A stretch of DNA of 64,000 nt from Leuconostoc citreum. GTDB lineage: Bacteria > Bacillota > Bacilli > Lactobacillales > Lactobacillaceae. The stretch is from contig NZ_PUFH01000005.1 in NCBI RefSeq assembly GCF_004354555.1, forward strand, positions 248,001-312,000. Reading direction: 5' to 3'. Both the position numbers and the translations under genes were made by a program. Each line of letters begins with the position of its first letter. Position 1 is the first letter of the stretch. The notes beneath the pieces are model-generated. The model saw only the letters and a list, made by a program, of their open reading frames with translations, was not told where the DNA came from and made no database searches. Shown here in pieces: positions 1 to 64,000 of this stretch.

Positions 1-1694
<1,694 letters not shown>

Positions 1695-3101
1695 CTATTT
1701 TGCTGTTAAGTTGGCTTTTAACTCTTCAACAATTTGATTATGCATTTTTTCGGTTAATTTGACACGCCAAGCAAAGATTACCGCAGCAAATAACATTAAC
1801 GCACCAGGCAGCAAGAAGGCCAACATGTTAAAAGTATTAATGCCATGTGCACTGACACTGGCCGCCGTTGCATGCCCTGTCATACCGGCTGCAACAGTAA
1901 TGAATCCAACAATACCGTTTGAAAATGCACCTGCAATTTTATCAAGCAAAGGTCGAATTGACAATGTCACAGCTTCATTACGTACACCATTTTTCAATTG
2001 ACCATACTCTACGGCATCTGTAATTGTCATTAATGCTGATAAAAAGACTAGCTGGTATGGGAAATAGAACAAGATAGTCGCAATAATGACAATAATTGCA
2101 CTTTTGGCACCAAAAATAAAGAGCATATACGCCACTAACTGCATGACAATACTACCAATATAAACCCAGCGACGCGTGATTGTCTTAGCCAACCAAGGAA
2201 ACAATGGTACAGCAACAAATCCAGTAATTGTTCCAATTAAACCAACCATCCAAAATGAACCAGGTTGTCCCAATACAAACTTATAGAACAGATACAGCAC
2301 ACCAGTTGTAGCAACATAGGCTAACGCATAGGCAATATATGACAAAGCTAACCACATTAATTGATCATTTTTCAAAATAGCTTTGAAAACATCCGTTGTT
2401 TTAACTTTTGGTGCTTTTTGCCGGATAATAGATTCATTTTCTTTTGTCCCCCATGCTGTAATTGCAGCTGTTCCAAAAGATACTAAGGCAACAATCATGG
2501 CAAACCAGAACCAACCAGCAGCACCTTGCTCATGTCGACCTGTAGCCAAATAAGTAAAAAATGTCGTAATTGGGACAACCAGCATCGTGGTACCATTGGC
2601 ACCTAAAGATGAGCCAAAACGGGCAACGGTTCCTAGCTTTTCACGTTCTGTCGTATCGGTAGTGATTGCTGGAATCATTGACCAATAAGCAATATCTTTG
2701 AATGAATAGAATGCATCCAAAATGATAAAAACAATCACAAATAGTACAATAAATAACGTCTGATTACGCTCAGCTAAACCACCAAAATTAGTGAAAATAG
2801 CCAATAACGCTAAGGATGACACCAAGCCACCAACAATAAGCCAAGGCTTGAATTTACCATACTTTGTTTCAGTATTATCAATGACATTACCAATCAATGG
2901 ATCAAAGAAAATTTCAACTAATCGAATACCGACCACTAAGCTTGTAACAATACCAATTAAGGCAGATTCATTGGGTAACCCATCAAACATCGAGCTACTC
3001 ACAAAAAGGATAAAGTAAGTACTCAGAGTGACATAATAACTATCGTGCCCGAAAGCACCCAACGCATAACTGATACGTTGCTTCCAATTTTTCGCTTGCA
3101 T
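1695..3101 (-). CDS. lacS: Lactose/galactoside carrier, GPH family, without IIA domain
   Basis: Secondary carrier for lactose or galactose (galactoside:cation symport or lactose/galactose exchange). The 468-residue protein has the N-terminal GPH pattern (RISYALGAFGHD), about 12 hydrophobic segments, and the loop motif DPLIGNVIDNTETKYGKFKPW near residue 66-88. Streptococcal LacS is about 630 residues because of a C-terminal IIAGlc-like regulatory domain; this protein ends soon after the last membrane segment, so phosphorylation by HPr on such a domain is not possible. It lies between galT and lacZ, with a cre site just upstream of its Shine-Dalgarno site. Substrate is inferred from the operon; the symbol follows that context. 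Confidence 0.9.
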   Translation of the reverse strand: MQAKNWKQRISYALGAFGHDSYYVTLSTYFILFVSSSMFDGLPNESALIGIVTSLVVGIRLVEIFFDPLIGNVIDNTETKYGKFKPWLIVGGLVSSLALLAIFTNFGGLAERNQTLFIVLFVIVFIILDAFYSFKDIAYWSMIPAITTDTTEREKLGTVARFGSSLGANGTTMLVVPITTFFTYLATGRHEQGAAGWFWFAMIVALVSFGTAAITAWGTKENESIIRQKAPKVKTTDVFKAILKNDQLMWLALSYIAYALAYVATTGVLYLFYKFVLGQPGSFWMVGLIGTITGFVAVPLFPWLAKTITRRWVYIGSIVMQLVAYMLFIFGAKSAIIVIIATILFYFPYQLVFLSALMTITDAVEYGQLKNGVRNEAVTLSIRPLLDKIAGAFSNGIVGFITVAAGMTGHATAASVSAHGINTFNMLAFLLPGALMLFAAVIFAWRVKLTEKMHNQIVEELKANLTAK

Positions 3102-3115
3102 ATTTCTTCTCCTTA

Positions 3116-3130
3116 AGTAAGCGCTTACAT
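3116..3130 (-). promoter_or_regulatory. CcpA-binding cre site upstream of lacS
   Basis: On the minus strand the sequence reads ATGTAAGCGCTTACT, with the perfect palindrome GTAAGCGCTTAC at 3117-3128. It fits the cre consensus TGNAANCGNWWNCA except for the last base. It lies only about 15 bases upstream of the lacS start, so CcpA bound here would act as a roadblock within the operon or on a local promoter. Confidence 0.7.
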
Positions 3131-3149
3131 TTTATTTTAAAAAACAAAG

Positions 3150-3195
3150 GTTATCATTTTTACGTGATAACTATCGTAAAAATAGCTATATTTTT
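3150..3195 (-). promoter_or_regulatory. Mutually exclusive hairpins in the galT-lacS spacer
   Basis: Three inverted repeats share arms: AAAAATA/TATTTTT (3178-3184 with 3189-3195), TTTTTACG/CGTAAAAA (3157-3164 with 3175-3182), and GTTATCA/TGATAAC (3150-3156 with 3165-3171). The third is followed, in the direction of transcription, by CTTTGTTTTTT. The layout resembles a weak terminator that an upstream hairpin can disrupt, which could set the ratio of gal to lac expression. The region is very AT-rich, so chance pairing is possible. Confidence 0.35.
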
Positions 3196-3198
3196 AAC

Positions 3199-4674
3199 TT
3201 AACGCAGTGTATCGATGAATTGCTTGAAACCTGCCTGCCCATCAGGCGTACATTTGAACACACCTGCATCCGACAAAACACGAATAAAGATATCTGCGAC
3301 AGATTGACGAACAATTATTTTAGCCTCTTGCAGCGACACATTACCGTGTTTTTCATGCAGTTGCTGTGCCCACACCGCATGTTTCGATACAATTGGTGTT
3401 TGTGAATCGACTAAATAATTTTGGACAGCCTGTAATTCATTTTTGAGACGTGGCGGTAAGATAGCCAACCCCATGACTTCTATCAAACCAATATTCTCTT
3501 GCTTAATATGCTGTACATCAGGATGGGGATGGAATATACCTTCTGGAAATTCGGCTGAAGTGTTATTATCTCGTAATACAAGATCTAATTCATAGTCATT
3601 ACCCTTTTTACGGACAATTGGTGTCACGGTATGGTGCCTAGTGCCATCTGTACTGTAAGGTTCGATATGTCGACCAACATCTGCATAAAATTGCCAATGG
3701 GCCATAATTTGTTCAGCCGCATCTAATAGCTTTACTTGGTTAGAATCAACTAATCGAATAACTGACATCGGCCATTTTAAGATACCCGCATCTTTTAAGC
3801 CGCCCAACGGAAAATGAGAAGCCATTTTTGCTTTAGCCATTGGCATATCGTATCGACCACCTTGAAAATGATCGTGAGACAAAATCGAACCACCTACAAT
3901 CGGCAGATCAGCATTTGAACCGACAAAATAATCTGGAAATTGGTCGACAAACGCTAACAAGCGTGACAAATTTAACCTATCAATTTTCATTGGTCGATGC
4001 ACTGGTGCTAAAATAATGGCATGTTCGTTAAAGTAAGCGTACGGTGAATATTGAAATCCCCAGTTTTCACCCACTAATGGGACGCGAATAATCCGATGAT
4101 TAGTGCGTGCGGGATACGTAGCAGTTCCGATAAACCCTTCATTTTGAAAAGATAATTGATTGACTGGGTAAGTTGTTATTGGCGCTTGAAGCGCAGCTGC
4201 AATATCTCGCGGATTTTTCTCTGGTTTGGACAAATTAATGGTGATATCAATTTGTCCAAAATCTGTATTCGCTTGATAAAAAATATTTTGCGCAATTTCA
4301 CGGGTTTTAATATAATTCGTTCTTTTTGAGAAATTATAAAAATCGTCCGTAGCGACACTTGGACTTTCTTTATATAAATGCCAAAAACGTTGATTAACGC
4401 GACTGGGTGTACTGGCAAAGAAATTCATTAACTGTGATGCAAGTTGGTCACGCTGCGCTGTAATGTCACGAATAGCTTGATTGGCTACAGCGATATTTAA
4501 CAAAGCATCTAATAATTGCAATGTTGTGCCCTTTCGTGACTCAGTATCTTGGAAAGATGTTTCCCCAACCAATGCCAATACACGATTAACTAAATATTGT
4601 GTGTCGAGTGGTTCATATTCTGAATGCATAATAATTTGCTGTACAAAGCCACTCACAACAGCTGCAGTTGTCAT
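3199..4674 (-). CDS. galT: UTP--hexose-1-phosphate uridylyltransferase, Firmicutes type
   Basis: Leloir pathway enzyme: transfers UMP between UDP-glucose and galactose-1-phosphate. The 491-residue length and the sequence (NEGFIGTATYPARTNHRI, FNEHAIILAPVHRPM, and GGSILSHDHFQGGRYDMPM near residues 260-278) match the long class II GalT of Gram-positive bacteria, not the ~350-residue enteric type. The HDHFQGG segment holds the His-x-His pair expected in the active site. The start ATG overlaps the stop of galK as ATGA, so the two genes are translationally coupled. Co-transcribed with galK, lacS and lacZ. Confidence 0.95.
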   Translation of the reverse strand: MTTAAVVSGFVQQIIMHSEYEPLDTQYLVNRVLALVGETSFQDTESRKGTTLQLLDALLNIAVANQAIRDITAQRDQLASQLMNFFASTPSRVNQRFWHLYKESPSVATDDFYNFSKRTNYIKTREIAQNIFYQANTDFGQIDITINLSKPEKNPRDIAAALQAPITTYPVNQLSFQNEGFIGTATYPARTNHRIIRVPLVGENWGFQYSPYAYFNEHAIILAPVHRPMKIDRLNLSRLLAFVDQFPDYFVGSNADLPIVGGSILSHDHFQGGRYDMPMAKAKMASHFPLGGLKDAGILKWPMSVIRLVDSNQVKLLDAAEQIMAHWQFYADVGRHIEPYSTDGTRHHTVTPIVRKKGNDYELDLVLRDNNTSAEFPEGIFHPHPDVQHIKQENIGLIEVMGLAILPPRLKNELQAVQNYLVDSQTPIVSKHAVWAQQLHEKHGNVSLQEAKIIVRQSVADIFIRVLSDAGVFKCTPDGQAGFKQFIDTLR

Positions 4675-5855
4675 TTTTTTACCTCACCAATCCAGTGGGC
4701 CCCTGGTCCAATATCAGCAACATAAAATGATGGCGCATAACCAATCGTTTCTTCATAAATCTGACCTACTTTTGTCTTGAGGTCATCGACAGCCTGACGA
4801 TTAACTAAGGCGATAGCGCAACCACCAAAACCGGCACCTGTCATACGTGCTCCCAAAACACCCGGTATTTTTTGTGCTGTTTCTGCTAAAGTGTCTAGCT
4901 CTATTCCAGTCACCTCGTAATCATTTTTTAAAGAGTCATGTGATGCATTCAACAACTCGCCAAATTTGACTAAATCATTAGCTCGCAGTGACTCTACCGC
5001 TAATTGCGTACGTTCATTTTCTGTCACAGCATGACGCGTACGTCGTAAAATTGTGTCATTCTTAATTAAATGTGCATTCGCTTCAAACGTACCACTAGTC
5101 AATTGGCCTAACGATTGTATTGGCAGCGATTGCTGCAATTCATAAACCGCTTCTTGCGTCTCTTTGACACGTTCATTATATTTAGAATCGGCTAATTCAC
5201 GGCGCTTATTTGTATTCATAATGACAATCACGTTGTCACCCAAATCTACCGGTACCATATCATAAATCATAGTATTTGTATCTAAATAAATTGCATGAGC
5301 TTTCTCACCAAAACCAATAGCAAATTGATCCATAATACCAGTGTTGACGCCGACAAAATCATTTTCTGCACGTTGACCAGAAGCAACTAACTGCAAGCGT
5401 GGTACTTTCAATCGATACAACTTTTGGGCAACAACGCCTATCAATAATTCTAGGGAGGCTGAGGATGAGAGGCCAGAGGCATTGGGAATATTACCTTCAA
5501 TGACTAATTCAAAGCCTTGATTAAAAACGTTACCATAACCGCGTAAAGCCTGTAATACGCCTTTGACAAAGTTCCCCCATGATCCATGTGACAACTTTGT
5601 TTCATCGTTGACATCAAATGTAATGACACCTTGGTCAGGAAAGTTTAATGAATATAATTTCACCAGCATGTCATCACGAAGACGTGCAACACCGTAAGTA
5701 CCAATTGTAATTGCTGCTGGAAACACATGACCACCATTGTAATCTGTATGTTCACCAATTAAATTGATACGACCAGGCGAAAAGAATTGATCAGTTGGTC
5801 TCTCTTTGAATTGGTCTATAAACACTTGTACTAGTTTTGCGTTCTTTTCCGGCAT
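4671..5855 (-). CDS. galK: Galactokinase
   Basis: Phosphorylates galactose at C1 with ATP, the entry step of the Leloir pathway. A 394-residue GHMP kinase with the galactokinase signature GRINLIGEHTDYNGG (about residues 28-42), the phosphate-binding loop GLSSSASLE (about 128-136), NTGIMDQFAIGFG, and the C-terminal GHMP motif GARMTGAGFGG. It is the first gene of the operon, with the Shine-Dalgarno GGAGAACG, a cre site, and a strong promoter directly upstream. Confidence 0.97.
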   Translation of the reverse strand: MPEKNAKLVQVFIDQFKERPTDQFFSPGRINLIGEHTDYNGGHVFPAAITIGTYGVARLRDDMLVKLYSLNFPDQGVITFDVNDETKLSHGSWGNFVKGVLQALRGYGNVFNQGFELVIEGNIPNASGLSSSASLELLIGVVAQKLYRLKVPRLQLVASGQRAENDFVGVNTGIMDQFAIGFGEKAHAIYLDTNTMIYDMVPVDLGDNVIVIMNTNKRRELADSKYNERVKETQEAVYELQQSLPIQSLGQLTSGTFEANAHLIKNDTILRRTRHAVTENERTQLAVESLRANDLVKFGELLNASHDSLKNDYEVTGIELDTLAETAQKIPGVLGARMTGAGFGGCAIALVNRQAVDDLKTKVGQIYEETIGYAPSFYVADIGPGAHWIGEVKK

Positions 5856-5868
5856 ATCGTTCTCCTTT

Positions 5869-5884
5869 TGTAACCGCTTTCAAC
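5869..5884 (-). promoter_or_regulatory. cre site in the galK leader
   Basis: The minus strand reads TTGAAAGCGGTTACA, a full match to the cre consensus TGNAANCGNWWNCA. It lies between the -10 box and the galK start, so CcpA bound here should block transcription of the whole gal-lac operon when preferred sugars are present. Confidence 0.8.
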
Positions 5885-5890
5885 ACTTTT

Positions 5891-5930
5891 ATTATAATGT
5901 TTAGTAATCATTTAGTCAATGTTTACTAAA
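5891..5930 (-). promoter_or_regulatory. gal-lac operon promoter with overlapping operator
   Basis: Minus-strand -35 TTGACT (5914-5919) and -10 TATAAT (5891-5896) are separated by 17 bases. An inverted repeat TTTAGTAA/TTACTAAA (5900-5907 with 5923-5930) encloses the -35 box, and a further half-site TTTAGTCA sits at 5911-5918. This geometry suits repression by a GalR/LacI-type or similar regulator, which is not encoded in the window. Confidence 0.75.
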
Positions 5931-5950
5931 TGGTTTTTGACATTAAAAAA

Positions 5951-5970
5951 AAAGACACATAAGTGTCTTT
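5951..5970 (-). terminator. Rho-independent terminator of the GDPD gene
   Basis: Stem AAAGACAC/GTGTCTTT with a 4-base loop, followed on the minus strand by nine or more T residues. It ends the 6002-9410 gene group before the galK promoter. Confidence 0.8.
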
Positions 5971-6001
5971 TGAGTAATTATTTATAAATGATGCTAACTG
6001 T

Positions 6002-7852
6002 CTACGGCGTCTCACTATTACCAGTATCCAGTACGCTTAATAGATCATTAGCATAGATAAAGAAGCGTTCGGCATAACCTTCTTTTGTGGCGTATTTTCC
6101 TGCTATTTTATTGAGATCTTCAAGATTATCAGTAATAATACCATCCACCCCCAAAATAACCATACGGTTCATGTCTTCGACCTCGTTGACTGTCCAAGCA
6201 AAAACTATTTTACCTTGCTTATGCGCCGTTGAAACATTCTTTTTAGTCAACGTTGTTTCTTCTAATGAATAAGCATCAGACACTGTGTTTGGAAAACTTA
6301 AACTGAAAGGTAAAATATAACTACTAAATAAATCATCATGGTTCTTTCGTAATTGCGTAACGACTTTATAATCAAATGACTGCACAAGAAATTTATTTTT
6401 TCTAAGTCTTGGCCCATATTTGGTTGCAAAATTGTTAACCATGTCTTTTGAATCACGTTTCGTAGTTTTGATTTCAATTAATAATCTTTGGTGAGTCTTT
6501 TCTGCTGCAGCTAAATAATCATCAAAGCTATTAATTTTAGCTGTATAGCCATTTTCTCTAATGGTTGTTTGTTTTAGTTCATCAAGCGTCAAATCGTGTG
6601 GCGCTTTATAAATACGTGCTAATAAAGCAAGATTTTCATCATGCAAAACAACAAACTGATTGTCCTTTGTCTCACGTACATCGATTTCAACGTAATCTGG
6701 TTTTTCTTTTTTAACCGTTTTTTCGAGTGCTGGTATTGTGTTTTGAACCCCATTTCGATTAGTAACACCGCGATGTGAAATAGTTACAATATTGTTTGCT
6801 GCTGTACTAGTCATATAGACATAACTATCATACACACCTTTTATAATGAAAACCAAAAAGAATATCGTAAATATAATTTGCAATAATGACCTTTTTTTCA
6901 GCGTGGTCGATGGCATTGCCGGTTGTTTAAACTCATGTTTCGTATAACTGGTTAACATATTAAAAAAAGTAACAAAATTAAGCGTATTGAAAAAAATAAT
7001 CATGAATTGAAACAGCAAGACACTTAAAATTGCCGTCAATAAAGCAATTCTATTATGATGAATACTATCAATATATATCTGTATAAAATACAAGATGTAT
7101 AACAGGCCTACAGCAAGCAGTGCAATTAGTATGACCAAAAGTACACTGCGCCAAATGAGCTGCCATAAGTTTTTTTGTGTTAAAAGCCAACTTTTTTTGA
7201 TGATGACCGAAATTTTTTGTTTCTCAAAAAAAGTTAGCGGCAAGACCATCAGCATTCGTAGTGAAAAATAAAGGCAAATAATATAGATTGCTACGAGCAA
7301 TGTTGATAAAATAGTATTACTTAAAATAAAATCTAATAAAAAATTTGGCAACTTAACTTTCGCAATAAATGGCGATTTGAAGAAAACACCACTAATGGGT
7401 AATATCAAAACAAAATAAAAAGCGTAAATTAAAAAATTAAAAACACTAATTTTTCCCAGGTCTTTCCCTGTTATTTTAATAATGTTAATCCAGTCCAGCC
7501 GGTGATACACTTTAATATACATCACACCTTGGATTAAAAAAGAAAAATGTAAGAATGTCCCAAAAAACAAAACAATTACCAGAAAGATTATTTCAATCGC
7601 GGCAAAGGGCTGGTAAATCAAAATCAGTAAAATATTAGTATAGGATAAAAAAGGAATATCATTAACATACAAAATAAAACGCATGACATAATTACATATG
7701 GGTAATATTAAATTTATAATCAAGCTATTAACTGCTAATACCAGGAAAAAATATGCGAACCAATCTCTAAAAAAAACGGCCAGAGCGTCTCTTAATAAGC
7801 GATGTTGTTTGTTATGACCCTTTTCTACTTCTGATGTTTTTCTACTTGTCAT
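6002..7852 (-). CDS. Membrane glycerophosphodiester phosphodiesterase
   Basis: A 616-residue protein in two parts. Residues about 20-350 form a membrane region with eight or so hydrophobic segments, as in the GPDPase membrane domain family; residues about 355-600 form a GDPD TIM-barrel domain. Active-site motifs are visible: ISHRGVTNRNGVQNT, EIDVRETKD and VVLHDENL. It probably hydrolyses glycerophosphodiesters, or lipoteichoic acid-type polymers, on the outer face of the membrane. It is the last of three same-strand genes (8349, 7917, 6002), spaced 24 and 64 bases apart, all membrane-linked. The specific substrate is unknown. Confidence 0.9.
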   Translation of the reverse strand: MTSRKTSEVEKGHNKQHRLLRDALAVFFRDWFAYFFLVLAVNSLIINLILPICNYVMRFILYVNDIPFLSYTNILLILIYQPFAAIEIIFLVIVLFFGTFLHFSFLIQGVMYIKVYHRLDWINIIKITGKDLGKISVFNFLIYAFYFVLILPISGVFFKSPFIAKVKLPNFLLDFILSNTILSTLLVAIYIICLYFSLRMLMVLPLTFFEKQKISVIIKKSWLLTQKNLWQLIWRSVLLVILIALLAVGLLYILYFIQIYIDSIHHNRIALLTAILSVLLFQFMIIFFNTLNFVTFFNMLTSYTKHEFKQPAMPSTTLKKRSLLQIIFTIFFLVFIIKGVYDSYVYMTSTAANNIVTISHRGVTNRNGVQNTIPALEKTVKKEKPDYVEIDVRETKDNQFVVLHDENLALLARIYKAPHDLTLDELKQTTIRENGYTAKINSFDDYLAAAEKTHQRLLIEIKTTKRDSKDMVNNFATKYGPRLRKNKFLVQSFDYKVVTQLRKNHDDLFSSYILPFSLSFPNTVSDAYSLEETTLTKKNVSTAHKQGKIVFAWTVNEVEDMNRMVILGVDGIITDNLEDLNKIAGKYATKEGYAERFFIYANDLLSVLDTGNSETP

Positions 7853-7916
7853 TTTAATGCCATTCTCACGTTTTGTGGTTTATCCTGTTGGGGAAAAATT
7901 AGTAATGGTCGTTTAT

Positions 7917-8324
7917 CTAATTTGAGGGATTGTTTTTGGGTAGTTTTTCGAGCACTGTTTTTGGAATATCGGCAATTTTCACCTCGTTTGGCCCATTCAC
8001 CACTCGTATATTTGAAATCTCTGCTTTGAGCAATTGATTGGCTTTGAAGGGTTTAATATTTTCGCCCGATAATTCAAATTCAATTTCCTTAGTGGTATCA
8101 TCTTTTGTTACAAACTTAAAATGATACTGATAACTATATGAGCCCTCAATTACCTTGCCGCTATGATCTCGCGTTTGCGCCTTACTAGGAATCTTTTCAG
8201 GTGCTCTAGTGTAAGCTGTCACGGAAGCATAAGTATTATCATAATAATGACGAATTTGAATTGCTAACCCGAATACTAAAAATAGAGTTAAAATAACAGC
8301 AATGATGATGGTATTCTTTTTCAT
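7917..8324 (-). CDS. YxeA-like small secreted or membrane-anchored protein
   Basis: 135 residues with a charged N-terminus (MKKN), one hydrophobic segment at about 5-23, then a mostly polar domain containing YSYQYHFKFVTKDDTTKEIEF. Size and pattern fit the YxeA family (formerly DUF1093), whose function is unknown. It lies 24 bases downstream of the YdcF-like gene and upstream of the membrane phosphodiesterase, so a role in the envelope is likely. Confidence 0.7.
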   Translation of the reverse strand: MKKNTIIIAVILTLFLVFGLAIQIRHYYDNTYASVTAYTRAPEKIPSKAQTRDHSGKVIEGSYSYQYHFKFVTKDDTTKEIEFELSGENIKPFKANQLLKAEISNIRVVNGPNEVKIADIPKTVLEKLPKNNPSN

Positions 8325-8348
8325 ATATTCTCCTATCTCTGATTAGAC

Positions 8349-9410
8349 TTATGATATAAAAATCAAACTATTGATGATAATAATTAATATAACAGCACAA
8401 AAATGAAATTTCTTGTGTTTAACTAAGATTGCAATGTATTCTCTAATTAATGCATTAGGTAAAAAGTATTTACTTGTTTTTGATCCAATGCCATCGATAT
8501 TTAAGCCCACTAATCTTGCAAAGCCAGCCGCTCGGAATACATGATAATCATTCGTTGTAAAAATACCTTTTTGTAAATCAAGCCCATTATCGATGATGAT
8601 TTGTTTAGAAAACAACATATTTTGGTATGTGTTTTTTGACTGATCGTCAACTAAAATGTCAGATTCAGGGACGCCATTTTTGATAGCATAAGCTTTCATG
8701 GCAACTGATTCGGGTAATTTTTCATCTGAACCTTGGCCACCAGACATGATAAGAATCATTTTCTTCTTTGATTTCGCCAACTGCTTTGCTTTAAACTTGG
8801 CGGCAACTAGTATTCTTGAACCTAATAACGGCGAAACGGTATCCCCATTAATTAAGCCGGATCCTAGTACAATTGCATATTCTTTATTGTACTTCGGCTT
8901 AACAATTTTCGTCAAAAAATATGACGCCAAGAATGCCAAAACCCAAAATACAAGATAATTCTGACATGAGTAGGACACATTTTCAATGAAAGTCACAATC
9001 TTGTTATTTGGTAGATAATGATTCAGTAAATTAAACAGGACTGGCATCATAATGAGTAATATGCCAATGACTAAGGTCAGTAAATTACCTAAAGAATGAC
9101 TTTCACGCCGCCAAACAATTAACCCATTCCAAATAAATAAAAAAGCACTGAAGATAGTCAGCAAAACAACAGGTATCAATATCAGTGCCATTAGGATCAA
9201 ATACAGATAAATAACCAACTGGTTATTTATCTGCAGCACAAAAATGGACAGCGTCAGGAAATAGCTCATCATAGTTGCAATAAGTGCCATACCACAAAGT
9301 AAACGATACCTGTTTCTTTTAATTAGAAACCACGTCACTGCTGTTAGTAAAATAGAAACAAATAAACATAATATAGTAAAAATATAGTAAAAATTTGTCA
9401 TACTTCCCAT
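8349..9410 (-). CDS. YdcF/ElyC (DUF218) family membrane protein
   Basis: 353 residues. Five or so hydrophobic segments occupy residues 1-165; a DUF218 domain follows (YAIVLGSGLINGDTVSPLLGSRI, then MSGGQGSDEKLPES, then KNTYQNMLFSK, then TNDYHVFRAAGFAR), and a final hydrophobic segment ends the chain. Related proteins (SanA, ElyC, YdcF) are tied to envelope integrity, with no settled reaction. It is first of a probable three-gene unit with the YxeA-like and GDPD genes. Confidence 0.85.
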   Translation of the reverse strand: MGSMTNFYYIFTILCLFVSILLTAVTWFLIKRNRYRLLCGMALIATMMSYFLTLSIFVLQINNQLVIYLYLILMALILIPVVLLTIFSAFLFIWNGLIVWRRESHSLGNLLTLVIGILLIMMPVLFNLLNHYLPNNKIVTFIENVSYSCQNYLVFWVLAFLASYFLTKIVKPKYNKEYAIVLGSGLINGDTVSPLLGSRILVAAKFKAKQLAKSKKKMILIMSGGQGSDEKLPESVAMKAYAIKNGVPESDILVDDQSKNTYQNMLFSKQIIIDNGLDLQKGIFTTNDYHVFRAAGFARLVGLNIDGIGSKTSKYFLPNALIREYIAILVKHKKFHFCAVILIIIINSLIFIS

Positions 9411-9512
9411 AAATTAACGCCCCTCTTTTCTCAAACCATTGTATCATGAAAAAAATTCAACTCAAACACAATAACCTAGTATCGCACTTGTTACTCATTG
9501 CATGAAAATAAA

Positions 9513-9542
9513 AAAGAACACTGCTTTAAAACAGTATTCTTT
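9513..9542 (-). terminator. Terminator of the M20 peptidase gene
   Basis: Imperfect stem AAAGAACACTG/CAGTATTCTTT (one mismatch), followed on the minus strand by a T-rich run (TTTTTTATTTT). Confidence 0.65.
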
Positions 9543-9596
9543 AACGGTTAAAATCTAAAAAAATGTCATAACAAGTCACGACGTATTTAAAAATAA

Positions 9597-10841
9597 CTAA
9601 GCTAAATATTGGGACACAATTTCTTCATAAACTTTAATAAATTTATGATACATGTCGGCATACACAAATTCATTAACTTGGTGCGCTGTCACATTACCCG
9701 GACCAAAAACCAGTACTGCCATATCAGGATTAACTTTGATAAACTGTGAGGCATCGGTTCCACCAGAAACGCCAATAAAAGGTAACTTTTGCTCTAATAT
9801 TTTTTCACCGACATTTTTAGCGATCTGACTCAACCTACTTTCTGGTGAGGATGATACTGGCGCATGTTTAATTGTGACATCTAAGCGAAGCGTTGCTGAC
9901 AATGTATCATTCAACTGATTAATAATTGTCTCAATGTTTCGGATAATCAGCTCTTGACTTACTTCTGGAATTGTACGTATAAAAACAGTCATTGTTGCAT
10001 GACCAGGTACAGTATTGGGTTGCTCGCCACCACTAATCTCGGTAATAACTGGTGTTGTAGTACCTAAAAAGTCGTTAGCTATACTAGTGAGTGACTCGAA
10101 ATATTTTTTTTGCTGTGATATGAATACCAGCAATGCCTCTACCGCATTAATGCCTAGCTCGGGCATTGAACTATGTGCAGCACGTCCTTCACTTGTCACT
10201 TGATATGATAAAGCACCCTTATGTGCAATTTCCAAAAAATGTTGTTCCTGCGTATTATTTTTGACTATCAACTCATCCAGATTTTCTTGCAAAACAATAC
10301 CCGGTAAAGCTTCTGAACTGTGGTTTTTTGGTAAACCGACAAGCGGTAAACCACTCGGTTCACCAATCAATAAGGCATCAATATGGCTAGCTAAGCCTAA
10401 TTCAACCATTTGTTTGGCACCGATTTCACCACTTTCTTCGCCGACTGTTGCGTAAAATTTGAAAGTACCGTTTAGTTTGGATTCCTGTTTCTTTAAATTA
10501 ACCATAGCAATTGCGGCTGCCATTAATCCAGACTTCATATCAGTTATACCGCGACCAAATATTTTACCATCGATTTTCTCACCGCTCAGTGGATTATGCT
10601 GCCATTTATTCATGTCGCCCAGTGCTACTGTATCTTCGTGTCCATCAAAAGCTAATATTGGTCCATTCCCATTGCCAATTTCAGCAATTACACCTATCCT
10701 CCTGTCAGATAATTTAACAAGTTTATTCGTAATATTGTGCTGATTAAAGAGCGCTTCTAGGTATGCTGCAACATCAGCCTCATGATTACCGGCTGTGTTC
10801 ATCCCGACAATGTCTTGTAACATCTGTTCTGCTTGATTCAT
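9597..10841 (-). CDS. M20 family metallopeptidase (ArgE/DapE-like deacylase)
   Basis: A 414-residue di-zinc amidohydrolase. The metal-binding and catalytic motifs are in order: LAFDGHEDTVA (first His and Asp), GRGITDMKSG (bridging Asp), GEESGE (general base Glu), and a C-terminal His in GNVTAHQVNEF. A lid/dimerisation domain lies between. It is annotated in relatives as succinyl-diaminopimelate desuccinylase or acetylornithine deacetylase; the sequence alone does not decide the substrate. No lysine or arginine pathway genes are nearby. Start ATG at 10841; the gene appears monocistronic. Confidence 0.88.
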   Translation of the reverse strand: MNQAEQMLQDIVGMNTAGNHEADVAAYLEALFNQHNITNKLVKLSDRRIGVIAEIGNGNGPILAFDGHEDTVALGDMNKWQHNPLSGEKIDGKIFGRGITDMKSGLMAAAIAMVNLKKQESKLNGTFKFYATVGEESGEIGAKQMVELGLASHIDALLIGEPSGLPLVGLPKNHSSEALPGIVLQENLDELIVKNNTQEQHFLEIAHKGALSYQVTSEGRAAHSSMPELGINAVEALLVFISQQKKYFESLTSIANDFLGTTTPVITEISGGEQPNTVPGHATMTVFIRTIPEVSQELIIRNIETIINQLNDTLSATLRLDVTIKHAPVSSSPESRLSQIAKNVGEKILEQKLPFIGVSGGTDASQFIKVNPDMAVLVFGPGNVTAHQVNEFVYADMYHKFIKVYEEIVSQYLA

Positions 10842-10941
10842 TCTTTCACACTTTCTAGATCATTAAGTTCATCAATACACATCACTAATAACGCTTAAAA
10901 AAAGCACCTTGTCATTATCATGAGAGACGCCTCTTGATTTT

Positions 10942-12273
10942 TTATAATTGTCCCCATGCAGATGAGGCAATGGTTGGAAATAGATGTACCATACGTTCAA
11001 TTTTACTGGGTCCAAATTTGAATTCAATAGCAGGTAATAAGGCATTAATGACATCATCTGCTTTATGTGATACTTCAGTCGCGCCAACAAGTTTGTGATT
11101 TTTATCAAAAATTAATACATTATCACCCATTTGTTCTTGATCAACTTGTCGATACCAATCATCTGGTATGTGGTTTGTTTCCAGCGTGTAACTTTCCGGA
11201 TGAGCCTTTGCTTCCTCCACCGTAACACCAACTTGCGCTAAACGTGGTGAAGTGAAGACAACTGACGGAATAACCGGATAAACAATTGGTTCTGTTGTTT
11301 CGCCTGCAAATGTGTGCATCAAATACAATGATTCAAAAATAGCTGTGGGCGTTAGCTTAGGCTGAGACTTATCAATAACATCCCCAGAAGCATAGATATT
11401 AGGGACCGAAGTGCGCAAATAATCATCAACGACAATACCCTTTGCGTTGTATTTCACACCAACTTCTTCTAGGCCAATATTTTCAACGTTGGGGATACGC
11501 CCTGTCGCATCAAGTACCCAATCGGTCTCAATCGTTGCACTGCCAGTATTAACAGTATATTGCTGCCCATTTTCAATGATTTCTTCGACAGTTACGCCAC
11601 GCATAAAGGTTACACCGCGCTGGGTTAAATCGTTAATGATTTTTTCTACAAACGGCTGATGATATGCTCGAAGCGCTTTATCGCCTCGCAACAAGACTGT
11701 CACTTTTGCACCCGCTGCATTTGCCATCGTTGCAAACTCCATGGCAATATAACCCGCACCAATCACTGTAACGTGCTGTGGTATCTGCTCTAAGTTTAAA
11801 AATTCTTCAGAATCATGAGCAAAATTTGTGCCCGGAATATCTAATCGATTTGAGCGTAGACCTGTTGATATCACAATTTTATCTGCTGTCTTGGCTTGCC
11901 CCTTGATCTTTACCGTGTGCTCATCGGCTAAGATGCCACGGCCAAAGATAATATCAATATTATTGTTATCTAATAAACCTTGAATGAAGGCTGGCAAACC
12001 ATCAATTACGGCATGCTTGTGTGCCTGATTAGCTGGCCAATTAATTGTTGTCTCACCAGTGACAACCCCATGCACATTTTCCATATGTCTTTGTAACGCA
12101 ACTGGGGAATCAAGAATAATTTTCGCATTGCAACCACGATTAGGGCATGTGCCACCTACTAAATCTTGCTCCACCACGGCTACTTTTTTGCCTTTGGCAC
12201 CTAAGGGAATAGCCCCATCAAAGGTACCGTGCCCACTACCAATGTACAAAACGTCATAATCATATGTTGCCAT
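10942..12273 (-). CDS. FAD-dependent pyridine nucleotide-disulfide oxidoreductase (glutathione reductase-like)
   Basis: 443 residues with an N-terminal FAD site (YDYDVLYIGSGHG), a redox-disulfide motif GGTCPNRGCNAK (Cys43 and Cys48), an NAD(P) site (VTVIGAGYIAMEFA) and the second FAD motif (NIYASGDVID). It is probably a flavin disulfide reductase of the glutathione reductase family. At the C-terminus the usual catalytic His-Pro of glutathione reductase and lipoamide dehydrogenase is replaced: the segment reads VHLFPTIAS, with Phe just before Pro and a His three places before Pro. The substrate is therefore uncertain; mercuric reductase-like and uncharacterised lactic bacterial reductases show similar changes. 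Confidence 0.85.
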   Translation of the reverse strand: MATYDYDVLYIGSGHGTFDGAIPLGAKGKKVAVVEQDLVGGTCPNRGCNAKIILDSPVALQRHMENVHGVVTGETTINWPANQAHKHAVIDGLPAFIQGLLDNNNIDIIFGRGILADEHTVKIKGQAKTADKIVISTGLRSNRLDIPGTNFAHDSEEFLNLEQIPQHVTVIGAGYIAMEFATMANAAGAKVTVLLRGDKALRAYHQPFVEKIINDLTQRGVTFMRGVTVEEIIENGQQYTVNTGSATIETDWVLDATGRIPNVENIGLEEVGVKYNAKGIVVDDYLRTSVPNIYASGDVIDKSQPKLTPTAIFESLYLMHTFAGETTEPIVYPVIPSVVFTSPRLAQVGVTVEEAKAHPESYTLETNHIPDDWYRQVDQEQMGDNVLIFDKNHKLVGATEVSHKADDVINALLPAIEFKFGPSKIERMVHLFPTIASSAWGQL

Positions 12274-12395
12274 TTAGTTTTCCTCCAAGTTCATTCCGGG
12301 TGTTACAGACGATATGTCTCCAACTAACCTGTTAGTTATATTATATCGAAAAACACTATATATTCCTATTTTGAACCATTTATCACAAATAAAAA

Positions 12396-12417
12396 AGAAA
12401 CGATAGTCATCGTTTCT
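12396..12417 (-). terminator. Terminator of the telA cluster
   Basis: Stem AGAAACGAT/ATCGTTTCT with a 4-base loop, followed on the minus strand by TTTTT. It closes the 12443-14985 gene group. Confidence 0.75.
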
Positions 12418-12442
12418 AAGCATAATTAGACCTATTATCAGG

Positions 12443-13009
12443 TTAGTATTCATGGCGTCGATAATTATTTCCTGAGCGCCGTAGCAATTTAACCACCACT
12501 ACAATGATGATAATTAATAAGATTAAGATAAACCAGCCAGCAAAACCACCCGATTGTGTTTGCATGCGACCGTCTTGATCATAGTAAGTGTTATTGCCAA
12601 ATCCAAACATAGTATGCCATAAGGAATTTCCCATATGACTGCCAATCGACCAACCAACACCCCAACCGATGCCACGCGTTAAACTACGCCCAAAGTCAGA
12701 CATGATGCCACCTTGTCTGGGTTGCGAACGATAAGATTGATAGCGTGTTTGCCTATTATTGTCGCGATTGATACGATACTTTTTTTGTTGCACTCTGTCA
12801 GTGCCAGAACGTGGTGTCTCTGATTTGGGTGTTTGATAGCTCCTAAACGTTGACGAGGGGTTTGAACGTGATGTGGTACGTCCACCACCAGTTGTATGGC
12901 TCCCACCACTGAAACTGCGAGCCGAAGCATTCTCCGGTGCAAAAGCGACCAATGGTGCAATCAATAATATTAGCCATAATTTGGCCATGTGATGTGTAAT
13001 ACTTTTCAA
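12443..13009 (-). CDS. Glycine/serine/arginine-rich secreted protein with C-terminal membrane segment
   Basis: Unrecognised family. I chose a TTG start at 13007-13009 because an AGGAG site sits seven bases upstream; an ATG at 12986-12988 is the alternative. Longer readings run into the preceding gene. From TTG the product is 188 residues: a signal-like segment ending in ENASA, then a low-complexity stretch rich in Ser, Gly, Arg, Gln and Thr, then glycine-rich GWGVGWSIGSHMGNSLW, then a strongly hydrophobic C-terminal segment (GWFILILLIIIIVVVVKLLRR). Third gene after telA and a partner gene, 11 bases downstream of the latter. Confidence 0.6.
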   Translation of the reverse strand: MKSITHHMAKLWLILLIAPLVAFAPENASARSFSGGSHTTGGGRTTSRSNPSSTFRSYQTPKSETPRSGTDRVQQKKYRINRDNNRQTRYQSYRSQPRQGGIMSDFGRSLTRGIGWGVGWSIGSHMGNSLWHTMFGFGNNTYYDQDGRMQTQSGGFAGWFILILLIIIIVVVVKLLRRSGNNYRRHEY

Positions 13010-13019
13010 TTTCTTTCTC

Positions 13020-13880
13020 CTAATTACCAAACCACTTTTGTAGGAAGGATTTTTTCGGATCACCAGTTGCTGATGAGGTTGTTCTGACTTTATCGTAACT
13101 GAATTTATCATAGCTGTCTGTTGTCATATAATTTTCCAACGATGCAAAAGCATGTGGTGAATAAACAACAACATCCCAACCTAGCTGATGAAACATGTTA
13201 AAAGCCACAATATCTTCGAATGTTAATTCACCCAGGGACTCTTGATGCACCACAGCCAATAATGGGACTTCTTTTGGATAGTCAACTTCCAGACTCATTT
13301 CTAATAACTCTTTAGGTAGGTCTAGCAATACCGATAAAACAAACTGCTGATTTTCGATTGTTTGCGAGACGCTGAACGGCCAATCACTAAGCAGTGCAAC
13401 AATTGCTTCGGCAATTTGGTTTTGCAATAACTTATTCAGTAATTGATAAGCCCAAGCATCAGATTGTTGTAACGCTTGTGCCGTAAAATTAGACATAATA
13501 GCATTAAAGTCTTCTGATGAAATTCGCCAGTCACTTGTGTTCATATGACGCGTAACTAATGCTTGTAACCCATTTGTATCACGAATACTGTCAAGGTGTT
13601 GCCAATATGGTTTTTCATTAGCTGGCAGCCCATCAACCTTAGCAAAAACGGTCGGGATAGTGATTAATTTATTAGCATCATCTTGTACAAAACCAGAACG
13701 AATAACTGCTGGCATACCAAGCAAAATATTTAATTCAGCTAATGTTGTTTCAATCCGCACAACATCCATTTGATAAGCCTTTGTGGCAAAATCTTCCTGC
13801 AATAAAGCACTGTTCTGTGATTCTTCAAGAAGTTCATCTTGCGCCTGACGTGCTAATGTTTTAATTGTTTTCTTGACCAT
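13020..13880 (-). CDS. Uncharacterised protein partner of TelA
   Basis: 286 residues, not recognised with certainty. No signal peptide or membrane segment; N-terminal region charged, C-terminal part has hydrophobic beta-rich segments (VDYPKEVPLLAVVHQ, FNMFHQLGWDVVVYSPHAF) and a basic tail. Its start overlaps the telA 3' end by 20 bases, so it is translationally coupled. In other Firmicutes TelA (YceH) sits beside YceG or XpaC-like proteins; the C-terminal segment could be a distant YceG-type domain, but I cannot confirm that by eye. Confidence 0.6.
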   Translation of the reverse strand: MVKKTIKTLARQAQDELLEESQNSALLQEDFATKAYQMDVVRIETTLAELNILLGMPAVIRSGFVQDDANKLITIPTVFAKVDGLPANEKPYWQHLDSIRDTNGLQALVTRHMNTSDWRISSEDFNAIMSNFTAQALQQSDAWAYQLLNKLLQNQIAEAIVALLSDWPFSVSQTIENQQFVLSVLLDLPKELLEMSLEVDYPKEVPLLAVVHQESLGELTFEDIVAFNMFHQLGWDVVVYSPHAFASLENYMTTDSYDKFSYDKVRTTSSATGDPKKSFLQKWFGN

Positions 13881-14985
13881 TATTGTCTACCTTAACATCA
13901 TTAACGGCTGCTTTAAAATCAGTCATTATTTTGTTCATCTGCTGACGTGATGCTTCACGCTTTTTAGCATTCGCCTGCTCAATCATTTTAGTTTCTTGAA
14001 CTGCATCTAATATTGTTGTGACAATACTTTGCATATCTTCAACAGAGACCGTTGGTTGACCACTTGACTCCAAAATAAATTTATTGTTGACGGCCAAACG
14101 TTCCGCATTTTTCTTCATCAAGTCTGCTGTTGCCTGTTTTTGTGCATTAAGTCCCTGTTGCGCATAATTGCCTTGCAACGCTGTAACAGCTTGAATAAGG
14201 CCTGTCTGTAAGGCCGGAATCGTGTTAATAAATGCCGAATGGTACTGTTGAATTAAATTCAGATTGTTATCTTGGGTTTGTTTGATTTGAGGGGCTGTAA
14301 TGGTTGCCATCGTTTTAGCCTGCTCTAAATCAAATGCGCGTTTATCCAAAACTTCAGCTGCTTGTTGCAACTTTGGTAATGCAATTTGCGCATCTTCGTC
14401 ACCACCTTGTGCGGACAACAGTGTATTTTGAATCGTGATAGCTTGTCGATTACGCAAAATATAAATTAACGCAATATATTGATCCAAATTTTTAGCATAT
14501 GTTGTATTGGCCACAGCAAGTTGATCCATATCATCCACACGTTTTTGAATGGTGTTTTCATAGGATTTGAGCTCAACAAATAACGTTTTAACCTCACCAC
14601 CAATTGACTGGTATTTTGCTACACGTGCTTTCAGTGTTGCTTCTGCCTTATGAAATAAAGCCCTCAGTCCACGCTCTTGATCTAACTTAAGTTCCTTAAA
14701 CTCAATTTGTTTTGTTAATTTGACTAATGCGTCTAGAATTTTAGTTGAGCCAATAGTATCAGCAACAGTGAGTTTATCAAGTAGTTTACCAGCAATGGCT
14801 GACATTTCATCTGCTGGTTCTTTCCCTAAATCATATAAAGCGACCGTATTTGTCAAATCAATACTGTCAGCTATTTTAATCACTTCAGGATCAGACATCA
14901 ACGCCTTTGCAGTAACAGATTGCGGTTCATATTGATTATTATGTGGTTCGATAGCCGGTGTATCAACTGAAAATAAGTTTGACAT
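13861..14985 (-). CDS. telA: TelA family protein (toxic anion resistance/YceH-like)
   Basis: 374 residues, mostly alpha-helical with long heptad-like stretches. The N-terminus LMSDPEVIKIADSIDLTNTVALYDLGKE and the central EFKELKLDQERGLRALFHKAEATLKARVAKYQSIGGEVKTL region are typical of TelA. Named for tellurite resistance plasmids, but chromosomal copies in Gram-positive bacteria are linked to envelope stress and bacteriocin tolerance rather than tellurite alone. First gene of a three-gene cluster ending in a secreted, membrane-tethered protein. Confidence 0.85.
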   Translation of the reverse strand: MSNLFSVDTPAIEPHNNQYEPQSVTAKALMSDPEVIKIADSIDLTNTVALYDLGKEPADEMSAIAGKLLDKLTVADTIGSTKILDALVKLTKQIEFKELKLDQERGLRALFHKAEATLKARVAKYQSIGGEVKTLFVELKSYENTIQKRVDDMDQLAVANTTYAKNLDQYIALIYILRNRQAITIQNTLLSAQGGDEDAQIALPKLQQAAEVLDKRAFDLEQAKTMATITAPQIKQTQDNNLNLIQQYHSAFINTIPALQTGLIQAVTALQGNYAQQGLNAQKQATADLMKKNAERLAVNNKFILESSGQPTVSVEDMQSIVTTILDAVQETKMIEQANAKKREASRQQMNKIMTDFKAAVNDVKVDNNGQENN

Positions 14986-15088
14986 GCACTTGACATCCTT
15001 TGTTTGATTTTTAAATTTCTTTATTATACAACGGTTGAGATATAAAACTCAATCAATTTGGCTACTTTATCTTAGGCTCTGTACTGTT

Positions 15089-15745
15089 TTAGCGCGAAAT
15101 AGCTTTGCCAGCTAATTGTTTTAGTTTTGCAGTATTGACTTGGTAACGATTACGCCCGACTTTTATCAATAGCTGTGCCGTTTCAAACTGCTGATAGGTG
15201 TTTAATAGGTGCCTGTAACTGGTACCAAGATAAGCCATCACAACAGCGTGCGGTTCGCTATATTCACCGCGATAAGTATCAGCTAAAATAAATGATGCTA
15301 AACGAAATTTGAACGGGTACGATTGGCCAACAATCATCATGTCTGTACGCTCTAATAGTTTTCTTGTCAGGTATTGGTTCATGTTTTTTAAGTAGTCAAC
15401 GTTAGTTAATAAATACTGATTGACCAGTACATTAGGTATTGTGATACACGTTGTATCCCCAATAGCAATAACCTGTTTTGAAGTATTTTCAGTCGTTAAA
15501 AATTCTAGTTCACCTATCCAATCATTGGGCTTTAGAAATTGAATCAAATTGGTCTGGCCTTCTTGTGATAAAAAAATGACTTTTGCACGACCCTTAACCA
15601 TATAATATAGTCTGGCCGTGTGGTTATTGCTTTCTGAGGTGGTAATTATGTCTCCGTTTTTAAAATGTGTTAAAAAACTACCGTTAACGACTGCCGATGG
15701 TAGAAATTGTAATTGATTATCTTCAATAATTTTGACATCAAGCAT
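15089..15745 (-). CDS. Crp/Fnr family transcriptional regulator (YeiL-like)
   Basis: 218 residues: an N-terminal cyclic-nucleotide-binding-type beta-roll (about 20-115; RLYYMVKGRAKVIFLSQEGQ, LKPNDWIGELEFL), a long dimer helix, and a C-terminal winged-helix region (about 145-215; VMAYLGTSYRHLLNTYQQFE). No cysteine cluster for Fe-S binding is visible, so it is not a classical Fnr. It is divergently arranged from the YjjG-like nucleotidase gene and may control it, but no clear palindrome was found in the 105-base gap. Confidence 0.83.
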   Translation of the reverse strand: MLDVKIIEDNQLQFLPSAVVNGSFLTHFKNGDIITTSESNNHTARLYYMVKGRAKVIFLSQEGQTNLIQFLKPNDWIGELEFLTTENTSKQVIAIGDTTCITIPNVLVNQYLLTNVDYLKNMNQYLTRKLLERTDMMIVGQSYPFKFRLASFILADTYRGEYSEPHAVVMAYLGTSYRHLLNTYQQFETAQLLIKVGRNRYQVNTAKLKQLAGKAISR

Positions 15746-15850
15746 AGTTACTCCAAATGTGCATTATAGCATATTGTTATTTTAACATATTCAGTATACT
15801 TACTTGTACTAGCAAAAAGATTGAACGATTGAACAGGAGCTATAATAACG

Positions 15851-16543
15851 ATGCTTAAAAATATTATATTTGATTTGGATGACACCCTTTTAGATTTTAA
15901 ACGTGGTGAATATGAAGGGTTACGTGACATTTTTATTGCCCAAGGGATCAAAGATTTAGACAAGGTTTTCCAAACCTATAACAAAATAAACACACAAGTA
16001 TGGCTCCAAATTGAAAATGGGCATCCAGCACAACCATTACTTAACACCAGATTTTCAGACACACTTGCCCAATTCGGTATATCAGCTGACGGTGGGCAAT
16101 TAGAAAAAACTTATCGCGCTAAACTAAACCAAAATTATCATGTTATCCCAGGAGCTATAGAGTTGCTTGATAGCCTGAAACAACAAAACTATCAACTTAT
16201 CGTTGGCACAAATGGCGTTGCCAAAACACAATATGCGCGGTTGCAAGGTGCAGGTTTAATGCCCTATTTTGATGATGTTTTCATCTCAGAAGAAATCGGT
16301 TATAACAAGCCTAATCCACAATTCTTTACCCATATATTAAAACATGGGCATCATATAACCCGAAATAATACTGTCATGGTTGGTGATCGTTTATCTGCAG
16401 ATATACAAGGGGCAGTAAATGCTGCATTACCAAACATATGGTTTAATCCACGTAATGAACAATCAAGTACTACGATTCAGCCTGATTATGTTGCGCAAAA
16501 CTATCATGATATGTTGACAATCATTACGCAAAACATGTCTTAA
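15851..16543 (+). CDS. HAD family noncanonical pyrimidine nucleotidase, YjjG-like
   Basis: 230 residues with HAD motif I DLDDTLLDF (nucleophile Asp at about residue 8), motif II in VGTNGVAKTQ, motif III Lys in GYNKPNPQFF, and motif IV GDRLSADIQGA. The helical cap between motifs I and II and the TNGV..Q pattern fit YjjG-type 5'-nucleotidases, which remove noncanonical pyrimidine nucleotides. Stand-alone on the plus strand, followed by the NADH oxidase gene after 118 bases. Confidence 0.87.
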   Translation: MLKNIIFDLDDTLLDFKRGEYEGLRDIFIAQGIKDLDKVFQTYNKINTQVWLQIENGHPAQPLLNTRFSDTLAQFGISADGGQLEKTYRAKLNQNYHVIPGAIELLDSLKQQNYQLIVGTNGVAKTQYARLQGAGLMPYFDDVFISEEIGYNKPNPQFFTHILKHGHHITRNNTVMVGDRLSADIQGAVNAALPNIWFNPRNEQSSTTIQPDYVAQNYHDMLTIITQNMS

Positions 16544-16661
16544 CCTTAGAATTTATAAAAGTCTTTTGTTACGGGTTTTTCATACCGCAAATATGCTGCA
16601 GTTATTCGAAACTTTCATTACAAGCGCAACTGTTTTACAATGATGTTAAGGAGGACATAAG

Positions 16662-18032
16662 ATGTCAAAGACAAAAGTTATTGTAGTTGGTGCTTCACAC
16701 GGTGGACACCAAGCTATTTTAGAGTTAACGCGTCAATATCCTGAGCTTGATATTAAGTTATTTGAAGCCGGAGATTTTGTGTCATTCATGTCATGTGGGA
16801 TGGAACTTTATCTGGAAGATAGTGTAACTAACGTCAATGATGTTCGCAATTTCAGTCCGGAAAATATCAGTCACCTCGGTGCAGAAATTTATAATAACAG
16901 CGAAGTCATCGCAATCAATACACAACAGAAAACTGTAACAGTCAGGGACACAACGGCTAATCAAACACAAGAATATGATTATGACAAGTTGATACTAAGT
17001 TCTGGCGTTACACCTAAACGATTGCCAGTTGCCGGTAGTACACTTGAAAACGTTTATTTAATGCGTGGCAAAGATTGGGCGACAAAAATAAAAGCCAAAT
17101 TGGAAGATCCCTCAGTTCAAAACATTACAGTGGTTGGTGCTGGTTATATTGGCATTGAGGCTGTAGAAGCAAGCGTCAAAGCAGGTAAAAACGTGACACT
17201 CATAGATGTCATCGATCGTCCTTTGGGTAACTATTTAAATGCACCGCTAACAACCATCATAGAAAAGGAACTAAAAGATAATGGTGTGACCGTTGTTACT
17301 GGCGCCAACATTCAAAGTTTTGAAGGTCAAGATAAAGTCACTGCTGTTAAGACCAACAACAATAATTATCCGACAGATCTGGTCATTCAAGCTGTTGGTG
17401 TTCAACCAAATACAAGTTGGTTAGATGGCGTTGTTGCACTTGATAATCGTGGCTGGATTAAGACTGATGAGTATTTACGCACGAATGTATCAGATGTATA
17501 TGCTGTTGGAGATGCTGTTCTCTCCTACTCGATACCTGCACAAACTAAATTACCTATTGCTTTGGCATCAGTCGTTCGTCGTCAGGTACGTTATGTGATT
17601 ACCCACTTGTTTGAAAATCAACCTGCATTACCTTTTAATGGTGTTGTGGGATCATCTGCATTGAGTGTCTTTAATTATAAATTTGCCACGGCCGGTTTAA
17701 ATACAACTACAGCAGAAAAGGCTAACGTAACATTGCGGAGTGCATATTATCAAGATCAATTAAGACCAAATTATGTGCCCAAAAGTAAAGGAAACTGTGA
17801 TGTCTATGTCACCTTAGATTATGAGCCACAAACTCATCGTCTTTTGGGCGGCGCAGTTCTCTCTACTTATGACATTACTGCCCAGGGCAATGTCATTGCG
17901 CTAGCTATTCAACATCATCTCCGCTTAGAAGATTTAGCTGAAGCAGACTTTTTCTTTCAACCAGAATTTGACCGTCAATGGAGTCTACTCAACTTAGCAG
18001 CACAACATGCCCTCGGAGAACCAGCTTTTTAA
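16662..18032 (+). CDS. nox: NADH oxidase, FAD-dependent, single-cysteine type
   Basis: 456 residues of the NADH oxidase/peroxidase family. The N-terminal FAD site is VIVVGASHGGHQA; the single redox cysteine is in SFMSCGMELYL (Cys45); the NADH-binding site is ITVVGAGYIGIEAVEA; the second FAD motif is VYAVGDAV. This pattern is typical of enzymes that cycle a Cys-sulfenic acid and reduce oxygen to water, letting a heterofermenter reoxidise NADH and gain ATP by making acetate. The gene has a strong site (AAGGAGGACAT) and its own terminator. Peroxidase or CoA-disulfide reductase activity cannot be excluded. Confidence 0.88.
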   Translation: MSKTKVIVVGASHGGHQAILELTRQYPELDIKLFEAGDFVSFMSCGMELYLEDSVTNVNDVRNFSPENISHLGAEIYNNSEVIAINTQQKTVTVRDTTANQTQEYDYDKLILSSGVTPKRLPVAGSTLENVYLMRGKDWATKIKAKLEDPSVQNITVVGAGYIGIEAVEASVKAGKNVTLIDVIDRPLGNYLNAPLTTIIEKELKDNGVTVVTGANIQSFEGQDKVTAVKTNNNNYPTDLVIQAVGVQPNTSWLDGVVALDNRGWIKTDEYLRTNVSDVYAVGDAVLSYSIPAQTKLPIALASVVRRQVRYVITHLFENQPALPFNGVVGSSALSVFNYKFATAGLNTTTAEKANVTLRSAYYQDQLRPNYVPKSKGNCDVYVTLDYEPQTHRLLGGAVLSTYDITAQGNVIALAIQHHLRLEDLAEADFFFQPEFDRQWSLLNLAAQHALGEPAF

Positions 18033-18067
18033 AATGTAAAACAATACGATTACGCTAAAGATTTTAG

Positions 18068-18099
18068 AAGTGATTACCAACAATGGTAATCACTTTTTT
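18068..18099 (+). terminator. Terminator of nox
   Basis: Perfect 12-base stem AAGTGATTACCA/TGGTAATCACTT with a 4-base loop, followed by a T run. Confidence 0.9.
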
Positions 18100-18136
18100 G
18101 TATACATCAATTGCCAATAAATGATAAATAATAAAA

Positions 18137-18198
18137 TGTAAGCGCTTGCATTTTATTATTTTAAGCTATATAATTGTGGCATAACTTGGAACGTTCCA
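18137..18198 (+). promoter_or_regulatory. Promoter, cre and LacI-type operator of the GH13 operon
   Basis: The -35 TTGCAT (18146-18151) and -10 TATAAT (18169-18174) are 17 bases apart. A cre site TGTAAGCGCTTGCA (18137-18150) overlaps the -35 box. A perfect 12-base palindrome TGGAACGTTCCA (18187-18198), with the central CG of LacI-family operators, lies about where transcription should start. Together they predict catabolite repression plus induction through a sugar-specific repressor not encoded here. Confidence 0.8.
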
Positions 18199-18281
18199 TT
18201 TAGTATGTGATATTTATTTATCCTACAGCTAGTTATTTAAAGCATCGAATACGCACGAACTAACAAAAGGAGTAACCTATT

Positions 18282-19982
18282 ATGACTTATGATAAGTGGT
18301 GGCAAAAGGCTGTTGTCTATCAAATTTATCCAAAAAGTTTTCAAGATAGCAATAACGATGGCGTCGGAGATATACAAGGTATTATTAATCGTTTACCCTA
18401 TATCAAAGCATTAGGTGTTGATGTCATTTGGCTAAACCCTATCTATCAAACACCGGATATTGATGGCGGCTATGATATTTCTGATTATCAAAGTATCAAT
18501 CCGCAACTGGGTACGATGTCTGACTTTGAGTCGTTAATTAGCGAAGCCCATCATCTAGATGTGAAAATCATTATGGACTTAGTAGTGAATCACACGTCAT
18601 CTCAACATGAGTGGTTCCAAAAAAGTATGGTCAGCAAGTCAGCAACAAACAAATATCGTGATTATTATGTTTGGCGAGACCCAGTAAACGGACACGAACC
18701 AAATAATTGGGGCTCTTTTTTTTCGGGTCCTGCATGGACGTATGATGAGCCTACTGGTCAATATTACTTGCATTTATTCACAAAAGAACAACCTGATTTA
18801 AACTGGGATAATCCTGATGTTAGAGAATCTATTTTTGCAATGATGAATTGGTGGGCAGACAAAGGTATCGACGGATTTAGAATGGATGTCATTTCACTGA
18901 TTTCTAAACCTAAGAATTTACCTGATGCCCCAGTCGAAGAAAATGATACCTACGGTAACCCAGGCGTAGTAGTTTCTAACGGTCCACGTGTCCATCAGTA
19001 TATTCAAGAAATGAACCAAAAAGTGCTCTCAAAGCATCATTGGATGACGGTTGGAGAAACAACTGGTGTCACGACTGATGAAGCAAAAAGGTATGCAAGT
19101 TTGGATGGAAACGAACTGAACATGCTTTTTCAATTTGAACATGTTGGCTATGATGGCAACTCAAATGCAGCTTTAGGACAATTTTCCGGATACAAACCAA
19201 CGTTGCATGACATCAGAAAGAGTCTCGTAAAATGGCAAAAGGCCTTTGCTGGTAGTGCTTGGACTAGTTTGTATTGGAGTAACCATGATCAGCCAAGGGC
19301 TGTATCCTGGTTTGGCAATAAAGCTCCGGAATTTCGCGACTTATCAGCTAAAATGCTGGCAGCACTCCTCCATTTCATGCAAGGCACACCGTATATTTAT
19401 CAAGGTGAAGAACTTGGCATGACCAATAATGATAACTTTCAAGATATTTCACAATATCGTGATGTTGAAGCAATCAACCTATACCGTACTACCGTGCTAG
19501 AAAAAGGTTTGGCAACCTCAAATGACATGCTAGATTATCTTCGCGTACATTCTCGCGACAATGCAAGAACGCCTATGCAATGGGGTAACCAGTTATATGC
19601 TGGATTCAGCGCGCATAAACCTTGGTTAGAAGTTAATCCTAATTATAAAACCATTAATGCCGAGGCCGCCCTTGAAAATCAAAATTCCATCTTTTATTTT
19701 TACCAACAACTCATTGCCTTACGTCACAAATTGCCTGTCATCACAAATGGCCGATTTGATCTTGTAGCAAATAATGAAACAGATGATCACATTTTTGCCT
19801 ATACGCGACAAAACAGTGACATGGTATTACTCATCATTGCTAATTTCACCGACAAAACGGTCAACCGGCACTTTGATTTACCAAAACATTATAAGTGTCT
19901 CATTCAAAATTATCATGATGATTTGTTAGATATAATCCGTCCATACGAAGTTAAAGTTTATCAATATGCCCCGAACGCTTAA
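18282..19982 (+). CDS. malL: Oligo-1,6-glucosidase/alpha-glucosidase, GH13_31
   Basis: 566-residue cytoplasmic GH13 enzyme. Conserved regions: DLVVNHTSSQHEWF, KEQPDLNWDNP, GFRMDVISLIS (nucleophile Asp202), TVGETTG (acid/base Glu259), YWSNHDQPRAVSWFG (His335-Asp336). The valine straight after the nucleophile and the QPDLNW motif are associated with alpha-1,6 specificity (isomaltose, isomalto-oligosaccharides), in contrast to alanine or threonine in alpha-1,4 enzymes. It heads an operon with a GPH carrier, so it probably digests imported oligosaccharides derived from dextran. The strong site AAAGGAG lies 11 bases before the ATG. The symbol is provisional. Confidence 0.88.
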   Translation: MTYDKWWQKAVVYQIYPKSFQDSNNDGVGDIQGIINRLPYIKALGVDVIWLNPIYQTPDIDGGYDISDYQSINPQLGTMSDFESLISEAHHLDVKIIMDLVVNHTSSQHEWFQKSMVSKSATNKYRDYYVWRDPVNGHEPNNWGSFFSGPAWTYDEPTGQYYLHLFTKEQPDLNWDNPDVRESIFAMMNWWADKGIDGFRMDVISLISKPKNLPDAPVEENDTYGNPGVVVSNGPRVHQYIQEMNQKVLSKHHWMTVGETTGVTTDEAKRYASLDGNELNMLFQFEHVGYDGNSNAALGQFSGYKPTLHDIRKSLVKWQKAFAGSAWTSLYWSNHDQPRAVSWFGNKAPEFRDLSAKMLAALLHFMQGTPYIYQGEELGMTNNDNFQDISQYRDVEAINLYRTTVLEKGLATSNDMLDYLRVHSRDNARTPMQWGNQLYAGFSAHKPWLEVNPNYKTINAEAALENQNSIFYFYQQLIALRHKLPVITNGRFDLVANNETDDHIFAYTRQNSDMVLLIIANFTDKTVNRHFDLPKHYKCLIQNYHDDLLDIIRPYEVKVYQYAPNA

Positions 19983-20022
19983 TGTTTCCATAGAAAATTA
20001 ATGAATAAAGAAGGTTATTATT

Positions 20023-21414
20023 ATGGCAAGTAATGTAAGTATTGAACAAAATAGCGGCAAGCTACCTTGGAATGAGCGTCTAAGCTATGGTATTAGTGAT
20101 TTTGCTTGTAGCTTTAGCTTTAACCTTGTTGGCACCTATTTAATGTATTTTTATACTGATGTATTCGGTATTACAGCTAGTGCCGTCGGTACTTTAATGC
20201 TCGTAGCCCGCGTTATTGATGCTATTGACGGCCCAATTTGGGGGATTTTAATTGATCATACACACACAAGATGGGGGAAAAGTCGACCTTATTTTTTGTG
20301 GTTTAATGCCCCCTTCACTTTTTTCTCCATTCTTTGCTTCACAACGCCCGACTTACCCATGACTTGGAAAATTGTCTGGGCCTATGTCACCTATATTGGT
20401 GTAGACGTTTTATATTCAGCCATCAATATTCCATTAACATCAATTTTACCAAGTATGACAACTGATCCAAAAGAACGTGTTTTACTATCAACAATCCGTT
20501 CGTTGTTCTCTAACTTTGGTGGTACTTTAATATCCGTTATTGCCTTACCCTTAGTTACACTGATTGGTGGTAAAGATCAAAGCCGCGGTTTTTTCTGGGT
20601 AGCTGTACTAGGCGCCTCAGTATTCTTTGTACTCTATCTAGTCGCGTTTTTCAACTTAAGAGAACACGTTCAGACACGTTCATCGCAACAAGCTTTGCCA
20701 ATTAAAGAGTCTTTAAAAGCACTAAAAAGAAATTGGCCTTGGTTAATTGTTGTTTTGGAAATTTTTATTTATTGGATTGGCATGAGTGCTAAGGGACAGG
20801 TAACGATGTACTTCTTCAAGTATAATCTAAACGCCCCAGGTTTAATTCCGTTAGCGCTATTCTTTAATGCAGCAGGTATCATTTCGGTTTTCTTAACGCC
20901 ATATGTGGTTGGCAAATTAGGCAAGAAGAATACCATGCTGGCTGGGTTATTTATTGGCATTATTGGTCAAGCCATTCTAGGCATTGGCGCCCATATGTTA
21001 AATATTCCAATTGTTATTATTGGTATAATCGTCGGTAATTTTGGTAATGGCTTTGTGGGTGCACTACCAGCGGTATTGTTATCTGATGCTGTTGATTACG
21101 GCGAATGGAAAAACGGCGTACGTGCAGAAGGTATTGTCACTTCAGCCTCCAGTTTTACCGCTAAATTTGGTATGGGATTAGGTGGCGCAATCACAGGTTG
21201 GCTTTTAGCACTGGGACAATATGTTCCAAATAAGACGCAAAGTGCCTCTTCGCTGTTGAGTATCGAATTTAATTACGTTTGGATTCCTCTCATCGCTCTC
21301 TTTATTGGATTTATGCTTGTCGTTTTTTTTAATTTAACTGCAGAGAAAGAAAAGCAGATGAATCAAGATTTAGCAATTAAACATCAGCGTGAAAACGATG
21401 AATATTCAATGTAG
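20023..21414 (+). CDS. GPH family sugar carrier (MelB-like), probably alpha-glucosides
   Basis: 463 residues, about 12 membrane segments. GPH features include ERLSYGISDFACSFSF at the N-terminus, the loop DGPIWGILIDHTHTRWGKSRPYF near residue 65-88 and the cytoplasmic repeat DAVDYGEWKNGVRAEG. It has no C-terminal IIA domain. Located 40 bases after the GH13 gene in the same operon, it probably brings in isomaltose or isomalto-oligosaccharides; no ABC or PTS transporter is linked. It is a distant paralogue of the lactose carrier at 1695-3101. Confidence 0.87.
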   Translation: MASNVSIEQNSGKLPWNERLSYGISDFACSFSFNLVGTYLMYFYTDVFGITASAVGTLMLVARVIDAIDGPIWGILIDHTHTRWGKSRPYFLWFNAPFTFFSILCFTTPDLPMTWKIVWAYVTYIGVDVLYSAINIPLTSILPSMTTDPKERVLLSTIRSLFSNFGGTLISVIALPLVTLIGGKDQSRGFFWVAVLGASVFFVLYLVAFFNLREHVQTRSSQQALPIKESLKALKRNWPWLIVVLEIFIYWIGMSAKGQVTMYFFKYNLNAPGLIPLALFFNAAGIISVFLTPYVVGKLGKKNTMLAGLFIGIIGQAILGIGAHMLNIPIVIIGIIVGNFGNGFVGALPAVLLSDAVDYGEWKNGVRAEGIVTSASSFTAKFGMGLGGAITGWLLALGQYVPNKTQSASSLLSIEFNYVWIPLIALFIGFMLVVFFNLTAEKEKQMNQDLAIKHQRENDEYSM

Positions 21415-21415
21415 T

Positions 21416-21456
21416 CACAAACAAAAAAACGCCATTTTGGCGTTTTTTTGTTTGTG
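21416..21456. terminator. Strong bidirectional terminator
   Basis: A 19-base perfect stem CACAAACAAAAAAACGCCA with its complement and a TTT loop. A/T tracts on both sides let it serve the GPH gene (plus) and the PTS IIB gene (minus), which converge here. Confidence 0.9.
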
Positions 21457-21491
21457 TTATATTTTTTGTAACACAATGGTATGGTAACAAG

Positions 21492-21809
21492 TTAATTCAA
21501 CAAATCGAGTGCTTGTTTCAAAACGCGTTCACCATTCATCAGACCATAATCTTGCATACTGATTACAACCAAAGGAATGTTTCGTTCTGATAACTTTGCT
21601 TTAAAGTCATCCGCCATATAACTAACTTGTGGTCCTAACATCACACAGTCGACCTGTCGACTAGCCAGTTCTTGGTCAAAACCAGAAACAGCCGTCGCAA
21701 AAATATCAACATCAACTTTTAACGTTTCAGCTGATTTCTTCATTTTACTCACAAGTAAACTGGTACTCATACCAGCTGCGCAACATAGCATAATTGTTTT
21801 TTTTGACAT
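21492..21809 (-). CDS. PTS lactose/cellobiose-type IIB component
   Basis: 105 residues. The N-terminal CCAAGMSTSLLVSKM carries the phosphorylated cysteine (Cys9 or Cys10) in the P-loop typical of the cellobiose/chitobiose IIB fold; the later LGPQVSYMADDFK segment also fits. It passes phosphate from IIA to sugar bound by IIC. It lies 19 bases downstream of the IIC gene. No IIA gene occurs in the window, so the IIA must be supplied from elsewhere. Confidence 0.93.
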   Translation of the reverse strand: MSKKTIMLCCAAGMSTSLLVSKMKKSAETLKVDVDIFATAVSGFDQELASRQVDCVMLGPQVSYMADDFKAKLSERNIPLVVISMQDYGLMNGERVLKQALDLLN

Positions 21810-21828
21810 AATAGTCTACTTCTATTTC

Positions 21829-23130
21829 TTAACGTTGCTTGGCCAAAACAGCCTCGCTTATCTTCATAAATGGTATATAAAACAAGACTCCAACGGTAAA
21901 ACTAATAACTTGAACAACAATGGCTCGCCAATCGCCACCAGTTGCCAAAAAGCCATTAAGCAACGGCGGTGTCGTCCATGGCACTAATACCACCGTTTTA
22001 TTCATTAGACCAAGGACAGTAGCAGAATAGGCAATTAACAACGAAATAATTGGTGTTAAAACGAATGGAATGAGTAGTGGAATATTAAAAACAATAGGAT
22101 ACCCATAAATAACTGGCTCGTTAATATTAAAAATACCAGGGACTATGGACAGTTTAGTAACTTCTCGACTTGCTTTGACTCGCGAGAATATGAACGTAAC
22201 AACTAATAAACACAAGGTACTACCAGTCCCACCCATCATACCAAACGTATCTCTGAAAACACTGGTAATAATATATGGTACATGATCCCCGGCTGCGAAA
22301 GCCTGCATATTTTTATTTGTATTAATCAATAGTACCGGATCCAATAACGTCCCATTTATTACAGCCTGATGTATGCCAAATCCAAATAGTAGATTACCCA
22401 CTGTGTAAATTAATAAAAAGCCAGGCAGACTGGTATTTACGCGTCGTAAAGGTTCTTGAATAATCGTTGTAATCAGCTTGATAAGATCAGTATGAAACAC
22501 AACCAGTAAGACTGCAGAAATAATGGCCAAGATTGCAATAACAACTATGGTTGGAATCAACGTGAGAAAAGAGGCACTAACTGCTGGTGGTACGTTTTCG
22601 CCAAGATTAATTTTTATTTTTTCAATCCTAGACAGCTTGATAAATAATTCAGCGGCAAATAAACCAATAATAATGCCTGCAAACATACCTGTCACACCAA
22701 TATTACTATAAGACAAGAAACCTGATATATCAACTAGTTTCTTTGTCCCCACTGGTAACGCTTGTATCGTTGTCGGCATCACGACAATTAAACCAGCTAA
22801 TGCAACAATTGCTGTACCTAATGCATTTTTGTAATTACGATTTTGTGCTAGACAATAAGCAACAACTGGTGCAATCAGTAGTCCAGCTATATTTAGCGTA
22901 CCATTAACTATCAGATTTCCAAAAGTTTGGTAATTTGTTAATAAACTGCCCTTTAAGAATAGTGGAAAAAACACATTGTTAATCAATACACCTAAACCGG
23001 CCAAAATAAATAAAGGCATAATCATCGCAAAAGCGTCCCTTAAGGATCTTAGATAAATTTGATTTCCCACTTTGATAGAAATTTGCGTGAACCTTTCTAT
23101 GAAGCGTTGCCAAAGATTTTTAGTCGTCAT
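21829..23130 (-). CDS. PTS lactose/cellobiose-type IIC component
   Basis: 433 residues, about ten hydrophobic segments. IIC motifs: SLRDAFAMIMPLFILAGLG at the N-terminus, FGIHQAVINGTLLDPV in the middle, GIFNINEPVIYGYPIVFNIPLLIPFV (the NEP substrate-site motif) and WTTPPLLNGFLATGGDWRA. It transports and phosphorylates a beta-glucoside such as cellobiose. The start overlaps the 3' end of the phospho-beta-glucosidase reading frame by 11 bases. With that enzyme frameshifted, sugar phosphate formed here may not be cleaved by a linked enzyme. Confidence 0.93.
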   Translation of the reverse strand: MTTKNLWQRFIERFTQISIKVGNQIYLRSLRDAFAMIMPLFILAGLGVLINNVFFPLFLKGSLLTNYQTFGNLIVNGTLNIAGLLIAPVVAYCLAQNRNYKNALGTAIVALAGLIVVMPTTIQALPVGTKKLVDISGFLSYSNIGVTGMFAGIIIGLFAAELFIKLSRIEKIKINLGENVPPAVSASFLTLIPTIVVIAILAIISAVLLVVFHTDLIKLITTIIQEPLRRVNTSLPGFLLIYTVGNLLFGFGIHQAVINGTLLDPVLLINTNKNMQAFAAGDHVPYIITSVFRDTFGMMGGTGSTLCLLVVTFIFSRVKASREVTKLSIVPGIFNINEPVIYGYPIVFNIPLLIPFVLTPIISLLIAYSATVLGLMNKTVVLVPWTTPPLLNGFLATGGDWRAIVVQVISFTVGVLFYIPFMKISEAVLAKQR

Positions 23131-24519
23131 TATACACTTCTCCTTTCTGACTCAGCTGAGTATCTTTTTCAGCTATGAACTTTTTAAACCAAAAATAACT
23201 TTTTTTAGGAATGCGTTTGAGATCTTTTGTATCTTTATTTGTACGATTAACATAGACTAGACCATACCTTTTTTCAACATTCCCTTTTGAACTTGGAATA
23301 TCAATTAATCCCCAACCTAAATACCCAATAACATTTGCGCCATCTATCTCAATGGCTTTACACATTTCGTTAATATGCTCTTGATGATATGCTATACGGT
23401 AATCATCGTTAATCATGTTTTTGCCATCGTAATGTTCAATCGCACCAATACCATTTTCTGCAGCTAAAATTGGTAAATTATAGCGATTATGCATTTTTGT
23501 AATTGTATTTCTAAAGCCTATTGCATCAATTTGCCAACCAAAATCAGACGTCTTTAGGTTGACGTTAGCAATATGCCCATCTGACATAAATGTATTTGGT
23601 GCACGCTTGTTATCGATTAAGTTACTATCAATAACCAAACTATAATAATAACTGAAAGCTAGAAAGTCGCTGGTTATATTGGGATAGTTCAACGCAGCTT
23701 GTTCCAATTCATCAAGCAGTTGCGTGAAACCATGTTTTTGCATATACTTGATCACTTCTGGTGAACGTTTACCTGTAGCAAAAAAACTGAGAAAATCTTC
23801 ATTTATAAATTCCATTGCTTTACGTGTATACATCACATCGTTAGGTAGTTGAGATGCTGGATACATTTCTTGATAGGCAACCATCCCACCAACTTTAAGG
23901 TTCGAAAAGTGATGTATATAATCAGCAATTTCAACATAAGCAATGAGCGAGTTGTTGGCTATTTGTACAGCTCAGTAAGCGTTTGTTCCCCGACCAAATA
24001 ACCCGAATTGCCAAACCCTTCTGCAAAGGTCATACAATTTTGTTCATTAATCGGAATCCAGTAAGGCACCTTTTTAGCAAATTTATCAATTACAATTTTG
24101 GCAAATCGTACAAAAGCTTCTCTGACATGATCACTGATAAGTCCATTAAATCTTTGCGCTAGCGATAGCGGCATATCAAAATGATATAAGCAAACAATTG
24201 GTGTAATATCTTGGGCTATTAAGTCATCAATAAATTGTTCATAGAATTTTAGTCCTTGTTCATTAACAGCGCCATCACCATCTGGGATAACACGTGACCA
24301 AGAGATTTGAAATCTATAAGCATTCATTCCGGCATGCTTCATCAAAACAAAATCTTCTTTATACTTGTGGTACGAATCAATTGCAATCTTAAAGTCGCTT
24401 TGTTCCTGACTAGCTTGCTTAATATCGTAAACTGATGGTCCCTTTCCCGCTATATTCCAAGCGCCTTCGGTTTGCATACTTGAAACCGAATTACCCCATA
24501 AAAACCGTTTTTTTACCAT
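23120..24519 (-). pseudogene. 6-phospho-beta-glucosidase (GH1), split by a frameshift
   Basis: Two adjoining frames together make one GH1 enzyme. The upstream part (from 24519; ATG nine bases after GGAGG) has the N-terminus FLWGNSVSSMQTEGAWN and acid/base region IPINEQNCMTF, and stops at TAG 23959-23961. The downstream frame supplies IANNSLIAYVEIADYIHHF, then the nucleophile region ILAAENGIG and the phosphate-binding tail KKSYFWFKK. The break is at AAA (23962-23964 on the minus strand): a fourth A would read TELYKIANN straight through and give about 471 residues, the normal family length. Either a real single-base deletion or a homopolymer sequencing error. Confidence 0.88.
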
Positions 24520-24561
24520 AAAACATAACCTCCGCATAAAAAATAAGTAACTTATACACGT

Positions 24562-24600
24562 ATTATCTCGCTTTTATATAATTTGTCAATACAAATTATA
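24562..24600 (-). promoter_or_regulatory. Promoter and GntR operator of the beta-glucoside PTS operon
   Basis: A perfect inverted repeat TATAATTTGT-CAAT-ACAAATTATA (24577-24600) covers the minus-strand -35 TTGACA (24584-24589). A GATAAT -10 box (24562-24567) follows after 16 bases. This is a likely operator for the divergently encoded GntR regulator at 24688. Confidence 0.7.
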
Positions 24601-24687
24601 TATTTATATTTACAACATAAGAATATATATTTATCTATATAAAATATGGTATTATAGTGTTGATTAACTAGAAAAAGGATTTCCAGT

Positions 24688-25404
24688 ATGAGCTTATACC
24701 AACAAGTTGCAAAAAAATTACGTCAGCGCATCGAAGCAGGTAATTACCAACCAGGCGAAGCATTACCGAGACAAGCTGAATTAGCACTAGAATTTAATAC
24801 ATCTCGCGTCACAATCCAGAAGGCACTAGACATTCTTTTTAACGATAACTTAATTATTAGGAAACAAGGTAGTGGTACGTACGTCTCGCCCACTTATTCT
24901 TCAGCGCTAGACATTATTTCATCTCAATATGGTGGTACAACACAGTTATTTGCTGGCAAAGCAACTGTTTCAACACAAGTATTGCACTTTGAAATTCGCC
25001 TGCCAACAGATGAAGAAAGTCAAAAACTGCATATTGAAAGTACAATACCTGTGTATGATATCTACCGCTTAAGAAAATTAGATAATAATCCATACGAATT
25101 AACTAAATCTATCATGCCGTTATCTGTCATTTCAAATTTAACTAAGGAAGTTGCAGAGCGTTCTATTTTTGCCTTTATCCAGCATGATTTAGGACTCGAA
25201 ATCGGTAATGCTGTTCGACGAATAAGTGCAGACAAAACGAAAAATGACGATATCCAATACCTTGACTGTGAAACGCACGACCCTATTTTGCAAGTCTCAC
25301 AAACTGTTAGTTTAAAAGATGGTCGTATATTCGAATATGCACAGACACGTCACCGCTATGATAAAGGAAGCATTGTAGTATTTAATAAAGTGCCAATGGT
25401 TTAA
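24688..25404 (+). CDS. GntR/HutC family regulator with UTRA domain
   Basis: 238 residues. The N-terminal winged helix (1-70) has LYQQVAKKLRQRIEAGNYQPGEALPRQ and FNTSRVTIQKALDILFNDNLIIRKQGSGTYV; the C-terminal UTRA sensor domain (about 85-235) includes VYDIYRLRKLDNNPYELTKS and the closing FEYAQTRHRYDKGSIVVF. UTRA domains bind small effectors such as sugar phosphates. Divergent from the GH1/PTS operon with an operator-like repeat between, so it is most likely the local repressor of beta-glucoside use. Confidence 0.9.
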   Translation: MSLYQQVAKKLRQRIEAGNYQPGEALPRQAELALEFNTSRVTIQKALDILFNDNLIIRKQGSGTYVSPTYSSALDIISSQYGGTTQLFAGKATVSTQVLHFEIRLPTDEESQKLHIESTIPVYDIYRLRKLDNNPYELTKSIMPLSVISNLTKEVAERSIFAFIQHDLGLEIGNAVRRISADKTKNDDIQYLDCETHDPILQVSQTVSLKDGRIFEYAQTRHRYDKGSIVVFNKVPMV

Positions 25405-25410
25405 CGTTAC

Positions 25411-25439
25411 ATGACATCAAAAACTGGCTATGTTATAAT
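25411..25439 (+). promoter_or_regulatory. Promoter of the MscL-like gene and its leader
   Basis: ATGACA (25411-25416), 17 bases, and an extended -10 TGTTATAAT (TATAAT at 25434-25439). This is a strong consensus promoter about 170 bases upstream of the coding start, implying a long leader. Confidence 0.7.
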
Positions 25440-25445
25440 AAATCC

Positions 25446-25550
25446 GTAGCAATGGTCGATTGTATGTATAAATCGCCTACAAGTATAATAGGCGCGCAAT
25501 TTTCTTAAACATGTTAATGAATGGCCATCGAATATGGTGGTCATTTTTAT
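25446..25550 (+). ncRNA. Structured 5' leader with terminator-like hairpin (candidate riboswitch or attenuator)
   Basis: About 100 bases after the promoter hold three potential stems. GGTCGATT with AATCGCC (about 25454-25477) competes with CGCCT/AGGCG (25474-25478 with 25490-25494), since both use the CGCC segment. Next comes AATGGCCA/TGGTCATT (25520-25527 with 25538-25545; one G-U pair) followed by TTTTTATT, which looks like an intrinsic terminator placed before the coding region. I could not assign it to a known riboswitch class. Confidence 0.4.
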
Positions 25551-25608
25551 TGTTACTACGAGTATCTTGCACGTAACTAAGATCATGACATCTATCTAAG
25601 AGGACATT

Positions 25609-26085
25609 ATGAAAAATCCCCAACAATTTTTTAAAGCACAAACGAACCAAGTCATCAATAAATCAACTGAATCTTTTGGCCAATTCAAACAATTTCTTTT
25701 TGCCCCAAACCTGTTAACATTTGTTATCTCAGTTGTTGTTGGTAATAGTTTTGGTGCAACAGTCAAGGAATTAGTCAACACTGTTTCTGGTGTATTAGCC
25801 TTTGTACATCTATGGCTTTTTTCAAAATCACATGTCATGAACTATACCTTCATCACAAAACCCTTTGGTGCATTTTTTAATAGTTTAATTACGATGATTT
25901 TTATTGCTTTTATTGTTTTTTATACAATAAAATTTATCAATGATACTTTAATTGTCAACTCAGTTGATAAGTGGGGATATAATCAAGCACACGCTGATGC
26001 ACTAAAACTCCAGCAACAAAACGAAAAAACAATTGCACTTCAACACCAAATTCTTGAACAATTAAAAAAACGCAATGACCGATAG
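25609..26085 (+). CDS. mscL: MscL-like large-conductance mechanosensitive channel
   Basis: 158 residues with two membrane segments. The first (APNLLTFVISVVVGNSFGATVKELVNT, about 31-58) has the small-residue/hydrophobic pattern of the MscL pore helix, and the second (FGAFFNSLITMIFIAFIVFYTIKFIN, about 84-109) matches the outer helix. A 25-residue N-terminal extension and a Gln-rich coiled C-terminal tail (LQQQNEKTIALQHQILEQLKK) make it somewhat longer than standard MscL. It would open under membrane tension to release solutes in hypo-osmotic shock. Confidence 0.85.
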   Translation: MKNPQQFFKAQTNQVINKSTESFGQFKQFLFAPNLLTFVISVVVGNSFGATVKELVNTVSGVLAFVHLWLFSKSHVMNYTFITKPFGAFFNSLITMIFIAFIVFYTIKFINDTLIVNSVDKWGYNQAHADALKLQQQNEKTIALQHQILEQLKKRNDR

Positions 26086-26094
26086 TTTGTCTGC

Positions 26095-26149
26095 ATTAAT
26101 GTAACAAAAAAGCACAACGACTAACGTTGTGCTTTTTTGTTACATTAAT
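26095..26149. terminator. Very long bidirectional terminator
   Basis: Perfect 25-base stem: ATTAATGTAACAAAAAAGCA plus CAACG, loop ACTAA, and the exact complement ending at 26149. A and T tracts within the stem allow termination on either strand, between the converging mscL and 26151-26276 genes. Confidence 0.9.
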
Positions 26150-26150
26150 A

Positions 26151-26276
26151 TTAATCCGCTTTTTTATAATCAGCGTTTTTCGGATTGTGTTCAAACACAT
26201 CTTCCTTATCCGTTGAGTTTGGATCGTCTTTTTTATTTTGCTTCTTTACATCAATATCTTCTTCGTTATTAGTCAT
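26151..26276 (-). CDS. 41-residue acidic hydrophilic protein
   Basis: ATG at 26274-26276 follows AGGAG with good spacing. The product begins MTNNEEDIDVKKQNKKDD and ends EHNPKNADYKKAD; it is highly charged with no hydrophobic segment. Family not recognised. It sits 70 bases downstream of a GlsB-like stress gene and next to the long terminator, so it may belong to the same stress-response group. Confidence 0.6.
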   Translation of the reverse strand: MTNNEEDIDVKKQNKKDDPNSTDKEDVFEHNPKNADYKKAD

Positions 26277-26346
26277 GTGATTATTCTCCTTTTTATATCT
26301 GTACAAACAGCTTAGTCAAGTTATAACCTGTCGACTATGGTAACTA

Positions 26347-26595
26347 CTATTTACTTGTTTTGCTTGTAATCCATGAAACAATAAGTACCAGAATTACCGC
26401 ACCGATTATCGAAGGAATTAGAGCCATACCAGCAAGACTTGGGCCCCATGCACCTAGTAAATGCTCGCCAAGCCAAGAACCAACTAATCCTGCAACAATA
26501 TTGCTAACCCATCCCATGGCTGCACCACGACTAGTAATGGCACCAGCAATAGCACCGATAATTGCGCCAACAATAAGTGTCCATATCAATCCCAT
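26347..26595 (-). CDS. GlsB/YeaQ/YmgE family stress membrane protein
   Basis: 82 residues with three hydrophobic, glycine-rich helices (LIVGAIIGAIAGAI, WVSNIVAGLVGSWLGEHLLG, LIPSIIGAVILVLIVSWI). Formerly called transglycosylase-associated proteins, these are small membrane proteins induced by general stress. A close paralogue lies at 42451-42696 with almost the same sequence, inside the Gls24 operon. This copy is surrounded by other tiny genes, each with its own Shine-Dalgarno site. Confidence 0.9.
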   Translation of the reverse strand: MGLIWTLIVGAIIGAIAGAITSRGAAMGWVSNIVAGLVGSWLGEHLLGAWGPSLAGMALIPSIIGAVILVLIVSWITSKTSK

Positions 26596-26693
26596 AATAC
26601 CCTCACTTTCTAGTTCCTTTTAGAACTATTATCCATTATACTACTACAGGATGATTTAATCAATTACGCATGTATCTCATCATTTTATAGCGT

Positions 26694-26828
26694 TTAACCA
26701 TGAATCTGGTCTTCCAGCTTGTCACCAGCTTTATCAATACTTTTTGCAGTGAAAATAGTTCCCGCCACAACAATTCCACCAACAATAAGGCTCGAGGCAA
26801 CCATAAATTTAAAAATAGACTTCAGCAT
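26694..26828 (-). CDS. 44-residue single-span membrane protein
   Basis: ATG at 26826-26828, eight bases after GGAGG. One hydrophobic helix (FMVASSLIVGGIVVAGTIF) is followed by an amphipathic, charged tail ending DKAGDKLEDQIHG. Not recognised. Size and tail resemble small phage-shock or stress-linked membrane proteins, but this is only a resemblance. Confidence 0.6.
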   Translation of the reverse strand: MLKSIFKFMVASSLIVGGIVVAGTIFTAKSIDKAGDKLEDQIHG

Positions 26829-26868
26829 ATACTATTCCTCCATTAATCTTAACTTTAGTTATACACCC

Positions 26869-26994
26869 TTATTTTTTCTCAATTTTAGGGCGTGTCGCTT
26901 TAATTTCATGATAAACACTGAACATCAGTTGTGCAACAGCAAGTAAAAGTGATAACTTACTCCAAAATCCCGTTCCGGTTCTTAATTTTTTCAT
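26869..26994 (-). CDS. 41-residue small membrane protein
   Basis: ATG at 26992-26994 preceded by AGAGGTG. Begins MKKLRTGTGFWSKLS, then a short hydrophobic segment (LLLAVAQLMFSVYHEI), then a basic tail. Not recognised. It is the first of four small minus-strand genes (26994 to 26151). Confidence 0.55.
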   Translation of the reverse strand: MKKLRTGTGFWSKLSLLLAVAQLMFSVYHEIKATRPKIEKK

Positions 26995-27090
26995 AATAAA
27001 CACCTCTTTCTGCTTCTGGTATTTCTAACCTTGCCCTAATTATACCCTTTTAAACGCTTATTTTCAAACAAGCTGTATATTGGTCACCTA

Positions 27091-27594
27091 TCAAGACTGC
27101 CGTTGCGTAGTGATTACCTGTTTAATCTGTCTCTCTGGTGCGTACTTCTCTGCCCAACGCACTGGCTTGAGAACTTTATTAGTGACCTTATCACGATGAA
27201 CTGTACCATCAGGAAATAATTTCTGCATGTTCGCATTGTGTATAATATCTAATATTTCGGTTGGATCAACACCCATTAAAACATAACTGCCAAATGATAA
27301 ATAAATAATGTCTCCAAGTGAATCAGCTTGTTGCACAATGACATCATTTTGGTTCATTCCCTTAGTCATAATTTTCTCTTTTGCAGCCAGTAAACGTCGA
27401 TTAATTTCTTGAAATGTTTGCGCTATTTCCTCCTCTTTATCACAATTACTTACTGCGAGTTCAGTTAGTTCTTCCAAAATAAAACCAACTCGGTTCATCA
27501 GGTCAGCCTGCTGTAATTTTTTTGGCGCGGCTGGTTCTCGATCATCAAAAAAGCGGTGAAACGCTTGCGCTTGGTTATAAAGTTGATTGGTCAT
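27091..27594 (-). CDS. MazG-like nucleotide pyrophosphohydrolase
   Basis: About 167 residues from the ATG at 27592-27594, which has GGGGG upstream; a TTG-initiated extension to 27612 would cover that site and is unlikely. The all-alpha fold and acidic helix motifs are typical: RVGFILEELTELAVSNCDKEEE carries ExxE, and QQADSLGDIIYLSFGSYVLMG carries the DxxxD metal-binding pair. The VDPTEILDIIHNANMQKLFPDGTVHRD segment is seen in HisE/MazG-like house-cleaning enzymes. Probably hydrolyses a nucleoside triphosphate; substrate unknown. Confidence 0.82.
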   Translation of the reverse strand: MTNQLYNQAQAFHRFFDDREPAAPKKLQQADLMNRVGFILEELTELAVSNCDKEEEIAQTFQEINRRLLAAKEKIMTKGMNQNDVIVQQADSLGDIIYLSFGSYVLMGVDPTEILDIIHNANMQKLFPDGTVHRDKVTNKVLKPVRWAEKYAPERQIKQVITTQRQS

Positions 27595-27625
27595 TAGTTG
27601 TTCCCCCCACAAAATAGGTTATGGT

Positions 27626-28513
27626 TTATGCCACAATATATTTCACCGCAATTGCTTGAAATAACATTATTTTTTCAGTTCGTGTGACAAATACTCTTTG
27701 GTCTGACAATTCAAATTTGTTAGCTATCATTTTCAATAATATTTTTTTATAAACTTCTATTGACAATTCAAGGGCAAATTGCGATGTTTTGTTATCTAAA
27801 TGTTTTATTATTTTTGCACTACAGTTATAGTGACTGATAGCAATGTCACTGAGCTGTTGTAATGCTTTTTTTATATCCTGTTCTTTTTTCAGCATGATAT
27901 CTTCGCTGGATAACTCGGCATCGAATTGTAACAACGATTTTGGTATAAAACAACGCTGCGCCAACAAATCTTCATGGAAATCTCTAATAATGTTAGTTAA
28001 TTGCAAGGCTATGCCAACGTTGATAATATCTTGCTTCATCATTTGAATAGGTTTTCCCGATAAAATGGTGTAAATCATACAACCTACCGTACCAGCAACT
28101 TGATAACAATAGACTTCAAGCTCTTGGACAGTTTCAAATGAGACATGATTGAGATCTGACTTTTGCCCAGCAATCATATCAAGCATATCTTGCGCATCTA
28201 TATCAAACACATGGAATATGTAAGCAACTTTTTCGCCAATTGTAGAAAGAGAGGTCACAATAATGTCGTGAGCAATCATTGCAGTCTGCCAACTATTGAC
28301 CAACGCATTGAAAGCATCTGCGTTTCCTGTATCGGCAGCATCATCTAATTGTCGCAAAAAATCATATAAAACAAAGATACTAAACGCTTGATAACGCGGT
28401 AATCTTGAAAAGGCGAAGTAAAAAGACGATGATTTCTTTTTTATTGCCTGTCGACTATCTAATAAATGCACTAACACTGAGTCAATGGCTTGCTTTTTTG
28501 CTTTTGTATTCAT
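27626..28513 (-). CDS. crtM: Dehydrosqualene synthase
   Basis: 295 residues. Joins two farnesyl diphosphate molecules to give 4,4'-diapophytoene (dehydrosqualene). The two Asp-rich motifs of squalene/phytoene synthases are seen: DDAAD at residues 57-61 and DFHED at residues 178-182 in LTNIIRDFHEDLLAQRCFIP. The YCYQVAGTVG segment lies near residue 135. The start overlaps the crtN stop as TAATG, so it is translationally coupled and co-expressed with crtN. No crtO, P or Q homologues follow, so the pathway should stop at 4,4'-diaponeurosporene. Confidence 0.93.
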   Translation of the reverse strand: MNTKAKKQAIDSVLVHLLDSRQAIKKKSSSFYFAFSRLPRYQAFSIFVLYDFLRQLDDAADTGNADAFNALVNSWQTAMIAHDIIVTSLSTIGEKVAYIFHVFDIDAQDMLDMIAGQKSDLNHVSFETVQELEVYCYQVAGTVGCMIYTILSGKPIQMMKQDIINVGIALQLTNIIRDFHEDLLAQRCFIPKSLLQFDAELSSEDIMLKKEQDIKKALQQLSDIAISHYNCSAKIIKHLDNKTSQFALELSIEVYKKILLKMIANKFELSDQRVFVTRTEKIMLFQAIAVKYIVA

Positions 28514-29997
28514 TAATTATCCTTCATCACTTCCCTCGCCGCTAATTCGCCACTAGTAATGACAATAGGTACACCAGCACCAGGGTGGACGCTAGCACCA
28601 GCAAAATAAAGATTATCAATCTTAGCATGTTTGTTGTGTGGTCTAAAGTAATTACTCTGTTTAAGCGTTGGTTTTAAACCAAATGTTGACCCAAAAGCAC
28701 TATTATATCTAGATTCAAACGTTTTAGGTGTGTAAATATTTTTGTAAATAATGTGGCGCGATAAACCTTCTAGCGCTAACTCGTTTTCAACTTTAGCAAT
28801 GATTTTCTCAGCAAACAGATCAATCTGTTCCTTATCCCAGTTATTATTTTCTTTTAAATTAGCTACTGGTACTAATACATAAAGCGCTGACTGATTATCT
28901 GGGGCAAAAGTGTCATCAATCACACTTGGATTGTAAACATAAAATGAAGGGTCTTCAGGTAGTATGCCATGATCAATGTCTGCAACATTTTTCTCGAAGT
29001 CACTAGCCATTTTAATTGTATGTAGCCGTAATTCATCATATTTTTTGTCAACGCCTAAATATAGCAAAAAACAAGACATTGAGTAATCCATTTTTTCGAT
29101 TTTTTCCTGCTTATATTTACCTTTTGCCTTGTCGGCTACCCCTAACAAGTTTGTCATTGTGTATGGGAAATCGGCATTAGCAACTACCGCATCAGCGGTT
29201 TTAAATTCTTCATTAATTTTAAGCCCGGTAACATGCTTTTGATCAGAAACCGCAATTTCTTGAACTTCAGCTTGATAGACAATTTGCCCGCCTAACTCTA
29301 TAAATCGTTTTTCTAAGGCTTTAGCATATTGAAACATGCCGCCTTTAATAAACCAAACGCCATAAATGAGTTCAATCATCGGGATAATGTTGTAAATGGA
29401 CGGCCCGTTAAATGGTGAGATACCAATATATAGCGTTTGAAACGACATCAAATACTGTAAGTTAGTACTTGAAATATTTTTTTTAATTGCAGCATAAGAC
29501 GAAGAAAATGTTTTAAGTTGGTACGCATGCCAAAGTGTTTTCAGATTAAAAAAATCGCGTGGGCCACGAAAACTTTGATAAATAAAGTTATTCTTAGCAT
29601 TAATATATTTGCCATAAATATCTGTTAAATATTTAAGAAAGCCTAGCATTTCAGTTTCACCTTGTGCTTCAAACACCTTGGCGATGTCGGCTAAATCAGA
29701 AGATAAGGGAATCTTTTCGCCATCCGTCCAAACATCCATAAACGGATTAACGCGTATCATGGTGAAATAATCTTCATAATTAACCCCTGTATCGGCAAAA
29801 GGTTTTTTATAAATATCAGGCATCATAACTATTGTCGGTCCAGTATCAAACTTAAAGCCATCGGCTTGAATGGTATCCATTTTACCACCGGGATGATCAT
29901 TTTTTTCATAAATCGTGACCTGGTAACCCTCACTCTGTAAATAGATACCAGTAGTTAATCCACCAACACCGGCGCCTACTATTGAAATGTTCTGCAT
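28513..29997 (-). CDS. crtN: Dehydrosqualene desaturase
   Basis: 494 residues. FAD-dependent desaturase that introduces double bonds into 4,4'-diapophytoene to give the yellow 4,4'-diaponeurosporene. N-terminal FAD motif ISIVGAGVGGLTTGIYLQSE, then YEKNDHPGGKMDT; C-terminal carotene-desaturase signature YFAGASVHPGAGVPIVITSGELAA. First of a two-gene operon with crtM, preceded by a TATAAT box (minus strand, 30023-30028) and a GGGGAG site. C30 carotenoids protect lactic acid bacteria from oxidative stress and colour some Leuconostoc species. Confidence 0.94.
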   Translation of the reverse strand: MQNISIVGAGVGGLTTGIYLQSEGYQVTIYEKNDHPGGKMDTIQADGFKFDTGPTIVMMPDIYKKPFADTGVNYEDYFTMIRVNPFMDVWTDGEKIPLSSDLADIAKVFEAQGETEMLGFLKYLTDIYGKYINAKNNFIYQSFRGPRDFFNLKTLWHAYQLKTFSSSYAAIKKNISSTNLQYLMSFQTLYIGISPFNGPSIYNIIPMIELIYGVWFIKGGMFQYAKALEKRFIELGGQIVYQAEVQEIAVSDQKHVTGLKINEEFKTADAVVANADFPYTMTNLLGVADKAKGKYKQEKIEKMDYSMSCFLLYLGVDKKYDELRLHTIKMASDFEKNVADIDHGILPEDPSFYVYNPSVIDDTFAPDNQSALYVLVPVANLKENNNWDKEQIDLFAEKIIAKVENELALEGLSRHIIYKNIYTPKTFESRYNSAFGSTFGLKPTLKQSNYFRPHNKHAKIDNLYFAGASVHPGAGVPIVITSGELAAREVMKDN

Positions 29998-30087
29998 TAT
30001 ATCTCCCCCTTTTCAATATACCATTATACCTTACTTCAACTTTTAAAAATTATTTTGGCTTTGTGACAATGCGGGAAAAATAAAAAA

Positions 30088-30104
30088 GAGACTGTCAAAG
30101 TCTC
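30088..30104 (-). terminator. Terminator of the aldo/keto reductase gene
   Basis: Short stem GAGACT/AGTCTC with a 5-base loop and six T residues on the minus strand. Confidence 0.65.
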
Positions 30105-30119
30105 CAAATTGTCTAAACC

Positions 30120-30965
30120 TTAAACAAATTCTTCATAAGTTTTGGGATCTTGGTTATCAACACGACCGTCTGCTCTTCCAAGCTGATCCAGTTGTTTCAT
30201 ATCATCACTTGTTAACTGAAAATCAAAAACGTTAAGATTGGCGCGTTGATTTTGTGGGGATGCAGATTTAACAACGGGCAAAATACCTCGTTGTAATAGC
30301 CACTTAATAATAATTTGTCCATTATTTTTATTGTACTTTTCAGCAAGTATGTTGATCGTTGCTTCCGATAATTCAGCCTGATTACCACGTCCTAAAGGAC
30401 TCCAAGCTTCTGTTAAAATATTGTACTTTTGATTGATTGCAACCAAATCTTTTTGTGGCCAGTATGGATGAATTTCATTTTGATTGACTGCTGGTACAAC
30501 ACCAGTGGCTTTGATAATCTTATCTAAATGCGCTTTTTCAAAATTAGATACCCCAATAGATCTGACCAAACCTCTTTTTTTAGCTTCAATAAGTGCTTGC
30601 CAAGCTTCAATATAGTTATCACGTTTCGGCAATGGCCAATGAATCAGATACAAATCTAAATAATCCAAGCGTAAACGTAAAAGTGATTCTTCGATTATTT
30701 TCAATGCATCATCAAAATGATGATATTGACCTGGTAGTTTTGTGGTCACATAAAACGCCGAACGCGGTAGGCCCGACTGCCTAATAGCCTCACCAACTGC
30801 CCCTTCACTATCGTAATTTGTAGAAGTATCAATTAATCGGTAGCCGCTTTGAATGGCATTAAGGATTTGGTTAACACCTTGCGCCCCACGAACTTGAAAT
30901 GTGCCTAATCCAATTTTTGGTAAAAAATGCCCGTCATTAAGTTCATATCGTTCTTCTTGCCACAT
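30120..30965 (-). CDS. Aldo/keto reductase
   Basis: 281 residues from the chosen ATG at 30963-30965; the longer reading to 30989 would hold the AAGGAG site inside the gene. NADPH-dependent reduction of aldehydes or ketones. TIM-barrel motifs are present: GLGTFQVRG, LIDTSTNYDSEGAVG (catalytic Asp and Tyr), VTTKLPG (Lys), LIHWPLP (His), and SIGVSNFEKAHL. The C-terminal NADPH segment reads PVVKSASPQNQRANLNVFDF. Similar to the 2,5-diketogluconate reductase group; physiological substrate unknown. Confidence 0.92.
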   Translation of the reverse strand: MWQEERYELNDGHFLPKIGLGTFQVRGAQGVNQILNAIQSGYRLIDTSTNYDSEGAVGEAIRQSGLPRSAFYVTTKLPGQYHHFDDALKIIEESLLRLRLDYLDLYLIHWPLPKRDNYIEAWQALIEAKKRGLVRSIGVSNFEKAHLDKIIKATGVVPAVNQNEIHPYWPQKDLVAINQKYNILTEAWSPLGRGNQAELSEATINILAEKYNKNNGQIIIKWLLQRGILPVVKSASPQNQRANLNVFDFQLTSDDMKQLDQLGRADGRVDNQDPKTYEEFV

Positions 30966-31029
30966 AATAATTAGTCTCTCCTTTTTCAAATTTAACTGCT
31001 AACCATAAGATTTGATTGGCAATATTTAA

Positions 31030-31905
31030 CTATTTTAAACCACCGGTGACATTAATCGATTCACCTGTCAGATAACTGGCTTCATCAGACGCTAAGAAAA
31101 CATATGCACCCGCAATCTCAGAGGGTTGACCCGCCCGACCAATTGGTGTGTTTTGCCCAAATTCAGGAATGTTTTCGGGCAACTGGCCACCTGAGACCTG
31201 TAATGGTGTCCAGACAGGACCTGGTGCAACACTATTAACACGAATCCCACGATTAGCTAATTGTTTTGCTAAACTCCTTGTGGTATTTTTAATTGCCGCC
31301 TTTGTGCCTGCGTAATCTACTAAGAAAGCAGCTGGCTGCTCAGCTTGAATAGAATTTGTTGTGATAATACTACTATTTGGCTGTAAATGCGGTAATGCTG
31401 CTTTAACTAACCAAATCATACTAAACACATTTGTCGTATAAGTATCAATTAATTGCTGTGTTTTCAATTGCAAAACGTCTTGTACTGCTTGCTGCTTACC
31501 TGCAACCATCACTAAAACATTAATATCTCCCAAAAACGTGACTGCTTCGGTAACTAACTGTTGATTGAATGCCTCTGACTTTAAATCACCAGCCACTAGC
31601 TTAATACGCCTACCTAATGATTCAACGATGCCTTTAACTTCTAATGCATCACTTTCTTCTTCGGGCAAATAGTTTAAAACAATGTCAGCGCCTTCATGGG
31701 CATAGGCAATAGCAACAGCGCGGCCAATACCAGAATCACCACCAGTAATGACTGCTTTCTTATGCTTCAACCGATTATGCCCAACATATGTTGTGGCTCC
31801 ATCATCAGGAATCGGTGACATCTGACTCTGTATACCTGGTTCTTTTTGACTTTGTGTGGGAAAACCATGTTGATTGTACAAGTTGTGTTTTTCTTTTTCC
31901 GCCAT
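31030..31905 (-). CDS. SDR family oxidoreductase, general stress type
   Basis: 291 residues. A polar N-terminal extension (about 45 residues, HGFPTQSQKEPGIQSQM) precedes the Rossmann fold, as in the YhxC/GSP39 group. Motifs: AVITGGDSGIGRAVA (cofactor), NVLVMVAGK, catalytic Ser in SIITTNSIQ and Tyr-x3-Lys in VDYAGTKAA, and GPVWTPLQ. Likely NAD(P)H-dependent; substrate unknown. It is upstream of the aldo/keto reductase on the same strand. Confidence 0.92.
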   Translation of the reverse strand: MAEKEKHNLYNQHGFPTQSQKEPGIQSQMSPIPDDGATTYVGHNRLKHKKAVITGGDSGIGRAVAIAYAHEGADIVLNYLPEEESDALEVKGIVESLGRRIKLVAGDLKSEAFNQQLVTEAVTFLGDINVLVMVAGKQQAVQDVLQLKTQQLIDTYTTNVFSMIWLVKAALPHLQPNSSIITTNSIQAEQPAAFLVDYAGTKAAIKNTTRSLAKQLANRGIRVNSVAPGPVWTPLQVSGGQLPENIPEFGQNTPIGRAGQPSEIAGAYVFLASDEASYLTGESINVTGGLK

Positions 31906-32083
31906 GACGCGCCTCCTTGAAAACCTACTTTAAACAATATCAAACAATACTGTATCGTTATCCAACAATATAACATTTTATGAAAACACTTTCAAAATTT
32001 TAAACCTGTACTTTACGATAACTATGACTCTCACGCCAAACTAAAAATGCCTATGCTATAATATATCGCAGGAGAAATTATCT

Positions 32084-32344
32084 ATGAAAGCAAAAATTCA
32101 TAATTTTGTCGGATCAATTGGTGCGCTGATTGGTACTTTTGTATTTATCGCTTATATTCCTCAAATTATGGCTAATCTAGCTGGTGACAAAGGGCAACCT
32201 TGGCAGCCACTGGTTGCTGCCTTTTCTTGTTTACTTTGGGTTATATACGGTTTCACAAATACGCCTAAAAGAGACTATATTCTTATTACACCTAACTTGG
32301 CTGGCGTTGTTCTAGGCACAATTACATTCATTACCTCGTTATAA
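32084..32344 (+). CDS. SemiSWEET/PQ-loop sugar transporter
   Basis: 86 residues with three hydrophobic helices and the PQ-loop motif FIAYIPQIMANL near residue 26, plus PWQPLVAAFSCLLWVIYG and the Asn-containing PNLAGVVLG helix. It fits the bacterial SemiSWEET unit, which dimerises to form a passive sugar channel. The AGGAG site is appropriate, and the gene stands alone with its own terminator. Confidence 0.85.
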   Translation: MKAKIHNFVGSIGALIGTFVFIAYIPQIMANLAGDKGQPWQPLVAAFSCLLWVIYGFTNTPKRDYILITPNLAGVVLGTITFITSL

Positions 32345-32354
32345 ATAGTCTAAT

Positions 32355-32388
32355 AAAAAAGACTGAGTTCTCAAACTTGGTCTTTTTT
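32355..32388. terminator. Bidirectional terminator
   Basis: 15-base stem AAAAAAGACTGAGTT with AACTTGGTCTTTTTT (two G-U pairs), between the converging SemiSWEET and MFS genes. Confidence 0.75.
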
Positions 32389-32463
32389 ACTTGCTATCGT
32401 GCATAAAACATTTATTTCACAAAATTTTGTGATTAAAAAAACAAATTATTACTTAGCTCTTAT

Positions 32464-33690
32464 CTATGCATACTTGATGAAAATCCAGCCTCCTAAAACA
32501 AAGAAAATTAACAGCGATGCTGCGCCTAATTGCACCTGTCCTGTTATTGCTGCAACACTACCAAAAAGTAACGGGCCTAGAACAGCAGAAAATTTGCCAA
32601 AGATGTTATAAAAACCAAAGAACTCCCCCGCGAAAGCTTTTGGAATAATTTTGCCAAAGTACGAACGACTCAATGCTTGAATACCCCCTTGTGCACTACC
32701 AATCAGAAAGGCCATTACCCAAAAGCCCCAAGCATGGGTAATAAAAACAGACATAATGGCAATAACAATATAAATAATAATACCTATAATAATCATCAAA
32801 CGCTCACCAACACTTTTGGCTAAATGTCCAAACATAATTGAAGCAGGAAATGCGACGATTTGGACGAACAATAATATAGTGAGTAACTGTGCCATCTGAA
32901 TACCAATTGCCGTTGCGAATAAAGAGGCTTCGGTGATAATGGTATTAACGCCATCAATGTAGAAGAAATAAGCAACTAGAAAACCGACAATTTTAGGATA
33001 TTCAGCAAGATGCTTTAATGTTGTTTTCAACCGAATTAACGTTTGATGGAATGGGTCTCTTGGCACACTAATAAAATATTTTTGCTGGACGCGCAACAAC
33101 ATTGGCAAAGAAAACAAAGCCCACCATAAACTTGCTAAGATAAATGCGAGCATAATACTTTGCTTATTAGATATCACATTTTGCAAAACATAGAATATAA
33201 TAAATGGTAAAACACCACCAATGTAACCTACTGCAAAACCCCAGCTTGATATCTGTCCCATTCTCTCCGGTGTCGTTACATCTGTCAAAAACGCGTCATA
33301 ATAAATATTAGCCACACTAAAACCAATATTTGCAATAATGAATAATATTAGCAACAACCAAAAACCTTGATCAGGTACGAACGCCAGTAAGAATGTCGCA
33401 ACAATGCCCATTAATGTGGTCACAAGCCATGATGTTTTCTTCCAACCTCTAAAGTCGGCTAGTGAGCCTAATAGCGGTGCCAAAAATGCCACTAATAGTG
33501 TCGAAAAAGCATTGGCATAAGACCACCATGATGTCGTCTGAGCAGTGGATAGGCCAATATTATGTCCAACTGCATTCAACCAGAGGGGCAAAACAGCTGT
33601 TACAACAATCAAACTAAAGCCCGAATTCGCCCAATCATATAGCATCCAACCACGTTCTGCTGGCGAAAAACGCCTCACTATTTTTTTCAT
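32464..33690 (-). CDS. MFS transporter, UMF1 family
   Basis: 408 residues, about 12 membrane segments. The N-terminal motif PAERGWMLYDWANSGFSLIVVT is typical of the UMF1 (Atg22-like) family, as are SLADFRGWKKTSW, IANIGFSVANIYYDAFL and the GSAQGGIQALSRSYFGKIIP loop. Substrate is unknown; yeast Atg22 exports amino acids from the vacuole. Alone on the minus strand. Confidence 0.87.
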   Translation of the reverse strand: MKKIVRRFSPAERGWMLYDWANSGFSLIVVTAVLPLWLNAVGHNIGLSTAQTTSWWSYANAFSTLLVAFLAPLLGSLADFRGWKKTSWLVTTLMGIVATFLLAFVPDQGFWLLLILFIIANIGFSVANIYYDAFLTDVTTPERMGQISSWGFAVGYIGGVLPFIIFYVLQNVISNKQSIMLAFILASLWWALFSLPMLLRVQQKYFISVPRDPFHQTLIRLKTTLKHLAEYPKIVGFLVAYFFYIDGVNTIITEASLFATAIGIQMAQLLTILLFVQIVAFPASIMFGHLAKSVGERLMIIIGIIIYIVIAIMSVFITHAWGFWVMAFLIGSAQGGIQALSRSYFGKIIPKAFAGEFFGFYNIFGKFSAVLGPLLFGSVAAITGQVQLGAASLLIFFVLGGWIFIKYA

Positions 33691-33848
33691 AAATCACCTC
33701 TATGTTAAGGCTACCAGACAACATTATAGTTTTGGTATACATTTTGTCAATTTGGGATAAAGAGCCATTAATATTGTCCTATCCACCTATTATTTAAGCG
33801 CCCTAACACGACGAACGTAAGTTTACTCTCTATCATTTACAGTCTAGT

Positions 33849-34068
33849 TTATGCTTTATCTTCGAGACACTTTTGAAGTGCTTTCACACTTGAATTAGTC
33901 ACCATAAATCTTGGTATTTGTCTTAAACTATTTGTCATACGGTTTCCAATAATACCTGGTTATCATAAGAAAATACCCGTCATCCCGTGCAAAGCCATAT
34001 AAGATGTCAAACTTTTATTCTGACTATCATACGGGTACGCGAAAACTGTGGAATCAACAGAAACATCA
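33849..34068 (-). pseudogene. Remnant of a polysaccharide deacetylase
   Basis: This 485-base gap between genes holds a decayed reading frame on the minus strand. It reads FDVSVDSTVFAYPYDSQNKS, then SYMALHGMTGIFL, two consecutive stops (TGA TAA), then in the same frame PGIIGNRMTNSLRQIPRFMV and ends KALQKCLEDKA. The FAYPY and PGI...LRQIPRF parts match the C-terminal strand and loop of NodB-type deacetylases. No start or catalytic N-terminal domain is left. A short fragment, so the assignment is tentative. Confidence 0.5.
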
Positions 34069-34075
34069 AAATTAA

Positions 34076-34099
34076 AAGACATGCGCAATCGCATGTCTT
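34076..34099 (-). terminator. Terminator of the GNAT/membrane protein operon
   Basis: Perfect 10-base stem AAGACATGCG/CGCATGTCTT with a 4-base loop; followed on the minus strand by TTTTAATTTT. Confidence 0.8.
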
Positions 34100-34175
34100 G
34101 ATAGGATGTTATCTTAAATAATGTTGCTATTCATAGTGATCAACATCGTCATGTCACTGGTAATCAGGCAAAAAT

Positions 34176-34640
34176 TTAGAGCATTTTCTTCATTCGTATG
34201 TCAGTTGGAAAAAAACCTGCTTTGTCGTAAACATGTATTGCAGCTGAATTGTTGCCAAAAACATGAAGTCCTAACGCGGAAAATCCAAGTTTTTGGGCCT
34301 TTTGACCTATTAGCGCTATAGCTTCCGTGCCAAAACCCTGATTTCTGTAATCTGAGTAGATTTCAAAATCAAAAATAAACGCGGCAGTCTCGTTTTCTAC
34401 ATCTTTTGCAATCCAGATATAACCAACTGTTACGCTATTAAACATAATAGAAAAAAGGTAGTTATTGGGTGTTGCTAAGCCTTTTGGCAATAAGCGTTCA
34501 TAGGATTCATAAGCTTTATCGACAGCAGTGTCAGATGTCCAAGTACCAATTTTTTCTTTTTCGAGTGCGTAGTTTTTTATTGCATGGTTTAAGTAATTAC
34601 GAAAACTTCCCTGTGACATTGGTTCTAACGTTAAACTCAT
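34176..34640 (-). CDS. GNAT family acetyltransferase
   Basis: 154 residues. Core GNAT motifs: VTVGYIWIAKDVENETAAFIFDFEIYSDYRNQGFGTEAI holds the acetyl-CoA-binding R-N-Q-G-F-G-T loop, and HVFGNNSAAIHVYDKAGF is the C-terminal motif B. Substrate unknown. It follows the large membrane protein gene after only four bases, so the two are probably co-transcribed. Confidence 0.88.
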   Translation of the reverse strand: MSLTLEPMSQGSFRNYLNHAIKNYALEKEKIGTWTSDTAVDKAYESYERLLPKGLATPNNYLFSIMFNSVTVGYIWIAKDVENETAAFIFDFEIYSDYRNQGFGTEAIALIGQKAQKLGFSALGLHVFGNNSAAIHVYDKAGFFPTDIRMKKML

Positions 34641-34644
34641 CTCA

Positions 34645-36234
34645 TCATAATCCCTTCAGCTTTTTGCCACCAAACATTGAACTCAGTATCTTATCTGCCA
34701 AAAAAGTGGATAAAATTGCACCAATAGCTAATAAGAATGGCAACATCATATAGATGTAATGTTCTTGCACCTCCCAAAATAGTACATAGAATAACGTCAA
34801 CGCCTCAAATGTCATGAGCAGCATGCTCATAGCGTAACGTTGCTGTTCATTTTTAAGGTCACCATTATTTTTAAACAGGTAATAAATGGGTAATATAAAC
34901 AGCGATAGGACAGCAGTTAATACTGTTATTGTTGACAAATGTATCATTTTTGGTGTTAACTGATGATAAATTTTTAAATATTTTTTTTGAGCTCGCAAAT
35001 CTGATTTTTTTCTAAAGGAATTAAAATACTGCATACCAAAATCAGTTTTAATACCAAACAAAACATTAATTTTATTATGCCATGTTCTAATAATGCCTGT
35101 TAGTTTCAACGCAGCAAACTTCTCAAATAGTTTCTCTCTAATATAGGCTTTCCGTTGATCATAATTATGATATTTGTCTGTGATTGCATTAATTTCATTT
35201 CCGGAGCGGCCACCAAGATAATAGGCTGTCAAGAACCATGACTCAATAGGCATTTGACTATTTTTATCTTGAACTTTTTGGTAGTGCGTCTCTGACAATG
35301 TTACATTAGCAACGGCCTTAGTTGAGAATGAAAAAACTGCTAAAGCACAGATTAATGCTAACATTAAACGCCACTGTCGCGCATAAAAAATAATTAAAAT
35401 GATGCTAAGCGCTAATATGACCACGATGACGTTGGGTCTTAGAAATATAGATATTGCTAAAAATAATGCTGACAAGATAATATTTTTAGTCGTTAGCCAA
35501 TAGTTTGACGCCATATGAGCATATTTATGCTGCGCTTGATGATCAAATATTGCAATCGCAAATCTCACACCAACGATTAAAAATGGTAATGCAAACGTGT
35601 CAGAATAAGCAATTTGTGTAAATTGCATGAGATAAGTTGGCATAAATAAGCAAAAAAGTAAAAAAGTATTCCCTACTCTTTTCCCAAAAATAACGTCGAT
35701 AATTTTAGCTAGGTGGTATATTGAAAATAGTAGCAATAATTGTCCAAAAATAGCGTGCAATAATAATAAATCATCAAAATGGTGCACAATAGATTTAAAA
35801 GGCGAATCAAGCCAGAATAGAAAAACAGTTATTGGCACATTGTTTGGAAACGTACTAAAATAATGTGACCACAACGCACCAGCGCCTGATTCTGGTTGCA
35901 ATAATCTATACACTTGCACATTAACAGCCATACTATCATAGACCGGTGCATAGGGCTGATATATTAATGCACCAGCAACAACACTAATAATTAATAACCA
36001 CAGCAACAGTCTAACAAAACGATGATATTTATGCGATATTTTGGCAATTAGGGTTACAACAATAATCAAAAAAACGCACAAGATTATATCTTTCACTAAG
36101 GCGTAGGCTTCAAATTTACCATTAAAAGTAGCATTAGGTGAAAAAAGATGACCAGAAAAAAGTACAGAGAGACTAATTAGGCCAGCTAATACAACCATGC
36201 TCCAAACAATGAACGACTGAAATTTGGCAGTCAT
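34645..36234 (-). CDS. Multi-span membrane protein, probable GT39-like glycosyltransferase
   Basis: 529 residues from the ATG at 36232-36234, which has AAAGGAG eight bases upstream; a start at 36258 would include that site. About 12 hydrophobic segments. An extracellular loop after the second or third segment contains QPYAPVYDSMAVNVQVYRLLQPESGAG, similar in position to the acidic catalytic loop of GT-C/PMT-type enzymes that use lipid-linked sugars; further on are NTFLLFCLFMPTYLMQFTQIAYSDTF and LRPNVIVVILAL. Probably transfers a sugar to a wall polymer or lipid. Family assignment is by fold pattern only. Confidence 0.65.
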   Translation of the reverse strand: MTAKFQSFIVWSMVVLAGLISLSVLFSGHLFSPNATFNGKFEAYALVKDIILCVFLIIVVTLIAKISHKYHRFVRLLLWLLIISVVAGALIYQPYAPVYDSMAVNVQVYRLLQPESGAGALWSHYFSTFPNNVPITVFLFWLDSPFKSIVHHFDDLLLLHAIFGQLLLLFSIYHLAKIIDVIFGKRVGNTFLLFCLFMPTYLMQFTQIAYSDTFALPFLIVGVRFAIAIFDHQAQHKYAHMASNYWLTTKNIILSALFLAISIFLRPNVIVVILALSIILIIFYARQWRLMLALICALAVFSFSTKAVANVTLSETHYQKVQDKNSQMPIESWFLTAYYLGGRSGNEINAITDKYHNYDQRKAYIREKLFEKFAALKLTGIIRTWHNKINVLFGIKTDFGMQYFNSFRKKSDLRAQKKYLKIYHQLTPKMIHLSTITVLTAVLSLFILPIYYLFKNNGDLKNEQQRYAMSMLLMTFEALTLFYVLFWEVQEHYIYMMLPFLLAIGAILSTFLADKILSSMFGGKKLKGL

Positions 36235-36440
36235 TTTAAATTCTCCTTTATTCATCATAATGCGTTAAAAGATTATATATTTATCTTTTAGTCTATGATT
36301 ATTGTATGCCTTTTCTTCTTAGACAAGATTGTCTCGAATCCAACATTTATGGTTGCTAAATTGTAAAAATTTTGTGACAACACTATCTCGATATTATCAT
36401 AACTTTCAACGAATTAAAATAGCTGAAATGCCTACAAAAA

Positions 36441-36464
36441 AATCAGGAAAATCTTTTCCTGATT
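36441..36464 (-). terminator. Terminator of the secreted SH3/GW-like gene
   Basis: Stem AATCAGGAAAA/TTTTCCTGATT with a 2-base loop; seven T residues follow on the minus strand. Confidence 0.85.
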
Positions 36465-36483
36465 AAAGCAATTATCTATCTTG

Positions 36484-37209
36484 TTAAAAATTTAATTGAT
36501 TGATGCCCGTCAATCCAGCTTGCCGCAATTGTGAACCATATTCACTATATAAATCATAATTACGTGGCAAAATGCCATATCTACCAAATAACGTGTAGTT
36601 GATTTCAGACATAATAATTTGAGAACGTGTATTTGTCCGATCAACCCACCCATAATTTTGTAAGTGAATCCATTCTGTGATAATACCATTATTTTGAATT
36701 TTAGCTATCTTGTCAACATAGAAAGAACGCATGTCGCCAACTGTCCCGCCTAAATATTCTGCACCTGGAACACCATATGGTTTTGTCCAGATACCGCCAC
36801 CACCTGAGTTAAAGGCAACTTGATATCGGAATGGACTGATGTCAATAACTGCACCACGAACAACATTAGCAAACGCATTCACATCAGCGTACCCAGTTTG
36901 ACCATGAATGGTGATATGCCGCCAAGTTGTTTCGCCAATCGTAATTGTCTCGCCAACTTCAGCAGCCGGTATTTTTAGACCTTCATACTGTTTCATACTG
37001 CCCAAATATTGTGCCCCATCTTGACCATATGGTTTGGTCCAAAAGGCATCATCACGATTATTTTGACTAACCACAATATCAGATTGTGTCATAGTAGCTG
37101 CCGATACCTCCTGAGTTAAATCTAATTCTTGACTGACCACTTCAGTAGCTGCTAACGTGGCTAATGTTGCTGCAATTAAAAACATATGTTTTATAGTTGT
37201 TTTTTGCAT
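36484..37209 (-). CDS. Secreted protein with tandem SH3/GW-like repeats
   Basis: 241 residues. Signal peptide MQKTTIKHMFLIAATLATLAA, with cleavage probably near residue 37-39 (VSAAT). Two related repeats follow: FWTKPYGQDGAQYLGSMKQY (about 56-75) and IWTKPYGVPGAEYLGG (about 140-155), each leading to a W..I..GYAD or W..LQNYGWVD segment. Such SH3-like/GW modules bind lipoteichoic acid or cell-wall glycans. No catalytic domain is present, so it is a wall-associated adhesin or accessory protein. A monocistronic unit. Confidence 0.75.
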   Translation of the reverse strand: MQKTTIKHMFLIAATLATLAATEVVSQELDLTQEVSAATMTQSDIVVSQNNRDDAFWTKPYGQDGAQYLGSMKQYEGLKIPAAEVGETITIGETTWRHITIHGQTGYADVNAFANVVRGAVIDISPFRYQVAFNSGGGGIWTKPYGVPGAEYLGGTVGDMRSFYVDKIAKIQNNGIITEWIHLQNYGWVDRTNTRSQIIMSEINYTLFGRYGILPRNYDLYSEYGSQLRQAGLTGINQLNF

Positions 37210-37382
37210 TGATACCCTCCGTAATTACATCTTTAATATAATATAATTCTATCATTGGCATTATTATTATTCAAATAAAAATTACAATGTTAATTATTAT
37301 TTGAATTTATGTTTTGTTACCACTTACTTATAATATAAGATGATTGATGAATTAACTTGATGGGTCTTGACGGAATAATGGT

Positions 37383-38396
37383 CTATTTAAAACGATTTAC
37401 AAAGTTGCGTGTCTCTATATAAGTTTGTTGCGCAATTTTGGTTTTATAGTTAAACTGATACTCATGTGAAACTTTTTCTGACTGCGCATTAAAAAAACGG
37501 CTTTCGACACTAACATCTAACTCACGTAGTCTATTGGCAAATGCCATACCTTGTGACTGAAAAGAATAAATATTGCCATCTGTAATATATGTCGGTGGAA
37601 ACGCCTTATTGACATGTTGCACAAGAGACGCTTGTTGTAGGGCAGTAGAAGATTGCCATTTTTGAGTGCCCAATTCACTCCATGCTACCGTATTAATAAA
37701 CCACTTCATCATGATTGATGCACTTTTCTCATGTCGGATTTGCTGTAAATTCAACGGCCCACAGTAAGACACCGTGGCACGTAGTTGATTAACATGCAGC
37801 ACTCTGGCCATGCCTAGCGATTTAGCATATTGCGAATTTGTCTGCACGGCAGCGTATTGTAAAGCAATTTGTGCACCAGCCGAATCACCACCCAGAATAG
37901 TTTGCTTAAAATTATACCTTTCACGCAAACGGGCGTCCTTTTTAAAAAAAAGGACAGCATCATTTAGTTGTTTGACTTGACTCGGATAAATCGCAGCAGG
38001 CGCAGTTTGATAATTAATGCTGATAAAGGCCACATGTGTATCATTGACTAGTCTTGTTGCAAATTCTTGCACGCCAGATTTATCGCCACCAACATAACCA
38101 CCACCATGCACCCATATAACCAGTGTTGTTGGCTTACTCATCCCCTTTGGCGTATAAACATCTAATGTATTTTTTGATTGGTATGACGGGTAAAGTATAT
38201 TTTTTTGAATAATAACATGTTGTTTAGCAACATCATAACTTGTCGCATCTTGTATGACAACAGGACCACTGAACAGACGACTAACGAGATATGCACTTGG
38301 CCAAGGTGATACTGTCAAAGCAACAATAACTAACGTAACTATTGCTATAACTGTTAAAATCAGCCATTTAATAAAACGATTAACTTTTAAATGCAT
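37383..38396 (-). CDS. Alpha/beta hydrolase (esterase/lipase, HSL-like) with membrane anchor
   Basis: About 337 residues; I prefer the ATG at 38394-38396 because GGGG lies six bases upstream, though 38406-38408 is possible. An N-terminal hydrophobic anchor (WLILTVIAIVTLVIVALTV) places the catalytic domain outside. Motifs: oxyanion hole VWVHGGGYVGGDKS, nucleophile elbow ILGGDSAGAQIAL (Ser), and a C-terminal catalytic His in KVSHEYQF. It would hydrolyse an ester at the cell surface; substrate unknown. Confidence 0.85.
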   Translation of the reverse strand: MHLKVNRFIKWLILTVIAIVTLVIVALTVSPWPSAYLVSRLFSGPVVIQDATSYDVAKQHVIIQKNILYPSYQSKNTLDVYTPKGMSKPTTLVIWVHGGGYVGGDKSGVQEFATRLVNDTHVAFISINYQTAPAAIYPSQVKQLNDAVLFFKKDARLRERYNFKQTILGGDSAGAQIALQYAAVQTNSQYAKSLGMARVLHVNQLRATVSYCGPLNLQQIRHEKSASIMMKWFINTVAWSELGTQKWQSSTALQQASLVQHVNKAFPPTYITDGNIYSFQSQGMAFANRLRELDVSVESRFFNAQSEKVSHEYQFNYKTKIAQQTYIETRNFVNRFK

Positions 38397-38435
38397 ATGC
38401 TGCCCCATTCCACATGATTACAATACCAACAATTT

Positions 38436-38475
38436 AAAAGTCACTAAATACTAATGACAGTATTTAGTGACTTTT
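38436..38475. terminator. Long terminator after the 69-residue protein gene
   Basis: 17-base perfect stem AAAAGTCACTAAATACT with its complement and a 6-base loop. Acts on the minus strand for the gene ending at 38505. Confidence 0.85.
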
Positions 38476-38504
38476 ATTATTACAATGAAAACAGCAATCA
38501 ATGA

Positions 38505-38714
38505 TTATTGACTAAGACTATGAAAAATTCGCTGAACTAACACAAATAATAAAGTCATGACGGTTGTCACAATTAAACCAACAGTAAGCGCGAGCGATAA
38601 TTTTAGAAAAAATAGCAAAATAACTGTTGTCAGCACAAAATAAACACACCATACACTGATGATAAAAACAATGTAAATCCAAAAAGCTAATGTCTCTTGA
38701 CGATGTTGTTTCAT
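38505..38714 (-). CDS. Small two-span membrane protein
   Basis: 69 residues with two hydrophobic helices (FWIYIVFIISVWCVYFVLTTVILLFF and ALTVGLIVTTVMTLLFVLV) and a short polar tail (QRIFHSLSQ). GGGAGG upstream of the ATG supports translation. Family not recognised and no linked gene gives a clue. Confidence 0.6.
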   Translation of the reverse strand: MKQHRQETLAFWIYIVFIISVWCVYFVLTTVILLFFLKLSLALTVGLIVTTVMTLLFVLVQRIFHSLSQ

Positions 38715-38834
38715 TTATGCCTCCCTCTTATATATGAGTATACCATGTCATATTCAATTATTAATGCTATCTCACGACACTAAAGCCCCTAATCATATAG
38801 CTATTGCAAAATGCAAGATTTTAATTATCCTCTC

Positions 38835-39809
38835 TTACCCTTTCAAAATAGTAATTTTCGGTGTATCTGTCGTTGCATCAATCAACACTTCTCCCCCCAG
38901 AGGCATAGTGAATATAGGCTGCGTGTGCCCAAAGTCCACACCATAAATCACTGGTACTTGCCTTAATTTAGGAAATTTATGCAGTATCATGTGTAGTGCG
39001 GATTCAGTCATATTGTTTTCAATTGGAAAACGTCCGATCACTAACGCTTTTAAATCAGGATGTATCTGCATAATTTGTGCTAGTTCACGTGAAAACTCTA
39101 GTGGTTGTCCCCCTTCAGCTTCTTCAACAAAGACAATGGGGTTCAGGACTTGCGGAAAAAATGTTGTGCCGGCCTGTAGATAATACGTTTGTATATTACC
39201 ACCTGTTATAATGCCCTGAGCACTACCATGCTGAAAAATACGCCATTGATTGGATAATGGCTTTCTTGCTTTAGTTTTATCAAACCATGGATCGCTTGTC
39301 CAGACATCACTTGGCAAAAGCTCATAACTAGTCTTTGTCAACGCTAGAAACCAAGCATTTGTCTGATATAACTGTAGCGCATCCATCTTAAATGAAGAAT
39401 AACACGGTCCGTAATAAGTCATTAAACCAGTTTTGGCTCTAATAGCATTATGTAAACTAGTAATGTCAGAGTAGCCGATAAATGGCTTTGGGTTATTTCT
39501 AATAATATCCCAATCAATATATGGTAATAACTCATTCGAATTAAGGCCACCTATTGTCGTTAAAACAGCAGCAACCTGCTTGTCTAAAAAAGCAGCATGC
39601 AGATCCATCACGCGAGCATTAATACTACTGGAGTAAAATTCATCATTATCGTGTATATGTTGTCCAAAAGTGACATGAAAACCCATTGCTTCCAAACGCA
39701 CTTTAGCAATAAGGTTATCCTCAAATCCGCCGACTCTGTCTATAGAAGAACTTGGCGAAATCACTCTAATCTGATCGCCCACTTTTAGCTTTTTTGGAAT
39801 TATTGACAT
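38835..39809 (-). CDS. S66 family peptidase (LD-carboxypeptidase/MccF-like)
   Basis: 324 residues. N-terminal IPKKLKVGDQIRVISPSSS and the loop VLTTIGGLNSNELLPYIDW are typical of S66. The catalytic Ser lies in PFIGYSDITSLHNA, the Glu in PIVFVEEAEGGQP, and the His in VDFGHTQPIFTMPLG. Length and the insertion pattern resemble the MccF group, which cleaves acyl-sulfamoyl adenylates of the microcin C type, as well as muropeptide LD-carboxypeptidases. The two cannot be told apart here. A perfect palindrome lies in its promoter region. Confidence 0.88.
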   Translation of the reverse strand: MSIIPKKLKVGDQIRVISPSSSIDRVGGFEDNLIAKVRLEAMGFHVTFGQHIHDNDEFYSSSINARVMDLHAAFLDKQVAAVLTTIGGLNSNELLPYIDWDIIRNNPKPFIGYSDITSLHNAIRAKTGLMTYYGPCYSSFKMDALQLYQTNAWFLALTKTSYELLPSDVWTSDPWFDKTKARKPLSNQWRIFQHGSAQGIITGGNIQTYYLQAGTTFFPQVLNPIVFVEEAEGGQPLEFSRELAQIMQIHPDLKALVIGRFPIENNMTESALHMILHKFPKLRQVPVIYGVDFGHTQPIFTMPLGGEVLIDATTDTPKITILKG

Positions 39810-39834
39810 GTTATTTTATCTCCACAAATCATCT

Positions 39835-39850
39835 TGTTATCATGATAACA
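39835..39850. promoter_or_regulatory. 16-base perfect palindrome upstream of the S66 peptidase
   Basis: TGTTATCATGATAACA, ending 26 bases before the start codon at 39809. Symmetric and in the promoter zone, so a candidate repressor-binding site. No second copy was found in the window. Confidence 0.45.
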
Positions 39851-39891
39851 TAGCTAACTTGTAAAACAAAAATGTTGTGGTGCGCGTCAGG

Positions 39892-40491
39892 TTAAATGTA
39901 CTTCCCCACAGTAGTTAACATTTTGGCACGACCTGCCGCATTTGTATCTTCAGCATTAAAATTATGCCATTTAAAATTTTTCATACCCAGCTTGCCAAAA
40001 ACACCCCGTTTCAACATTTTTTCAATCGGATTACCATAAACTAACCGATAAATCCAAGTAGGTGTACCTGAAATAGTCAATATGCGGATTGGTTTATTCA
40101 CTGGAAACATTTGTCGTGGTGCGCCCTTTCCAGAGCGCTTGACTTGACCTTTTGCTAATACTTTATCCAAAAAACCTTTTGTCATAGCGGGCATCATTTC
40201 CCACCATATTGGAAAGAGCATAATTATTTCATCAGCAGCGTATAATCTGGTAAAATAATTTTCCGTTTGCGCATCAACAAAGGGTGCTGTACGCCAATTG
40301 ACTAAATCACGACGTTGCATTCTCGGATCAAAATTATCTTGATTTAAATCAATAATATCAACTTCTTTACCTTGAGCTGTTAGAGACTTTACCGTAGCAA
40401 CAAGTAAAGCCGCTGTAAAGGATCGGTTATGTGGCTCATTATAGCCTGAATTTTGACCATAAGGATGATCAAAGACAATCACTACTTTCAT
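39892..40491 (-). CDS. Flavodoxin-fold NAD(P)H:quinone oxidoreductase
   Basis: 199 residues, related to NQO/KefF/YwrO-type FMN or FAD enzymes. N-terminal VVIVFDHPYGQNSGYNEPHNRSF provides the cofactor loop, and AADEIIMLFPIWWEMMPAMTKGFLDKVL is the second characteristic motif. It probably reduces quinones by two electrons. It is divergent from the MarR regulator at 40600 and shares the control region with paired operators, so it is the likely target of that regulator. Confidence 0.87.
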   Translation of the reverse strand: MKVVIVFDHPYGQNSGYNEPHNRSFTAALLVATVKSLTAQGKEVDIIDLNQDNFDPRMQRRDLVNWRTAPFVDAQTENYFTRLYAADEIIMLFPIWWEMMPAMTKGFLDKVLAKGQVKRSGKGAPRQMFPVNKPIRILTISGTPTWIYRLVYGNPIEKMLKRGVFGKLGMKNFKWHNFNAEDTNAAGRAKMLTTVGKYI

Positions 40492-40519
40492 AAATATATA
40501 CCTCCATCGATAATATTTG

Positions 40520-40597
40520 TTGTTATTTTATATTCCAAGGAATATAATAAGTATAGTCTAAAATTAATATCTGTCAATATATATTCCAAGGAATTTA
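40520..40597. promoter_or_regulatory. Divergent promoters with two MarR-type operators
   Basis: Operator 1 TATATTCCAAGGAATATA (40529-40546) is a perfect 8-2-8 palindrome. Operator 2 TATATTCCAAGGAATTTA (40580-40597) differs at one base, centred 51 bases away. The plus promoter is TTGTTA (40520-40525), 17 bases, TATAAT (40543-40548); operator 1 lies over its spacer and -10. The minus promoter is TTGACA (40572-40577), 16 bases, TATACT (40550-40555). Operator 2 contains AAGGAA, the marR Shine-Dalgarno, directly before the start codon. Confidence 0.8.
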
Positions 40598-40599
40598 AA

Positions 40600-41061
40600 A
40601 TGAAAAATTCATACCATCTACTCGTTTCCGAACTAAATATTTTTCGTCAACATTCTGGAGAAGAAAATATTCACCGTTATCTGACAAATTATGATCAAGT
40701 ACCAAATAGTCAGCAATTGAATATTTCTGATCTTGATGTCATCACATTAATTTATCATCATGACGATTCTCGTATCAGTGATTTACTAGCACATACAACT
40801 TTAACCCAAGGGGCAGTGTCTAAAATAGCCACTCGTTTAACCAAGTTAGGCTTTGTTAGTAAATCTCACCACCCTAACAACAAAAAAGAGACTTATTTAA
40901 CGTTGACGCAATTTGGCAAAATCATTGCGACCATACATCAACAATATCATGAAGATAATGACCAAGCATTACAAACTGTTATGTCAAAGTATTCCAATGC
41001 GGAAATTATGACATTCACTTCATTACTTAAAGAAATCAATCAGATCAGGCAAGACCATTAA
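40600..41061 (+). CDS. MarR family transcriptional regulator
   Basis: 153 residues from ATG 40600-40602, chosen because AAGGAA precedes it; a longer frame to 40453 would run across both promoters. Winged-helix features: LDVITLIYHHDDSRISDLLAHTTLTQGAVSKIATRLTKLGFVSKSHHPNNKKETYLTLTQFGKII. Dimerising helices lie at the ends. It is divergent from the quinone reductase gene with two near-identical palindromes between, so autoregulation and control of the reductase in response to quinones or similar ligands are expected. Confidence 0.9.
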   Translation: MKNSYHLLVSELNIFRQHSGEENIHRYLTNYDQVPNSQQLNISDLDVITLIYHHDDSRISDLLAHTTLTQGAVSKIATRLTKLGFVSKSHHPNNKKETYLTLTQFGKIIATIHQQYHEDNDQALQTVMSKYSNAEIMTFTSLLKEINQIRQDH

Positions 41062-41093
41062 AAAAACGACATGCTATGTAACATGTCATTTTT
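41062..41093. terminator. Terminator between marR and the gls24 operon
   Basis: Stem GACATG/CATGTC (41068-41073 with 41082-41087) flanked by AAAAAA and TTTTT, so it can act in both directions. Confidence 0.7.
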
Positions 41094-41118
41094 GGGATAA
41101 GAAATTTTTCTTACTGTC

Positions 41119-41634
41119 TTACTTAACACGGTCAGCATCATCGCCCATTTCCGAAGCGGAGCGCTTAACGGCATTAACACCATCACTTGTTTTTTCTTTG
41201 AGTGTGTTGCCTGCATCTGTCACACGATCTTGAAGAGACACTTGCGCATTATCAAATTCCGCCTTTGTCTGAATATCAATCACCTCAACATTTAGTTCCA
41301 CTAGCTCTAAGCTCGTTGTTTCAGTTAACTGTTTAGTAATAACCTTGGTTAATTCTTTGTAAATATCATGTGCATTATGACCAAAAGCCATAATAATATT
41401 TAAATCAACAGCTACTTGCTCCTTGCCTACTTCAACTTCAATACCATCTACTGGGTTATCACTGTTCACAATTTTATTCTTGATATTGGCCATAAAGCCA
41501 CCATCAACGCCTAGTAGACCAGAAACGTTTTCAATGGCATAACCGACAACCTTTTGAATGACTTTGTCATTAAACGTCAATTCGCCTTTAGGTGCTGTTT
41601 CTGTAGCCTGTACACTTTTGTTCTCAGTAACCAT
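41119..41634 (-). CDS. Asp23/Gls24 family envelope stress protein
   Basis: 171 residues. The central Asp23 domain is clear: GELTFNDKVIQKVVGYAIENVSGLLGVDGG, then VAVDLNIIMAFGHNAHDIYKELTKVITKQL, then LVELNVEVIDIQTK. A charged tail follows (ASEMGDDADRVK). In Staphylococcus and relatives Asp23 is held at the membrane by AmaP, whose gene lies upstream here. Last gene of the GlsB-AmaP-DUF2273-Gls24 operon. Confidence 0.93.
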   Translation of the reverse strand: MVTENKSVQATETAPKGELTFNDKVIQKVVGYAIENVSGLLGVDGGFMANIKNKIVNSDNPVDGIEVEVGKEQVAVDLNIIMAFGHNAHDIYKELTKVITKQLTETTSLELVELNVEVIDIQTKAEFDNAQVSLQDRVTDAGNTLKEKTSDGVNAVKRSASEMGDDADRVK

Positions 41635-41660
41635 TATTCATTCCTCCAATTATTCTACTA

Positions 41661-41855
41661 TTAGTTTTTCTGATCAAATATATCGGTAATACGGGATAAA
41701 TCAACATGATAGCTATCTAACAAATACCCTATCCAAGCTGCAATGACTGTGATTAGCAGGACAAAGATAGTTTTTGGAAAGCCAATTGTCATCCATAAGG
41801 TGGCAAACACTAATCCCGATATGCCACCGATAACCATTTTGTTATTTTTAATCAT
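41661..41855 (-). CDS. DUF2273 family small membrane protein
   Basis: 64 residues with two hydrophobic helices (MVIGGISGLVFATLWMTIGF and TIFVLLITVIAAWIGYLLDSY). The pattern, ending IGYLLDSYHVDLSRI, is typical of DUF2273 proteins that always lie next to amaP and asp23. Likely part of the membrane anchor for Gls24. Confidence 0.88.
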   Translation of the reverse strand: MIKNNKMVIGGISGLVFATLWMTIGFPKTIFVLLITVIAAWIGYLLDSYHVDLSRITDIFDQKN

Positions 41856-41871
41856 AATTATACCCCAGCTC

Positions 41872-42426
41872 TTAAATCACACGTGATGTCTTACGCTGAC
41901 CACTGGATGATTTATTAATTTGAATATTGACCTTAATCGGTGCTTGATCAACGCCTGCCAGAAGTGTTGATATTTGTTGCGTGAGTTTCTCAGTCATTTC
42001 TGGCAACTTAGCGATAACATGTTGCTGATAAGTTGCATCAGCTAAAATCTTAAACTGCTTTTGTCGTCGCGTATTTTTCATCTTAACACGCACATTAGTT
42101 AAGCCTTCACCTGATAATTCTGTCCTAATAAAATGATTTATCCCGTCATTGCTTAAAGCCAATCGACCTTGCTTACCTTCAAGCAAAAGAATATCTTTTT
42201 TCTGTGTTGGCTGCATGACTACGGCTAAAAAGATAAGAACTGTTAAGGCTAATAGCACAAAGCCATAGTCGGTGATAATCATTTGACTATCAATGGCCCA
42301 TTTGAAACCAACATCATTCAATTTGTCAGAGGCTCGCTCTAAACTGTCAGGCCAGATTAATAAAGCAATCCCGACTAAGTACACAATACTCAAAAAACTT
42401 AATACTACTTTTTGCCATTTTTTCAT
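41872..42426 (-). CDS. amaP: Alkaline shock response membrane anchor AmaP
   Basis: 184 residues: two N-terminal hydrophobic helices (VVLSFLSIVYLVGIALLI and GFVLLALTVLIFLAVVM) and a C-terminal cytoplasmic domain with the Asp23-like repeat LALSNDGINHFIRTELSGEGLTNVRVKMKN. In S. aureus AmaP anchors Asp23 to the membrane. It is flanked by glsB upstream and DUF2273/gls24 downstream, separated by 16-24 bases. Confidence 0.9.
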   Translation of the reverse strand: MKKWQKVVLSFLSIVYLVGIALLIWPDSLERASDKLNDVGFKWAIDSQMIITDYGFVLLALTVLIFLAVVMQPTQKKDILLLEGKQGRLALSNDGINHFIRTELSGEGLTNVRVKMKNTRRQKQFKILADATYQQHVIAKLPEMTEKLTQQISTLLAGVDQAPIKVNIQINKSSSGQRKTSRVI

Positions 42427-42450
42427 ATCTCACCTCTTTACTGGCTGAGC

Positions 42451-42696
42451 TTATCCTCTGGATCTAATACCGAACAGGTATGAAACCACCAAAACAAGAA
42501 TAACTGCACCAATAATAGAAGGGATAAGTGCCATGCCAGCCAAGCTTGGACCCCAATCTCCTAAGAGCCACTGACCAATTGCTGAACCAACTAATCCAGC
42601 AATAATATTACTAATCCACCCCATTGATTCGCCACGATTGGTAATCGCACCTGCAATGGCACCAATAATAGCACCAACAATTAATGACCAAATCAT
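42451..42696 (-). CDS. GlsB/YeaQ/YmgE family stress membrane protein
   Basis: 81 residues, three glycine-rich helices, nearly the same as the protein at 26347-26595 (IVGAIIGAIAGAIT.RG; SNI.AGLVGS; LAGMALIPSIIGAVILVL). First gene of the Gls24 operon, with AAAGGAGG before the ATG. Confidence 0.92.
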   Translation of the reverse strand: MIWSLIVGAIIGAIAGAITNRGESMGWISNIIAGLVGSAIGQWLLGDWGPSLAGMALIPSIIGAVILVLVVSYLFGIRSRG

Positions 42697-42729
42697 AATT
42701 CTATCCTCCTTTTAAAATCGGATGTTCTA

Positions 42730-42780
42730 AGTAGCGCTACTTATTATATAAATTATATCATACAATGAAAACGCTTACAA
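42730..42780 (-). promoter_or_regulatory. Promoter and cre site of the gls24 operon
   Basis: Minus-strand -35 TTGTAA (42775-42780), 17 bases, -10 TATAAT (42752-42757). A perfect cre TGAAAACGCTTACA (42766-42779 on the plus strand) overlaps the -35. A 12-base perfect palindrome AGTAGCGCTACT (42730-42741) lies just downstream of the expected start point. The layout predicts CcpA control of an envelope stress operon. Confidence 0.75.
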
Positions 42781-42829
42781 TATGTCTCAAATTTTTTCAT
42801 TTGTTTCAGTAAGTGAATTAAATCACATC

Positions 42830-42875
42830 AAATTAAAAACACACCAGCAAAAAATCACTAGTATGTTTTTAATTT
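42830..42875 (-). terminator. Terminator of the serine hydrolase gene
   Basis: Stem AAATTAAAAACA/TGTTTTTAATTT with a 22-base loop; the minus strand ends in GTTTTTAATTT. The large loop lowers confidence. Confidence 0.5.
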
Positions 42876-43998
42876 AGTTAGTAAGTTGTGTGTATATTTT
42901 ACTATTCATGTCGCTTAACGAAATGGCATGATTTCTAACGTTAGAAAATAAAACAATGTAAATTCGCCCACCATGACTAAAGCCATTTGACACACTCCAA
43001 CCCGACAAATACCCACGATTAACAATTAAGGCAGGGTCATTATAGAAACCCATCCCATATTGTGAACTACTACCTGGTTTTAACATGGCGTTTAAGCTGT
43101 CTGATTTTAATAGTTTGTGTGTGAAGAGCGCTCTATCAAAAAGGTACATGTCAGTAGGGTTCATATACATATCCCCAACACCAAACAGTTGAGAAAAATT
43201 AGGTAACGCGCCCGGTGTCATATGCCCTTTTTCCAATTCATAACCAACCGAGGCTTGCTTAGATTGCTGATAAGTCGTATCATTCATAAAGCCTGTCCCC
43301 GTCATATAACTTGGCGCTATAATATGTTGCTTTAGATAAGTACGATAATCGGTATGCGTAATTTTTTCTAACAGTTTGGTCAGAATAATATAATTAGCAT
43401 CTAAATAATGCCAGCGCCCTGGTTGTCCTACCGTCCCATTGGCTTTAATTTCATTGACCAATTCATCACTCGTCTCAGCCTGATTTGTTTGATTTCGACC
43501 AAAAATACCCGATGTATGATTGAGCAAGTTGAATAGCCTAATATTTTGGCCATTTGGAAAATCAGGAAAATATTTTGCAATGGCATCCGTTACTTGAAGC
43601 TGTTTCTTTTCTTGTAACTGTAGAATAGCTGTCGCAATCATTGCTTTTTGTGTTGATCCAATCGGAAATAAAGTATTGGGACTATTCGGTATCTTTTGCT
43701 CATAATTAGCTTCACCGTAGCCTTTACGTAAGATAACTTTATTATCTTTTACAACCAAAACAGAACCTGAGAATCCAAGTTCTGAAATGTAACGATCTAG
43801 GTTAGTATCGGCAGTGACTGTTGACAATGTTTCTGGTTGCTTGGCTGGCTCAATAGACTTGTTTTTTGCTTGTTGCGTTGTTTTATTTGATCCCTCACGA
43901 GCACGCTGCCATTGTGGCAGATAATAAAAAATGGTTGTAACAACCGCTAAGATAACAAGCACAGCAATGAGGCTGCTCAACCATATTTTCTTATTCAT
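42874..43998 (-). CDS. Serine hydrolase, beta-lactamase/class C penicillin-binding family
   Basis: About 374 residues from ATG 43996-43998 (AGGAAAG upstream; a longer reading to 44037 has no clear site). An N-terminal anchor (WLSSLIAVLVILAVVTTIFYYL) places the enzyme outside. Motifs: LFPIGSTQKAM holds the S-x-x-K catalytic pair, WHYLDANYIIL the Tyr motif (Y-x-D rather than Y-x-N), and NGFSHGGRIYIVLFSN the His-Gly-Gly third motif. It may be a D-Ala esterase/FmtA-like enzyme or a peptidase; resistance to beta-lactams is not implied. Confidence 0.87.
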   Translation of the reverse strand: MNKKIWLSSLIAVLVILAVVTTIFYYLPQWQRAREGSNKTTQQAKNKSIEPAKQPETLSTVTADTNLDRYISELGFSGSVLVVKDNKVILRKGYGEANYEQKIPNSPNTLFPIGSTQKAMIATAILQLQEKKQLQVTDAIAKYFPDFPNGQNIRLFNLLNHTSGIFGRNQTNQAETSDELVNEIKANGTVGQPGRWHYLDANYIILTKLLEKITHTDYRTYLKQHIIAPSYMTGTGFMNDTTYQQSKQASVGYELEKGHMTPGALPNFSQLFGVGDMYMNPTDMYLFDRALFTHKLLKSDSLNAMLKPGSSSQYGMGFYNDPALIVNRGYLSGWSVSNGFSHGGRIYIVLFSNVRNHAISLSDMNSKIYTQLTN

Positions 43999-44052
43999 AA
44001 TCTTTCCTAAGCTAAAAGCATGATATTCAGCCAACATGTGTTGACATAGTCA

Positions 44053-44484
44053 TTACAACGTGCTGAGGTACTCAGCATAACCCGCCTTCGCCATATCCTT
44101 TTTTGGTATAAATTTCAGAGCAGCTGAATTAATACAATATCTCATCCCACCGCTTTCGCTTGGACCATCAGGAAATACATGACCCAAATGCGAATCGGCT
44201 TCTGTTGAGCGCACTTCAATACGTTTCATACCATGAGAATGGTCGGCAATCTCTGTTATATGCTTGTCAATTGGTTGCGTAAAAGACGGCCAACCACAAC
44301 CCGCATCATACTTGTCTCTGGAGCTAAACAAGGCCTCTCCACTAACAATATCAACATATATGCCATCTTCATAGAAAGCATCATATTGACCAGAAAAAGG
44401 TTTTTCAGTTGCACGATTTTGTGTGACATCGTAAACTAATGGCTCTAATGCTGTCTTACGAGCAGCTAATTCTTTATCGTTCAT
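44053..44484 (-). CDS. msrB: Peptide-methionine (R)-S-oxide reductase MsrB
   Basis: 143 residues. Repairs methionine-R-sulfoxide in proteins. Motifs: [13 protein letters not shown]-like start region, [29 protein letters not shown] and [14 protein letters not shown], the last with the catalytic cysteine. The usual paired CxxC zinc cysteines are absent, as in the zinc-free subgroup. Monocistronic, with a TATAAT box on the minus strand at 44525-44530. Confidence 0.95.
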
Positions 44485-44816
44485 TTTATGCCTCCAATGC
44501 TATTCATTCTAATTTGTTAAGCCTATTATACGATATACCACGCAGTTGTTAACATTATACTTTAGTGAGATTTTATCGATTGACTATATAGCAACGTATT
44601 TTTTTGTTTTTCGGCATTTAATCAGCAGAGATGTACGCGACCAGGCTTAATTGTTCGATATCATTCAGGTAACATTATTTTTAGTAACAGATGACTTGTG
44701 ATTGGCATTGAAACTGTTTTTCTCATGTTTACCTATTCTTTTTATGGCTATAAAATCATATTTTCACCATAAAAGGAGCAAAATACTTTGCTCCTTTTTG
44801 TTTAATCCAATTTATT
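44485..44816. other. Intergenic region with msrB promoter and a terminator
   Basis: This 332-base gap holds the msrB -10 box (44525-44530) with a TTAACA -35 (44547-44552), and the terminator of the flavin operon: stem AAAAGGAGCAAA/TTTGCTCCTTTT (44771-44782 with 44787-44798). I see no convincing gene in the rest. Confidence 0.7.
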
Positions 44817-45515
44817 TTATTGATGTTCTGAAGCGCCAGTATCCGCATCAGCCGTTTTATTAGTTGTTACTGGTTTGTCATTAGCGTGCTCTGAAGCACT
44901 TGTATCTGCATCAGTAGTCTGCTGGCTATCAGATGTCGCTGAATGTTCTGAGGCACCTGTATTCGCATCCTTTACTGACATAGGATTGTCTATTAGAATT
45001 TTGCCTGTCTGTCTGAGATAAGAAGCCACAATAGGCCATAAATCAACTACCCATTCGTTAACGCCACGGTACTGACCTGTTTCATCATGCATCGCCTGGT
45101 AATAATGCATAACATGCTTTTTTGGACCATTACCCGGTACTGGCATTTCAATGCGCGCCACTTTTCCTTCCCGTAAAGCATGAATAACTTGCTTAACATG
45201 TTTAACAGCACGTGGCGGATGAACAGCAGACATAGGATTTCCTACCTGTCCTGGCTTTCTGGGCGCAAGCATATCTTCGGTAGCTAAATTCTTATTATAG
45301 TAAATAAACTGATTATTATCATCAGCAAAAGTTAGTTCTATTGGCATTGTGTTAAGAAAATAGTTCAATTGATTAACTGTCAGCAATCCTCTGTCTAACT
45401 TGACATAAGCATTCCCATCAACTGCATTTGTTTTAAGTGCAGCTTGTTCTAACCAATCACTAGCTGTCATATCAACATCCGAAACTGTCGTGTCGGTACC
45501 ATTGGTGGCATCCAA
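44817..45515 (-). CDS. PAS-domain protein with three tandem ApbE flavinylation motifs
   Basis: 232 residues from a TTG at 45513-45515; no Shine-Dalgarno is evident, and the frame overlaps the upstream FMN reductase by 44 bases. Residues about 43-170 form a PAS domain of the type found at the C-terminus of DUF438 proteins (LNYFLNTMPIELTFADDNNQFIYY, AVHPPRAVKHVKQVIHAL, MHDETGQYRGVNEWVVDL). The tail then has D-A-N-T-G-A-S (183-189), D-A-D-T-S-A-S (202-208) and D-A-D-T-G-A-S (223-229), each followed by Glu-His. This agrees with the ApbE consensus D-x-x-[ST]-G-A-[ST], the last Ser being the FMN attachment site (the middle copy has Ser for Gly). apbE is the first gene of the operon. No signal peptide, so cytosolic. 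Confidence 0.75.
   Translation of the reverse strand: MDATNGTDTTVSDVDMTASDWLEQAALKTNAVDGNAYVKLDRGLLTVNQLNYFLNTMPIELTFADDNNQFIYYNKNLATEDMLAPRKPGQVGNPMSAVHPPRAVKHVKQVIHALREGKVARIEMPVPGNGPKKHVMHYYQAMHDETGQYRGVNEWVVDLWPIVASYLRQTGKILIDNPMSVKDANTGASEHSATSDSQQTTDADTSASEHANDKPVTTNKTADADTGASEHQ
44829..44969 (-). repeat. Tandem flavinylation repeats (three copies)
   Basis: Three coding repeats at 44949-44969, 44892-44912 and 44829-44849 encode D-A-[ND]-T-[GS]-A-S, spaced 19 and 21 residues apart and separated by Ser/Thr/Asp-rich linkers. Each repeat has the extra Glu-His after the predicted flavinylated Ser. Confidence 0.85.
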
Positions 45516-46101
45516 ATTTTTTCGATTCGTACGCTGTATCTTCTTGCTTATCTAATGTATTAATCACCTTAACAAAAGTGATAAACTTACGTAAAACAGC
45601 ATGTATGAAATTAACCGTGTCAGTATCTTTTAAAATACCAAAGTCATCAAACGCTTGCTTAGCATTAGCAACCAGGACCTCGTTGCCTGGCAACACAACT
45701 GCATTGACACCCGGCGCTTCTAAAATTTGACGTAGATGTAATTGTGCGCGGGATGTGCCTTGCGTTAAGTAAGAAGCACCCACAATCATCACTGGTTTCC
45801 CATCAAACGGGTGTACTTTATAAGATAACCATTCAATCACACTTTTTAATGCTGCCGGAACTGTGTGATTATGTTCTGGGGTCGCAATAATTACACCATC
45901 AGCTGACTGTATTTTTTGACTTAAAAATGCTACGGCATGATTATCCACTGTTGCATCATCTTGGGTAAACATTGGTACATCATTAATATCTAACAACTCA
46001 ATGTCAACCTCTTGATTAAATTGCATAGCAATAAACTTTAATAGTGTGCGATTGTATGATTCTTCTGCAATGGAGCCTGCGATACCAACTAATTTTATCA
46101 T
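45472..46101 (-). CDS. NAD(P)H-dependent FMN reductase-like flavoprotein (second copy)
   Basis: About 209 residues from ATG 46099-46101, preceded by GTGAGGG. FMN reductase family: LVGIAGSIAEESYNRTLLK (FMN phosphate loop), DGVIIATPEHNHTVPAALKSVIEWLS and KPVMIVGASYLTQGTSRAQLHLRQIL. It is a clear paralogue of the next gene upstream. The C-terminus (ESKKFGCHQWYRHDSFGC) is odd: it is read in a frame that overlaps the PAS frame. Skipping one base in the A6 run at 45517-45522 would continue directly into the PAS protein, so the native product may be a fusion. Confidence 0.85.
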   Translation of the reverse strand: MIKLVGIAGSIAEESYNRTLLKFIAMQFNQEVDIELLDINDVPMFTQDDATVDNHAVAFLSQKIQSADGVIIATPEHNHTVPAALKSVIEWLSYKVHPFDGKPVMIVGASYLTQGTSRAQLHLRQILEAPGVNAVVLPGNEVLVANAKQAFDDFGILKDTDTVNFIHAVLRKFITFVKVINTLDKQEDTAYESKKFGCHQWYRHDSFGC

Positions 46102-46111
46102 TTGAAATCCC

Positions 46112-46720
46112 TCACTTGTCATCCCAAGAAAAAGCCTCAGACTGGGCTTTTTTTATATCATCCGTATTGTTCAGCGCTGCAGATATATCCACAAATAACA
46201 AAAAGTCCTTAAACAGGCCATCTAATTGTTGACTTGTTTCTTCATCAATCAGTCCTTGTTCCGAAAACGCTTCCAATGAATGTCCTAATAAAAATTCAGA
46301 CCCTGGCATGACACGCGCCTTAATTTCTGGTGAATCAAGCACCTGTCGAAGTTGGGCTTGCGCCCGCGAGGAACCCAATGAACCATAAGAAGCGCCAGTA
46401 ATCATGACTGGTTTATTCACAAAAGGATGTGAAGTATACGATGCCCATGCTAGCGCATTGAGTAATAATGCCGGAACAGCATGATCATATTCTGGCGTAC
46501 CAATGATGACACCGTCTGCTGGCAGAATTTTGTTTATTAGCGCTAATGCTGGTTCTGGCATGAATCGGTCGGCAGTTTTCTTGAAAATCGGTAAATTAGT
46601 TAAATTAATAAGCTCGATAGTCGCTTCCTCTGAAAAATGTGTTTTCATGTACTGTAACAAATGTCTATTTGTCGAAGTCGAGGATTCGGAGCCAACTAAT
46701 GCAACAAAGTTTTTCATCAT
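46112..46720 (-). CDS. NAD(P)H-dependent FMN reductase-like flavoprotein (first copy)
   Basis: 202 residues. Flavodoxin-like motifs: FVALVGSESSTSTNRHLLQYM, DGVIIGTPEYDHAVPALLLNALAWAS and KPVMITGASYGSLGSSRAQAQLRQVL. It uses NAD(P)H to reduce FMN or another acceptor. Second gene of the apbE operon and 10 bases before the second copy. It could deliver electrons to the flavinylated PAS protein. Confidence 0.87.
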   Translation of the reverse strand: MMKNFVALVGSESSTSTNRHLLQYMKTHFSEEATIELINLTNLPIFKKTADRFMPEPALALINKILPADGVIIGTPEYDHAVPALLLNALAWASYTSHPFVNKPVMITGASYGSLGSSRAQAQLRQVLDSPEIKARVMPGSEFLLGHSLEAFSEQGLIDEETSQQLDGLFKDFLLFVDISAALNNTDDIKKAQSEAFSWDDK

Positions 46721-46808
46721 ATCGCCTCATTTTTTGTCTTTATTTTCACAAGTGCTTTGTACATCGTTCTTGATGACAAATCAATCGTTATTGTGTATCA
46801 AAAAAATG

Positions 46809-47735
46809 TCAGCGCACGCTATCAAAACGTTGGATTAACCCAGAGGTTAACACGACTTCATTTTGCTTTGTAATAAATATTGCTTCAATATTTGGCAAAC
46901 TTTCAACTAATCGTTTACCGGCCTCTAATCCTTGATAGAACGCAATTGTTGACCAAATTTTGCCGTCAATAGATAACTTGCTGACAATCGTCACACTGGC
47001 CAAACTATTTTCAATGGGAAATCCTGTTTGACTGTCAAACATATGGTGATATGTCCGATTTCCTACTATGAGTCGCCTTTCATAGATACCAGAAGTGCCA
47101 ATAGCACACGCTGACGTTCTAATATAACCAACAACTTTGTGACGTAAATCACTTGGATTTTGGATACCTATTCGCCATGCTTGATTATCAGATAAATGCT
47201 GTCCAACTAGTAAAATATTACCTCCAAGATCGATTATGCCTGATTTAATATGATTTTTGAGCCATATCGTTTTGATATAATCAGCAATGTAACCTTTCGC
47301 TATACCACCTAAATCAAGGGCCATACCTTTTTTCGTCAAAAAGACGCTACACTGGGCTTTATTTAATATAATATTCTCAGGATTAATCTGTGTTATAACA
47401 GCTTCAATAGCTTTTTTTTCAGGCTTATGAGCCCCTTCAAAGCCAATTTTCCATAGTTTAACTAGTGGCCCAATGGCAACATTGAATCCAAGTCCTAATT
47501 GACTAGCCTGCACAGCTTGCTGTATCAAGAAAAAAGTATCCAGAGACACTTTAACCGGTATAATACCAGCATTTTGATTAATACTGACAACCTCTGAATG
47601 GTCTCGGTTAACAGTTAAGCGATTCTCATAATTTGTAACTAAGCGACGCGTCTCTACAAGTATATAATCTGAGACATCATCAAAAATCGTTAAATTAATT
47701 TTTGTTCCAAGTGCTTTAAATGACTGTTTTATCAT
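46809..47735 (-). CDS. apbE: FAD:protein FMN transferase ApbE
   Basis: About 308 residues (ATG 47733-47735; a GTG two codons earlier is possible). Transfers FMN from FAD to a Thr or Ser in target proteins. Motifs: FKALGTKINLTIFD, AIGPLVKLWKIG, MALDLGGIAKGYIADYIK, SGIIDLGGNILLVG and YHHMFDSQTGFPIEN, the Mg/FAD site and catalytic region. No lipoprotein signal is seen, so it acts in the cytosol, unlike exported ApbE forms. Its likely substrate is the three-motif PAS protein in the same operon. Confidence 0.92.
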   Translation of the reverse strand: MIKQSFKALGTKINLTIFDDVSDYILVETRRLVTNYENRLTVNRDHSEVVSINQNAGIIPVKVSLDTFFLIQQAVQASQLGLGFNVAIGPLVKLWKIGFEGAHKPEKKAIEAVITQINPENIILNKAQCSVFLTKKGMALDLGGIAKGYIADYIKTIWLKNHIKSGIIDLGGNILLVGQHLSDNQAWRIGIQNPSDLRHKVVGYIRTSACAIGTSGIYERRLIVGNRTYHHMFDSQTGFPIENSLASVTIVSKLSIDGKIWSTIAFYQGLEAGKRLVESLPNIEAIFITKQNEVVLTSGLIQRFDSVR

Positions 47736-47813
47736 ACCCACAACCTATTAATTGACCGACATCATGATGTACTACTACTGATTAATAAAATGAAAATCAT
47801 CCTGACTCGCCAT

Positions 47814-49010
47814 TCAAAAACGTGGCGAATCTGTGTCATGCTGCGTCTCAGGTGCCACAACATGAACTAATTTGGGCTTTTTGCTTTCATATAATTTAAG
47901 CAGACCATCCCCATTTGCTAATTGTGGTAGTTTTTTTCGACTCTGTTTAGCTAAAATACTATCAATTTCACTACTATCTTGCAATCGATGTGCCAAAACA
48001 CTACCAAATTGGCCACGAATTTGAGTCGGTAAATCTAGTGGTGATTGTGTTGATAATACCGCATAAAGACCATATTTACGACCTTCTCGAAGTAATTTAA
48101 AAACACCTGAATCCATTACCTCAGCATTTTTTGGTACGTACCGATGATATTCATCTAACAATACAGTGACCGGTAGGCGAAGATTACTTTTTGCACGAAT
48201 AAATAATAATTGTTTGAGTAAGATATCCATCACAAGTTGACTGGTCTTAGTATCGTCTTGTATGTCACTAATATCGATAATTAATGTACGATGCCTACTC
48301 TTCATTCCTGAAAATAACTTCAACACATAGATTAAATCAAATTGTGTTTCAGTATCTTGATCACTATTAGCGAAAGAATGAGGTAAACCAAAGACTTTTT
48401 GCGTGTGACGGTTGGATAATAGTAATTTAGCATGTAAAATATCATCCCAATATTTCTGAATTTCAGCATGATTGTATTGCTGACCTAAGAAGTTAAAATT
48501 GGCTGTACTATTCTCTAATGGTTGAATAAATTCCTCTGTTATTTGATCAGCCAATTTTGATGCATCGTAATCGCTACCAGCATAACGTAAAGCTTGTACC
48601 CGTTTGTTATACGTTGTCAACTCTTGATTGATTTTGATATAAGTACCAGATTGATGCATTACATTCTGATTTATTTTTAAAGACTGCACTGCGTCAACCA
48701 ATTTTTTATACATCGTTGATGCATCAAAAGATAATATCCGAGCAATATTATCAACCGATAACTGTGATAGCGGCAAGTTAGCGTTAACACCTAACTTATA
48801 AATAATGGCATCATGCAAGTGATTAAATTCACCGGTCGCATCAAAAATAATACCAATGTGATTTTCACGTTGTAATTGTTCAGCCAAGCTTAACAAGGTA
48901 CTTGATTTACCACTACCCGTCATACCGGTAACGAGTAAGTGATGTGATAATAGTTGATTCAAGTTGACTGAAACTGGTTTCCCATGTTTTGTTTGAATAA
49001 ATTGCGCCAT
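47814..49010 (-). CDS. HerA-like ATPase/translocase (DUF87 type)
   Basis: About 398 residues from ATG 49008-49010 (GGGGG eight bases upstream; an in-frame ATG one codon earlier is also possible). Walker A is GMTGSGKSS (Gly29 to Ser36), followed by GIIFDATGEFNHL; Walker B is TVLLDEYHRYVPK, and LREGRKYGLYAVLSTQSP is the sensor region. HerA-type hexameric DNA pumps usually pair with the NurA nuclease, or with SIR2 or DUF4297 effectors in phage defence. No partner is adjacent: the neighbours are apbE and ribH. Function unknown. Confidence 0.82.
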   Translation of the reverse strand: MAQFIQTKHGKPVSVNLNQLLSHHLLVTGMTGSGKSSTLLSLAEQLQRENHIGIIFDATGEFNHLHDAIIYKLGVNANLPLSQLSVDNIARILSFDASTMYKKLVDAVQSLKINQNVMHQSGTYIKINQELTTYNKRVQALRYAGSDYDASKLADQITEEFIQPLENSTANFNFLGQQYNHAEIQKYWDDILHAKLLLSNRHTQKVFGLPHSFANSDQDTETQFDLIYVLKLFSGMKSRHRTLIIDISDIQDDTKTSQLVMDILLKQLLFIRAKSNLRLPVTVLLDEYHRYVPKNAEVMDSGVFKLLREGRKYGLYAVLSTQSPLDLPTQIRGQFGSVLAHRLQDSSEIDSILAKQSRKKLPQLANGDGLLKLYESKKPKLVHVVAPETQHDTDSPRF

Positions 49011-49096
49011 CATATATGCCCCCAATTAAAGCAAAAGAAAATATCTGGTTTAAGTATACGCTTAAATCAGATATTTTAAAATTATAACCAATATTG

Positions 49097-49576
49097 TCAA
49101 GACAGTTGTTTTATGTCATCATATAAACTTAATATTTCTAACAAGCTTACCGTGACTTCAGCACCCTTATTTCCTGCCTTAGCACCTGCACGCTGTTGCG
49201 CTTGTTCTAGTGTATCTGTTGTTAAGACACCAAACACGATAGGCGTATTCGTACTTAAGCTAACTTGAGATACCCCATTTGCTACACCGTTGATGACAAG
49301 ATTGTAGTGATCTGTATCGCCCTTAATAACTGCGCCCAATGTGACAATCCCATCAAACATACCTGATTCTGCCAACTGACTCGAGACCATAGGAATCTCC
49401 AAAGCACCTGGAACCCGGAAAACACTGATGTGATGATCGTCAACACCATGCATACTTAATGTATCCCGCGCGCCTTTTAATAAAGGCTCAGTCACTAATG
49501 CATTAAAGCGGCTAACTACGATGGCAATACGCCGTTCTTCATGCCCTGTTAATTTTCCTGTGTATATCATTGTCAT
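49097..49576 (-). CDS. ribH: 6,7-dimethyl-8-ribityllumazine synthase
   Basis: 159 residues. Condenses the pyrimidine product of the pathway with 3,4-dihydroxy-2-butanone 4-phosphate. Motifs: [52 protein letters not shown] (catalytic His) and [17 protein letters not shown]. Last gene of the riboflavin operon, 17 bases after ribBA. Confidence 0.97.
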
Positions 49577-49593
49577 TTCCTCGGTTTCTATTT

Positions 49594-50796
49594 TTAGAGT
49601 ATGTGCTTAAATTTTTTTCTCTTCGTCGCGAGATAGTGCTTATTAATATCGTTTATCCCAGTAATTAACGGAACTTGGTCAACTATCTCAATGCCAGCCA
49701 CTTTTAAATGATTGATTTTATCTGGATTGTTGGTCAACAATCTTATTTTCGTTAGACCAGCTAGTTTCAAAATTTCTGCTGCTTGTTGATAGTCTCTTTC
49801 ATCCGGTGCATGATTTAGGTGGACATTGGCTTCATAGGTATCATAATTATTTTCCTGCAAAACATACGTTTTCAGTTTTTCTGCGAGTCCAATACCTCGT
49901 CCCTCTTGTCTAAGGTATAAAAGCGCACCACCTTCTTCATTAATCTGACGCAATGCTGCTTGAAGTTGCGGTCCGCAATCGCAGCGATATGAGCCAAATA
50001 TATCGCCCGTCGCACATTCAGAATGGAGCCGAACTAAAGGGTTATTTGTCGTCGCAGTTTGTGTTTGACTACGAATCAACAGAGCCGGTTCTTTGTCACC
50101 TGTATCATAGTCAGTCATCTGAAAGCTGCCATAGGTACTGGGCAGATTCACAGTCACACCTTCTTTAACGTGATACTGATTTTGGGCTTGTTTAAAGGCA
50201 ACGATATCTGAAATCGCCAATTTAATCATGCCTTCCTGTTCTGCTAAACTTTCTAATGCTTTTTCTCGGGCCATTTGACCGTCTTTATCAAGAATTTCAA
50301 TAATATAAGCAATCGGTGGTACTCCAGCAATTTTGGCTAATTCAACAGCCCCTTCTGTGTGCCCTTGCCTTGATAACACGCCACCTTCGTTAGCTACTAG
50401 AGGAAATACGTGTCCCGGTGTCTCAAAATCTTCAGCTGACGCACTAAGATTTGCAAGCTCACGAATAGTTTTTGCCCGTTCAAAAGCGGATACACCAGTC
50501 GTGCTCATGATATGATCAACACTGACGGTAAATTGTGTGGCAAATTTTTCAGAATTATGGTCTGTCATTTGCCTCAGACCTAGCTTATCTGCGCGTTGTT
50601 TACTCATAGGAACGGCCAGCACACCACGAGCCAATGTCAATGCACTATTGATTCGTTCAGGTGTCACAAACGATGCAAGTCCTACTAAGTCACCCTCGTG
50701 TTCGCGATTTTGGTCATCAGTCAAGATCACAAATGCGCCTTGTTTTAGGGCAGTAACTGCTTTTCGCACGCTTTGTTCAACAACATTATCCAACAT
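49594..50796 (-). CDS. ribBA: Bifunctional 3,4-dihydroxy-2-butanone-4-phosphate synthase/GTP cyclohydrolase II
   Basis: 400 residues, two domains. RibB (about 1-200): [32 protein letters not shown]. RibA (about 205-395): [21 protein letters not shown] holds the three zinc cysteines, then [17 protein letters not shown] and LLTNNPDKI. Catalyses the first steps of both branches of riboflavin synthesis. Start overlaps ribE by 11 bases. Confidence 0.97.
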
Positions 50797-51385
50797 ATTG
50801 CCCTCCTGTCATATATTTAGCCAAAATATCCGTTTCTATATTTACCCAATGACCAACAGTTAATTTTGATAATGTTGTTTGTAACTGCGTATGGGGAATC
50901 AATCCAATTTGAAACGTCTGACTGGTTTTTTCAATCACCGTGAGGCTTACGCCTAATATTGCGACAGAACCTTTAGCAACTATTTCTCTCATCAAGATAG
51001 ACTCTTTAGGCTTGAAGCTAAGTAAAATCGTGTTATCTATCACCTGCTTATTCACAATTTCAGCTTTGCCGTCAACATGACCAAGGACAAAGTGGCCATC
51101 AAATCTCTCCCCCGCACTTATTGCCTTTTCAAGATTAACTGATTGTCTCATCATGTAATCACCAATAATGGTTGTTTCATAAGTTGGTCTCATAATACCA
51201 AATTTAGCAGTATGGTCTGTTTTATGAGTAATAGTTAAACATACGCCGTCGACCATTATGCTATCACCGATAGTTGCCTCTGAAAAATAGGGCGTTTTTG
51301 TTTCAATTGTGATATGCTGATTATTTTTTGTGTGACTTTCATTTGTTATAACTTGACCCACTGTCTGTGTTATTCCTGTAAACAT
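50786..51385 (-). CDS. ribE: Riboflavin synthase alpha chain
   Basis: 199 residues with two lumazine-binding repeats: MFTGITQTVGQV...DSIMVDGVCLTITH and then GHFVLGHVDGKAEI...GSVAILGVSLTVIE. Dismutates two lumazine molecules to riboflavin. Overlaps ribD by 16 bases at its start and ribBA at its end. Confidence 0.96.
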   Translation of the reverse strand: MFTGITQTVGQVITNESHTKNNQHITIETKTPYFSEATIGDSIMVDGVCLTITHKTDHTAKFGIMRPTYETTIIGDYMMRQSVNLEKAISAGERFDGHFVLGHVDGKAEIVNKQVIDNTILLSFKPKESILMREIVAKGSVAILGVSLTVIEKTSQTFQIGLIPHTQLQTTLSKLTVGHWVNIETDILAKYMTGGQYVG

Positions 51386-52413
51386 GACACACTCCTATCA
51401 TTTAGATAACGACTCTTAAGCGTATTACCCACACGGTATGAAGACACTGAATTAAACAATGGTTGTACACTGGGAACCCCGTCTTCAGATAATATACTAT
51501 CTGCTGTATAAACAATGAATTCTTGCCAGAGATTCGCTTTTAAGAATGCTGTAATCAATGACGGCCCACCCTCTACCATAACAGACTGAATATTCTTACT
51601 AGCTAAACTTGTCAGGACACTAAGTAAACCATGTGACATTAAAAGAACATTGTCATATTGTTTTGCAAAGTCCGTGTTTGTCGTGAAGATTAACCAATTA
51701 TTTGTCGCTCGATCCATTTTATTTTGTAAGCGGCCACGTCGATCGATCACTACCCTTAAAGGTTGTGGATGATTTATTGGTACATGTCGGACTGTTAAAT
51801 TTGGTTGGTCAATCAACATAGTTTCACTACCAATTAGAATAGCACTTTTACTAGCACGCTCTTTGTGCACATCAATGTCAGCTAACCGATTCGTAATTTT
51901 TGTGGATTGTCCTTGTGAAGACGCCACAAAGTGATTAGCGGACTCCGCTAGTTTCAACTGTACATATGGTAAATGTCTTTCAAAATAATGATAAAATGCG
52001 GGATTTAATATTTGACTATCTTCTGTTCCCAAAACATCGACACGGATACCTGCTTGTCTTAAAAATGTAACACTGCGTCCATGTGTATCGGGATTAGGAT
52101 CAAAACTACCAACTACAACACGTTTGACTCCCCATTGGGCTATTGCCAACGCACACGCACCTACCTTTCCCGTGACAAAGCACGGCTCTAATGTGACATA
52201 CATCGTTGAATCAACAATATCTGTTTGATCCTTTAAATTTTCAAAAGCATTAATTTCAGCATGCGCTGCGCCAAAAGAATGATGATATCCAGTCGCCAAG
52301 ATCTGCCCATTTTTAACAATAATTGCCCCAACGCGTGGATTTTCATATGTTTCATCTGGTCCTGCTTTGGCAGCTACTTTTGCTGCTAATGCCATATATG
52401 TTAAATCATCCAT
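51370..52413 (-). CDS. ribD: Bifunctional riboflavin deaminase/reductase
   Basis: 347 residues. Deaminase domain (about 1-145) with the zinc motifs GAAHAEINAF and VTLEPCFVTGKVGACALAI; reductase domain (about 146-347) with LAESANHFVASSQGQSTKI, SKSAILIGSETMLIDQPNLTVR and VMVEGGPSLITAFL. First gene of ribD-E-BA-H, below the FMN riboswitch and its terminator. Confidence 0.96.
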   Translation of the reverse strand: MDDLTYMALAAKVAAKAGPDETYENPRVGAIIVKNGQILATGYHHSFGAAHAEINAFENLKDQTDIVDSTMYVTLEPCFVTGKVGACALAIAQWGVKRVVVGSFDPNPDTHGRSVTFLRQAGIRVDVLGTEDSQILNPAFYHYFERHLPYVQLKLAESANHFVASSQGQSTKITNRLADIDVHKERASKSAILIGSETMLIDQPNLTVRHVPINHPQPLRVVIDRRGRLQNKMDRATNNWLIFTTNTDFAKQYDNVLLMSHGLLSVLTSLASKNIQSVMVEGGPSLITAFLKANLWQEFIVYTADSILSEDGVPSVQPLFNSVSSYRVGNTLKSRYLNDRSVSCLQE

Positions 52414-52441
52414 CTTTTACCTCCTGTTTGTTCAGGACAAA

Positions 52442-52472
52442 AAACCCGACGTATTTTATTAACATCGGGTTT
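52442..52472 (-). terminator. Attenuator terminator of the FMN riboswitch
   Basis: On the minus strand AAACCCGA (52465-52472) pairs with TCGGGTTT (52442-52449), then TTTT. It sits between the aptamer and ribD. A separate hairpin AGACTTA/TAAGTCT lies at 52501-52521. Confidence 0.8.
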
Positions 52473-52531
52473 AAAGTATTTAGATCGATTCAAAAAAGAC
52501 AGACTTATCCTAGCTAAGTCTATTATTTTAA

Positions 52532-52670
52532 ATCTTCTCCCATCCAGACTTTAACTGTCGGTCACAGAATTACACTGTGTCAACTGCATTATTAATAAAT
52601 AATGCAGGTCACGGACTTAGATCTTAAAGATCTTTACCGTCGGTCGGGAATTACACCCTGCCCCGAAGAT
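52532..52670 (-). ncRNA. FMN riboswitch (RFN element)
   Basis: Conserved RFN segments read on the minus strand: ATCTTCGGGGCAGGGTG at the 5' end, AATTCCCGACCGACGGT, AAGTCCGTGAC, GTGTAATTCTGTGACCGAC, then GTCTGGATGGGAGAAGAT at the 3' end closing P1 (ATCTTC/GAAGAT). FMN binding should favour the downstream terminator and shut off ribDEBAH. One variable arm carries the perfect hairpin CTGCATTATT/AATAATGCAG. Confidence 0.97.
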
Positions 52671-52689
52671 TAATTAATTTAACATTTAC

Positions 52690-52718
52690 AGATTAACATC
52701 TGAACAATGCTATGTCAA
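52690..52718 (-). promoter_or_regulatory. Promoter of the riboflavin operon
   Basis: Minus strand TTGACA (52713-52718), 17 bases, TAATCT (52690-52695), about 20 bases upstream of the RFN element. Confidence 0.75.
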
Positions 52719-52724
52719 TAAAAA

Positions 52725-52755
52725 AACGCACAATAATGTACGCTGTAAACAAATT
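52725..52755 (-). terminator. Terminator of the AI-2E family gene
   Basis: Minus strand GCGTAC-ATTATT-GTGCGT (one G-U pair) followed by TTTTTT. Confidence 0.6.
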
Positions 52756-52764
52756 ATTCTGATA

Positions 52765-53760
52765 TTACGCTTTGAATTTTTGTATTCGGAAGAAATCTAA
52801 CAAGAATGTTAAGATTGGCAACCCAATGATTAAACCCCAAACACCAAAAACTTTTTCCATAATAATTAGATTAAGTAAAATAACTAATATTGGCATATGC
52901 GTGCGTTGTGACATAAAGTGCGGATGTAAAAAATATGACTCCATAAAATGAATTACAGCAACAGCAACCAATATAACCAATACTGTATGCCAGTCACCGA
53001 TAATAAACGCGGTCACTGTCAGCGGTACAAGTGAAATAAGCACACCGACAACCGGAATCAAACCTAAGATGAAAATCAAAATTGCAAAACCAATTAAATA
53101 AGGGAAATTCAAAAAGGTTAATACGATAACCATTGCAATCGTGTTAATTACACAAATCATTAGCTGGACTTCAAATAAACGGCCTAAAATAATGATAAAG
53201 CGATGCACGATAATATAAAACTCACCAAGAAATCTTTTATACGGGCTATGTATGAAAGTCATAGACCATGACCGTAATTGTGGGTAAGTCATGCTGAATA
53301 TAAAACTAAACAGTAACGCTAAAATCAGTTCATAAAGGACGTGCCCAACTTGATTCAATTGGGTAAATCCTTTAGAGATTAACTGCTCTGTATTCAAAGA
53401 GTTACTGTACTGCTGAATATTTTTGTAGACTTCTTTAAAAATACCCGTTGTGTGCCAACTAGAATCGGTTGCTAAGTGAATCATGCTCTTAACTTGATGT
53501 GCAACAGTATTTGCCCCGTGTTCGACAGCCCAGATGATAAAAGCCATCACGACGATATAAACAAGCGCAATTGATAATGACCTTGACAGGCGTGTCACGC
53601 GTTGCACCCTTTTGCCAGCATTCATCGCAAGATAAGAAAAAATAATTGTTAATAACAGTAACGTCATAAACTGTTTGAGTAAAACAATCAGTAAAATAAT
53701 GACAGACAAAACAAAATACCGATAGAATCGGCGATTTTGAAATGATGAAAATATGTTCAT
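52765..53760 (-). CDS. AI-2E family transporter
   Basis: About 331 residues from ATG 53758-53760 (AGAGGGA upstream). About seven hydrophobic segments; the C-terminal region (GFAILIFILGLIPVVGVLISLVPLTVTAFIIG, then MESYFLHPHFMSQRTHMPILVILLNLIIMEKVFGVWGLIIGLPILTFL) matches the family of TqsA/YdiK/YtvI. Some members are Na+/H+ antiporters, others affect AI-2. Substrate unknown. The gene lies just downstream of the LCP gene. Confidence 0.88.
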   Translation of the reverse strand: MNIFSSFQNRRFYRYFVLSVIILLIVLLKQFMTLLLLTIIFSYLAMNAGKRVQRVTRLSRSLSIALVYIVVMAFIIWAVEHGANTVAHQVKSMIHLATDSSWHTTGIFKEVYKNIQQYSNSLNTEQLISKGFTQLNQVGHVLYELILALLFSFIFSMTYPQLRSWSMTFIHSPYKRFLGEFYIIVHRFIIILGRLFEVQLMICVINTIAMVIVLTFLNFPYLIGFAILIFILGLIPVVGVLISLVPLTVTAFIIGDWHTVLVILVAVAVIHFMESYFLHPHFMSQRTHMPILVILLNLIIMEKVFGVWGLIIGLPILTFLLDFFRIQKFKA

Positions 53761-53803
53761 GTAGTGCTCCCTCTTTAACACACTAACTTAGTACATGACA
53801 AGA

Positions 53804-55048
53804 TTAGTTAGATGTCAAATTTTCGTTCGATTTTGTATTGAATTGTGAGAATAATGTATCGGCAGAACCCACTTGTGCAATCTGTGATTCTGTCACTGTA
53901 CTACCAAATTCCGAACCAGTATCTTCAGGTTTTAATTCAAGTGCTGCTCTCAACTTGTTAGTAATAGCCTGTCGTTGCGCCGTTGTCACACGCTGGTAAG
54001 ATACACCGTCATACATCTCACCTTCACCTTGAACTGTATATGAGTCAATTGTCTTTGTCGCATTCATATAATTTGAGCCGAGTGCCAACATATCCGACAT
54101 CTTCATATTTGATGCAATGTTTTTAGTTGTGGCACTAATAAACTTCGTATTGAGAATCGTTGACGGATCAGATTTAATTTTTGTCATAATGGCCTGCAAC
54201 AAAATTCGTTGGCGTTGCGTACGACCATAATCGCCTTGCGGATCTTGATATCTCATACGTGAAAAGGCTAACGCCGCCTTGCCATCCATCTTGTCATACT
54301 TTTTAAAGTTTTCGCCGTCTGCAGCGTATTCAAAGCTTGTTTTGCCTTCGGTAAAATCGTACAAATTATTACCGTCCTCATGCGCCGTGTCTTGGCTAAA
54401 CTTAAAGCTCAATGGTGATTTGGCTTTGACACCTCCTAATTGATCAACAACATCTCCCAAACCACTCATGTTAACCATGGCAAAATAGTTAATTGGTATG
54501 TTAAACATTTTTTGAATCGTTTCCATAGTTGTCCCAACACCGTCTCCTAAAGAGGCTTTATCGTCTGAGGCTTCACGAAATGCATACGCGGCATTTAGCT
54601 TTTGTGGAAAGCTGCTTTCAAATCCTGAAATAGAGGTCATAATATCTCGGGGTACTGAAACTAATGTTGTTGTCTCTTTTTGTGGATTCACCGTCACTAA
54701 CATCAAGGAATCAGTTAGCCCAACTCTGTCTCTTCCAGAGCCAAAGCCACCATCCGTTCCAGTGTCTGTCCCGAGAACTAGAAATGAAATCGGCTTTTTT
54801 TCTTTAATTAGTGTGCTTGCTTCTTTTTCTGAACCTAGTCCGGTTGCAAAGTAGGCTTTATCCAACGAACTCTTCACACTACTTGCATAGTAGGTACCAA
54901 AACCTGCACCTAGAAGTATGAGAAATCCTAAAATCATTAAAATAATTCGTTTTTTGCCTCGTTTTTTTGGCTGACGTTGCTCAACACGGCTCATAGTTGT
55001 TTGATCTTGATTTGATAAATTGTCTGAGCGTTTGTTTTCGTTAGACAT
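53804..55048 (-). CDS. LytR-CpsA-Psr (LCP) family cell wall ligase
   Basis: 414 residues. A basic cytoplasmic N-terminus (QRQPKKRGKKRIILM), one membrane helix (LMILGFLILLGAGFGTYYA), then the extracellular LCP domain with FLVLGTDTGTDGG, GRDRVGLTDSLMLVTVNP, TTLVSVPRDIMTSI and LAFSRMRYQDPQGDYGRTQRQ. The Arg and Asp residues of these motifs bind the pyrophosphate of a polyprenyl carrier. It attaches wall teichoic acid or other polymers to peptidoglycan. A long polar C-terminal tail (about 60 residues) is unusual. Confidence 0.93.
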   Translation of the reverse strand: MSNENKRSDNLSNQDQTTMSRVEQRQPKKRGKKRIILMILGFLILLGAGFGTYYASSVKSSLDKAYFATGLGSEKEASTLIKEKKPISFLVLGTDTGTDGGFGSGRDRVGLTDSLMLVTVNPQKETTTLVSVPRDIMTSISGFESSFPQKLNAAYAFREASDDKASLGDGVGTTMETIQKMFNIPINYFAMVNMSGLGDVVDQLGGVKAKSPLSFKFSQDTAHEDGNNLYDFTEGKTSFEYAADGENFKKYDKMDGKAALAFSRMRYQDPQGDYGRTQRQRILLQAIMTKIKSDPSTILNTKFISATTKNIASNMKMSDMLALGSNYMNATKTIDSYTVQGEGEMYDGVSYQRVTTAQRQAITNKLRAALELKPEDTGSEFGSTVTESQIAQVGSADTLFSQFNTKSNENLTSN

Positions 55049-55176
55049 GAAGGTCTATCCCCCGGCAATATGCTATTTTTTATATAATATTAAATTTAAC
55101 ACAAAACGAGCCAAATTAACAATTTAAATTAATTTTAGCTCGCTTTTCCTTTCACAAAAATCAAACGATTGATTAC

Positions 55177-57207
55177 TTATTCAGCATCTGGTTTAACGAC
55201 ATTTTTAACTGTCAATTGTGTTAGTTTTTTGCGGTTCGTGCTAGATATAAATAATGGTACGATTTCTTCGACGACATCACTAAATTCTAAACCATAAAAG
55301 TCGCTTGGCGTCGCTGTATGTGATTGTAACCAAACACGGCCACCAATTAAAAAGCGATCCCAGGCATGAATATTAGGCAAATTTAACAGATCTGCATAGT
55401 ATTGACTAGCAATAACATACTTAAAATCACCAACGTTACCGTGCTTTTCCATCGCATACTTTTGAAATTGTGGCTTCAAAACGCCTTGTTTAATCAAAAG
55501 ACTTGCAATTTGTTTCAGATAAATATGAATTTGTGGTTCTACCTTAAAACCCAAATAAAATGTGACATGCACGATATTATCTGTTCCCAACATATCAACT
55601 TCATAACTCTTTCCAAACGGATCCGAAGATTCACGCATGGTCACAAACCAATAAATGGCAGCTCGTTTGGGTCTTGAACCAATCAATGAGTATATAATCG
55701 AACGCTTCAACATATAGTTCTGATGCATATTGGCAATATACACTAAATTCGTGGCAAACACAGATTCCTCAGTATCTTTTGACAAATTAATTAACTGCTT
55801 ACGGTAATCTTTTAAAGATAAATAGTCGTTCTGTTTAGAAATTGCTTCACGTCGTTTATTACCGTAAAACCACACCACCATAATTAACAAAATACCAAGC
55901 ATAATAATTAATGTTGCATAACCACCATGCATGAATTTACCTAGGCTAGCAATTAGGAAAACAGTTTCAATGAAACCAAAGACAACAATAAAGACCATAG
56001 CCAAAACGCGTTGACCATTTTGTCTAATAAATTCAAACAAGAGCAATGTTGTCATCAACATCGTAATTGTGATGGCCAAACCATAGGCAGCCTCCATATT
56101 GTGCGATGTCTGGAAAAACCATACAACCAATAAACCAATAGCACATAAAATCCAGTTCACGGTGCCAATATACATTTGACCACGTGCAACACTAGGATAA
56201 AAAGTTCGTAATCGTGGTACGACTTTCAGATTAATTGCTTCACTAACTAACGTATACGCGCCGGAAATGAGTGCTTGAGAAGCAATTATTGCGGCTAACG
56301 TGGCTAATATGACACCAATAAAGCGCCACTGTCCTGGTAAAATTTCAAAAAAAGGATTAACAGATTGTGCTCGTATGTTCACCTTGGTCGCATGTGTCAT
56401 AATCCATGCGCCTTGGCCCATATAATTTAAGATTAACATCGTATATACAAACGGCCAACTGATATAAATATTACGTTTGCCAACATGGCCCATATCTGAA
56501 TACAATGCTTCAGCACCAGTAGTTGCCAAGAAAACACTACCTAAAATAAAAAGGCCGCTTTTGTTTTCTGGACTCATTAACACGCTAATTGCGTATGTTG
56601 GTGAAAGTGCTTTTAAAATGCTGAGATCAGAAAAAATGTTTAATAAACCAAATGTCCCGATAAAAAGAAACCATAACAACATGACTGGTCCAAATATATT
56701 ACCAATTTTTTTCGTTCCAGCTTTTTGAAATGCAAATATAATCAACAAAAGGACTGTCACCACAGCAACTACGACAGTTTGATTATCGGGGAACAAGAAA
56801 GAACCAATTTTTTGATTTTTTAGTCCTTCTATTGCGGTTGTGACAGTCACTGCTGGTGTTAAAGTTCCGTCAGCCAGTAAAGCAGAACCGCCAATTAGGG
56901 CCGGAATTAACAGCCACTTCTTATTGCTCTGTTTGACACGACTATATAAAGCAAATATACCACCTTCGCCATGGTTGTCAGCTCGCAAAGCAATCCACAC
57001 GTATTTAACTGTCGTAATAAGCATCAGTGTCCAAAATACCAAAGACACCGAACCTAATACAAACGTGTTGATTTGCTCGGCACTACGTGCACTGTTTAGG
57101 ATAGAATTCATAGTATACAGTGGAGAAGTACCAATATCCCCATATACAATGCCTAAGGCAATTACTGCGCCTATCGGTAGCCATTTAGGACTTTTTTCCA
57201 TAGCCAT
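55177..57207 (-). CDS. kup: Potassium uptake protein Kup
   Basis: 676 residues. Twelve or so N-terminal membrane segments, then a ~200-residue hydrophilic C-terminal domain. Signature GIVYGDIGTSPLYTMNSIL near residue 18-36, LRADNHGEGGIFALYS, and ATTGAEALYSDMGHVGK. K+/H+ symport of the HAK/KUP/KT type, important at low pH, which suits an acid-producing bacterium. Single gene with its own terminator-like repeat downstream near 55110-55145. Confidence 0.95.
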   Translation of the reverse strand: MAMEKSPKWLPIGAVIALGIVYGDIGTSPLYTMNSILNSARSAEQINTFVLGSVSLVFWTLMLITTVKYVWIALRADNHGEGGIFALYSRVKQSNKKWLLIPALIGGSALLADGTLTPAVTVTTAIEGLKNQKIGSFLFPDNQTVVVAVVTVLLLIIFAFQKAGTKKIGNIFGPVMLLWFLFIGTFGLLNIFSDLSILKALSPTYAISVLMSPENKSGLFILGSVFLATTGAEALYSDMGHVGKRNIYISWPFVYTMLILNYMGQGAWIMTHATKVNIRAQSVNPFFEILPGQWRFIGVILATLAAIIASQALISGAYTLVSEAINLKVVPRLRTFYPSVARGQMYIGTVNWILCAIGLLVVWFFQTSHNMEAAYGLAITITMLMTTLLLFEFIRQNGQRVLAMVFIVVFGFIETVFLIASLGKFMHGGYATLIIMLGILLIMVVWFYGNKRREAISKQNDYLSLKDYRKQLINLSKDTEESVFATNLVYIANMHQNYMLKRSIIYSLIGSRPKRAAIYWFVTMRESSDPFGKSYEVDMLGTDNIVHVTFYLGFKVEPQIHIYLKQIASLLIKQGVLKPQFQKYAMEKHGNVGDFKYVIASQYYADLLNLPNIHAWDRFLIGGRVWLQSHTATPSDFYGLEFSDVVEEIVPLFISSTNRKKLTQLTVKNVVKPDAE

Positions 57208-57314
57208 TTTTCACCTCTGTGAATTTAATTAATTACTTCTGTATGGCGATTATTATCTCACATTTGCAAAGAAATATATAGCTATTTTTTTGCATCATAA
57301 AATCAATACAAAGA

Positions 57315-57344
57315 AAAAGACTTGCACACGGATACAAGTCTTTT
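57315..57344 (-). terminator. Terminator of the lactonase gene
   Basis: 10-base perfect stem AAAAGACTTG/CAAGTCTTTT with a 10-base loop, followed by T residues on the minus strand. Confidence 0.75.
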
Positions 57345-57348
57345 ATCA

Positions 57349-58398
57349 TTAATAAAACATCACACGGACACCTTCTGGTATCGGAAAATCCTGTTGTATT
57401 TTAGTTAATAAACCACTTTCTTGATTACGCCTAAACACGGTGACATTATCGGTATTTTGATTAGCCACAACAATATATTGACCAGATGGATCAATATTGA
57501 AATCTCTAGGAAAATCGCCTGCAGTGCCAATAGTTTGTACTAAATCTAACACTCTACCTTGATGTGTCACTTTAAATACAGCTAGCGAGTTGTGCCCACG
57601 ATTAGAAACATAAACAAATCGACCATCATGAGATACACGAATAGCTGCTGCCCCATTGTGAGCAGTCCAATCATTGGGAATAGTAGGGTAAGTTTTATGT
57701 AATATCAATGCAGCAGTGTCTGTATCGTATTTAACAACTGAGATAAGTGATGAGAGTTCGCCTAACACATAGGCAACATTTTGGTAAATTGGATTAAAGC
57801 GCATGTGTCTCGGGCCAAATCCAGTCCCAGTCTCAAAAACATTTTGTAACGTCAACTTGCCATCCGTCACATCAAATATTGTAACTTTGTCAGATCCTAA
57901 ATCAACGATTGCAAGCCGACCATCAGGCGTTAAATTAGCAAAATGAATATGTGCTTTATTTTGTTCCGGTCTTGGTCCCTTACCAGAAGCCGTATACTGA
58001 TCGGTTTGCGTCACAGTCCCATCACTTTTGATTTTAAAAATAGTTAATGTTGCTAAATGATAATTTGCCGCAAAAAGCAGCTGACGTTTCTCGTCAATTG
58101 CTAAATAAGCTTCTGAAGCATCAGGGGTTAGCCATTCTTGAACTTTTTTTGGTTCGCCAGAATTGTTAAAATCATACACATTGAAACCACCAAGACCACC
58201 TGTTGGCCCTTGACCATTTTGTCGATTAACCGCGTATAAAAAACCTGCCTGACTCATCACAGTGTAGGTAGGCGATCCAGTTTGAATCAATAGTGTTGGT
58301 TTGGTTAGTTTACCAGTCTCTAAGTCTAAAACAGCCTGATAAATCCCTGATGATTGGCGACGCGTATATGTCCCAAACATTACATTTTGAAATAACAT
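57349..58398 (-). CDS. pgl: 6-phosphogluconolactonase, seven-bladed propeller (YbhE/Pgl) type
   Basis: 349 residues with repeating beta-propeller blades (FGTYTRRQSSGIYQAVLDLETGKL, HIHFANLTPDGRLAIVDLGSDKVTIFDV, FGPRHMRFNPIYQNVAYVLGEL, AAIRVSHDGRFVYVSNRGHNSLAVF, DFPRDFNIDPSGQYIVVANQNTDNVTVF). It hydrolyses 6-phosphogluconolactone in the oxidative pentose phosphate route, central to heterolactic fermentation through phosphoketolase. Some family members act on other lactones, so the assignment rests on family membership. Confidence 0.85.
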   Translation of the reverse strand: MLFQNVMFGTYTRRQSSGIYQAVLDLETGKLTKPTLLIQTGSPTYTVMSQAGFLYAVNRQNGQGPTGGLGGFNVYDFNNSGEPKKVQEWLTPDASEAYLAIDEKRQLLFAANYHLATLTIFKIKSDGTVTQTDQYTASGKGPRPEQNKAHIHFANLTPDGRLAIVDLGSDKVTIFDVTDGKLTLQNVFETGTGFGPRHMRFNPIYQNVAYVLGELSSLISVVKYDTDTAALILHKTYPTIPNDWTAHNGAAAIRVSHDGRFVYVSNRGHNSLAVFKVTHQGRVLDLVQTIGTAGDFPRDFNIDPSGQYIVVANQNTDNVTVFRRNQESGLLTKIQQDFPIPEGVRVMFY

Positions 58399-58447
58399 AA
58401 TATCTCCTTAATCAAGTCATCGTTTAAATTAATACGACATGACATTA

Positions 58448-58924
58448 CTATAATAGCCGTTCAATATCTGCAGTCATATCCTGTGGTCGTGTTTTTGGAG
58501 CATAGCGTTTCACTGGTACGCCATCACGTCCGACCAAAAACTTAGTAAAATTCCATTTAATTGTGCTACCCAATGGGCTTGGGGTATTCTGTTTGATATA
58601 TTTAAACAACGGATCAGTATTTTTGCCATTCACTGCAATAATTTGGTGCATCGGAAAAGAAACACCATAGGTTAATCGACAGGCTTCAGCAGCTTCGTGG
58701 CTCGAATTAACCTCTTGTTTAAACTGATTTGATGGAAACCCTAAAATAACTAGTCCCTTATCACCATACGTCCGGTATAACGTTTCTAATTCTTCAAATT
58801 GTGGTGCGAAGCCACATTTAGTTGCCGTATTAACGATAATAATGATTTTGCCCTTTAGTGTAGCCAAAGAATATAGTTTCCCGTCTTCTTTTACCACATC
58901 AAAATTATATACTGTATCTGCCAT
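58448..58924 (-). CDS. Glutathione peroxidase-like thiol peroxidase
   Basis: 158 residues from ATG 58922-58924, which has TGGAGGTG upstream; a longer frame to 59002 has none. The catalytic tetrad is visible: Cys37 in NTATKCGFAPQFEELE, Gln in FPSNQFKQE, Trp and Asn in KWNFTKFLV. It uses Cys, not selenocysteine. Probably reduces peroxides with thioredoxin or glutathione. Ends the butanediol dehydrogenase-linked region. Confidence 0.92.
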   Translation of the reverse strand: MADTVYNFDVVKEDGKLYSLATLKGKIIIIVNTATKCGFAPQFEELETLYRTYGDKGLVILGFPSNQFKQEVNSSHEAAEACRLTYGVSFPMHQIIAVNGKNTDPLFKYIKQNTPSPLGSTIKWNFTKFLVGRDGVPVKRYAPKTRPQDMTADIERLL

Positions 58925-59005
58925 ACTACACCTCCAACTATCATAATTAGTTAAAAAGAAAAGCAGTCGTTTTGATGTGGATAACGACCACTTAAAAATC
59001 AATAT

Positions 59006-60055
59006 TTATTCTTGGCTAAGATCAACCAAAATCTTTGCTTGAGACTTGTCATGTGTTAACGATTCAAATCCTGCTTCTACAATATTATCTAATACAATCG
59101 TATCTGTAATAACAGGCTCAACATCGATTTGGCCACTACTTACAAGGTCAACAGTTTGTTGGAAGGTTTCTTTTGAATAGGCAATCGTTGTTGTCAGTTT
59201 AACCCCTGCATTCATTAATTGCATTGGATTAAAACTAATTGGCCGAGCAAAAATAGATACAATTACCATGGTTCCACGTGGTCGCGTAGCATCAATTGCC
59301 TGTTCAAACGTAGGTTGTACGCCAGCAACTTCAAAGGAAACATCTGCTCCTTCAGGAATAATCGCCTTAATAGCACCGATGGCGTCTTTAACTTGACTAG
59401 GGTTAATCACATCTGTTGCACCCATCTCAAGTGCTTTATTCAAACGCACCTCAGATAAATCGACAACGACAATTTTAGTTGCACCGGCAGCTTTTGCTGC
59501 AGCCGCTACCAACACACCAATAGGCCCAGCACCAAAAATAACAACTTTTTGACCAAAGCGCAAACCACCCTCTTTAACGGCTTGAACAGCCACAGCAGTT
59601 GGTTCGATTGTTGCAGCCAGCTTCAATGAGAAGTCTTCGGGTAAATGATACAAATTCTCTTCAGGCACATTGACAAATGACGTAAAACCACCATCTGTAC
59701 TTAAGCCAATAAAACTATAACCATCATAAACATCGACATCATCTGCCCAGTTACCCTTTGTAACTGTTGGATTAATAGATACATGATCCCCGACTTTGAA
59801 GTTAGTCACATCGGCACCAACTTTGTCAATAATGCCTGAAAATTCATGGCCCATTGTCAATGGTGCTTGTCCACCAGTCAACTCATCTTGTTTATCAACT
59901 GGAATGAACACTGGTCCTTCAAGGTATTCATGTAAATCACTACCGCAAATGCCAGCGTAAGCAACACGAACAACGACTTCATTTGACTTCATGGGTTTTA
60001 GTTCAACGTCCTCAACACGAACGTCTTTAACACCATGCCATACTGCTGCTTTCAT
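59006..60055 (-). CDS. bdhA: Zinc-dependent 2,3-butanediol dehydrogenase
   Basis: 349-residue MDR-type dehydrogenase. Catalytic zinc ligands: CGSDLHEYLEGPVFIP (Cys37), GHEFSGIIDKVG (His and Glu). Rossmann site: VVIFGAGPIGVLVAAAAKAAGA. The sequence matches (R,R)-butanediol/acetoin dehydrogenases of Leuconostoc and Lactobacillus, which reduce acetoin and reoxidise NADH. The four-cysteine structural-zinc lobe of many ADHs is missing: the corresponding loop (INPTVTKGNWADDVDVYDGYSF) has no cysteine. Single gene, divergent from the Rgg-like regulator. Confidence 0.9.
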   Translation of the reverse strand: MKAAVWHGVKDVRVEDVELKPMKSNEVVVRVAYAGICGSDLHEYLEGPVFIPVDKQDELTGGQAPLTMGHEFSGIIDKVGADVTNFKVGDHVSINPTVTKGNWADDVDVYDGYSFIGLSTDGGFTSFVNVPEENLYHLPEDFSLKLAATIEPTAVAVQAVKEGGLRFGQKVVIFGAGPIGVLVAAAAKAAGATKIVVVDLSEVRLNKALEMGATDVINPSQVKDAIGAIKAIIPEGADVSFEVAGVQPTFEQAIDATRPRGTMVIVSIFARPISFNPMQLMNAGVKLTTTIAYSKETFQQTVDLVSSGQIDVEPVITDTIVLDNIVEAGFESLTHDKSQAKILVDLSQE

Positions 60056-60278
60056 AAGTAATATACTCCTTTACTGTATATGTGACAAGACAAGTCCTTT
60101 GCCTCTAGCTTCATTATAACACTTGATTTCGTCTTTTTATTAATTTTTTCAGACTATATAATGTCTCAATAATAAGTATATTGTGACTGTTTTATAATTT
60201 TCATTTACTTTTATTCGCTGAATACTTCACAGCGCAACGACATCAAAAAAACCAATTGTGAAACGTTAACCATTTCCA

Positions 60279-60308
60279 TAGACAGTGTGAAATAATGGGC
60301 CTTATAAT
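60279..60308 (+). promoter_or_regulatory. Promoter of the Rgg-like gene
   Basis: TAGACA (60279-60284), 18 bases, TATAAT (60303-60308), 33 bases upstream of the start codon. Confidence 0.5.
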
Positions 60309-60341
60309 ATACAAATCTTAATATTAGGTCTAGGGGAAAAT

Positions 60342-61169
60342 ATGAATTACAAAAATGGTGAACTCATTCGTAAAACAAGGCAAAAGCGTGGCATGTCTCA
60401 AGCCAAGCTTGGTGCGCTAATCGGATCACAGTCAATGGTTTCCAGAATAGAAAACAATCAAACTGACCCAAGTGATCAAACTGTTTTAATGCTTTGTGAT
60501 GCATTAATGATTACATTTGAAGAATACTTTTATAGTATTTTTGATAAAAAGCAATCCAAGCTATCTGCCTTAGCAAACCAGTTAGAAATAATTGATCACA
60601 ACAACGATGGTGTCATGCTCGATAAATTATACGTGTTAACCCAGTCACAGTCACGTAGCCAACCTGATAGCTTGCTTAATCGCCACTTATTCTTGATGAC
60701 AAAAGCAACAAAGTACCATCTAAAAAAACAGCTAGCGCCTCATGCGATACAAGATGAATTAGTCGACTATTTTTTTGACATAGAAAACTGGCAGTATTAC
60801 GATATCCTATTGTTTAGCCGTATTGTATACATGGTACCAGTTAACCGACTTTCACCATACATTAAAGATATACTAAACCAATACAGACAGCATGAACTAT
60901 CTACACACTCAGAACGCACATTAAAAAAAGTAATTAATAACTTATTAGAAGCTAGCGTTGTTCAAAATAATTATACTTTCACACAACATCTTATTAATCA
61001 ACTCAAAAGCATGGCTATATTAACCGATGATTTAGCATTACAGACATGGTTGTTATTTTGGCAAGGGGTTATTTTAAGTGATAACACATTAATTGCTAAT
61101 GCCTATCAAGTCACCTCGATTTTGCATCAAAAAAGCATGTTAAAACGTTTCAACAAGTTTATACCGTAG
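60342..61169 (+). CDS. Rgg/MutR-like transcriptional regulator
   Basis: 275 residues. N-terminal XRE helix-turn-helix (GELIRKTRQKRGMSQAKLGALIGSQSMVSRIENNQTDP), then a long all-helical domain like the TPR-repeat sensor domain of Rgg/GadR/MutR. In streptococci such proteins respond to short peptides; no peptide gene is seen beside it. It is divergent from butanediol dehydrogenase, which may be its target. Confidence 0.83.
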   Translation: MNYKNGELIRKTRQKRGMSQAKLGALIGSQSMVSRIENNQTDPSDQTVLMLCDALMITFEEYFYSIFDKKQSKLSALANQLEIIDHNNDGVMLDKLYVLTQSQSRSQPDSLLNRHLFLMTKATKYHLKKQLAPHAIQDELVDYFFDIENWQYYDILLFSRIVYMVPVNRLSPYIKDILNQYRQHELSTHSERTLKKVINNLLEASVVQNNYTFTQHLINQLKSMAILTDDLALQTWLLFWQGVILSDNTLIANAYQVTSILHQKSMLKRFNKFIP

Positions 61170-61181
61170 ATAATGATGAAA

Positions 61182-61215
61182 AAAAAAGCCTATGCTCAAC
61201 CGCATTGGCTTTTTT
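61182..61215. terminator. Terminator between converging genes
   Basis: Stem AAAAAAGCC-ATGC/GCAT-GGCTTTTTT with a single T-T mismatch and a 6-base loop. Confidence 0.75.
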
Positions 61216-61235
61216 GTGAATGACTTAATCGCTTA

Positions 61236-61784
61236 TTACTTAATAAAGCGCTGAGCAAAATCAGCAAATTGGTTCCCTGCGTTGGCAAGAAACGCCTTCG
61301 TATCAGCATTACTAATCTGGCCTGTTTCATCAGCAAGATTAGCAACATTACCTATATAGAGTTCTGGTTGTTGCATCGTTGGCATATCCAAGAAAACTAA
61401 TGATTGACGCAAGATATGATGCGCTAAGACACCAGAGATACCAGAAATAGATTGTGAGGCCACCAAAGCTGGCTTGCCTTGCCAAACGTTTTGTCCCCAA
61501 GGCCTTGAAGCAACATCTAAAGCATTTTTTAATGCAGCAGAAATACTACGATTGTGCTCTGGCGTGACAAAAATAAATGCATCTTGTGCTGCCACTGTTG
61601 CTCTAAATTGCGTGTAAACTTCTGGTGATTCTTCATCAAAATCTTGATTATAAAGTGGCAACTCTGCAATGTTCAAGAAAGTTACCTCCGCTTCTTCAGG
61701 CAATCCAGCAACAATAGCTTCAGCGACGCCATGAGAATATGAATTCTTACGCGTCGATCCAACAACAACACCAAACTTAGTCAT
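61236..61784 (-). CDS. NADPH-dependent FMN reductase
   Basis: 182 residues from ATG 61782-61784; AAGGAG lies upstream, and the earlier GTG at 61805 would contain that site. FMN reductase motifs: FGVVVGSTRKNSYSHGVAEAI (phosphate loop), DAFIFVTPEHNRSISAALKNALDVAS and KPALVASQSISGISG. Third FMN reductase of the window and less like the two in the apbE operon. Monocistronic. Confidence 0.9.
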   Translation of the reverse strand: MTKFGVVVGSTRKNSYSHGVAEAIVAGLPEEAEVTFLNIAELPLYNQDFDEESPEVYTQFRATVAAQDAFIFVTPEHNRSISAALKNALDVASRPWGQNVWQGKPALVASQSISGISGVLAHHILRQSLVFLDMPTMQQPELYIGNVANLADETGQISNADTKAFLANAGNQFADFAQRFIK

Positions 61785-61871
61785 ACAATTAATTCTCCTT
61801 TTCACTTACTATTTGTTAGTATACGCCTAAAAATTAAAAGTTGCAACTCTCTTTCACATAACCACGAAAAA

Positions 61872-61897
61872 ACGATATAACCGTAAGATTATATCGT
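61872..61897 (-). terminator. Terminator of the malate operon
   Basis: Stem ACGATATAA/TTATATCGT with an 8-base loop; six T residues follow on the minus strand. Confidence 0.8.
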
Positions 61898-61914
61898 CAA
61901 AAGTCAAATATTAA

Positions 61915-63192
61915 TTAATGTAAATAATGAATCAAAATGCCGCCAAATATCAAAACAAGCGCACCACCCATACGATTACCCATTTGTGCAAAGGCAATCA
62001 TTTCCATACGATTTGACGCAGATAGTACGGCAACATTACCTGTGCCACCCATACTATTATCACTCATACCTGCAGCAATAGCTGACTCAACAGGATATAG
62101 TCCAAATAATTTACCAATAAAAGCACTAGCAATACCCATGACAACTACGCTTGTTAAGGTCAAAATAACGAACTTCCAAGTCAAAGATTGCGCCAAGACA
62201 TGTAAGTTAATCAGTGCTAAACCGATACCGGCCAACACAGCATGTGTTAAATTACCCATAATCACTTTATTAAACATAACCACAGATTCCTCTAATTGCT
62301 TAGGAACCCAATTAAACGCCTTAAATATAATTACTAAAATAATAATAAAAGCATAAGTGTGTACTTTAGGTACAAAATAATTCAATATTGTTCCCAAAAG
62401 GAAAAACGTAAATGCAATCATCATACCGACGCCGATTTGCGTTGCATCTAACGTGCGTAGTGGTTTGGTTTTTTCATCTTCGCTAATTGGGAGTAACACA
62501 CCATGTCCATCATACTTAGTGTTGGCACCAACTTTTGCAATCAATGCAGCACCAATTACCGCCAGCACATTGCCTAACGTAATTGCTGGAATAATTTCAG
62601 AGAACATTGTGCCAGAACTAACACCCAAGCCTTGTGCGTAGATATGAGAAAGTGGCACAGCGCCCGCTCCTATACCGCCTGCCATCATCGGCATCGAAAT
62701 AAACATGACTGCATGGCCAAAACCAACCCCCAAAATCATGCCCACCAGTCCGACAGAAAAGAAGCCAATAATCATTGCTGCCAAAGATACCGGTATAAAG
62801 CGTACAGCGGCCTTTAAAAGCAAATTCCGATTCATACCTAATATTGACCCTACAATAAGTGCAGCGATATAGAAATCCAACAACCCGTTATCGTTCATAA
62901 ACGTTTTTGTTGCATTAACGATTGGTGCTGAAATGATTCCGGACGTTGCTAGTGCAGCCGAAGCAAAAATCGTAAATACTGATCCACCACCAAGATATGA
63001 CTTGACAATTGGTAACCTATTGCCAATATAAAAGAATAGATGGCCAAACAACACTAACATCAACGTCAGTCCCAACATATTTAAAGGCAATTTATTCAGA
63101 GCAATTGTTGCAGCTAAAACGACCATCATGGCAACATAAAGTGGTAGACTCACACCACTAATTTTTGTGCCCCAAAATTTTTGAGATATCAT
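61915..63192 (-). CDS. mleP: 2-hydroxycarboxylate transporter (malate carrier, MleP/CitP family)
   Basis: 425 residues, about 11 membrane segments. 2HCT family features: GLTLMLVLFGHLFFYIGNRLPIVKSYLGGGSVFTIF, SMPMMAGGIGAGAVPLSHIYA (the first GGxG re-entrant loop) and AAGMSDNSMGGTGNVAVLSASNRMEM (second GGxG loop). It exchanges malate for lactate or transports citrate/malate. It follows the malolactic enzyme gene after 14 bases, which favours the malate/lactate role. Confidence 0.93.
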   Translation of the reverse strand: MISQKFWGTKISGVSLPLYVAMMVVLAATIALNKLPLNMLGLTLMLVLFGHLFFYIGNRLPIVKSYLGGGSVFTIFASAALATSGIISAPIVNATKTFMNDNGLLDFYIAALIVGSILGMNRNLLLKAAVRFIPVSLAAMIIGFFSVGLVGMILGVGFGHAVMFISMPMMAGGIGAGAVPLSHIYAQGLGVSSGTMFSEIIPAITLGNVLAVIGAALIAKVGANTKYDGHGVLLPISEDEKTKPLRTLDATQIGVGMMIAFTFFLLGTILNYFVPKVHTYAFIIILVIIFKAFNWVPKQLEESVVMFNKVIMGNLTHAVLAGIGLALINLHVLAQSLTWKFVILTLTSVVVMGIASAFIGKLFGLYPVESAIAAGMSDNSMGGTGNVAVLSASNRMEMIAFAQMGNRMGGALVLIFGGILIHYLH

Positions 63193-63206
63193 AAATTATA
63201 ATCCTA

Positions 63207-64000
63207 TTAGTATTCTGCTGACCACTTGGCGTCTTGCACAGCCTTTTTTGCATCAGTTATAGCTTCACGGTTTAGCTTTTGGTCCAAAACGCTTTGCGCT
63301 GTTACTTCAGCAATTTTCTGTGAGAATGTCGTTAAATGAGAGACCGGTGGTAAGACTGCTGCACCAGGCTCTTCAGAATCTACCAAGCCACCTAATGCAT
63401 GAATTGCAGCTGAAATTGTTTCCTGTGTTAACAACTTTGCTGTCGACGCTACCAAGCCAAAACCAAGTCCTGGATAAATCAAAGCATTGTTCCCTTGACC
63501 AATTTTATAGGTTACACCCTGGTAGTCAACATCTGCTGCCGGTATTCCAGTTGAAACCAACGCCTTTCCGTCGGTCCATTTGATCAAATCTTCAGCTTTG
63601 GCTTCGGCCAACTTTGTAGGATTTGATAGTGGGAAAATAATTGGACGTTCAGTATGTGCGGCCATCTCTTTCACAATTTCTTCAGTAAACGTTCCCGGCT
63701 GTGTTGATGTACCAATCAAAACTGTTGGATGCAGTGCCTTTACAACGGCTGATAATGACGTCAATGTTTCGGCATCAGCAAACTCATCACGTGAACGTGT
63801 GAAAGGTATTTGTGCAGCTGTTAATTCTGGTGTGTCATTAAATAACAAACCTTGCTTATCAACAAGATAAAAATGTTGGCGTGCTTCATCTGCTGTCAAA
63901 CCAGCTTGTTGCAACTCTGTAAATATTTGATTGACAATACCCATACCAGCGGTTCCAGCACCAAAAGTTACAAATGTTTGGTCAACTAACTTTTCTTTTG
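63207..64000 (-). CDS. mleA: Malolactic enzyme, N-terminus cut by window edge
   Basis: About 264 codons are visible; the frame continues across the right edge. It converts L-malate to L-lactate and CO2 with NAD+ and Mn2+. Visible motifs: [15 protein letters not shown] (NAD-binding), [62 protein letters not shown] and [19 protein letters not shown]. The FGAGTAG loop and the linked 2HCT carrier point to malolactic enzyme rather than malic enzyme; the two families are close, so a malic enzyme is not fully excluded. Confidence 0.9.

Follow-up and report, generated by a model that had tools for sequence, protein, structure and literature searches.

As far as the passages of the papers considered here go, the closest described relative of the locus reported below is the flavin reductase system of L. 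johnsonii. In this system, FRedA and FRedB assemble into a heterodimer that has two FMN sites, oxidises NADH and produces H2O2, and O2 was shown to be the acceptor for the FMN_red pair itself (PMC4500961). The FRedA and FRedB genes are 12 bp apart, the 28-kDa protein LjPAS is encoded by an independent gene, and PAS domains fused to an FMN reductase were noted in other species (PMC4500961). A second line of work concerns the covalent attachment of FMN by ApbE, for which D-x-x-[ST]-G-A-[ST] is the canonical target motif. Two Lactococcus FMN_red proteins received covalent FMN from ApbE in vitro, which needed the predicted Ser/Thr residue (PMC11334425). Furthermore, proteins with several covalent FMN sites each were proposed to permit longer electron transfer, and it was conceded in the review exchange of the same paper that flavinylation occurs in the cytosol, too (PMC8238504). 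The soluble fumarate reductase of Klebsiella is such a cytosolic ApbE target (PMC12052999), and in HcrA/HcrB of L. plantarum an FMN_red pair is coupled to an organic acceptor (PMC10295242). Cytosolic ApbE targets, flavinylated FMN_red proteins, PAS-FMN_red fusions and extracytosolic multi-flavin proteins are, according to these passages, already known separately (PMC12052999, PMC11334425, PMC4500961, PMC8238504).

We analysed a stretch of 64,000 nucleotides from Leuconostoc citreum (contig NZ_PUFH01000005.1, positions 248,001 to 312,000; hereafter the window). What appears to be new here is a PAS protein family that, judged from its sequences, carries tandem ApbE-type sites and has apbE in the operon. 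Like the FRedA/FRedB/LjPAS system, the locus has a pair of adjacent FMN_red paralogues together with a PAS_10 protein, but the terms 'ApbE', 'covalent' and 'flavinyl' are absent from the considered text of that study, in which LjPAS is seen as a regulator, whereas the window shows ApbE-type sites and an apbE gene in the operon (PMC4500961). The resemblance to the Lactococcus FMN_red proteins consists in a C-terminal extension, there with one or two motifs, beside apbE; PAS has no whole-word mention in the considered text, in contrast to the up to seven tail motifs and the three-PAS forms found here (PMC11334425). Nevertheless, the Lactococcus proteins tested in that study may themselves be members of the PAS-tail family, because an L. 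lactis plasmid encodes an FMN_red-PAS_10 protein with two motifs behind apbE. The multi-flavinylated proteins of PMC8238504, most of them extracytosolic, have repeated FMN-binding domains, unlike the window protein with its short sites on a disordered tail and without an FMN_bind domain. Nor do the considered parts of the work on the Klebsiella reductase (PMC12052999) or on HcrA/HcrB (PMC10295242) describe a tandem tail on a PAS domain, as it is present in the window. A PAS-linked tail as multi-site ApbE target was not found in the open-access papers that were searched.

Table 1. Features of the gene run and its surroundings (positions refer to the window)
Feature	Positions	Strand	Remarks
apbE, FAD:protein FMN transferase, 308 aa	46809..47735	minus	Pfam ApbE, E 3.5e-71, match 9-287
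FMN_red1, FRedA-like partner subunit, 202 aa	46112..46720	minus	Pfam FMN_red, E 2.2e-32
FMN_red2, FRedB-like subunit, 209 aa	45472..46101	minus	Pfam FMN_red, E 1.1e-38; PAS-fused in relatives
PAS_10 protein with linker, TTG-started ORF	44817..45515	minus	Pfam PAS_10, E 1.8e-29
Disordered tail with three ApbE-type sites, DANTGAS, DADTSAS (variant) and DADTGAS	44817..44966	minus	pLDDT <50, residues 184-232
ribH (named from sequence by eye), last riboflavin-operon gene	ends 49097		1.36 kb upstream of apbE
FMN riboswitch of the riboflavin operon	52528-52674		

The coordinates and the minus strand given in a preliminary description for apbE, both FMN_red genes and the PAS gene all hold (Table 1). 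The ApbE protein contains the full-length domain (PF02424) with 240.3 bits, compared to a curated cut-off of 25.6, and thus belongs to the family. It is predicted to be cytosolic, as had been claimed before; inspection by eye revealed no export signal on the window proteins, and the ApbE domain starts already at residue 9 of 308. The riboflavin operon had been thought to begin 1.3 kb upstream, which is wrong: its last gene ends there, and a HerA-type ATPase gene lies between ribH and apbE. The PAS protein contains PAS_10 alone, without a DUF438 or hemerythrin domain. AlphaFold2 predicts a confident PAS fold up to residue 183, which is followed by the low-confidence tail. Among solved chains, 2QKP, which is a Streptococcus mutans PAS domain, comes closest (Z 16.9, rmsd 2.1 over 137 residues; profile E 4.9e-34). 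A ligand of the PAS domain is not named, since the nearest structures, 2QKP and 3CAX, are both uncharacterised proteins and heme and LOV PAS domains scored far lower.

All three tail motifs, each with the following Glu-His, read as in the preliminary description, but only two of them are canonical. DANTGAS (site 1) and DADTGAS (site 3) match the ApbE motif, and site 2, DADTSAS, is a variant with Ser in the Gly position. At the DNA level, the three copies differ from each other at synonymous positions. When the window tail was shuffled 100,000 times, three motifs were obtained in none of the shuffles. The pattern D-x-x-[ST]-[GS]-A-[ST] was observed 284 times among 102 related PAS tails, which are distinct open frames with some records from the same species, compared to 1.4 expected occurrences. 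At least one motif is present in 92 of these tails, at least two in 84 and at least three in 64, with a maximum of 7. If Gly is required, 239 canonical copies are left, with at least one in 83/102 and at least two in 67/102 tails. In relatives, the spacers between the motifs are variable and the motif itself is kept. Of the 50 named loci, 32 entered alignment A1 and 29 alignment A2, both of which exclude L085-L087. Chance or a simple repeat is ruled out by the shuffles and by the background, which amounts to only 12 motifs in the 252,872 aa encoded by 841 other genes from the named loci. Likewise, the motif is not a general feature of PAS_10 proteins. It had been proposed to search genomes for DUF438-type PAS domains followed by the repeat; the seven comparison PAS_10 proteins of this kind, all with hemerythrin and three also with DUF438, lack it (0/7).

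Ser or Ala instead of Gly is a common variation among PAS tails (Ser in 45 of the 284 motifs), which would agree with a tail that serves as an unmodified repetitive linker. Such a role appears most improbable considering the motif enrichment, the tie to apbE, the absence of the motif from all seven hemerythrin/DUF438-type proteins and the demonstrated flavinylation of the Lactococcus FMN_red tails (PMC11334425). Ten of the 102 tails are without the motif: L083 is truncated, the tail of L091 contains a frame change, and eight possess diverged, D-x-x-x-[SG]-A-S-like repeats. Loss of the repeat with kept apbE linkage had been named as counter-evidence in the preliminary description. The motif is retained in 92/102 tails, but the diverged loci L101 and L102 still have apbE alongside, which speaks mildly against a strict reading of the motif.

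A DNA pattern for the canonical motif gave 11 matches in the genome of the window and three in a reversed control. Three of the 11 matches fall inside two apbE modules. Among the other eight, only two encode the complete motif: a 261-aa frame, PurC-like by eye, contains DMRTGAS, and a 47-aa frame contains DGSSGAS. In plausible substrates, canonical motifs were hence found only within the two apbE modules. Since this genome possesses two apbE genes and no match to the FMN_bind domain (PF04205), the tails are the evident ApbE targets, and flavinylation of the PAS tail in the window is very likely from its sequence.

The tie to apbE was also seen among the sampled genomes of the family. Among 201 family genomes, apbE was found in 67/67 with a strong PAS match compared to 54/134 of the others; a match was regarded as strong at a cut of E 1e-40, set in the gap between 1.4e-45 and 6.1e-20. 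These genome-level counts are inflated by kinship, hence the count by genus (20/20 with PAS and 7/20 without) and the contrast inside the own genus are safer; within the window's genus, the PAS match and apbE are both absent from the seven other genomes in the sample. The PAS-coupled form had been considered as unusual, but a third of the sampled family genomes (67/201) have a strong match. For these PAS-linked flavin reductases, a function would be provided if our proposal is true.

In the relatives, the PAS domain is normally not free-standing beside two independent reductases, as the preliminary description had it, but fused to one of them. A single FMN_red-PAS-tail protein with a second FMN_red gene directly upstream exists in 47/50 named loci; L042 (contig start), L063 (no FMN_red seen) and L083 (broken) fall outside this count. 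Most of the fused proteins have approximately 400-510 aa, and three from Aerococcaceae reach 882-901 aa. The latter (L085-L087) combine one FMN_red domain with three PAS_10 domains (confirmed by Pfam in L085, read by eye in L086 and L087). Their 9, 7 and 8 motifs, which include only 4, 3 and 3 canonical ones, are situated between and after the PAS domains. In a class sample of 299 genomes, all 20 fused loci fetched from outside the family are preceded by an FMN_red gene and contain two or three motifs, and apbE is situated at the flank edge in 18 of them. PAS-linked flavin reductases were also detected on plasmids of Enterococcus, Lactococcus and lactobacilli. The combination of a predicted cytosolic ApbE, a disordered PAS tail with tandem ApbE-type sites and two FMN reductases is kept through Lactobacillales, in line with the earlier claim for the window. 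Clustering of the neighbour genes of the 50 named loci recovered apbE (within the fetched flank of 19 loci) and otherwise mostly genus-specific genes, which speaks against a common wider neighbourhood.

Some genera have a separate PAS-tail gene. In genus g37, the encoded protein has 246-247 aa in six of seven genomes, the seventh being L091; three motifs are present in five of these six tails, and two together with a variant in the remaining one. In L193 and L194 of this genus, the FMN_red pair is located one or two genes from apbE. L193 closely resembles the L. johnsonii system, with approximately 11 bases between the two FMN_red genes compared to 12 bp between FRedA and FRedB and with a separate PAS gene (PMC4500961).

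The window itself shows a frame change in the FMN_red2-PAS linker near 45,515. A possible ATG start of the PAS ORF is Met16 of the TTG-started ORF, at 45470. The change is placed in the linker because the residues ahead of Met16 are still family-like in the alignment with relatives (Thr9 is invariant, Thr10 occurs in at least 90%) and the last residues of FMN_red2 are unlike the family and apparently out of frame. It may represent a natural split, decay or an assembly error, all of which are compatible with the sequence, and we infer that the split copy could be functional in the genome of the window.

How might such a module work? We regard it as rather probable that the locus encodes a cytosolic, NADH-linked reductase module of the FRedA/FRedB/LjPAS type that passes electrons to covalent FMNs on the flexible PAS tail. 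The two FMN_red proteins would pair and oxidise NADH, and up to three tail serines would receive FMN from the cytosolic ApbE that the gene run also encodes. Covalently held but mobile, the tail flavins would then accept the electrons of the reductase pair and carry them to soluble acceptors, which could be O2 in air and, in some genomes, FAD-dependent fumarate- or enoate-type reductases. We infer this relay role and the identity of the acceptors by joining the biochemistry of the L. johnsonii heterodimer with the ApbE-modified FMN_red tails of Lactococcus. Site 2 is non-canonical, the window protein is split and LjPAS was published as a brake on assembly, i.e. in a regulatory reading; these three observations run against a relay.

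The flavins on the tail could also be tethered cofactors that, without any relay, occupy the FMN sites of the two paired reductases, whose affinity for free FMN is low. The L. johnsonii pair has a KD for FMN of about 2 uM and is partly empty after purification (PMC4500961), and the tail sites of the Lactococcus FMN_red proteins are near the flavin pocket in models (PMC11334425). However, 64/102 tails have at least three motifs and thereby exceed the two sites of a heterodimer, the Aerococcaceae proteins have 7-9 motifs between and after their three PAS domains, and in L114, L116 and L124 the PAS-tail gene lies beside apbE with no FMN_red gene in the flank and FMN_red elsewhere in the genome. 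Therefore, we consider such a captive cofactor unlikely. Less likely still is a redox sensor, in which the flavins report the redox state to the PAS domain and the latter tunes the reductase. Sensing is a common role of PAS domains, LjPAS delays assembly of the active complex, and the LjPAS transcript drops on aeration (PMC4500961). But many sites per protein are unnecessary for sensing, an output domain is absent, and the LjPAS assays used protein made in E. coli, with flavinylation unmentioned in the considered text (PMC4500961).

The preferred relay can be extended to a more general proposal, which we put forward tentatively and hold to be somewhat less probable than its opposite: Lactobacillales could widely use soluble flavin wires, i.e. 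FMN_red-PAS tails or linkers with two to approximately nine covalent FMNs, and LjPAS could be a multi-flavin carrier and the natural acceptor of FRedA/FRedB. If true, LjPAS, so far a regulator of H2O2 formation, would be recast as a cofactor-bearing carrier, flavinylation at multiple sites would take place inside the cell, and soluble flavin wires would represent a cytosolic counterpart of multi-heme carriers. Two questions become testable, namely the identity of the covalent flavins that feed H2O2 formation and that of the soluble acceptors that these fermenters use. Moreover, engineered flavin tags have a natural precedent in such tandem sites of seven residues each on a flexible tail.

Regarding candidate acceptors, the second module in the genome of the window comprises an FMN_red protein with DATTGAS on its own tail, an ApbE and a motif-less PAS_10 protein, next to a LysR regulator, a fumarase and a soluble FAD_binding_2 reductase. 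A strong match to this reductase (E <1e-100) is missing in 18 of the 67 strong-PAS genomes (tallied by hand), hence a fumarate-type reductase as obligate acceptor is unsupported. A fumarate-type reductase is encoded in the fetched flank of 8/50 named loci, five of them from Companilactobacillus. Genome G155, which encodes a PAS-tail protein, lacks an FMN_red match at E 1e-15 and fits none of the readings well. In L126, a gene for a fumarate-type FAD reductase is located directly upstream of the FMN_red pair, and relatives also encode HcrB-like FMN_red-reductase proteins of approximately 800 aa with a terminal motif.

The module travels by plasmid: a search of a plasmid collection with the PAS-tail protein matched 114 records; 95 of these belong to Enterococcus, and at least 80% of the query was covered in 100 of them. 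In Lactococcus lactis, plasmid pUC11A carries a gene with a Crp/Fnr regulator annotation upstream of apbE, separated from it by one small gene; this arrangement is a hint of regulation by oxygen or redox state. Within the window, the riboflavin genes lie behind an FMN riboswitch, and the gene order runs on toward the apbE run.

The composition of the module and its surroundings varies between relatives. In Aerococcaceae, each of three multi-PAS proteins combines one FMN_red domain with three PAS_10 domains and carries 7-9 ApbE-type motifs, i.e. predicted FMN attachment sites, which are placed in the linkers and the tail. Furthermore, a Y_phosphatase3 (PF13350) gene was found near the module in 8 of the 50 named loci, and such a gene adjoins apbE in two genomes of one genus (L193, L194). 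Because FMN is attached via a phosphoester, it is conceivable that this phosphatase takes part in taking the flavin off, which is pure speculation. In one genome of the same genus (L091), every motif of the PAS protein is gone through an apparent frame change.

The genome of the window also harbors a second flavinylation module, the neighbors of which are a LysR regulator, a fumarase, a soluble FAD_binding_2 reductase and a transporter-like protein.

Features of the module and related loci
Feature	Locus	Position	Strand	Remark
FMN riboswitch	window	52528-52674	-	Rfam RF00050, 120.6 bits
Second flavinylation module	L007	3171-9227	-	window's own genome
Gene annotated Crp/Fnr regulator	L202	784-1455		Lactococcus lactis plasmid pUC11A
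Multi-PAS proteins	L085-L087	about 9215-11923		Aerococcaceae, 882-901 aa
PAS protein, apparent frame change at tail start	L091	6337-7023	-	g37 (genus label) genome
Y_phosphatase3 gene near module	L051, L052, L054, L056, L070, L073, L074, L079
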